Source of the DNA: Arsukibacterium tuosuense
Lineage (GTDB): Bacteria > Pseudomonadota > Gammaproteobacteria > Steroidobacterales > GCA-2729495
NCBI GenBank assembly: GCA_945872065.1
Contig: CAMBYH010000021.1
Coordinates: 1-33,139 of the forward strand
DNA length: 33,139 nt
Reading direction: 5' to 3'
Part shown: positions 1 through 33,139 of the stretch, piece after piece
Position numbering within the stretch: the first letter of the stretch is position 1
Layout of the letters: every line of letters begins with the position of its first letter
The notes under the pieces: generated by a model
Told to the model about the DNA's origin: nothing
Databases searched by the model: none
The model's input: only the letters and a program-made list of their open reading frames with translations
Program-made: the position numbers and the translations under genes

Positions 1-1
1 G

Positions 2-1984
2 ACCACCTACGTCATCGACGGCACGTTCTCTGGAGTGCTCTTCTCCTGCACCCAGATCACCTTTGCCTTCAGCGGCTCGGACTGCAGCTACGGCCGGAAC
101 CGGCCGGCGGCCAATGGCACCTGGCTCGGGCCCCTCTTCGGTGGCGCCAACTACCCCAAGGACAGCCCCCAGTCGGCGCTGACGTACCTGCCCACATCCG
201 GCGACAACGTCCCCCAGGGCTCCTCGGCCCAGGTCAACTTCATTCCCGCCACGCCAGACGGCAAGCTCAACGCGCCGCTGGATGGTGAACTCATCATTGA
301 CGACAACGGCACCCCCGGTGACCCCACCGACGATATCGTCAGCGGCTCCTTCACGATTGGTGCCCTCGCCCGCAACGTGCCCACCGGCCAGTTCACCCGG
401 GCGGTCCAGCAGTGGACCGCCATGGAAAACACGATTGTCCCGACGCCCGTCAACCCGACGGCCACCGTCGCCAATGGCGCCGGCGGCGTGGACTACGTGG
501 TGGGCAGCCGGGGCTTCCCCACGCCGCGGTGCTACCGCTACATCGCCGCCAACTGCTTCCCGACCGAAGACGCCGTGCCGGACTTCGGCGATGCCCGGTT
601 CTGGGGCCCGATTCCCCCGGCTGGCTCGGTGGGCATTGAGCGCTCAGGCATCCTGGGTGACCCCGCCTTTGTCCCGGTCCAGCCGCCGCCCCTGATCCCC
701 ACGGGTAATGTGGGGGCCAGCGCCACGGGCACGATCATTGGCGGTTCCTGCGAGACCAATAACGGCGCTGTCGACGACTGCACCGTCAGCTCCCTGATCT
801 GGGGCGCGGGTGAAGACCCCGGCTTCGACAACCTGATCATGAAGATCTCCACCAACAGCTCGGGTCAGATCACCTCGGCTCTGGTGTACTGGACCCAGGA
901 GTACTTCATCGGTGCCTTCAGCGATCCGGTTCTGGAGGTCGGTTACAACAATTCCGTAAGCGCCAGCACGATCAACTTCACGGGCATCGCGGAAGGTCTC
1001 GGCCCCAACGCCCGGGATTTCGCCGCCAGCGTCCTTCAGGGCAGCTCCAATAATTCCCTGAACGCAGCGGCCAATTGCGTCAATTTCACCGGTCCGGTGA
1101 CCGTGAGCATTGACACCCCGCCCACGCTGGGCACGGCCACGGTCGTGGGCTCGGTGCCCACCCAGACGATCAACTACAACTCGACGGGCTTAGTAGTGGG
1201 CACCGACACGATCGTCTACCGCTGCACGAGCGGCGTCGAGACGAACGATGGCACCATCACCATTACGGTGGCGGCCGACACGACCCCGGTAGCGCCCAAC
1301 GGCCCGATCTCCATCTCCACCCAGGGCGCCGCCCCGGGTCCGGGCACTGCCGGCAACGTGAATGTTTCCACCCTGGCCGGCTATGCCGCGGGGAACCTGC
1401 CCAGTGTGGTCTCGATCAGCACGCCGCCGGCGGCTGGCACGGGCACGGCGACGGTGAGCGGCACGACCATCACCTTTACCCCCAGCGCCGCACCGCCCTT
1501 CTTCACGGGCACGGCAACGATTGGCTACATCATCACGGATAACGACGCGGACGTTTCTTCCCCGGCGGGTGTGATTACGGTGACGATTCCCAACGTGTCG
1601 CCGGCCATTCAGGACGGCACCATCACGACGGATCAGGACCGGGCGAGCACCCCGCTGGCCCTGGCCATCACTCCAGGGAACGGTACGATTGCCCAGGGCT
1701 CGGTGGCGGTAACCGCCAATGCCAGCCCCGGCAACTGCGCCATCACGGGAACGACGGCTGCACCCACGCTGACCTATACCCCCGCTGCGGATTACGTGGG
1801 GCCGGACAGCTGCGTGGTGACCGCTACCGACGGTGACGGCTCCACCGATACCGGGACCTTCACCATCACCGTTAATGCGGTGGACGACGCACTGAAGCTG
1901 CCGGGTGGTGGCAGTGCGGTGGACCTGTGGAGCCTGTCGCTCCTGGGAGCCCTGCCGCTGTTGCGGCGCCGTCGCCGGGCCTGA
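2..1984 (+). CDS. Secreted Ig-like multi-domain protein with C-terminal GG/TM/Arg sorting tail (5' partial)
   Basis: The frame is open to the left window edge, so the true start lies outside; the GTG at 35 is only an internal codon. The visible 661 residues are rich in Thr, Gly, Ser, Pro and Asn with scattered Cys pairs, typical of an exported protein. The second half contains at least three repeated beta-sandwich-like blocks of about 90-100 residues (patterns such as TATV.G.TITFTPS, TLTYTPAADYVGPDSC, followed by TITV), like the cadherin-like/Big tandem domains of surface adhesins. The protein ends in a Gly-rich LPGGGSA segment, a short hydrophobic helix (about WSLSLLGALPLL) and a five-Arg cluster. 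That layout matches the GlyGly-CTERM type of sorting signal processed by rhombosortase, rather than PEP-CTERM, as no PEP motif is present. The family of the N-terminal half is not recognised. A strong terminator follows 25 bp after the stop. Confidence 0.8.
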   Translation, partial: TTYVIDGTFSGVLFSCTQITFAFSGSDCSYGRNRPAANGTWLGPLFGGANYPKDSPQSALTYLPTSGDNVPQGSSAQVNFIPATPDGKLNAPLDGELIIDDNGTPGDPTDDIVSGSFTIGALARNVPTGQFTRAVQQWTAMENTIVPTPVNPTATVANGAGGVDYVVGSRGFPTPRCYRYIAANCFPTEDAVPDFGDARFWGPIPPAGSVGIERSGILGDPAFVPVQPPPLIPTGNVGASATGTIIGGSCETNNGAVDDCTVSSLIWGAGEDPGFDNLIMKISTNSSGQITSALVYWTQEYFIGAFSDPVLEVGYNNSVSASTINFTGIAEGLGPNARDFAASVLQGSSNNSLNAAANCVNFTGPVTVSIDTPPTLGTATVVGSVPTQTINYNSTGLVVGTDTIVYRCTSGVETNDGTITITVAADTTPVAPNGPISISTQGAAPGPGTAGNVNVSTLAGYAAGNLPSVVSISTPPAAGTGTATVSGTTITFTPSAAPPFFTGTATIGYIITDNDADVSSPAGVITVTIPNVSPAIQDGTITTDQDRASTPLALAITPGNGTIAQGSVAVTANASPGNCAITGTTAAPTLTYTPAADYVGPDSCVVTATDGDGSTDTGTFTITVNAVDDALKLPGGGSAVDLWSLSLLGALPLLRRRRRA

Positions 1985-2009
1985 GCCTTCGACGAACGTG
2001 AAGAGCCAA

Positions 2010-2040
2010 AGCCCCCGCCATCTGGCGGGGGCTTTTTTTT
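2010..2040 (+). terminator. Rho-independent terminator of the Ig-like protein gene
   Basis: A perfect 11-bp inverted repeat (AGCCCCCGCCA / TGGCGGGGGCT, arms 2010-2020 and 2023-2033) is followed directly by a run of eight T (2033-2040). This is a textbook intrinsic terminator, 25 bp after the TGA at 1982-1984. The next gene starts about 30 bp downstream, leaving little room for a promoter. Confidence 0.95.
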
Positions 2041-2069
2041 GAGCTCTGCGGTTGCAGTATCACGAGACC

Positions 2070-2651
2070 ATGCAGAGCTTCGACAGACCCACCATCGCTC
2101 CCAGGGATCCGTCGCCCTGGGTCCTGCGCTTTGCAGGACTCATTCCCGCCGGGGAACCCGTGCTGGACGTGGCCTGTGGGCCGGGTCGCCACGCCCGACT
2201 CCTGGCGGCTCGGGGCCACCGGGTAACGGCTGTCGACCTGGACAGCGACGCACTCGGCAAGCTGGCCGGACTACCCGGTATTGAGGTCCTGCAGAAGGAT
2301 CTGGAAATCCCGCCCTGGCCCTTCGGACCGGAGAGTTTCGCCGGCATCGTGCTCACCAACTACCTGCACCGGGCCCACTTCCCGGTACTGGCCACGACGC
2401 TGCGGCCCGGGGGGGTGCTGATCATCGAGACCTTCGCCGCCGGCAACGAGCGCCTGGGGCGCCCCCGGAACCCGGCGTTTCTCCTGGCCCCCGGCGAACT
2501 CCTGTCGGCACTGGGTACCTCGCTGCAGGTGGTCGCCTACGAGCACGGGACCGAAGAGTTGCCCCGCCCCGCCGTGCGGCAGCGGCTCGTCGCGGTACGA
2601 CAGGCAGAACCGGTGACGCTGCCTGGACCGCGCCCGCAGGAGCGCCTTTAG
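2070..2651 (+). CDS. Class I SAM-dependent methyltransferase
   Basis: A protein of 193 residues with a Rossmann-type SAM-binding fold. Motif I VLDVACGPG is at residues 31-39, followed by HARLLAARGHRVTAVDLD, whose acidic residue (about D56) should bind the ribose. Later hydrophobic strands (IVLTNYLHR; GGVLIIETFA) fit motifs II/III. The family resembles Methyltransf_25/TehB-like enzymes; the substrate cannot be inferred. ATG 2070 is preferred over the in-frame TTG at 2052, which sits only 12 bp after the terminator T-run; neither has a convincing Shine-Dalgarno. The last residues (QERL) and the stop codon are encoded by the REP repeat that begins at 2638. It is convergent with the cytochrome gene. 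Confidence 0.85.
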   Translation: MQSFDRPTIAPRDPSPWVLRFAGLIPAGEPVLDVACGPGRHARLLAARGHRVTAVDLDSDALGKLAGLPGIEVLQKDLEIPPWPFGPESFAGIVLTNYLHRAHFPVLATTLRPGGVLIIETFAAGNERLGRPRNPAFLLAPGELLSALGTSLQVVAYEHGTEELPRPAVRQRLVAVRQAEPVTLPGPRPQERL

Positions 2652-2702
2652 GCGCGATCGATAGTCATCGCGCCTAAAGGCGCTCCTACGGGCGCTCCTA
2701 CG
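2638..2702. repeat. REP-type palindrome with tandem 12-bp tail between convergent genes
   Basis: A perfect 21-bp inverted repeat has arms at 2638-2658 and 2667-2687 with an 8-nt loop (2659-2666). Each arm reads AGGAGCGCCTTTAGGCGCG plus AT, itself an internal hairpin. The right side continues as two exact copies of GGCGCTCCTACG (2679-2690 and 2691-2702). This matches the known GTAGGAGCG...CGCGA REP family of gammaproteobacteria. The element holds the TAG of the methyltransferase (2649-2651) and, on the other strand, the TAG of the cytochrome gene (2698-2700). A related element is at 32471-32537. Confidence 0.9.
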
Positions 2703-3522
2703 GGCGGCCTGCCATGATGCCGCCGTGGAGCGTGACACCCTCCGTCGGCTTCGACGTCCACAGCTGTTCAGCAAAGCGCGGGATCGCCATGGCGGCGATG
2801 GGAAAGCACTCGACAATCTGGGACGGTTTGCCCGGAATGCCATCCAGGGCGTAACAGAAGAACTCCATGCCCCTGCGCTCGACGGTGTTCCAGAAACCGC
2901 GGATCGACTTCTCGCTGGAGGACACCGAGCCGTCGGCATTGAAGTAGGTGTCGAAGCGCACCTCCCCGGCTGGGGTCTCCATGCGGTAGCGGGTGGTGTT
3001 GGTCATGAGGTGGTTGAAGAAGCTCGGGTAGCGCTCGGCCAGGGGTTTACTGCGATCAATCGTCGCCGTGGCGCTCGCTGCGGCGGGCCTGGGCCAGTCC
3101 GCCGCGCCGATCTCCAGCAGCATGAAGGAGATGAGCGCCGTGCGGTCGGCTGCCGGCACCGGCTCGGGGATCAGCATCCGCGTGCCGGGAATCAGTTTCT
3201 CCGGCCCGGCGACGAACTCCCAGACCCGGGGCACGTCCCAGCTAAAGCCGGCGCTACTGAGAGCGGGCGAGGCAGCGAATCCCGGGCTGGTGCCGGCCTT
3301 GCGCCCGATGAGGCCCCAGAGATTCGGGCCCAGCAGATTACTGCCGCCGTCCGCCAGCGTGTGGCAGGCACTGCAGCGCTGGAGAAATGCCGTCCGCCCC
3401 TTCTGGTAATCCGCAGCGACCAACTGGTCCCGCGTGGGAAACGCCTCGGCCAGGCTGACGCTGCTGTGGAGGCTGCCAAGCACACCACTGAGCAGAAGAG
3501 GCACGAGCAGTGAGCGGTGCAT
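2698..3522 (-). CDS. Periplasmic class I c-type cytochrome with extra C-terminal domain
   Basis: A protein of 274 residues. A Sec signal peptide (hydrophobic residues about 4-24, likely cleaved near SLAEA) is followed by a cytochrome c domain. Heme is attached at CSACH (C50, C53, H54), and the probable distal ligand is M116 in PGTRMLIP. GPNLWGLIGRKAG after the heme site is typical of soluble cytochrome c2/c-550 proteins, which shuttle electrons in the periplasm. After about residue 140 the chain continues for about 130 residues that I do not recognise; these contain two Cys (in FFCYALDG and VECFPIA) and no second CxxCH. Start ATG 3522 has no obvious ribosome-binding site. The stop codon lies in the REP element. 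No oxidase or dehydrogenase partner is adjacent, so the electron donor is unknown. Confidence 0.85.
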   Translation of the reverse strand: MHRSLLVPLLLSGVLGSLHSSVSLAEAFPTRDQLVAADYQKGRTAFLQRCSACHTLADGGSNLLGPNLWGLIGRKAGTSPGFAASPALSSAGFSWDVPRVWEFVAGPEKLIPGTRMLIPEPVPAADRTALISFMLLEIGAADWPRPAAASATATIDRSKPLAERYPSFFNHLMTNTTRYRMETPAGEVRFDTYFNADGSVSSSEKSIRGFWNTVERRGMEFFCYALDGIPGKPSQIVECFPIAAMAIPRFAEQLWTSKPTEGVTLHGGIMAGRP

Positions 3523-3585
3523 GGCTGAATCACCAGTGGCGGGAACCGGCGGGATTATCTCCCGGTCCGGTGGCGATCGCCAGAT

Positions 3586-4142
3586 TCAGCCGCGGCGCTG
3601 GTCCGCCGGCCAGGCCGGCCTGGCGGTTGGGGACGACGCCAGCAGGCTCAGTGTTGCATCGTCTGCGACAAACTCAGCGACCGTATCCAGCCGCATCACC
3701 CGGGCCACTTCGGCAATGGCGGCCACCCTGGACTGGGACACGACGCTGGTCGACAGGTCCCGGATGAAGCTGCCGTCAATCTTCAGCGTGTCCACGGGAA
3801 AGAGCTTCAGGTAGGCGAAGGAACTGAGCCCGAAGCCAAAATCGTCCAGTGAGAAGTGACAGCCAGCCCGGCGCAGGGTCTGCATGAAGGTCTGGGCCCG
3901 CTGCCGAGACTCTGGCCGGAGAGATTGAGGGCAAAACGGGCCCCGGCGGTCTGCTAGTCGGCAGCCAGGTTGACCAGCGGGTTGGGCTCCGCGCTCCAGA
4001 TGGTGGCGCCCTCCTGGCCATGGCCGTACAGGCCGCTGAGCTGCGGCAGAAAGGCACGGAGCAGTGCCGCGTAGTCGCGGAGGACCGTCTCCCCTGCGGT
4101 ACTGGCTTCCAGGCGCAAGACCACGCCTTTGCTGGTCGCTTA
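3586..4142 (-). pseudogene. Decayed EAL-domain (cyclic-di-GMP phosphodiesterase-like) remnant
   Basis: Two minus-strand frames carry pieces of one EAL domain. From about 4142 one frame runs LRLEASTAGETVLRDYA, reaches an in-frame TAG just upstream of the next piece, and continues as FALNLSGQSLG (3903-3935), the conserved NLSGQSL strand of EAL domains. About 15 bp later homology switches frame to RAQTFMQTLRRAGC, then DDFGFGLSSFAYLK and VDTLKIDGSFI (about 3770-3890), again classic EAL signatures. The roughly 25 residues that normally lie between these blocks, including the ExTE element, are missing. The 3' end stops matching after about ADDATLSLLAS, before the usual GYxxGxP end. The N-terminal EAL motif and any GGDEF domain are absent. 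A nonsense codon, a frameshift with internal deletion, and truncation at both ends make activity very unlikely. Confidence 0.8.
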
Positions 4143-4222
4143 ACCCCCCTGCAAGTGCCGTAGTTTGGTCTGAGTCAGGCGTGACCCTGCTCCCAGAAAC
4201 GGCCCTCCGCCCCGGGCCAGGC

Positions 4223-4244
4223 AGCAGGCGGCCTGCTTTATACT
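4223..4244 (+). promoter_or_regulatory. Possible nadA promoter -10 with adjacent palindrome
   Basis: A TATACT hexamer at 4239-4244 lies 29 bp before the nadA ATG. Abutting it is the inverted repeat AGCAGG-CGG-CCTGCT (4223-4237), which would cover the -35/-10 spacer. No good -35 box is visible. The arrangement suits an activator- or repressor-controlled promoter for NAD synthesis, but no known operator (NadR, NrtR, NadQ) was recognised. The rest of 4143-4273 shows nothing else. Confidence 0.35.
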
Positions 4245-4273
4245 GCCCGTGCCGCAGCCAGTTCCGACCCTGA

Positions 4274-5299
4274 ATGACCCCCCCGAACCCCGTCCTGGAC
4301 TTCACTCCCGAGATTGAGCGGGAAACCCGCGACCTCTACCAGCGGGTCCGGCATGTCATTCCTGACGTGGAGTGGCCCGTCCACGCGCCACTGATCTCCG
4401 CCATCAACCGGCGCAAGCGCGAGCGCAAAGCCATCATCCTGGTGCACAACTACATGCCGCCGGAGATCTTCCACGGGGTCGCCGACTACTCGGGCGACTC
4501 CCTGGGCCTGGCCCAGTTCGGTGAGCGCACAGCCGCCGAGACGATCGTCATGTGTGGCGTGCACTTCATGGCGGAGACCGCGAAGATCCTCAGCCCCGAC
4601 AAGACCGTGCTGCTGCCGGACCTGAAGGCGGGCTGTTCGCTGGCGTCGTCGATCACCGCGGCGGACGTCCGGGCCCTTCGTCAACGGCACCCGGGCGTTC
4701 CGGTAGTGACCTATGTGAACACGTCAGCTGACGTGAAGGCAGAGTCCGACGTCTGCTGTACCTCGGCCAATGCGGTGCAGGTGGTGGAGTCGCTGGGCGT
4801 CGACGAAGTGATCTTCATTCCGGACCAGTTCCTCGGCAAGTACGTGGCGGGCAAGACCAGCGTCAGGCTGATCCTCTGGGAGGGTGCCTGCGAGGTTCAC
4901 GAGCGCTTCTCGGGGCAGGAGTTGCGGGACTTCCGCGGCATGCACCCCGGGATTCACGTCATGGCCCACCCGGAGTGCCCGCCAGACGTGCTGGCCGAAG
5001 CAGACTATGTGGGCTCCACGTCGGCGATGATCGGCCACGTGGGCAAACTGCGTCCCAAAAAGGTGGCGATGATCACCGAGTGCTCCATGGCGGGTAACGT
5101 GGCGGTGGAGTTCCCGGAGGTGGAGTTCATTCAGCCCTGCAACCTCTGCCCGCACATGCAGCGCATTACGTTGCCCAAGATTCTGCACTGCCTCGAGACT
5201 CTGACCCCGGCCATTGATGTGCCTCCCGATGTGGCCCAGAGGGCCCGTCAGGCCCTGGAGCGCATGCTGGCGGTGGGCCGTGGCGCTGCCCGCGACTGA
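4274..5299 (+). CDS. nadA: Quinolinate synthase NadA
   Basis: A protein of 341 residues that condenses iminoaspartate with dihydroxyacetone phosphate to quinolinate, the second step of de novo NAD synthesis in the cytoplasm. The family signatures are present: LVHNYMPPEI (residues 57-66), VADYSGDSLGLAQ, CGVHFMAETAKIL, PDLKAGCSLA with C121, YVNTSADVKAESD, MAHPECPPDV with C235, and CNLCPHM with C289/C292. C121, C235 and one Cys of the last pair should ligate the [4Fe-4S] cluster. Length is normal. Start ATG 4274 gives the usual N-terminus. It is followed after 19 bp by nadB, which makes its substrate, so the two are almost certainly one operon. Confidence 0.97.
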   Translation: MTPPNPVLDFTPEIERETRDLYQRVRHVIPDVEWPVHAPLISAINRRKRERKAIILVHNYMPPEIFHGVADYSGDSLGLAQFGERTAAETIVMCGVHFMAETAKILSPDKTVLLPDLKAGCSLASSITAADVRALRQRHPGVPVVTYVNTSADVKAESDVCCTSANAVQVVESLGVDEVIFIPDQFLGKYVAGKTSVRLILWEGACEVHERFSGQELRDFRGMHPGIHVMAHPECPPDVLAEADYVGSTSAMIGHVGKLRPKKVAMITECSMAGNVAVEFPEVEFIQPCNLCPHMQRITLPKILHCLETLTPAIDVPPDVAQRARQALERMLAVGRGAARD

Positions 5300-5318
5300 T
5301 GCCAGACACGCAAAACCC

Positions 5319-6947
5319 GTGACGCCCCCGGCAACTTTTGACGTCCTCGTCCTGGGGGGCGGCCTTGGCGGACTCTCCACGGCGCTGCGGCTGGCGGATG
5401 CCGGACTCAGCGTCGGCGTGCTGCGCAAGAAGCCCTCAGCGGAGAGTTCCAGCGCCTGGGCCCAGGGCGGCATCGCCGCCGCCATGGACGGCGACGACAC
5501 CCCGGCCCAGCACGCCGCGGATACCCTGGTGGCGGGCGCAGGTCTGTGCCGGCCGGCAACCGTCGACTTCGTCACCGGCCAGGCGCCGGCTGCAATCCGC
5601 TGGCTGCAAAGCCAGGGCGTGGCGTTCACCCCCCCGGAAACCGATGACCCCGGTGAACTGCACCTGACCCGGGAAGGGGGTCATTCCCGTCGGCGCATCG
5701 TGCACGCCGACGATGCGACCGGCAGGGCAGTCATTGCGGGCCTGGAAGCCCGGGTGGCCGAACACACCGGCATCCAGCTGCTGGACGACCGGATTGGTAT
5801 CGACCTCATCACGACCTGGAAGCAGCGGATTCCAGGACCCAACCGCTGCGTCGGGGTCTACGCCCTCAACCGGACGTCCGGGCGCGTGGAAACCATCGCC
5901 GCTCGCAGCATCGTTCTGGCGACCGGTGGGGCGTCCAAGATCTACCTCTACACGACGAATCCGGACACCTCCACCGGTGATGGCATAGCCATGGCCTGGC
6001 GGGCGGGCTGCCGGGTTGCCAACATGGAATTCGTGCAGTTCCACCCCACCTGCCTCTTTCACCCGCTGGCTAAATCCGAACTGATTTCGGAAGCAGTCCG
6101 GGGCGAAGGCGGCCTGCTGCGCCTGCCGGACGGGCGGCGCTTCATGGACGCCCACGACTCGCGGGCCGAACTCGCCCCCCGGGATATCGTCGCCCGGGCC
6201 ATTGATGCCGAGATGAAGCGTGGCGGCTTCGACTGCGTGTACCTCGACATCAGCCACAGGCCCGCTGCCGAGATCCTGCATCACTTCCCGAACATCGCCC
6301 AGCGCCTCAAGACCTTTGGCATCGACATGACGCGAGACCCGATTCCCGTCGTGCCGGCAGCGCATTACAGCTGCGGTGGCATCGTCACGGATCTCACGGC
6401 AGCGACGGACCTTGCCAGCCTCTATGCCGTGGGGGAATGCACCTGGACGGGCCTGCACGGTGCCAACCGGCTGGCCAGTAACTCCCTGCTGGAGTGCGTG
6501 GTGTTCGGCGCCGCGGCCAGCGCACGCATTGTCAGTGAGCTCGCCACAGCGCCCCCGCCCCTGACCAGCCTCGTCGCCTGGGACGAAAGCCGCGTCACAG
6601 ACACGGACGAGCAGGTCATCGTGTCCCACAACTGGGAGGAGCTGCGGCGTTTCATGTGGGACTACGTGGGCATCGTGCGCACCAACAAGCGGCTGGCCCG
6701 CGCGCGACACCGGGTGGATCTGCTGCACGAGGAGATCGCCGAGTTCTACAGCCACTTCCGCGTGACCAACGACCTCATCGAGCTGCGCAATCTCGCCCTG
6801 GTGGCAGAACTGACGATTCTCAGCGCCCAGTCCCGGCAGGAAAGCCGCGGCCTGCACTTCAACCGGGACTACCCCAATGCCCTGCCGGACCGGGAAGCCC
6901 GGGACACCATTCTCATTCCGGGCGGCGCTGCAAGTAGGCGTTCGTAA
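5319..6947 (+). CDS. nadB: L-aspartate oxidase NadB
   Basis: A flavoprotein that oxidises L-aspartate to iminoaspartate for NadA. The GTG start at 5319 (542 residues, close to the 540 of E. coli NadB) puts the FAD motif GGGLGG eleven residues from the N-terminus; the open frame extends further left inside nadA, but that part is not NadB-like. Other conserved blocks are SSAWAQGGIAAAM, EGGHSRRRIVHADDATGRA, LATGGASKIYLYTTNP, NMEFVQFHPTCL, SEAVRGEGG, PAAHYSCGGIVTD and LHGANRLASNSLLECVVFG, then a helical C-terminal domain. No strong Shine-Dalgarno is seen, so coupling to nadA is likely. The 3' end overlaps the oppositely oriented oxidase gene by 35 bp. nadC is not in the window. Confidence 0.95.
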   Translation: MTPPATFDVLVLGGGLGGLSTALRLADAGLSVGVLRKKPSAESSSAWAQGGIAAAMDGDDTPAQHAADTLVAGAGLCRPATVDFVTGQAPAAIRWLQSQGVAFTPPETDDPGELHLTREGGHSRRRIVHADDATGRAVIAGLEARVAEHTGIQLLDDRIGIDLITTWKQRIPGPNRCVGVYALNRTSGRVETIAARSIVLATGGASKIYLYTTNPDTSTGDGIAMAWRAGCRVANMEFVQFHPTCLFHPLAKSELISEAVRGEGGLLRLPDGRRFMDAHDSRAELAPRDIVARAIDAEMKRGGFDCVYLDISHRPAAEILHHFPNIAQRLKTFGIDMTRDPIPVVPAAHYSCGGIVTDLTAATDLASLYAVGECTWTGLHGANRLASNSLLECVVFGAAASARIVSELATAPPPLTSLVAWDESRVTDTDEQVIVSHNWEELRRFMWDYVGIVRTNKRLARARHRVDLLHEEIAEFYSHFRVTNDLIELRNLALVAELTILSAQSRQESRGLHFNRDYPNALPDREARDTILIPGGAASRRS

Positions 6948-8148
6948 TTCCGCCGAGGCTGGTCGTGCCGGCAAACTGCATCGTGCGCTGCAGTTCGCTG
7001 TCGAGTATGGCCAGGACCTTGGCCACGCCCTTCTCACCGTAGGCGCCAAGCCCGTACAGGTAGGGCCTGCCGACACACACGGCCGTCGCGCCCAGCGCCA
7101 GTGCCTTGAAGATGTCTGTCCCGCGCCGGATGCCACCGTCCATCAGCACGGGGATCCGACCGGCCGTGACGGCAACCACTTCAGGCAGGCACTCCAGGGT
7201 GCCGCGCCCACTCTCTTCCTGACGCCCACCGTGGTTGGAGACGATGATCCCGTCCACCCGGGCGCGCACCGCAAGTTCTGCATCTTCCCGGGTCACGATG
7301 CCCTTGAGCAGGATTGGCAGCCGCGTGTTCTCCCGGAGCCAGTCCACAATGGCCCAGGTGAGCGCCGGGTCGCCAAAGCGGGCTGGCCCCTGGTAGCCAG
7401 AGAAGTTGCCCATCGCCGGTGGGCCCTTGCCGGTGGACTGGCGCGGGGCGCTGCGGGCAAACCAGCGTTCCCCTTCCCGATTGCCCCGGGTGGGAGAATC
7501 AACCGTCAGCACCACGCACAGACAACCCGCCGCCTCCGCGGACGCCAGGAGATGCCGCATCAGACCCTGGTCCGGCGACGCATAGAGCTGGAACCACAGG
7601 GGCGCAGTGCCAGCCGCCCGGATCGCGCCGATGCTGCTGCTGGTGACCGTCGAGGCAATCAGCAGATGCCCCCGCTGTGACGCCCCCCGCATGGTGGCGA
7701 GCTCACCCTCCGGGTTAATCGTCTGCTGGGCGCCAACCGGCGCCAGCACCAGGGGCGAGGACAGCGCCTGGCCCAGGAGCTTCAGACTGGTATCGATACG
7801 ACTGACATCCACGAGACGGCGAACCCGCAGCTGCCAGTCGTCGAAAGCCGCGCGATTGGCCTCCACGGTCCGCTGGTCATCCGCGCCATTGACGATGAAA
7901 TGCCAGGTCTCCAGGTCCAGGGTTTTCTGGGCAGCACGCTGCATCTGGAACACATCGAGGACCTGATCCAGGGTTTCCGGAACGGCGAATTCCGGACGGG
8001 CCAGCGCCCGGCGCGGCAGCAGCAAGCCCGGTGCCAGAATACCGGTCGCTGCGATCAGCGGCGACTGGAGCAGGAAACGAACCAGCTGGCGCCGGGCCTG
8101 CTGGCGCTCGTTAAGGGCGCGAGGGGACCATGCTTCCCGGCTGCTCAC
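6913..8148 (-). CDS. FMN-dependent alpha-hydroxy-acid oxidase/dehydrogenase, probably exported or membrane-anchored
   Basis: A protein of 411 residues of the lactate/glycolate oxidase (LldD, Mdl) family, which oxidises L-2-hydroxy acids to 2-oxo acids. It shows the family TIM-barrel landmarks: LAPVGAQQTINPEGE, LWFQLYAS, VVLTVDSPTRG, ILLKGIVTREDA, the catalytic His/Arg box SNHGGRQ, and the FMN-phosphate site MDGGIRRGTDIFKALALGA. The N-terminus carries an Arg-rich segment with a hydrophobic stretch (RRQLVRFLLQSPLIAATGIL), either a weak twin-arginine leader or a membrane anchor; cytoplasmic relatives lack it. GTG 8148 is chosen because it overlaps the TGA of the upstream gene (GTGA), indicating translational coupling. 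The real substrate and electron acceptor are unknown. Confidence 0.88.
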   Translation of the reverse strand: MSSREAWSPRALNERQQARRQLVRFLLQSPLIAATGILAPGLLLPRRALARPEFAVPETLDQVLDVFQMQRAAQKTLDLETWHFIVNGADDQRTVEANRAAFDDWQLRVRRLVDVSRIDTSLKLLGQALSSPLVLAPVGAQQTINPEGELATMRGASQRGHLLIASTVTSSSIGAIRAAGTAPLWFQLYASPDQGLMRHLLASAEAAGCLCVVLTVDSPTRGNREGERWFARSAPRQSTGKGPPAMGNFSGYQGPARFGDPALTWAIVDWLRENTRLPILLKGIVTREDAELAVRARVDGIIVSNHGGRQEESGRGTLECLPEVVAVTAGRIPVLMDGGIRRGTDIFKALALGATAVCVGRPYLYGLGAYGEKGVAKVLAILDSELQRTMQFAGTTSLGGITNAYLQRRPE

Positions 8149-8807
8149 GGCCGCGGCTTGCCGGAGGGATCCCCGCCGTGGCGTTCCTGGTACTGCGCGT
8201 CGGTCTGGGTACTGAAGGTCTTGAAGTCGGGCTGCACAATCTTCTGCCGGAGCGCCTTGATATAGGTGTCGGGCCCGAGGGGGCACTGGGCGTACAGGAG
8301 ATGTTTCCAGCCGTCGGGCTTCTTCCGGAAGATGGTGAGGCAGCGATCAAAACCGGCGGTGGGGGGCGTGGGCGGGCCAATGGCCAGATCGATTTCGTAG
8401 AAGTGATCAAACAGGGCGAGCGTGAGATCTGGCGCCAGGGCCTTCACGTGGAGGTTGGAGAACTGCCAGCGGAACGCCCGCAGCACCCGCCGGCCGGGGC
8501 CCCAGTACTTCTCAATCTCCGGCCAGGTCCTGAAAGGTGTCTCGATCTCTTCCGGCACGTACCAGGGCTCGGGATCGTCGGCATCCCAGACCTCCTTCAG
8601 GCGAAAGAAGTGCTGGCTGTTCCAGATGTCCGCCGTCGTCTTCAGGACGGCATCGATTTCGGTCCAGAGACGGGTCGGTCCGGTGGCCGTTTCCGCAGCG
8701 CCGGGCAGCGCTGCAGCCAGACCGCCCAGGGCGGCCATCATCTGCAATGCCGTGCGGCGATCGAAGCCGCTCGTGGATAAATCGGGTGCGTCTGGCTGAT
8801 CATTCAT
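8145..8807 (-). CDS. Tat-exported SnoaL/NTF2-like protein
   Basis: A protein of 220 residues. The N-terminus has a clear twin-arginine leader: FDRRTALQMMAALGG, hydrophobic LAAALPGAA, likely cleaved near GAAETA. The mature part (IDAVLKTTADIWNSQHF, PFRTWPEIEKYWGPGRRVLRAFRW, LALFDHFYEIDL, CLTIFRKKPDGWKHLLY) fits the cone-shaped NTF2/SnoaL-like fold often used for small ligand binding or non-redox catalysis. The function is not known. The ATG at 8807 has AGGAG upstream with about 10 nt spacing. The gene overlaps the alpha-hydroxy-acid oxidase by 4 bp, so the two proteins probably act together in the periplasm. Confidence 0.75.
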   Translation of the reverse strand: MNDQPDAPDLSTSGFDRRTALQMMAALGGLAAALPGAAETATGPTRLWTEIDAVLKTTADIWNSQHFFRLKEVWDADDPEPWYVPEEIETPFRTWPEIEKYWGPGRRVLRAFRWQFSNLHVKALAPDLTLALFDHFYEIDLAIGPPTPPTAGFDRCLTIFRKKPDGWKHLLYAQCPLGPDTYIKALRQKIVQPDFKTFSTQTDAQYQERHGGDPSGKPRP

Positions 8808-8858
8808 CCGGCGGACACTCCTGCTTTCAGGTCACCACCCAACCATACTGTGCTGGAC

Positions 8859-8876
8859 ATAAACAGTATAAACAGT
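8859..8876. promoter_or_regulatory. Tandem 9-bp repeat in the divergent promoter region (8808-8969)
   Basis: ATAAACAGT occurs twice head-to-tail with no gap, in the AT-richest part of the 162-bp gap between the SnoaL-like gene and the E1 gene. On the minus strand it contains TATACT (rc of 8865-8870), a plausible -10 box about 58 bp before the SnoaL-like start. The repeat could be a tandem operator or a promoter element. On the plus side GGGAGGGAG (8952-8960) is a good ribosome-binding site for the E1 gene. Nothing else is evident in this gap. Confidence 0.4.
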
Positions 8877-8969
8877 GATGGCCGCACCTTAAGTTTCCGG
8901 GAAACGGGTTATCCTCTGACCGTTAGGCGGACGGCCCGGTGGCCGGCTGCCGGGAGGGAGTGAGCCGGC

Positions 8970-11708
8970 ATGGCGGTCCGACGATCAGATCTCGAACGGG
9001 GCGACGACGAACTCAGGGAGTGGGTCGAGTCCATCGACTCCGTCCTGCGGACTGAAGGGCCCGAGCGGGCGAAGGCCCTGTTCCGTGCCGTGCGGGACTA
9101 CCTCACGGATGCCCATGTGATCGTCGAAGACGCCACGCTCAACACCCCCTACCGCAACACCATTCCCCTGGAGCAGCAGCCGGCCTACCCGGGTGATATC
9201 GACCTTGAGCGCCGGATCGAGAACATCAACCGCTGGAATGCCATGGCGATGGTGCTCCGGGGTTACGACAGCGGCACCGGGGTTGGCGGGCACATCGGCA
9301 CCTACGCGTCCGGCGCCACCATGCTTGAGGTGGGCCTTAACCACTTCTTCCGGAGCAAGGGACCGGACTACGGTGGCGATCTGGTCAGCATCCAGGCGCA
9401 CTGCTCCCCGGGGATCTACGCCCGGGCCTTTCTCGAAGGCCGGCTCTCCGTCACGCAGCTGGAGAACTTCCGCCGGGAACTCCAGCCGGGGGGTGGCCTG
9501 TCGTCCTACCCGCATCCCCGCAACATGCCCGAGTTCTGGGTTTCACCCTGCGCATCCATGGGCCTGTCGACGCCGAGCTGCATCTATCAGGCCCGCTTCG
9601 CCAAGTATCTGGAAAGCCGGGGACTGAAGCCGAAGAACGGCGGCAAGATCTGGAACTTCATCGGCGACGGCGAATCCGACGAGCCGGAAGTGCTGGGCAC
9701 GATCAATATCGCCTCCCGGGAGCAACTGGACAACCTGATTCTCGTCGCCAACTGCAACCTGCAGCGGCTGGACGGCCCGGTGCGGGGCAACGGCAAGATC
9801 ATCCAGGAACTCGAGCGCAGCTTTCGCGGCGCCGGGTGGAACGTGATCAAGGTGATCTGGAGCGGCGAGTGGGACTCCCTGTTCGCGATCGACCACGAGG
9901 GCGTCCTGCAGGCGCGCATGGAGCAGGCCGTGGACGGCGACTACCAGATGTACTCGGTCTCCAGTGGCCCGGAGGTCCGGGCCCACTGGAACGGCACGGA
10001 CAGTCGGCTGGCGGACATCATGCGCCACCTCTCTGACGAGGAAATCCGCGGCATCAAGCGCGGCGGTCACGACCAGCGCAAGATCTACGCCGCCTTTGCC
10101 CGGGCCATGGAGAGCAATGGCCGGCCCACCGCGATCCTGATCAAGACCATCAAGGGCTACGGCATGCAGGGCTATGAGGGCTCCAATGTCGTGCACCAGA
10201 AGAAGAACCTCAACGTGGAGGAGCGGCAGGAAACGGGCCGGCGGCTGGGCATCCCGCTGTCGGACGAAGCGCTGGCCCGGGCGGATTTTTACAGACCTGC
10301 ACCGGAGAGCGAGGAACTCCGGTACCTCACAGAGCGTCGCAGGGCGCTCGGGGGCAGCTGGCCTCAACGGACCGTCAACTGCCCGCCACTCCCTGCGCCG
10401 GAGCTCACGCTCTTTCAGGAACAGCTCGCCGGTTCGGGGGACAGACCGCTCTCCACGACCATGGCCTTCGTGCGCATGCTGTCCAAGCTCATGGATCATC
10501 CGGGGGTCGGGCGGTACATCGTCCCGATCGTGCCCGACGAAGCCCGCACCTTCGGGATGGAAGCCCTGTTTCGCAAGGCGGGGATTTACTCGTCCGAGGG
10601 CCAGAAGTACCGGCCGGTGGACAGTTCGACGCTGATGCCCTACCGGGAGGCCACCGACGGCCAGATCCTGCAGGAAGGCATCTGCGAAGCGGGCGCGATG
10701 GCCTCCTTCATGGCTGCCGGCACCGCCTACGCGATGCACGGTGTGCCCACGATCCCCTTCTATATCTTCTATTCGATATTCGGCTTCCAGCGCGTCGGCG
10801 ACATGATCTGGAGCTGCGGCGACATGCTGTGCCGGGGCTTTCTGCTCGGCGGTACCTCTGGCCGCACCACCCTGAATGGCGAAGGCTTGCAGCACCAGGA
10901 CGGCCATTCCCAAGTGATCGCCAGCACCGTACCCAACCTGCTGAGCTACGACCCCGCCTTCGCTTACGAACTGGCCGTCATCGTGCGGGAAGGCATCCGG
11001 CGGATGTACGAACTGCAGGAGAACCTTTTCTATTACATCACCATCCACAACGAGAACTACGCGATGCCTGCCCTGGGTGAGGCACCGGCCGACGGTATCA
11101 TTCGCGGCATGTACCGTTTCTCGGCCAGCCCTCCGGCGAGCAAGCCCGAGCGTAAGGCGCACCTGTTTGGCAGCGGCGCGATCATGACGGAAGTGCTGCG
11201 GGCGCAGACGCTGCTGAAGGACCTGGGCGTATCGGCCGACGTGTGGAGCGTGACGAGCTACAACGAACTGTCGCGGGAAGCCCTGCGGGTGGAGCGGGAG
11301 AATCTCCTGGCGGGAGGTTCAGCCCATGGCAGCAACCGCAGCCAGCCCTGGGTACAGAAACTGCTGGCCGGGGAAACCGGCGTTTTCATTGCGGCCAGTG
11401 ACTACATGAAGGCCCTGCCCCTCAGCATCTCCCCCTGGGTACCCGGGCCTTACGTGGCGCTGGGGACGGACGGCTTTGGCCTGAGCGAGTCCCGGCCGGA
11501 TCTGCGCAACTGGTTTGAGGTGAGCGGCGAGTACGTGGCCTGGGCCGCGCTGGCGGCGCTGGGCGAACAGGGGCTGGTCACCCCGGGAGAACTGGCCGCC
11601 GCCGCCCACTCGCTGGGCATCCGGGCGGATAAAGTGGATCCGGCCTACGGCGGACCCGCAAGCCGCCCAGGGCAGCAATCCCCCGGCATTGGCCAGTCAG
11701 CCACTTAG
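8970..11708 (+). CDS. aceE: Homodimeric 2-oxoacid dehydrogenase E1 (AceE family), orphan copy
   Basis: A protein of 912 residues, aligning with E. coli AceE (887) over its full length. It is the thiamine-diphosphate E1 that decarboxylates a 2-oxoacid and passes the acyl group to a lipoyl E2. Visible landmarks are IPLEQQPAYPGDIDLERRI, HCSPGIYARAFLEGRL, the TPP motif GDGESDEPEV (from residue 232) with NCNLQRLDGPVRGNGKI, active-loop His H409 in VVHQKK, ILQEGICEAGA, GGTSGRTTLNGEGLQHQDGHS and ASDYMKALP. Active-site surroundings differ slightly from E. coli (GGHIGTYASGAT, IQAHCSPG). No E2 or E3 gene is adjacent. It is instead followed by propionyl-CoA genes, so 2-oxobutyrate (as proposed for P. putida MdeB) is a possible substrate besides pyruvate. 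Start ATG has a strong upstream GGGAGGGAG. Confidence 0.9.
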   Translation: MAVRRSDLERGDDELREWVESIDSVLRTEGPERAKALFRAVRDYLTDAHVIVEDATLNTPYRNTIPLEQQPAYPGDIDLERRIENINRWNAMAMVLRGYDSGTGVGGHIGTYASGATMLEVGLNHFFRSKGPDYGGDLVSIQAHCSPGIYARAFLEGRLSVTQLENFRRELQPGGGLSSYPHPRNMPEFWVSPCASMGLSTPSCIYQARFAKYLESRGLKPKNGGKIWNFIGDGESDEPEVLGTINIASREQLDNLILVANCNLQRLDGPVRGNGKIIQELERSFRGAGWNVIKVIWSGEWDSLFAIDHEGVLQARMEQAVDGDYQMYSVSSGPEVRAHWNGTDSRLADIMRHLSDEEIRGIKRGGHDQRKIYAAFARAMESNGRPTAILIKTIKGYGMQGYEGSNVVHQKKNLNVEERQETGRRLGIPLSDEALARADFYRPAPESEELRYLTERRRALGGSWPQRTVNCPPLPAPELTLFQEQLAGSGDRPLSTTMAFVRMLSKLMDHPGVGRYIVPIVPDEARTFGMEALFRKAGIYSSEGQKYRPVDSSTLMPYREATDGQILQEGICEAGAMASFMAAGTAYAMHGVPTIPFYIFYSIFGFQRVGDMIWSCGDMLCRGFLLGGTSGRTTLNGEGLQHQDGHSQVIASTVPNLLSYDPAFAYELAVIVREGIRRMYELQENLFYYITIHNENYAMPALGEAPADGIIRGMYRFSASPPASKPERKAHLFGSGAIMTEVLRAQTLLKDLGVSADVWSVTSYNELSREALRVERENLLAGGSAHGSNRSQPWVQKLLAGETGVFIAASDYMKALPLSISPWVPGPYVALGTDGFGLSESRPDLRNWFEVSGEYVAWAALAALGEQGLVTPGELAAAAHSLGIRADKVDPAYGGPASRPGQQSPGIGQSAT

Positions 11709-11764
11709 GACCACACGTTCAGGTGCTCTGTCATCCCGGACGCCTCAGGTATTCTTCCCGTACC

Positions 11765-12676
11765 ATGACCCTTGCCCCTCTGACCCTGCCCCGCCGCTCC
11801 GTCCTGTACGTCCCCGGCAGCAATGCCCGGGCTCTGGTGAAGTCGGCTTCCCTGCCTGCCGACGGCCTGGTTCTCGACCTCGAGGACGCCGTCCTGCCGA
11901 CGGCAAAACTGGGCGCACGGGCCGCCGTTCTGGCAGCCGTGGCCGAACGGCGCTTTGGGCATAGGGAGGTGGTGGTGCGGGTCAACGCGCTGGATACCGA
12001 ATGGGGTATGGGCGACCTGCAGGCCGTGGCACTCAGCGGTGTCGACGGCATATTACTGCCCAAGGTGGAGGGCGCGGCCACCCTCCTCAAGGCCGCCTAC
12101 GTTCTGGAACAGATGGGCGCACCGGACAATCTGCGACTGTGGAGCATGGCGGAAACTCCCCGGGGCATCCTGAATATGGATGCCATCGCCCGCTGCACGC
12201 CACGCCTCAGCGTCATCGTGCTGGGCACTGCGGATCTGGGCAATGCCCTGCGGGTTCCTGAAGTGGCGGGCCGCGCAGCCCTGGTACCTGCCCTCGCCCA
12301 CTGCGTGCTCGCGGCTCGCGCCGCCGGCCTTGATATACTGGACGGGGTTTATCCACACCTGACGGACTTGAGCGGCTTTCGGGCGGAGTGCCTGCAGGGC
12401 AGGCAGCTGGGGTTCGATGGCAAGACCCTGATTCATCCTGGCCAGATTGCGGGCTGTAATGACGCCTTCGGCGTTTCAGCTGCCGAGGCGGCCCGTGCAG
12501 CGGGGCTCATTGCAGCCTGGGAAGCCGCCGCTGCATCGGGAGCGGGCGTGGCGGTGCATGAGGGACGGCTGGTCGAGCGCCTGCACGTCGAAGCGGCACA
12601 GCGCCTGCTGGGGCTCTATCAGACTATTCACGACCGGACTATGCCGGCACAGGCACCCGGAACGCGACCGGCTTAG
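11765..12676 (+). CDS. HpcH/HpaI-type CoA-ester lyase (CitE/CLYBL-like)
   Basis: A protein of 303 residues of the citrate lyase beta-like TIM-barrel family, which cleaves or forms 3-hydroxyacyl-CoA esters such as malyl-, beta-methylmalyl- or citramalyl-CoA. Conserved blocks are [54 protein letters not shown] (metal-binding Glu), [12 protein letters not shown] (metal-binding Asp) and [17 protein letters not shown]. No citD/citF neighbours exist, so it is not a citrate lyase subunit. ATG 11765 removes 14 unlike residues of the longer open frame. It lies 56 bp after the E1 gene and only 8 bp before the mutase, suggesting a role linked to methylmalonyl-CoA metabolism. Confidence 0.85.
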
Positions 12677-12684
12677 GTAACGGC

Positions 12685-14838
<2,154 letters not shown>

Positions 14839-14871
14839 TCTCCAGGTTTTTCCGGACAAGGGTAGTTACGC

Positions 14872-16404
14872 ATGCAGGACGTACTCCAGCAGCTGCAAGA
14901 GAAGCGCGCCGCCGCACTTCTGGGCGGTGGCCAGCAACGCATCGATGCCCAGCACGGCAAGGGCAAGCTGACCGCCCGTGAGCGTCTTGCTATCCTCCTC
15001 GACGACGGCAGTTTCGAGGAGTGGGACATGTTCGTCGAACACCGCTGCACCGACTTCGGCATGGAGGACCAGAAGGTCACGGGTGATGGCGTGATCACCG
15101 GCTACGGCACTATCAACGGCCGGCTGGTTTTCGTCTTCAGCCAGGACTTCACGGTGTTTGGCGGCTCGCTGTCCGAGGCCCATGCGGAAAAAATCTGCAA
15201 GGTTATGGACCAGGCCATGAAAGTCGGGGCGCCACTCATCGGCATCAACGATTCGGGCGGTGCCCGGATCCAGGAAGGCGTGGCCTCCCTGGGTGGCTAC
15301 GCGGAAGTCTTCCAGCGCAATATGCTGGCCTCCGGGGTGATCCCGCAGCTTTCGCTGATCATGGGTCCGTGTGCCGGCGGGGCGGTGTACTCCCCCGCCA
15401 TCACGGACTTCGTCTTCATGGTGAAGGACAGCTCCTACATGTTTGTCACCGGGCCCGATGTGGTGAAGACCGTGACCCACGAGGAGGTCACCGCCGAACA
15501 GCTGGGAGGAGCCATTACCCACAGTTCCAGGTCCGGTGTCGCGGACCTCGCGCTGGAGAACGACGTGGAAGCCCTGCTGACCACGCGCCGCTTCTTCAAT
15601 TTCCTGCCGTCCAACAACCGGGACAAGCCGCCTGTCTGGCCCTGCGAGGACCCGGCCACACGAGAAGAGGCCTCCCTGGATACGCTGGTCCCGGACGACC
15701 CCGCAAAACCCTACGACATCAAGGAACTCATTACGAAGATCGCCGACGAGGGCGACTTCTTCGAGGTCCAGCCCGACTACGCGAAGAACATGGTCATCGG
15801 TTTCATCCGGCTCGAAGGGGCGCCCGTGGGCGTGGTCGCCAATCAGCCCATGGTGCTGGCCGGCTGCCTGGACATCAGTTCGTCAACCAAGGGCGCCCGC
15901 TTCGTCCGGTTCTGCGATGCCTTCAGCATCCCTATCCTGACCCTGGTCGACGTGCCCGGGTTCATGCCCGGCACCACCCAGGAGTATGGCGGCATCATCA
16001 AGCACGGGGCTAAACTGCTCTATGCCTACGCCGAAGCCACGGTGCCTAAAGTCACCCTGATTACCCGCAAGGCCTATGGCGGCGCTTATGACGTCATGGC
16101 GTCGAAGCATCTCCGGGGTGACGTGAACATGGCCTGGCCGAGTGCCGAGATCGCCGTCATGGGACCGAAGGGGGCCGTGGAAATCATCTTCCGCAAGGCC
16201 CTCGGCGACCCCGCGGCGATCGCTGCCCGCACGGAAGAGTACCGCCGCAAGTTTGCGAACCCCTTTATTGCCGGCAGCCGTGGCTATATTGACGACGTGA
16301 TCATGCCCCGGCAGACCCGGGCCCGCGTCTGCCGCTCCCTGGCCATGCTGCTCAACAAGCAGGTCACCAATCCGTGGCGCAAGCACGGCAATATTCCCCT
16401 CTAG
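14872..16404 (+). CDS. pccB: Propionyl-CoA carboxylase beta (carboxyltransferase) subunit
   Basis: A protein of 510 residues, the usual length of PccB. It transfers the carboxyl group from biotin to propionyl-CoA, giving (S)-methylmalonyl-CoA. Two crotonase-like halves are seen. The first has [41 protein letters not shown] and [12 protein letters not shown] (oxyanion Gly-Gly). The second has [50 protein letters not shown] and [11 protein letters not shown], ending in [11 protein letters not shown], which is typical of propionyl rather than acetyl carboxylases. AAGGG lies about 9 nt before ATG 14872. Substrate choice between propionyl- and other acyl-CoA is inferred from operon context. Confidence 0.94.
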
Positions 16405-16419
16405 GATCCCTATCGCCGC

Positions 16420-18405
16420 ATGTTCAAGAAGATCCTCATCGCCAACCGCGGCGAAATCGCCTGCCGGGTTATCCGTACCGCCCGACTGATGGGCATCCGT
16501 ACGGTCGCCGTGTACTCCGACGCGGACCGCCATGCGCTCCATGTCCGGCTGGCCGACGAGGCGGTCCGCATCGGTCCCGCTCCCTCTGCCCAGAGCTACC
16601 TCGTCATCGACAACATCGTCGCGGCCTGTAAAGCCACGGGGGCAGATGCGGTGCATCCCGGCTACGGGTTCCTGTCCGAGAAAACGGCCTTCGCGGCAGC
16701 GCTTGAGAAGGCCGGAGTGGCTTTCATCGGCCCAAAGGCTCACGCCATCACCGCCATGGGGGACAAGATCGAGTCCAAGAAGCTGGCCATGAAGGCCGGC
16801 GTCAGCACGATTCCCGGCTACACCGACGTCATTGATGGCCCGGAGCACGCGGTGAAGGTCGCCCGGGACATTGGCTACCCCGTGATGCTGAAGGCCAGCG
16901 CGGGTGGCGGCGGCAAAGGCATGCGGGTGGTGCGCAACGACGACGAATGCCGCGACGGTTTTCAGCGGGCCACCAACGAGGCCGTGTCGGGCTTTGGCGA
17001 TGGCCGGGTCTTCGCGGAGAAGTACATTGAGGAACCGCGCCACATCGAGATCCAGATTCTCGCTGATGCCCACGGCAACACCCTCTACCTGAACGAACGG
17101 GAGTGCTCGATCCAGCGGCGCCACCAGAAGGTTATTGAGGAGGCGCCCTCCGCCTTTCTGGATGCCAAGACCCGCAAGGCCATGGGCGAGCAGGCCGTGG
17201 CCCTCTCCCGCGCCGTGGACTACCAGTCGGCGGGCACCGTCGAGTTCATCGTCGACAAGAACCGCAATTTCTACTTCCTGGAAATGAACACCCGTCTGCA
17301 GGTGGAGCACCCCGTCACTGAGCTCATCACCGGTCTGGACCTGGTCGAGCTGATGATTCGCGTGGCGGCCGGCGAGAAGCTGCCCCTGAAGCAGAGCGAC
17401 GTGAAGATCAACGGCTGGGCGCTGGAAGCCCGGGTTTACGCCGAGGATCCGTTCCGGAACTTCCTCCCGTCCATCGGACGACTGGTGCGCTGCCAGCCCC
17501 CGGCGGCGTCAGATTCGGTCCGGGTCGACACCGGCATCGAGGAAGGCAGCGAAGTCTCGATGTACTACGACCCGATGATCGCGAAACTGATCACCAGCGG
17601 CAGCACGCGGGACGAGGCCATCGACCGGATGGCGGATGCGCTGGACGCGTACCACATCCGGGGGGTCTCCCATAACATCAGCTTCCTGAATGCACTGGTC
17701 TGCCACCCGCGCTTTCGCGAGGGCCGCATCAGCACCAACTTCATTGCAGAAGAGTATCCGGACGGCTTTCACTCTGCGGACGTGGCTCAGGCAGAGCCGC
17801 ACCTGCCCATCGTGATTGCCGCGATGATCCACCGGAGGTTCATGGACCGTGCCGCCAAACTCTCAGGCCAGCTGCCAAGCCACGAACGCAAAGTGGGCAG
17901 CGCCTTCGTCGTGGTCATCGCGGAACAGCAGCATGCCGTCAGTGTCGTGCCCGTGGCCGGCGGCCACGAGGTCCGGCTCGGAGGCCGCACCCACCGCGTC
18001 AGCACGGCCTGGCAATTTGGCGATGCCCTGATCCGGGCCGACGTTGATGGCCGGAGCGTCTGCTTCCAGCTGGATCGGGTCGGGGTCCGGTACCGCCTCA
18101 GCTACCGCGGCGCGCAGCTCGATGCCCTCGTGTGCGAACCCCGGGCCGCCGAGTTGAGCCGGCTGATGCTGCCCAAGGTGCCGCCGGACCTGTCCAAGTT
18201 CCTGCTGTCGCCGATGCCAGGGCTGCTGGTCCGTCTGGCAGTGACCGTCGGCCAGGAACTGAAGGCCGGGGAAGAGATCGCGGTGGTCGAAGCGATGAAA
18301 ATGGAGAACAGCCTCCGGGCCACGGACGACGTCACGGTCAAGAAGATCCTCGCCGAGCAGGGGCAGAGCCTCGTCGTGGATCAACCCATCCTCGAGTTCG
18401 GCTGA
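16420..18405 (+). CDS. pccA: Propionyl-CoA carboxylase alpha subunit (biotin carboxylase + BCCP)
   Basis: A protein of 661 residues. The biotin carboxylase part begins with [19 protein letters not shown] and carries HPGYGFLSE, the ATP-grasp glycine loop [48 protein letters not shown] and [10 protein letters not shown] linker of about 120 residues ([12 protein letters not shown] near its end) fits the BT domain that binds the beta subunit. The C-terminal biotinyl domain has VVEAMKMEN with the biotin-accepting Lys at 627. It carboxylates biotin with ATP and bicarbonate, working as a complex with PccB, whose gene ends 15 bp upstream. No birA is in the window. Confidence 0.95.
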
Positions 18406-18409
18406 GGCC

Positions 18410-19408
18410 GTGGCGGCGGAGGCGGCCCGGCAGACCCCCGAACAGCTCGCCGGCGAAGTGCGCTCGGGCGAGCGCCGCGCGCTCGGCCGGGCCATCACGC
18501 TGATCGAGTCCAGTCATCCCGACGACCGGGACCCCGCCAACCGGCTCCTTGATCTGCTCACACCCCACGCCGGACGCTCCGTCCGCCTGGGCATCTCCGG
18601 TGTACCAGGGGTGGGCAAATCCACCTTCATCGAGAGCCTGGGGAACCGGCTCATCGACGCGGGTCACCGGGTGGCGGTGCTGGCGGTAGATCCGTCCTCG
18701 GCGCTGTCGGGCGGCTCCATTCTGGGTGACAAAACCCGGATGGAAACCCTGTCCCGGCGGCTGGAGGCTTTCATCCGGCCGTCGCCCGCCGGTGGCACTC
18801 TGGGCGGCGTCACGCGCCACACGCGGGAAACGGTGGTGCTGGTTGAAGCCGCCGGCTTCGACGTGGTGATTGTCGAAACGGTGGGCGTCGGCCAGTCTGA
18901 AACGGCCGTCGCCGACCTGACGGACCTGTTCCTACTGTTGCTCTTGCCCGGTGGCGGCGACGAACTGCAGGGCATCAAGCGCGGCATCGTGGAACTGGCC
19001 GACCTGATCGTCGTCAACAAGGCCGACGGCGAAATGAGCGCCGCCGCCGAGCGCGCCGCCGCCGACTACCGGAACGCGCTGCATTTCCTGCGCCCGCGGT
19101 CGGCTCACTGGACTGTGCCCGTCGCCACCTGTTCCGCACTCGAGGGCACCGGCATCGACCGGATCTGGGCCCTGGTCGAGGACTATCGTCAGGTGATGAC
19201 GTCCAGCGGCGACTTGCAGGCCAAGCGGGCAGCTCAGGCCCGGCGGTGGCTGTGGAGTGAAACGGCCGAGCAACTCATGGCGCGCCTGCGGGAAGATCCT
19301 GCAGTGCGGGAACGCGTCCAGGCGCTGGAACAGGCGGTAAGTGCCGGCACCGTCTCACCGCGGGTAGCGGCCCAGCAACTCGTAACCAGATTCTGGAAGG
19401 ACGGTTAG
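18410..19408 (+). CDS. meaB: Methylmalonyl-CoA mutase-associated GTPase MeaB
   Basis: A protein of 332 residues of the G3E P-loop GTPase family (MeaB/ArgK/MMAA). It loads and protects adenosylcobalamin in the mutase. The P-loop GVPGVGKS is at residues 64-71; further blocks are [22 protein letters not shown], the switch region [18 protein letters not shown] and the base-recognition NKAD (VVNKADG). The C-terminal helical dimerisation region is complete. The GTG start lies 4 bp after the pccA stop, so translation is probably coupled. Its presence in the same operon as mcm supports adenosylcobalamin-dependent mutase activity in this organism. Confidence 0.95.
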
Positions 19409-19413
19409 GAACA

Positions 19414-19818
19414 GTGATCGGACGACTTAATCACGTGGCCATTGTGGTCCCGGACCTCAAGGCCGCTGCGGCGATTTATCGAGACACGCTCGGCGCGACA
19501 GTGTCTGCCCCGATGGATCTTCCTGACCACGGGGTCACGACCGTGTTCGTGGAACTGCCGAATACGAAGATCGAACTGCTTGCGCCGCTGGGCGCCACCT
19601 CTCCCATCGCGAAGTTCCTCCAGGCGAATCCGAGTGGCGGGATGCACCATGTCTGCTACGAGGTCGCTGATATCCTCGGGGCTCGCGACGCACTCCGTAA
19701 CGCGGGGGCACGGGTGCTGGGTGACGGGGAGCCGAAGACCGGCGCCCACGGCAAGCCGGTGCTGTTTCTGCATCCCAAGGACTTTTGCGGCACGCTCGTG
19801 GAGCTCGAGCAGATTTGA
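19414..19818 (+). CDS. mce: Methylmalonyl-CoA epimerase
   Basis: A protein of 134 residues of the vicinal-oxygen-chelate (glyoxalase-like) superfamily. It interconverts (S)- and (R)-methylmalonyl-CoA, linking PccAB to the mutase. The two beta-alpha-beta-beta-beta modules start at LNHVAIVVPDL and MHHVCYEV. Metal ligands expected by family alignment are H7, E54 (KIELL), H79 and E130 (LVELEQI). GGMHHVCYEV and FLHPKDFCGTLVELEQ are typical. The GTG start at 19414 has AGGA only 3 nt away and GGAAGGA further upstream. It lies 5 bp after meaB and closes the propionyl-CoA operon. Confidence 0.95.
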   Translation: MIGRLNHVAIVVPDLKAAAAIYRDTLGATVSAPMDLPDHGVTTVFVELPNTKIELLAPLGATSPIAKFLQANPSGGMHHVCYEVADILGARDALRNAGARVLGDGEPKTGAHGKPVLFLHPKDFCGTLVELEQI

Positions 19819-19884
19819 CGCAAGAATCCAGGCAAGTGCGCCAGGTACGCGCCTTGATCAGGCACTACCAGCTGGGGACCCCAA

Positions 19885-20097
19885 ATGACGAGTAAATACG
19901 GAATCTGGATCTACTGGAGCGCCGACGACAACGCGTATATCGCGGAAGTTGCCGACCTTCCGGGCTGCATGGCTGATGGGTCAACCTATCAGGCGGCGCT
20001 CGCAGCCGCAGAAGCAGCCATCGCAGCATGGATCGAGACCGCCCACGAACTGGGGCGAGAAGTACCGATGCCGCGGGCACACCGAGCCAGCGCGTAG
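19885..20097 (+). CDS. HicB-like small protein, no HicA partner seen
   Basis: A protein of 70 residues. The pattern Y.IWIYWSADDNAYIAEVADLPGCMADGSTYQAALAAAE, then AIAAWIETAHELGREVPMP, is the RNase H-like fold of the HicB antitoxin family, including the LPGC/ADG signature. HicB normally sits beside the toxin HicA; the 66 bp upstream (19819-19884) contain no HicA-like sequence and the downstream gene is on the other strand. No C-terminal DNA-binding domain is present. It could be an orphan antitoxin or a housekeeping UPF0150-type protein. GGGGA lies about 7 nt before the ATG. Confidence 0.75.
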   Translation: MTSKYGIWIYWSADDNAYIAEVADLPGCMADGSTYQAALAAAEAAIAAWIETAHELGREVPMPRAHRASA

Positions 20098-20109
20098 GCA
20101 GCCGCCTAC
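20094..20109. repeat. Short palindrome holding two convergent stop codons
   Basis: GTAGGC-AGCC-GCCTAC is a 6-bp perfect inverted repeat with a 4-nt loop. It contains the TAG of the HicB-like gene (20095-20097) and the complementary TAG of the acyltransferase gene (20106-20108). It could be a weak bidirectional terminator or a REP-like remnant. There is no T-run. Confidence 0.5.
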
Positions 20110-20864
20110 CCGGCCACCGCCGCCTCCGCCTCCGCCACCAGTTTCGCCATCCGCACTTCGAGTTCCTGGCGCAAGCGCCCCAGATCGTCCGTGCCCGACC
20201 CCGCGGGCACGAAGAACGGCTCGTCGATCGCGATGGCCACCTTCGCGAACGGCAGGGGCACGATAAAGCGGTCCCAGCTGTTCCAGCGGATGCAGGGCCT
20301 GGCCGCGTAGGCGATCAGGATGATGGGGGCCTTGGTCATGCGCGCCAGCAGGATCGTGCCGGTCTTGAACTCGTGGATGGGGCCGGTCGGCCCGTCCGGC
20401 GTGATGACCAGCGAGGTCTTCTGGCCCACCAGCACGTCGAACATGTCCTTCAGCGCCTGGCCAGCCGACCGCTTCGACGAACCCCGGAGAACACCCGCGC
20501 CCCAGCGCCGGATAATGGCCGCCGGCACTTCACCACTCACCGACGGGCTGGTCAGGAAGGAAATCTTCAGGCCTTTCCGGGCCCGCATCAGGAGGAACCG
20601 GCCGCAGAAAATCTGCATCTGGTGCCAGTAAGACACTATCGCCGCGGCCTCGCTGGCCTGAAGTTGCTCCAGATGCCCGGCGCCGCGGACCGGCAACAGC
20701 CGGCAGGTCACCGCCAGCAGTCCCAACAGCCCCCGGGCCAGAAAGATGATCACGGCATACCAGGCGCGACGGCCAGCCGACATGACCCGCTTCGACGAGC
20801 GGGGTATGCCAGTCGGGCGAAAGCGCTTGGCGCGCTGGCTGGCTGCATAGGGTTGCTCGCTCAC
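20106..20864 (-). CDS. DUF374 lysophospholipid acyltransferase family protein
   Basis: A protein of 252 residues. An N-terminal amphipathic/hydrophobic stretch (AWYAVIIFLARGLLGLLAV, residues 34-52) suggests inner-membrane attachment. The conserved SYWHQ with His H81, the phosphate-contact block LRGSSKRSAGQAL (about 126-138) and ITPDGPTGPIHEFKTG are signatures of the DUF374 branch of PlsC/LpxL-like acyltransferases. These move an acyl chain onto a lipid or lysolipid; the acceptor is unknown. The start is taken as GTG 20864; ATG 20783 (28 residues shorter) is an alternative. Only 20 bp separate it from the divergent P450 gene, so the two likely share a control region and may act on the same lipid. 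Confidence 0.85.
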   Translation of the reverse strand: MSEQPYAASQRAKRFRPTGIPRSSKRVMSAGRRAWYAVIIFLARGLLGLLAVTCRLLPVRGAGHLEQLQASEAAAIVSYWHQMQIFCGRFLLMRARKGLKISFLTSPSVSGEVPAAIIRRWGAGVLRGSSKRSAGQALKDMFDVLVGQKTSLVITPDGPTGPIHEFKTGTILLARMTKAPIILIAYAARPCIRWNSWDRFIVPLPFAKVAIAIDEPFFVPAGSGTDDLGRLRQELEVRMAKLVAEAEAAVAG

Positions 20865-20884
20865 GGTTGCTAGAATACCCGCCC
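20865..20884. promoter_or_regulatory. Very short bidirectional start region of acyltransferase and P450
   Basis: Only 20 bp lie between the GTG of the acyltransferase and the ATG of the P450. TAGAAT (20871-20876) resembles a -10 box for the P450 on the plus strand, and its complement ATTCTA may serve the other direction. A start point just downstream would give a nearly leaderless P450 mRNA. No clear -35 and no Shine-Dalgarno are visible. Confidence 0.3.
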
Positions 20885-22255
20885 ATGAAGTCCCGCGAGA
20901 ATGATTCCCCGGGTTCAGACCAGGATGCGGCCGGAGCGTCTGGTCTGCCCGCCGGGCCGGATGAGCTGCACACCATCGGTCCGGACCACCAGACCTTTGC
21001 AGCCCTGGCCCGCTGGGTGCCCGAGTACGGGGATTGCTTCTGCGTCCAGTCCCGGGATCGCCGGGATCCCAGCTTGGTCGTCAGCAACCCCGACTACATC
21101 AAGCACATCCTGCTGACCAACCACGAGAATTACGCGAAAGGCGTTGGCTTCGAGCGGGTCAAGATGCTGCTGGGGAACGGCATCATCGTGAGCGACGGCG
21201 AGGAATGGCGACGCCAGCGGACGATGATGCAGCCGGGCTTCAGCCGGGCAAATATTGCCCGCTTGTCGGAGGCCATGCGGAGCCAGAACCAGGCGCTCCG
21301 GGGTCCGTGGGGCCTGCTCGCCGACTCCGGACAGACCATCGACATAACGACAGCCATGAGCCGGCTGGGTCTGGACGTGATCCTCCGCTCCATACTGAGC
21401 AGGGACCTGGACAGGACCATCGAGCGGGAGGGTGGCAATCCCTTCGGCTTCCTCGCGGAGGACACCACCCGGGATATCCAGACGGCGGTCCGATTCCGGA
21501 ACCTCGCCCGGGTGATTCTGGGGCTGGTCGACGAACGGCGCAGGACCGGCGAGCGCCCCTTCGATTTCCTGTCCCTGCTGATGGATGCCCGGGACCGGAA
21601 GTCCGGCGCCGGAATGACCGACAAGGAACTGCTGGACGAGGTCAACACCCTGATCATCGCCGGGCACGAGACCTCGGCCGGGACCCTGAACTGGGTCTGG
21701 TACCTTCTGAGCCAGCACCCGCAGGTTGAGGAGCGCCTGCTGGCGGAACTCGCCGAGCTCACGCCGGGAGACGACTTCAGCTTCGACCAGCTGATGGCCC
21801 TGAACTACACCGCCTGCGTGCTCAAGGAGACACTACGGCTCTACCCACCGGTCTGGCTGTTCTCCCGGCGCGCGAGGCAGGAGGATCGCCTCGGCGCACT
21901 GCGCGTACCCGCAGGTGCCCACATCTTCATCACGCCCTACTTCCTCCATCGGCGCCCGGAACTGTGGCCGGATCCGGAGCGGTTTGATCCCGAGCGCTTC
22001 GCTGAATCCCGGTCACCACCGGTCGACAGGTACGCCTTCATACCGTTCTCAGCCGGTGCCCGCCGCTGCATTGGCGACTACTTTTCCTTTGTCGAGATGC
22101 AGATGCACCTGGCCCTGCTTGCTCCGCACTTCGCGCTGCGTTACGAGCCAGGCGCCCACCAGGGATCGCGGGAAGCCATTGAACTCGATCCGGCTGTGAA
22201 CCTGCGAACCCGGAACAGCATCCACCTTGGCATCCGGCACCGGAATACGACCTGA
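20885..22255 (+). CDS. Cytochrome P450 monooxygenase
   Basis: A protein of 456 residues. All core P450 motifs are present: WRRQRTMMQPGFS (C-helix, heme propionate contact), I-helix AGHETS (259-264) for oxygen activation, K-helix KETLRLYPP with E315 and R318, the PERFDPERF meander region, and the heme loop FSAGARRCIG with the thiolate ligand C395. The overall pattern is closest to the fatty-acid/terpenoid-type CYP4/CYP102-like clan rather than camphor-type P450s. There is no membrane anchor or fused reductase, so electrons must come from elsewhere. It is followed after 4 bp by a fatty acyl-AMP ligase with a carrier domain, suggesting that it oxidises a fatty acyl chain, perhaps while carrier-bound. 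Confidence 0.93.
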   Translation: MKSRENDSPGSDQDAAGASGLPAGPDELHTIGPDHQTFAALARWVPEYGDCFCVQSRDRRDPSLVVSNPDYIKHILLTNHENYAKGVGFERVKMLLGNGIIVSDGEEWRRQRTMMQPGFSRANIARLSEAMRSQNQALRGPWGLLADSGQTIDITTAMSRLGLDVILRSILSRDLDRTIEREGGNPFGFLAEDTTRDIQTAVRFRNLARVILGLVDERRRTGERPFDFLSLLMDARDRKSGAGMTDKELLDEVNTLIIAGHETSAGTLNWVWYLLSQHPQVEERLLAELAELTPGDDFSFDQLMALNYTACVLKETLRLYPPVWLFSRRARQEDRLGALRVPAGAHIFITPYFLHRRPELWPDPERFDPERFAESRSPPVDRYAFIPFSAGARRCIGDYFSFVEMQMHLALLAPHFALRYEPGAHQGSREAIELDPAVNLRTRNSIHLGIRHRNTT

Positions 22256-22259
22256 AACC

Positions 22260-24233
22260 ATGGCAACAGACCTCCCCGCCACGCTTCCCGACGTACTCGC
22301 CGCGCACAGCGCTTCGAGCCGCCGGATTCACTACCTGAACGGGCAGAATGACCGCCGCTCGGTAACCTTCGGTGAGCTGCGCACGGCCGCCCTCGGGGTT
22401 CTGTTTCACCTCCAGGCTTTCGGCGCACAGCCTGGCGACCGGGTGATCCTGCACACGTCCAGCAACGAGCAGTTCCTGGACGGATTCTGGGCCTGCCTCC
22501 TGGGCGGCCTGGTGCCGGTTCCCGTGGCCGTCGGCATCAGCGACGACCACCGACTCAAGTTGCTGCAGGTCTTTACCGCGCTGGGCAAACCGATGGTCTA
22601 CACGGAAGACGGGCAGCGAACCCGGCTCCAGGACTATGGCAAGGCCAGCGGCGCGGCGGCCCTCGTCGACGAACTGAACAGGCGCTCGCTGTACGTGGAA
22701 CGCGTCACTGACATCTCCCGCCCGGGCCGGGAACACCCCGTGAGGGCCGATGACATCGCTTTCATCCAGTTCTCGTCCGGCTCCACGAGCACACCCAAAG
22801 GGGTCGTCCTGACCCACTGCAATGTACTGACCAATATCCGGGCCATCATTGAGCGCGGGCGGTTCTCCGCACAGGACGTATCGCTGAGCTGGATGCCCCT
22901 GACCCATGACATGGGCCTGATCGGGTTTCACCTTTGCATGTTCACGGCGAACATCGAGCACACCATCATGGACACCCGGCTGTTCAGCCGGCGTCCCCTG
23001 CTGTGGCTCGAGGAAGCCAGCCGGATCGGAGCCACCCTCCTCAGCTCCCCCAACTTCGGCTACAAGCATTTCCTGAAGCTTTACGAGGCCAAGGGGCTCG
23101 ACGGTCTCGATTTGTCCCGGGTGCGCCTGCTTTTCAATGGTGCCGAGCCGATCTCCGTGTCTCTCTGCGCCCGCTTCATGCAGGAGATGAAGCGCTTCGG
23201 CCTGCCAGAGGCAGCGATGTACCCGGTTTACGGGCTGGCGGAAGCCAGCCTCGCCGTCAGTCTGCCGGAGCCGGGACAGCCCTGCCGCTCCCTGACTCTT
23301 GAGCGCTCGTCCCTCGCCGTAGGCCGCCTCGCCAGCGTCTGTGCGCAGGGCTCGCCCACTGGCCTCGAACTGATGGTGTTAGGCACACCGATCAGCCACT
23401 GCGAACTGCGCGTCGTGGACGATGATGACCGGACGCTGGCTCCGGGAACGGTCGGTAACCTGCAGATCCGGGGCGGCAACGTGACCAGCGGCTACGTCGG
23501 GCTCCCGGGAGGTCAGCAGCCGTTCACGGCCGACGGCTGGCTGCGCACCGGAGATCTTGGCTTCCTCACCGTCCCTGAGGCCGAACTGGTCGTCACGGGC
23601 CGGCAGAAGGAGATCATCTTCGTCAACGGGCAGAACTACTATCCCCACGATCTGGAGGCAGTCGCTGAGCAGCACGCCGGCATCGAGCTCGGCAAGATTG
23701 CGGCAGCCGGCTCCCGCAAGGCGACCGGTGAGGAAGAAGAACTGCTGCTGTTTCTGATTGATCGCGGCTCATCGGCGGACTTCCTGCCGGTCGCCAACCA
23801 GCTGCGTCGCCAGATCACCGAGCACACCGGCCTGAACGTGGCCCACGTCATTCCCGTGAAGAGCCTTCCCAAGACTACCAGTGGCAAACTGCAGCGGGGC
23901 AGGCTTGCCCAGGCGTACGCCGATGGCGAGTACGATGCGGTCCTGGCAGAGCTGGACGCGCTGGCAGCGGCGAAGGCCAGCAAGGGGGCCACGAGCGAAG
24001 CGGGCGGCTCAGATCTGCAGACGACGATCCGGTACATCTGCGCCTCGGTCATCACCGACCGGGAGATTGGCCTGGATGATGACTTCTTCGAGCTTGGGGT
24101 AAGCTCACTGTCGCTCGCCCAGATACACGAGCGCATCGACGAGCAGTTTCCCGGTCAGCTCGATGTGGAAGACCTGTTCACCAAGTCCACGATCCGGGCC
24201 GTGGCTGCGCACCTTGAGGAGAAGGGCCGGTGA
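22260..24233 (+). CDS. Fatty acyl-AMP ligase fused to an acyl carrier domain
   Basis: A protein of 657 residues. The adenylation part has the ATP loop FSSGSTSTPKG (171-181), SWMPLTHDMGLIGFHL (the FAAL-type form of the family motif), FNGAEPIS, YGLAEASLAVSLP, DGWLRTGDLGF and KTTSGKLQRGRL, whose Lys residues close the active site. FAALs make acyl-adenylates and pass them to a phosphopantetheine arm instead of CoA. Residues about 590-650 form a carrier domain; the arm-bearing Ser is S616 in LGVSSLSL, where the usual preceding Asp is Ser. This could be a chain-activating and holding module for the neighbouring P450. ATG 22260 is 4 bp after the P450 stop. No ketosynthase is in the window. Confidence 0.9.
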   Translation: MATDLPATLPDVLAAHSASSRRIHYLNGQNDRRSVTFGELRTAALGVLFHLQAFGAQPGDRVILHTSSNEQFLDGFWACLLGGLVPVPVAVGISDDHRLKLLQVFTALGKPMVYTEDGQRTRLQDYGKASGAAALVDELNRRSLYVERVTDISRPGREHPVRADDIAFIQFSSGSTSTPKGVVLTHCNVLTNIRAIIERGRFSAQDVSLSWMPLTHDMGLIGFHLCMFTANIEHTIMDTRLFSRRPLLWLEEASRIGATLLSSPNFGYKHFLKLYEAKGLDGLDLSRVRLLFNGAEPISVSLCARFMQEMKRFGLPEAAMYPVYGLAEASLAVSLPEPGQPCRSLTLERSSLAVGRLASVCAQGSPTGLELMVLGTPISHCELRVVDDDDRTLAPGTVGNLQIRGGNVTSGYVGLPGGQQPFTADGWLRTGDLGFLTVPEAELVVTGRQKEIIFVNGQNYYPHDLEAVAEQHAGIELGKIAAAGSRKATGEEEELLLFLIDRGSSADFLPVANQLRRQITEHTGLNVAHVIPVKSLPKTTSGKLQRGRLAQAYADGEYDAVLAELDALAAAKASKGATSEAGGSDLQTTIRYICASVITDREIGLDDDFFELGVSSLSLAQIHERIDEQFPGQLDVEDLFTKSTIRAVAAHLEEKGR

Positions 24234-25027
24234 CCCTGAACATTCCCGGTCACCGGGAACTGCGCAAGATACTCATCCTGAATCCCAAGGGTGGCTCGGG
24301 CAAGACGACCCTGGCCATGAATCTGGCCGGGTACTTCGCCTCGCTCGGGCGACCTGTTGCCCTGATGGACTTCGACCCGCAGGGGTCCAGCATCCGCTGG
24401 CTGCGGAAGCGGCCGGCCACGGCACCCAGCATTTACGGGGTTGCGGCTTTCGAGAAGAAAATGAACATGACACGCAGCTTTCAGCTGCGTATGCCGTCGG
24501 AGATCCGCTATCTGGTCGTGGACACCCCGGCGGCGATGACCACCGCCCAGCTGACGGAATTCACACCCGGCGCCCACGCCATCCTGGTCCCGGTCCTGCC
24601 CTCCGCCATCGATATCCATGCCGCGTCCCGGTTAATCGCCGATCTTCTGCTGGTGGCGAAGGTCAGCCGGCGCATGGGCAGGCTTGGCGTGGTGGCCAAT
24701 CGCGTGCGGGAGAACACCCTCGGCTTTCGCAAGCTGATGTCCTTTCTCGACCGGCTCCAGATCCCCATCGTCGGGGCCTTGCGTGACAGCCAGAACTACG
24801 TGCACGCCGCGGACGAAGGCTCGAGTATCCACGAGATGCACAGCTCCCGGACCCGGAAGGATCTGGCGAGCTGGCTGCCACTCACCAGCTGGCTGGAGAT
24901 GCGCCTCAACACCCCGCTCACGGATCGGGACATCCTGAGGCTCGGCGATGCGCCACTCCCCTCTGAGACATCTGCTGAAATCATCGACCTCCGCACCCGC
25001 CGCGATGCAGAAGGTACCGGACCTTAG
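24230..25027 (+). CDS. Orphan ParA/MinD-family ATPase
   Basis: A protein of 265 residues. Deviant Walker A KGGSGKTT is at 20-27 with signature Lys K20, followed by LMDFDPQGSSIRWL (Walker A') and VVDTPA (Walker B). This is the fold of ATPases that position DNA, protein complexes or organelles (ParA, MinD, McdA). No ParB, centromere repeats or replication genes are nearby, and no N-terminal DNA-binding domain is present, so plasmid partition is unlikely. The GTG start overlaps the FAAL TGA by 4 bp (GTGA), with GAGGAGAAGGG just upstream: tight coupling to the ligase-carrier protein. The last 40 residues are probably disordered. The most likely role is positioning or assembling the ligase/P450 machinery, but this is inference. 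Confidence 0.88.
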   Translation: MTLNIPGHRELRKILILNPKGGSGKTTLAMNLAGYFASLGRPVALMDFDPQGSSIRWLRKRPATAPSIYGVAAFEKKMNMTRSFQLRMPSEIRYLVVDTPAAMTTAQLTEFTPGAHAILVPVLPSAIDIHAASRLIADLLLVAKVSRRMGRLGVVANRVRENTLGFRKLMSFLDRLQIPIVGALRDSQNYVHAADEGSSIHEMHSSRTRKDLASWLPLTSWLEMRLNTPLTDRDILRLGDAPLPSETSAEIIDLRTRRDAEGTGP

Positions 25028-25040
25028 TTTTGTTAGTTGT

Positions 25041-25505
25041 TTAGTTGTTGCCGCCGTGGGTGGCATAGACGGCAGTCTTGCCATCCTTGCCCAGACTGAG
25101 CACGTCATAGGCAGGCGAGCCGGGCACGTCCATACCCGGAGAGCCGGCGGGCATGCCCGGCGCGGTCAGCCCGAGGATTCCGGGCTTCTCCTTCAGTAGC
25201 CGCCGCACGTCGCTGGCCGGCACATGGCCTTCGATGACGTAACCGCCAATCGTACCGGTGTGGCAGGACGCCAGATTCAGCGGCACTCCGTTCGCTTTCT
25301 TGATCGGATCCACGTTGTCGAGATCCGTCACCTCCACACGAAACCCCGCCGCCTCCATGTGCCTGACCCACTTGCCGCAACAGCCGCAGGTGGGAGTCTT
25401 CCAGACCTTCAGGACGGGCAACGACCGGGACTCACCGGCGCGGACACCACCTGCCACGAGCAGAAACGCCATCATCAGACCTGCCACGCTGCGCCGTTTG
25501 AACAT
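25041..25505 (-). CDS. DUF411 periplasmic metal-binding protein
   Basis: A protein of 154 residues with a Sec signal peptide (MFKRRSVAGLMMAFLLVAGGVRA). The mature part has VWKTPTCGCCGKWVRHM with CGCC at 40-43, then ASCHTGTIGGYVIEGHVPA and a Met/Gly/Pro-rich tail. This is the DUF411 family, usually found in copper- or other metal-resistance loci and thought to bind metal in the periplasm. Here no copper pump or multicopper oxidase is close. GGGAGGG before ATG 25505 is a good ribosome-binding site. It follows the DedA gene by 35 bp on the same strand. It ends 13 bp from the convergent ParA gene with no hairpin between. Confidence 0.88.
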   Translation of the reverse strand: MFKRRSVAGLMMAFLLVAGGVRAGESRSLPVLKVWKTPTCGCCGKWVRHMEAAGFRVEVTDLDNVDPIKKANGVPLNLASCHTGTIGGYVIEGHVPASDVRRLLKEKPGILGLTAPGMPAGSPGMDVPGSPAYDVLSLGKDGKTAVYATHGGNN

Positions 25506-25540
25506 CGTCAGCCCTCCCGAAACTGCTTACGACCCACTAC

Positions 25541-26185
25541 CTACGACACCGTCCGGGTCCGCTCCCGAACATACTCGATAACCGCCGGCAAAATGGAAAG
25601 GATGATGATGCCGATCACCACTGCCGAGAAATTTTCCTTGACGATCCGCACATTGGCGAAGAAGTAGCCGGCAGGCACGAGCAACAGCACCCACAACATG
25701 CTGCCGGTCACGTTATAGAACTGATAGCGGAGGTGCGCCATCTGCCCCACGCCCGCGGCAAAGGGTGCCACGGTCCGTACGATCGGCACGAACCGGGCAA
25801 TGACTATCGTCTTGCCACCGTAGCGGGCGAAATAGGCCTGGGTTTTGTCAAGGTACTTCTGATTGATCAGCCCGGGAAACCGGCGCTGCAACTCCGTGCC
25901 AGCCAGGCGGCCAACCCAGTAGTTGACCGCATTGCCGAGAATGGCGGCAGTAATGAGCAGGACGCAGAGCGCCACGACATCGAGCCGCCCCGAGGCCGCA
26001 ACTGCCCCGGCAGCGAACAGCAGCGAGTCTCCCGGCAACAACGGCATGACCACGAGTCCTGTCTCGCAGAAGATGATGAGAAAGAGGATGGCGTAAATCC
26101 AGATGCCGTAGTTGGCTACGAGTTCATCCAGATGCACATCCAGATTCAGGATGAAATCGACGAGGTACAGAAAAAGGTCAACCAT
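25541..26185 (-). CDS. DedA-family inner-membrane protein
   Basis: A protein of 214 residues with several membrane segments (about 28-47, 52-70, 73-90, 150-172, 180-205). Family signatures are FCETGLVVMPLLPGDSLLFAAGAVA, GNAVNYWVGRLAG and the conserved ARFVPIVRTVAPFAAGVG with the functionally important Arg residues. DedA proteins act in membrane homeostasis; members of this superfamily have been assigned lipid-carrier recycling (undecaprenyl phosphate) or phospholipid flipping. Start ATG 26185 lies 10 bp after the malonyltransferase stop, so it belongs to the same minus-strand transcript. Confidence 0.93.
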   Translation of the reverse strand: MVDLFLYLVDFILNLDVHLDELVANYGIWIYAILFLIIFCETGLVVMPLLPGDSLLFAAGAVAASGRLDVVALCVLLITAAILGNAVNYWVGRLAGTELQRRFPGLINQKYLDKTQAYFARYGGKTIVIARFVPIVRTVAPFAAGVGQMAHLRYQFYNVTGSMLWVLLLVPAGYFFANVRIVKENFSAVVIGIIILSILPAVIEYVRERTRTVS

Positions 26186-26195
26186 GACCGCCAGC

Positions 26196-27167
26196 TTACC
26201 CGCCGAACGCGGCAGCTGCTGCGCGGAGCGTCTCGCAATTTATCGCTGCGATGTGGCGGACCTCGACACCACTGGCCTTGAGCGTCTTTCGGATGATTCC
26301 TTCCAGATTCGGGCGCTTCGCCACCGGCCCTTCTTCCGCACCCAGGCCCCCGCCAAACTCAACGAAGGTTGTCACCTGCTGCGCGATGGCCGAGTTCAGG
26401 CAGCCGACCCAGTTCACGGGATTGAACAACTGGAAGAACAGTCGCGTCCGGATCGAATCAGGTTCGTGCAACTCACCGGTGTAGTTGGAGAGAACCCCGA
26501 CGGTGGGCGCGGAGAACGTCACCCGCTCCAGATCTTCCCTAAACAGCTGGGCCGCTGTCACCATGAAATAGGTATGAAAGGCCCCTTCCGTAGCCAGGCG
26601 AATGGCGCGCTTGCGGGGCATGCGCTCGGCGAGATCGAGGGCCAGTGCGTCCAGATCGCTGTCACGCCCCCCGACCACAGTCTGGTTCGGCAGATTACAA
26701 CTCGCGACCTGGCAGTAGTGGCGATCCGCCAGGGGCCGCGCGGTGTCTACGTCCAGCGTGAGCGCCAGCATGCCGCCTTCGCCGTGCTCACCCATCAACT
26801 CACCCCGGCGCCTCACCAGCCGTAGCGCATCATCGAAACCCAGCGCGCCGGCCGCCACCAGCGCGCTGTACTCGCCAAGGCTGTGGCCTGCGGCCAGCGC
26901 CGGCTGAAGCCGGCCACCGGTCAGTTCTTCGAACACGCGCAGACAGGCGATCTCGTGGGTCAGGAGCGCCGGTTGCGTATTTCGGGTGAGGCCAATCTCG
27001 CCAGCGGGATCCGCAAAGGACAACTCCCGGAGATCGAAGCCAAGCACTTCACTGGCCCGGTCGTAAACCTGGCGGGCGGCGGCAAACTCCTGATAGAGAT
27101 CGCTCCCCATGCCCCGGTACTGGGAACCCTGACCGGGAAACACAAACATTACGCGCTGGTCGCTCAC
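26196..27167 (-). CDS. Stand-alone malonyl-CoA:ACP transacylase (FabD/AT-like)
   Basis: A protein of 323 residues. FVFPGQGSQYRGMG begins the fold; the nucleophile is S96 in GHSLGEYS, R121 (RRRGELM) is the Arg that pairs with the malonyl carboxylate, and H198 (EGAFHTYFM) is the catalytic His. The residues around that His differ from the common SGAFHSPLM of housekeeping FabD. It is not next to fabH, fabG, acpP or fabF, so it is probably an extra acyltransferase similar to discrete (trans-acting) AT enzymes of secondary metabolism. The natural carrier partner may be the FAAL-linked carrier domain encoded opposite, but this is inference. GTG 27167 is chosen as start; it is 7 residues before FVFPGQGSQ. 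Confidence 0.85.
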   Translation of the reverse strand: MSDQRVMFVFPGQGSQYRGMGSDLYQEFAAARQVYDRASEVLGFDLRELSFADPAGEIGLTRNTQPALLTHEIACLRVFEELTGGRLQPALAAGHSLGEYSALVAAGALGFDDALRLVRRRGELMGEHGEGGMLALTLDVDTARPLADRHYCQVASCNLPNQTVVGGRDSDLDALALDLAERMPRKRAIRLATEGAFHTYFMVTAAQLFREDLERVTFSAPTVGVLSNYTGELHEPDSIRTRLFFQLFNPVNWVGCLNSAIAQQVTTFVEFGGGLGAEEGPVAKRPNLEGIIRKTLKASGVEVRHIAAINCETLRAAAAAFGG

Positions 27168-27253
27168 CCACTCTCCCTGAGGCTGATGCTGTGCCTCGTC
27201 CCTGGCTGGCCGCAGAGGATACGGGTGACTTCCTGCGGCGACAACCAGAGCAC
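27164..27253 (-). CDS. Possible 29-codon leader ORF between avtA and the malonyltransferase
   Basis: The 108-bp gap between avtA and the transacylase gene contains a GTG-started frame of 29 codons whose TGA overlaps the GTG of the transacylase (GTGA). It could provide translational coupling across the gap. The peptide (start LWLSPQEVTRILCG) has no recognised family. Chance is equally likely. Confidence 0.15.
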   Translation of the reverse strand: MLWLSPQEVTRILCGQPGTRHSISLRESG

Positions 27254-27275
27254 CGCCCCGCCGGTGCCAGCCGGG

Positions 27276-28550
27276 TCAGTGCTGCCAGCGGCGGGCCTCG
27301 TCACCGAGAATCCCGATACCGCGCCGGACGGTTTCCTCATCGCGAGCGTAGGTGATGCGCAGGCACTGATCCCGATGCGGCCAGTGCGTCTCGGGCGGCT
27401 CGTTGAGTCCCGGAAAGAAATGGTGCCCGGAAAGCACCAGCACACCGCGGGCCTTCAGGCGGGCATACAGTTCAGCGCTGGTGATCGAGAGCCGCGGCAG
27501 CCACAACCAGAGAAACAGCGCGCCCTCCGGGGTGTGCACGTGCCAGTCGCAGCCGTCCAGGGCCTCCCGCAGCCAGGCCACAGCCTGCTGGGCCCGGCGC
27601 TGATAGAAGGGCCGGATCACCTCCCGGGACAGGCGCACGATCTCGCCGCTGGCAACCATTTCCCGCACCAGAACCGGACCGACGCTGCCCACGGCCAGGC
27701 TGGTGACTGCCGTCATGGCGCTGAGTGCGGCAATGATTTCGGGACGGGCAACCACCATCCCGGTGCGCAGGCCGGGGAGCCCGAGTTTCGACAGGCTCAT
27801 GCAAACGATGATGTCCTTATCCCAGACCGGCGTGGCCTCGGTGAACACGATCTGTGGAAACGGCAGCCCGTAGGCGTTGTCGAGAATCAGCGGCACATCA
27901 AGCTCCCGTGCGAGGGCGCGGAGACGGTCGACTTCCCCATCGGTCAACACGTTGCCCGTCGGGTTGGTGGGCCTCGAGGCACAGATGGCCGCCACGGTTC
28001 CTGCCAGGTCACGGGCAGACTCGAGGGCAGCGAAATCGACGTGGTACTTGAACAGCCGCTCCGACAGATGCTCGATGACGGGCCGCTGGGCGACGAACAG
28101 GTCCTGCGTGACGCCCAGGTCACCATAGCCAATGTACTCGGGCGTCAGAGGCAAGAGGATGCGCCGCTCAGCGCCAGCAGCGGAGGGTCCGGCCAGCAGA
28201 TTGAAGAGCAGGAAGAAGCCCTGCTGGCTGCCCGCCGTGAGGGCAATGTTCTCGGGGCCGACGTCCCAGCCGCACTCCCGTCGCAGGAGACCCGCCAGTG
28301 CGGCGCGGAAGGTCTGTTCACCGGCCGGGTCCGGGTAGTCCGCCACCAGGCGCCGGAAGTCCCGGTCGTCATCGAGCACCGCGTGGAACCGTTCCCGGAA
28401 CACGGCGAGCATCTCGGGGATATGCGCGGGATTGCCCCCACCCAGCATCAGCGGCGGGATGTCAGCGGCCATGGCGGCGCCGAGATCGGTCATCAGTTCT
28501 ACCGCCCCTGCGGGGCGGGTGAAGCGCTGGCCAAAGCGGGAGAATTTCAT
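27276..28550 (-). CDS. avtA: Valine-pyruvate aminotransferase AvtA
   Basis: A protein of 424 residues matching E. coli AvtA along its length: FSRFGQRFTRPAG, LMLGGGNPAHIPEM, WDVGPENIALTAGSQQGFF, LTPEYIGYGD, FKYHVDF, SRPTNPTGNVLTD, LDNAYGLPFP and CMSLSKLGLPG with the PLP Lys at 255, then PEGALFLWLW and GHHFFPGLNEP. It is a PLP-dependent fold-type I enzyme exchanging amino groups between alanine/valine and their 2-oxo acids. ATG 28550 gives the same N-terminus as E. coli. It leads a minus-strand run with the malonyltransferase, DedA and DUF411, and is divergent from a TetR regulator 79 bp away. Confidence 0.94.
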   Translation of the reverse strand: MKFSRFGQRFTRPAGAVELMTDLGAAMAADIPPLMLGGGNPAHIPEMLAVFRERFHAVLDDDRDFRRLVADYPDPAGEQTFRAALAGLLRRECGWDVGPENIALTAGSQQGFFLLFNLLAGPSAAGAERRILLPLTPEYIGYGDLGVTQDLFVAQRPVIEHLSERLFKYHVDFAALESARDLAGTVAAICASRPTNPTGNVLTDGEVDRLRALARELDVPLILDNAYGLPFPQIVFTEATPVWDKDIIVCMSLSKLGLPGLRTGMVVARPEIIAALSAMTAVTSLAVGSVGPVLVREMVASGEIVRLSREVIRPFYQRRAQQAVAWLREALDGCDWHVHTPEGALFLWLWLPRLSITSAELYARLKARGVLVLSGHHFFPGLNEPPETHWPHRDQCLRITYARDEETVRRGIGILGDEARRWQH

Positions 28551-28574
28551 GGGCTTCAGCTAGTTGGCAGCCAC

Positions 28575-28610
28575 GATACAACGCTGTTCGATGTGATACA
28601 GTGCTGTTTC
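28575..28610. promoter_or_regulatory. Two tandem near-palindromic sites, probable TetR operators
   Basis: GATACAACGCTGTTCG (28575-28590) and GATACAGTGCTGTTTC (28595-28610) are 16-bp imperfect palindromes (GATACAR-N2-CTGTTYS) repeated with a 20-bp period, about two helix turns. They fill the middle of the 79-bp gap between avtA and the TetR gene. Size, symmetry and position fit operators of the adjacent TetR protein, controlling both divergent genes. A possible -35-like TTGGCA is at 28564-28569. Confidence 0.6.
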
Positions 28611-28629
28611 ATCGATCAGGTGCCGCGCC

Positions 28630-29247
28630 ATGCCCGCTCCCGCCACTACGGTCCGGCTGCCAGCCAGGGATTCGGCCAGCCAGAAGATCCGCTCCCGGCA
28701 GGATGGTACCCGCTCCCGCATCCTGACCGAGAGCGCGGCCCTGTTCGTGGGCCGGGGCTACGAAAACGTCAGCGTGGAACAGATCCTCGCGGCGGCCGAC
28801 ATTGCCAGAAGCAGCTTCTACCGCTTCTTTGCCAACCGTGAAGAGGTGCTGGCTGCCGTCATCAGGCCCGTGTTTGTCGACGGCCTCACGCACCTCGAAG
28901 CAATTACGGCCCGGGATGCCCGGGGGATTCTGGACGGCATCTTCGCCGCCTATCTGGCCCTGTGGGCCGCGAGCCCCGACGCGCTTCGCCTGTCCACGCG
29001 CACGGGGGCCGTCTACTTTGACCTGTTCCGGGACCTGCATACCCCGTTCCGTGAGCGGATTACTGCGCTTCTGCATCTGGCAGAGCCGGGTGGCCAGCTA
29101 CTCAACAACAACGCCGAGTACTCGGCACGACTGCTGGCCCGGATCGCCGTGCCCGTCATGGAAGTCTACCAGCGGGATGCCCGTTTCGCCGCCCTGTTTA
29201 CGTCGACGATGCGGGGCTTGTTGCTGGTGCCGGAACCTTCGGTGTAG
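28630..29247 (+). CDS. TetR/AcrR-family transcriptional regulator
   Basis: A protein of 205 residues. The N-terminal region (about 27-75) has the TetR DNA-binding domain: RSRILTESAALFVGRGYENVSVEQILAAADIARSSFYRFF (shown here in family form), with the helix-turn-helix near 48-67, followed by NREEVLAAVI. The remaining all-helical part would bind a ligand and dimerise; its ligand is unknown. It lies divergent from avtA, with two palindromic repeats between, so autoregulation and control of the avtA run are likely. The TonB receptor gene 92 bp downstream in the same direction could also be a target. Confidence 0.9.
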   Translation: MPAPATTVRLPARDSASQKIRSRQDGTRSRILTESAALFVGRGYENVSVEQILAAADIARSSFYRFFANREEVLAAVIRPVFVDGLTHLEAITARDARGILDGIFAAYLALWAASPDALRLSTRTGAVYFDLFRDLHTPFRERITALLHLAEPGGQLLNNNAEYSARLLARIAVPVMEVYQRDARFAALFTSTMRGLLLVPEPSV

Positions 29248-29299
29248 CCTCTGCTGAGTGACCCTGCTTAACCCTGTTCGATTCTTTGCTTTCAATAAT

Positions 29300-29321
29300 C
29301 AGGGTCCGCCACAAGGACCTG
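29300..29321 (+). promoter_or_regulatory. Small hairpin in the TonB-receptor leader
   Basis: CAGGGTCC and GGACCTG pair around a 7-nt loop with one bulged G, 19 bp before the receptor ATG. AATAAT (29294-29299) just upstream resembles a -10 box, without a clear -35. A good ribosome-binding AAGGTG (29327-29332) follows. Whether the hairpin has a role is not known. The rest of 29248-29339 shows nothing else. Confidence 0.25.
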
Positions 29322-29339
29322 CAGACAAGGTGTAAAGCT

Positions 29340-32300
29340 ATGGCGTCCTTCCGCATCCGCCTGCCCCTGGCCCTGACGGCAGCAGTGGCCTTAAGCCCAC
29401 TGCCCCTGCTTTTGCCAGCTACCGGCTGGGCGCAGATCGAGGAGATCATCGTCAGCGCCCGGAAGCGGGAGGAAAGCCTGCAGGAGGTGCCCATTGCAGT
29501 GGACGTGCTCACGTCGGAGCAGCTGGAGCGCAAGTCCATCAACAGCCTTGCTGACATCGCCAAGAGCCTCTCCTCCGTGGAGTTCGACGAGGGCGCCTCG
29601 AGGAGCGACACGCGCATCACGATCCGTGGCCTCTCGCCCACCCGGGGCCGGCAGAACGTGGCAGTGCTCGTGGACGGCATCGACGTGTCCACGGAAGCCA
29701 TCAGCAACTCGGGCGGCGGCTCCCTGCTGAACACCCGAATTGTCGACATCGAGCGGATCGAGGTTGTGAAAGGCCCCCAGCTGGCCCTTTACGGCCGGAG
29801 CGCCTTTGCCGGCGCCATCCAGTACGTCACCAAGGACCCGTCGGAGGTCTTCGAGGCCACGCTGAACGCGGACGCCAGTCTGGAAGACCAGTACGACGCC
29901 TCCCTGAGCATGAGCGGCCCCGTGCTGGGCGACAAGCTGGGCCTGCGCTTCAACGCTGCCTGGTGGGACGAGCAGGGCTATTACGAGAACTCCCTGACCG
30001 GCAACAACCTCGGCGACGATACGGGCTACGCCTTCGGCCTGACGGCCAAGTCCCAGGTCACCGATACCTTCACGCTCAAGTTCCGTGCCGAGTACGAGGA
30101 TCAGCAGGTAGGGCCCGCCCCCACCGCTTTCCTGAAGTTCAACGCCGAGACGGCATTGCCGGAGACGACGACCAATCCCTTTACTGATCCGGTCTCCGGA
30201 ACCCAATATCCGCCCCTCTTCCGCTGCTTTGAGAAGATCGCCAGCAAGACCTGGAACCAGGCGCTCGTGGACCGGAACAACCGGCTCTATGATCCCAACT
30301 ACACACCGACAGGGCCCAACCCAGCCCTGCCCAATGCGCTCTTTAGCAGCCCCTACTGCGAGACCGGGGTGGCGAGCTTCCTCGGCGCACCCCGGAACTT
30401 CAAGAAAAGTGACATCGCGGTCGCCACGAACCCGTTTACCAATGACGACTACGATGGCATCGACCGGCAGCTGCTCCGCTTCTCCCTGGTCTCGGAGTGG
30501 GACGTAGGCTCGGGCACGCTCAGCGCCCACACGGGCTATATCCACGAGCAGGCCAAGGAAAACGCGGACAACGGCAAGTTCGGCTTTGCGCCGGCGCCGG
30601 GTTCGATGTCGCCACTGACAGGCGCCCCTTACACGGACGGTGGCGTCAACGCCTTCATCCTGGACACGGACAAGCTGACCACCCAGTTCAGCCAGGAAAT
30701 CATGTTCCGCACCAACTATGACGGGCCCCTCCAGGCCACGCTGGGCGCCCTCTACTGGCAGGAGGACGTGGGCAACGCCAGCAACTCGCTCACCGTCCAG
30801 GGCTCCGGCAGCCATTGCGCCTGGTCCAGCCTGAGCGGCATCACCTTCGACCAGCTTGGCTTTGTCGAGCCCGGCACCGGCTGTTACGGCTACACGGAAC
30901 GGGCCGTGGCGCCACTCATCCGGGGCGGCTTCAATTTCGGCGACGGGACGCCCTACGACGGTATCGGACAGTACAAGGAATCAACCCCGGCGGACCGCAA
31001 TACCGAACACCGGTCCTTCTTCGGCCAGCTGGAGTACGAGATCACCCCCAGCGTGAACGCGATCTTTGAGGGTCGCTACAGCGTCGAGACCGTCGAAGTG
31101 ATCGGTCCCGTGTTCCTGAAGCCTACGGCCTCCGGCGGCCCCGGCAGCTGGAACCCCTGTGGCATCTTCTTCCGGCCCTGTACCGACAGCTGGATGTTCG
31201 GCGCGCCCAACTCGTTCTCCACGGCCGCGCACCCCTTTGGTGGCCCCCTCTACAGTCAGGCCGCCTTCGAGAACTGGTACGACTCCTACGACCCCAATGC
31301 CCTCATCGACGCGAACCGCCCGGAATTGGGTCTCCTGCGGGACATCATTCCGTCCCAATGCCGGAACGACCAGAGCGTGATCGACCGGCTGGCCAACGTG
31401 GACGCCGGCAATCCGGATCAGTTCGACCTCTTTAACCCGTCCTGCAACGGCAGCATTTCCAGGGACGACAACTGGTTCTCCCCCAAACTTACCGTTTCCT
31501 GGCAGGTCAACGATGATCTGAATACCTATGCCTCCTGGGCCATCGCGGAGAAGCCAGGTGGTTTTTCCACCCTGAGCATTGGCTCGAGCGGCCTGAACCG
31601 GGAGTTGCTCGAGTTCAAGCCCGAGAAGCTGAACGTGTGGGAGGTCGGGGCGAAGAGCCAGTGGCTTGATCAAACCCTGGTGGTCAACACCGCGGCGTTC
31701 TTCCAGGACTTCACGGACAAACAGACTCTGGTCTCCGTCCTGAACGCTGCAGGTGACCGACTGGTCAACAAGCTGGAAAACCTGGACGGAGCGCAGGTTT
31801 TTGGGCTCGAAATGGATGTGTCCTGGGCGCCGATGACCCCCTTCCTCGGGGGTAACTGGAAGCTGACCGGCGGGTACACCTACCTGGATGCGGAGTACGT
31901 CGACGCGCCGGGCGAGAACACGTCTTTCACGTTTATTGCTGGAGTGGGCAATTGCGCGCCCAAGATCGTGACGGCTCAGAGCGGCAACGCCTCTGTGGTC
32001 TGCGTGGTCAGCCTGGACGGCAAGCGCCTGGAGGACGCGCCGGCGGGCAAGTTCGTGGGGACCATAGGCTACGAACTGCCCCTGGCTGACGACCTGACCT
32101 TCTTCGCCCAGACCGACCTGCTCTGGGTTGCCAAGCGCTACATCGAGGCCACCAACGAGAACTGGGTGGAACCCGATACCAACGTGGACCTGATCGCGGG
32201 GCTGCGCACCGAGCGCTGGGAACTGATCGGTTACGTGTCGAACCTCTTCGACGACGACACCATTGCGTCGGCGGCGGGCGGCCCGAGCCTGTCCTGCTGC

Positions 32301-32474
32301 TTCACCCTGGGCAGTGGCATCGACCTGTCCAACCAGCAGCCGCCAGCAGCCAGTCCGTCGACCGGGGAACCGGGCAAGACGGTAACTCTGGAACTGCCCC
32401 AGTTCCGCTATGCCTTTGCGCCGGATCCCCGGGTTATCGGCATCCGGACCAAGTACAAGTTTGGGGGCGAGTAG
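29340..32474 (+). CDS. TonB-dependent outer-membrane receptor
   Basis: A protein of 1044 residues. ATG 29340 gives a clear signal peptide (residues 1-31, cleavage after GWA) and is preceded by AAGGTG; the open frame reaches 54 bp further upstream but adds nothing signal-like. Mature residues begin IEEIIVSARKREESLQEVPIAV (TonB box-like plus plug start in family form), then plug blocks ITIRGL, VDGIDV, RIEVVKGPQLALYGRSAFAGAIQYVTK. The rest is a beta barrel ending AGLRTERW, VSNLFDDDT and IRTKYKF. This sub-family (CirA/Fiu-like, long loops with paired Cys) is expanded in sphingomonads and marine gammaproteobacteria and imports siderophores, sugars or other large nutrients; the ligand is unknown. 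The stop codon lies in the REP element. Confidence 0.93.
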   Translation: MASFRIRLPLALTAAVALSPLPLLLPATGWAQIEEIIVSARKREESLQEVPIAVDVLTSEQLERKSINSLADIAKSLSSVEFDEGASRSDTRITIRGLSPTRGRQNVAVLVDGIDVSTEAISNSGGGSLLNTRIVDIERIEVVKGPQLALYGRSAFAGAIQYVTKDPSEVFEATLNADASLEDQYDASLSMSGPVLGDKLGLRFNAAWWDEQGYYENSLTGNNLGDDTGYAFGLTAKSQVTDTFTLKFRAEYEDQQVGPAPTAFLKFNAETALPETTTNPFTDPVSGTQYPPLFRCFEKIASKTWNQALVDRNNRLYDPNYTPTGPNPALPNALFSSPYCETGVASFLGAPRNFKKSDIAVATNPFTNDDYDGIDRQLLRFSLVSEWDVGSGTLSAHTGYIHEQAKENADNGKFGFAPAPGSMSPLTGAPYTDGGVNAFILDTDKLTTQFSQEIMFRTNYDGPLQATLGALYWQEDVGNASNSLTVQGSGSHCAWSSLSGITFDQLGFVEPGTGCYGYTERAVAPLIRGGFNFGDGTPYDGIGQYKESTPADRNTEHRSFFGQLEYEITPSVNAIFEGRYSVETVEVIGPVFLKPTASGGPGSWNPCGIFFRPCTDSWMFGAPNSFSTAAHPFGGPLYSQAAFENWYDSYDPNALIDANRPELGLLRDIIPSQCRNDQSVIDRLANVDAGNPDQFDLFNPSCNGSISRDDNWFSPKLTVSWQVNDDLNTYASWAIAEKPGGFSTLSIGSSGLNRELLEFKPEKLNVWEVGAKSQWLDQTLVVNTAAFFQDFTDKQTLVSVLNAAGDRLVNKLENLDGAQVFGLEMDVSWAPMTPFLGGNWKLTGGYTYLDAEYVDAPGENTSFTFIAGVGNCAPKIVTAQSGNASVVCVVSLDGKRLEDAPAGKFVGTIGYELPLADDLTFFAQTDLLWVAKRYIEATNENWVEPDTNVDLIAGLRTERWELIGYVSNLFDDDTIASAAGGPSLSCCFTLGSGIDLSNQQPPAASPSTGEPGKTVTLELPQFRYAFAPDPRVIGIRTKYKFGGE

Positions 32475-32537
32475 GAGCGGCCGTCGGAGCGACTTTAGCC
32501 GCGATCCGGGGGCGGTCGCGCCTTAAGGCGCTCCTAC
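32471..32537. repeat. REP pair (BIME-like) between convergent genes
   Basis: A forward REP-like copy (GTCGGAGCGACTTTAGCCGC, from 32483) preceded by a partial copy GTAGGAGCGGCC (32471-32482) faces an inverted copy ending GGCGCTCCTAC (32513-32537; core CGCGCCTTAAGGCGC is itself palindromic). The GTAG at the left end gives the receptor stop TAG (32472-32474), and the CTAC at the right gives, on the other strand, the aldehyde dehydrogenase TAG (32534-32536). Related to 2638-2702. Confidence 0.85.
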
Positions 32538-33139
32538 AGCGCGTTGTAGCCCAGCACTACTTTCAGCTCCACGAAATCGGCCAGGCCAAACTCGCCCCAC
32601 TCCCGGCCGTTGCCGGACTGTTTGAAGCCGCCAAAGGGTGCGTTCAGGGCCATGTCCGCACCATTGATATGCACCATGCCCGCGCGGATCTGGCTGGCAG
32701 CCCGGCGGGCGACGGTGCGATCCGTGGCCCAGACGTAAGCTGCCAGGCCGTAGGGCGTGTCGTTGGCAATGCGAATGGCATCGGCTTCCGTCTCGTAGGG
32801 CAGGATCGCCAGCACCGGGCCAAAGATTTCCTCCCGGGCGATCGTCATGTCGTTACGCACGCCACCGAAAATCGTCGGCCGCACGAAGTAGCCGCGGGTT
32901 AGTCCCGCAGGCCGCCCCTCGCCGCCAGTGACCACTGTCGCGCCCTCCTCGATGCCGGCACGAATCAGCCGCTGGATCCTGTCGAACTGCAGCTGGCTGA
33001 CGACGGGTCCCAGCTTCGTGGCGGGATCCCGTGGATCACCGGTCACTATGCCGTCCGCCACCTCCTTCGCGAGTGCCATGGCCCGGGCCTGGAGCCGGGC
33101 CGGCACGAGCATCCGGGTGGGCGCATTGCAGGACTGGCC
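32534..33139 (-). CDS. NAD(P)-dependent aldehyde dehydrogenase (5' partial)
   Basis: The C-terminal 201 residues of an ALDH-superfamily enzyme, which oxidises aldehydes to carboxylic acids. The frame runs to the window edge and begins GQSCNAPTRML, so the catalytic Cys (codon 33130-33128) is just inside the window. Further signatures are GPVVSQLQFDRIQRLI, GYFVRPTIFGGV, REEIFGPVLAILPY with the cofactor-contact Glu/Phe, NDTPYGLAAYVWATD, GMVHINGAD and PFGGFKQSGNGREWGEFGL. The C-terminus (VVLGYNAL) and TAG run into the REP element. The substrate cannot be assigned; relatives include betaine/aldehyde dehydrogenases of broad range. Confidence 0.93.
   Translation of the reverse strand, partial: GQSCNAPTRMLVPARLQARAMALAKEVADGIVTGDPRDPATKLGPVVSQLQFDRIQRLIRAGIEEGATVVTGGEGRPAGLTRGYFVRPTIFGGVRNDMTIAREEIFGPVLAILPYETEADAIRIANDTPYGLAAYVWATDRTVARRAASQIRAGMVHINGADMALNAPFGGFKQSGNGREWGEFGLADFVELKVVLGYNAL

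Follow-up and report, generated by a model that had tools for sequence, protein, structure and literature searches.

The window, the 33,139-nucleotide stretch of Arsukibacterium tuosuense DNA analysed here, encodes a DUF374 acyltransferase, a cytochrome P450 and a fatty acyl-AMP ligase with a fused acyl carrier domain (FAAL). These enzymes probably attach, oxidise and activate a fatty chain, respectively, and together they constitute a gene cassette that recurs in gammaproteobacteria. A probability of about 0.68 is assigned to these three proteins being the functional unit, with the chemistry proposed below and with the adjoining ParA-family ATPase excluded. The ParA gene, a common orphan whose position varies, looks like an unrelated neighbour that is sited beside the cassette in one genus only. 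The relevant features of the window are as follows.

19414..19818, + strand, gene resembling methylmalonyl-CoA epimerase, assigned by eye from the translated sequence; forms the left edge of the site that the acyltransferase/P450/FAAL block occupies
19885-20097, + strand, gene for a small HicB-like antitoxin (PF15919), with the epimerase gene on one side and the acyltransferase gene on the other
20106..20864, - strand, DUF374 (LpxJ-family) acyltransferase (PF04028, 59 bits; cut-off 26.8); divergent partner
20885..22255, + strand, cytochrome P450 (ATG at 20885, last base of the stop codon at 22255; PF00067, E=3e-70)
22260..24233, + strand, FAAL with fused C-terminal acyl carrier domain (ATG at 22260; AMP-binding PF00501, E=9e-51; PP-binding PF00550, E=2e-12)
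24230..25027, + strand, orphan ParA-family ATPase (GTG at 24230; CbiA/ParA PF01656, E=1.9e-18); judged a neighbour and not part of the cassette
26196-27167, - strand, FabD-like malonyltransferase (240 bits, just under the fabD cut-off of 260.9)

The P450 and FAAL genes are separated by the 4-bp spacer AACC, the FAAL and ParA genes overlap by the 4 bp GTGA, and the start codons of the divergent acyltransferase and P450 genes lie 20 bp apart. The original prediction, which described the P450, FAAL and ParA genes as an operon in which ParA positions a ligase-P450 complex, had placed the three genes, the 4-bp spacing, the 4-bp overlap and the residues C395, S616 and K20 correctly. A scan of the window for promoters and terminators returned no promoter-like site. 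At two further loci of the same genus (L060 and L013), the intervals matching the HicB-like gene are too short to hold one.

Distribution and linkage of the cassette

Within 97 genomes of the order, the P450 was present in 19 at E<=1e-100, and in 19/19 the FAAL gene lay directly downstream on the same strand. Across 321 genomes of the class the P450 was present in 17 at E<=1e-90, with an adjoining FAAL gene in 16 and a contig that stops inside the P450 gene in the 17th. The window genome and G017 are common to both samples, which together supply 33 distinct P450-FAAL loci. At 28 of these the DUF374 gene lies upstream in divergent orientation, and at three (L087, L093 and L094) it follows downstream of the FAAL gene; it was not found locally in the other two (L069 and L092), the genome of the first, G017, having a DUF374 gene on another contig.

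DUF374 genes occur in 26 of the 97 order genomes, in single copy each, and are found in 22/22 genomes with a FAAL compared with 4/75 without (p=4e-18). The FAAL and P450 also co-occur in these genomes (p=2e-17), this and all other co-occurrence p-values being from Fisher tests that ignore phylogeny. The patristic distances of acyltransferase, P450 and FAAL correlate at 0.80-0.88 against a shuffled maximum of 0.24, values that include shared species history and derive from the 29 loci with all three genes, L127, L128, L131 and L134 being excluded. The alignments took in P450 matches of at least 250 bits and FAAL matches of at least 350 bits, and exclude the L080 acyltransferase, the L089 P450 and the L081, L125 and L126 FAALs, for which no ORF was recovered.

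G422 departs from the linkage, its FAAL and P450 genes being on separate contigs. Six P450 matches in genomes of the class were weaker, with E between 1e-75 and 1e-60. Three of the six were fetched (L095-L097), and in none was a FAAL gene beside the P450 gene; the only ligase match in L097 was a 27% partial one approximately 7 kb from the P450. In a search of 398 genomes of the phylum, the window was the sole match at E<=1e-75 among the 21 genomes listed, the rest all being of the same class; the range of the cassette is given here within the class.

The FAAL-carrier protein and the P450

The best NCBIfam match of the window ligase is fatty acyl-AMP ligase, at 338.7 bits and under the cut-off of 600, and its best PDB matches are the adenylation-domain protein 6ulw and McyG, followed by the FAALs 3pbk, FadD23, FadD28 and FadD32. 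Three features expected of a FAAL, namely relation to the AMP-binding (ANL) enzymes, pocket-blocking residues and a partner carrier, here fused, were found. Residues W216, M223 and F271 are conserved in 39/39, 38/39 and 39/39 sequences, respectively, in FAAL alignment numbering, which like that of the P450 alignment runs 5 higher owing to five retained upstream residues. Their spacing of 7 and 55 equals that of the CoA-pocket-blocking residues W224, M231 and F279 given for EcFAAL in PMC8460268, a correspondence judged by spacing rather than by direct alignment with EcFAAL. The carrier Ser616 is kept in 38/39 FAALs, the odd row (L127) being a partial sequence. A lysine at alignment position 548, which we take to be the catalytic lysine, is also kept in 38/39, with the remaining row again partial. 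Because of its family, the FAAL would be expected to activate an acyl chain and load it.

The columns of the heme cysteine (Cys395), the EXXR motif and the I-helix AGxET motif of the P450 (C, E, R, A, G, E and T) are conserved in 39/39 P450 sequences. The nearest PDB sequences are plant LUTEIN DEFICIENT 5, the putative bacterial P450 3dbg and CYP4B1. P450s of the P450BioI type act on carrier-bound acyl chains, and the cassette P450 is likewise encoded beside an acyl carrier domain, a likeness of gene context. Searches of G167 and G373 found no P450, and G352 retains only a 64-residue P450 match upstream of the FAAL gene (L073, 10016-10195). The FAAL and DUF374 genes persist in all three genomes, which suggests that some genomes can do without the P450 step and that the acyltransferase and FAAL form the more constant pair. 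At loci L070 and L072 a P450 match is absent.

The acyltransferase and accessory genes

DUF374 is the family of LpxJ, whose conserved residues are listed in PMC6148475 as W60, H61, D132, W172 and D173, with the D86A exchange abolishing the activity of Rickettsia LpxJ. Equivalents were assigned by motif and approximate spacing against the residues named in that paper, rather than from an alignment containing LpxJ; on this basis W80, H81, D157 and W197 are present in 37/37 acyltransferase sequences and D198 in 35/37. The position matched by motif to D86 is Asp in 31/37, whereas in the window protein and five relatives it is Ser. Given the effect of D86A on the Rickettsia enzyme, this Ser suggests that the window acyltransferase may differ in mechanism or acceptor. 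To judge from its sequence it does not look like the product of a decaying gene, because the other conserved residues are intact. A further difference from LpxJ is that in this order DUF374 is almost confined to genomes with a FAAL (22/26).

Accessory genes were sought at 42 related FAAL loci, a few of which have short flanks or overlap with one another in the same genome. A gene for a FabH-type KAS III of about 322 aa lies directly 3' of the FAAL gene on the same strand in 10/42 (L070-L076, L078, L131 and L134). The original prediction had remarked on the lack of a ketosynthase, and none was seen among the window translations that were read; these ten related loci, however, qualify that remark. 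A phosphopantetheinyl transferase-like gene is near the FAAL gene in 9/42, as found with a profile built from five of the nine. When six of these genes were checked in Pfam, five were above the PF01648 cut-off, with that of L093 under it (21.3 against 25 bits). The FAAL gene is adjoined by an LpxL-type acyltransferase gene in 3/42 (L066, L069 and L092), and L066 and L069 also contain ArnC/ArnT-like genes recognised by eye. No PKS or NRPS genes were recognised near the FAAL loci inspected by eye. The accessory genes fit an acyl-transfer pathway, and vary between lineages.

Proposed pathway and alternatives

In the pathway proposed here, the FAAL would adenylate a fatty acid and load it onto its own C-terminal carrier, the P450 would oxidise the chain while it is held on the carrier, and the LpxJ-family acyltransferase would transfer the modified chain to a lipid of the membrane, with lipid A and a lysophospholipid as possible acceptors. 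Gene content, conserved catalytic residues, linkage, co-occurrence and the lack of linkage to ParA are observations. Gene linkage is the basis for placing the oxidation on the carrier and for assigning the transfer to the DUF374 protein; which chain is used, what the P450 does to it, in what sequence the steps run and which lipid receives the chain are inferred. A non-PKS route in which the chain is oxidised while tethered to the FAAL's own carrier domain and is then delivered by an LpxJ-type acyltransferase to a lipid of the outer membrane, across many gammaproteobacterial families, is possible but less likely than not. FAALs fused to lysophospholipid acyltransferases, and others interspersed with oxygenases, are on record in PMC8460268, with no description of this cassette in the text consulted, and the idea of such a cassette therefore has precedent.

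A narrower form of this explanation, in which a modified secondary acyl chain is made for lipid A specifically and the DUF374 protein is an LpxJ, is possible but somewhat doubtful. Membership of the LpxJ family and the largely retained LpxJ residues (PMC6148475) are consistent with it, as are the LpxL-type and ArnC/ArnT-like neighbours; the LpxL-type neighbour, however, is confined to a few loci, and the window's own family has Ser at the D86 equivalent. The copy number of LpxL/LpxM-family genes shows no drop with the cassette, at 1.50 in the order genomes that carry it against 1.56 in those that do not (p=0.52, 97 genomes), an equality by which lipid A is not singled out. That the DUF374 protein takes the place of LpxM was considered separately and rejected, since this copy number does not differ with the cassette.

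An unlikely alternative is that the cassette yields a small secreted fatty-acid product, or performs a short chain extension, with the acyltransferase being secondary. The KAS III genes directly after the FAAL gene would suit such an activity, and typical bacterial FAALs accompany PKS or PKS/NRPS genes according to PMC8460268. The DUF374 gene is nevertheless the steadier partner, being found in every FAAL genome of the order, and the loci inspected by eye gave no sign of PKS or NRPS genes.

The adjoining ParA gene

The window ParA contains the motif KGGSGKTT, a deviant Walker A motif whose signature lysine is K20 and whose P-loop lysine is K25, and its best PDB match is ParF. Among the loci examined, an intact ParA gene adjoins the cassette in just two, that of the window genome and that of G411 (L001/L060) of the same genus. 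The gene order in G411 is as in the window, with ParA 133 bp past the FAAL gene, and the FAAL-ParA overlap is thus unstable within the genus. A third locus, L013 (G829, same genus by contig position), has full-length acyltransferase, P450 and FAAL frames beside a ParA (about 8000-8255) reduced to an 85-codon remnant, in which two internal stretches are gone and the P-loop lysine is replaced by Gln. The remnant keeps the 4-bp start/stop overlap, and could conceivably stem from an assembly error, though its frame remains open.

In the window, G411 and L013, the cassette block lies between the epimerase and ParA genes. In L003 and L006 (G833 and G834, same genus by contig position) the order is epimerase-ParA-DedA-malonyltransferase, with 17 bp from the epimerase stop to the ParA start and the cassette absent at the site. 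At E<=1e-40, six of the 14 genomes reached via ParA loci had the P450 together with the FAAL and the other eight lacked the two, the genomes of L003 and L006 being among the eight; as G833 is 78% and G834 88% complete, this genome-wide absence is weaker evidence than absence at the site itself. Genus members G830-G832 are outside this comparison under those handles. The malonyltransferase corresponding to 26196-27167 of the window accompanies DedA and ParA in L003-L006.

Between the window and L060 the dN/dS of ParA is 0.07, in a comparison from which the ParA, epimerase and malonyltransferase rows of L062 were left out as matches to unrelated reading frames. This indicates purifying selection, and ParA is therefore probably a working gene in both. 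Its role is presumed to be separate from that of the cassette.

The original prediction had looked to conservation of the P450, FAAL and ParA genes across genera as its support, and had named confinement to close strains as the outcome that would overturn it. No ParA was found at E<=1e-8 at any of the 31 P450-FAAL loci outside the genus (17 from the order and a further 14 from the class, each with P450 and FAAL together), within flanks of up to 8 kb a side that are shorter at contig ends. ParA relatives at E<=1e-60 are present in 44/97 order genomes at positions that do not track the P450-FAAL pair; in G346, for example, the pair and ParA share a contig but map near 2.49 Mb and 1.51 Mb, respectively. 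Association of ParA with the FAAL across the 97 order genomes is weak and non-significant (14/22 against 30/75, p=0.056), and with the P450 there is none (p=0.3). ParA was tallied at E<=1e-60 and G387, of a related genus, therefore scored as lacking it; this genome contains a broken ParA remnant (L120, about 4924-5288) and an intact P450-FAAL pair on another contig.

The neighbours of ParA, inspected by eye at 12 of 20 fetched ParA loci, vary between families, with some recurring within a family, and no ParB-, McdB- or ParP-like partner was recognised among them. An HtpG-like gene adjoins ParA in four genomes of one family (L111, L113, L116 and L118). A second ParA paralogue of 44% identity is located at G000:C55:13168-13827 (L121), near genes that by eye are DapF- and XerC-like. 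Two MAGs labelled Thioalkalivibrio (L002 and L007) contain a ParA 82-85% identical to that of the window in different surroundings, for which gene transfer or mislabelled bins are possible explanations.

ParA was rejected as a component of the cassette on the strength of the 31 loci outside the genus, the cassette-free site in L003 and L006, and the remnants in L013 and G387. Positioning or assembly of the ligase-P450 complex by ParA, at least in this genus and by recent co-option through translational coupling, is very improbable: the start/stop overlap in the window and the L013 remnant, the low dN/dS, the somewhat higher frequency of ParA in FAAL genomes and the orphan ParAs reported in many metabolic operons, some of which position cargo (PMC9178275), are outweighed by the lack of linkage outside the genus, the ParA gene at the same site without the cassette, the truncated and P-loop-altered ParA beside an intact P450-FAAL pair, the 133-bp gap in L060 and the lack of a recognisable partner by eye. 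Of the model first proposed, the ligase-carrier, P450 and acyltransferase thus hold up as P450-FAAL tandems with DUF374 in many families, whereas the ParA part, intact beside the cassette only in the window genome and G411, does not.

Relation to known systems

The cassette FAAL shares its ligase family with FadD32, FadD28 and FadD23, FAAL-carrier enzymes of PKS/NRPS lipid pathways, and has pocket-blocking residues spaced as in EcFAAL and a carrier fused in cis. It differs from the FAALs of such pathways in being accompanied by a P450 and a DUF374 acyltransferase, with no PKS/NRPS genes recognised by eye. With the McdAB, PpfA and ParC cargo-positioning systems the window ParA shares the ParA family and the deviant Walker A motif; it differs in having no conserved cargo gene, its linkage to the cassette not extending beyond the genus. 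Taken alone, a start/stop overlap with a ParA gene is no evidence of a positioning system. No description of the P450-FAAL-DUF374 cassette was found in the open-licence literature, as judged by titles and the beginnings of abstracts. If the chemistry proposed here is true, the cassette would provide a compact route to unusual envelope acyl chains that is independent of a polyketide synthase, and a set of DUF374 acyltransferases would gain a dedicated donor pathway.
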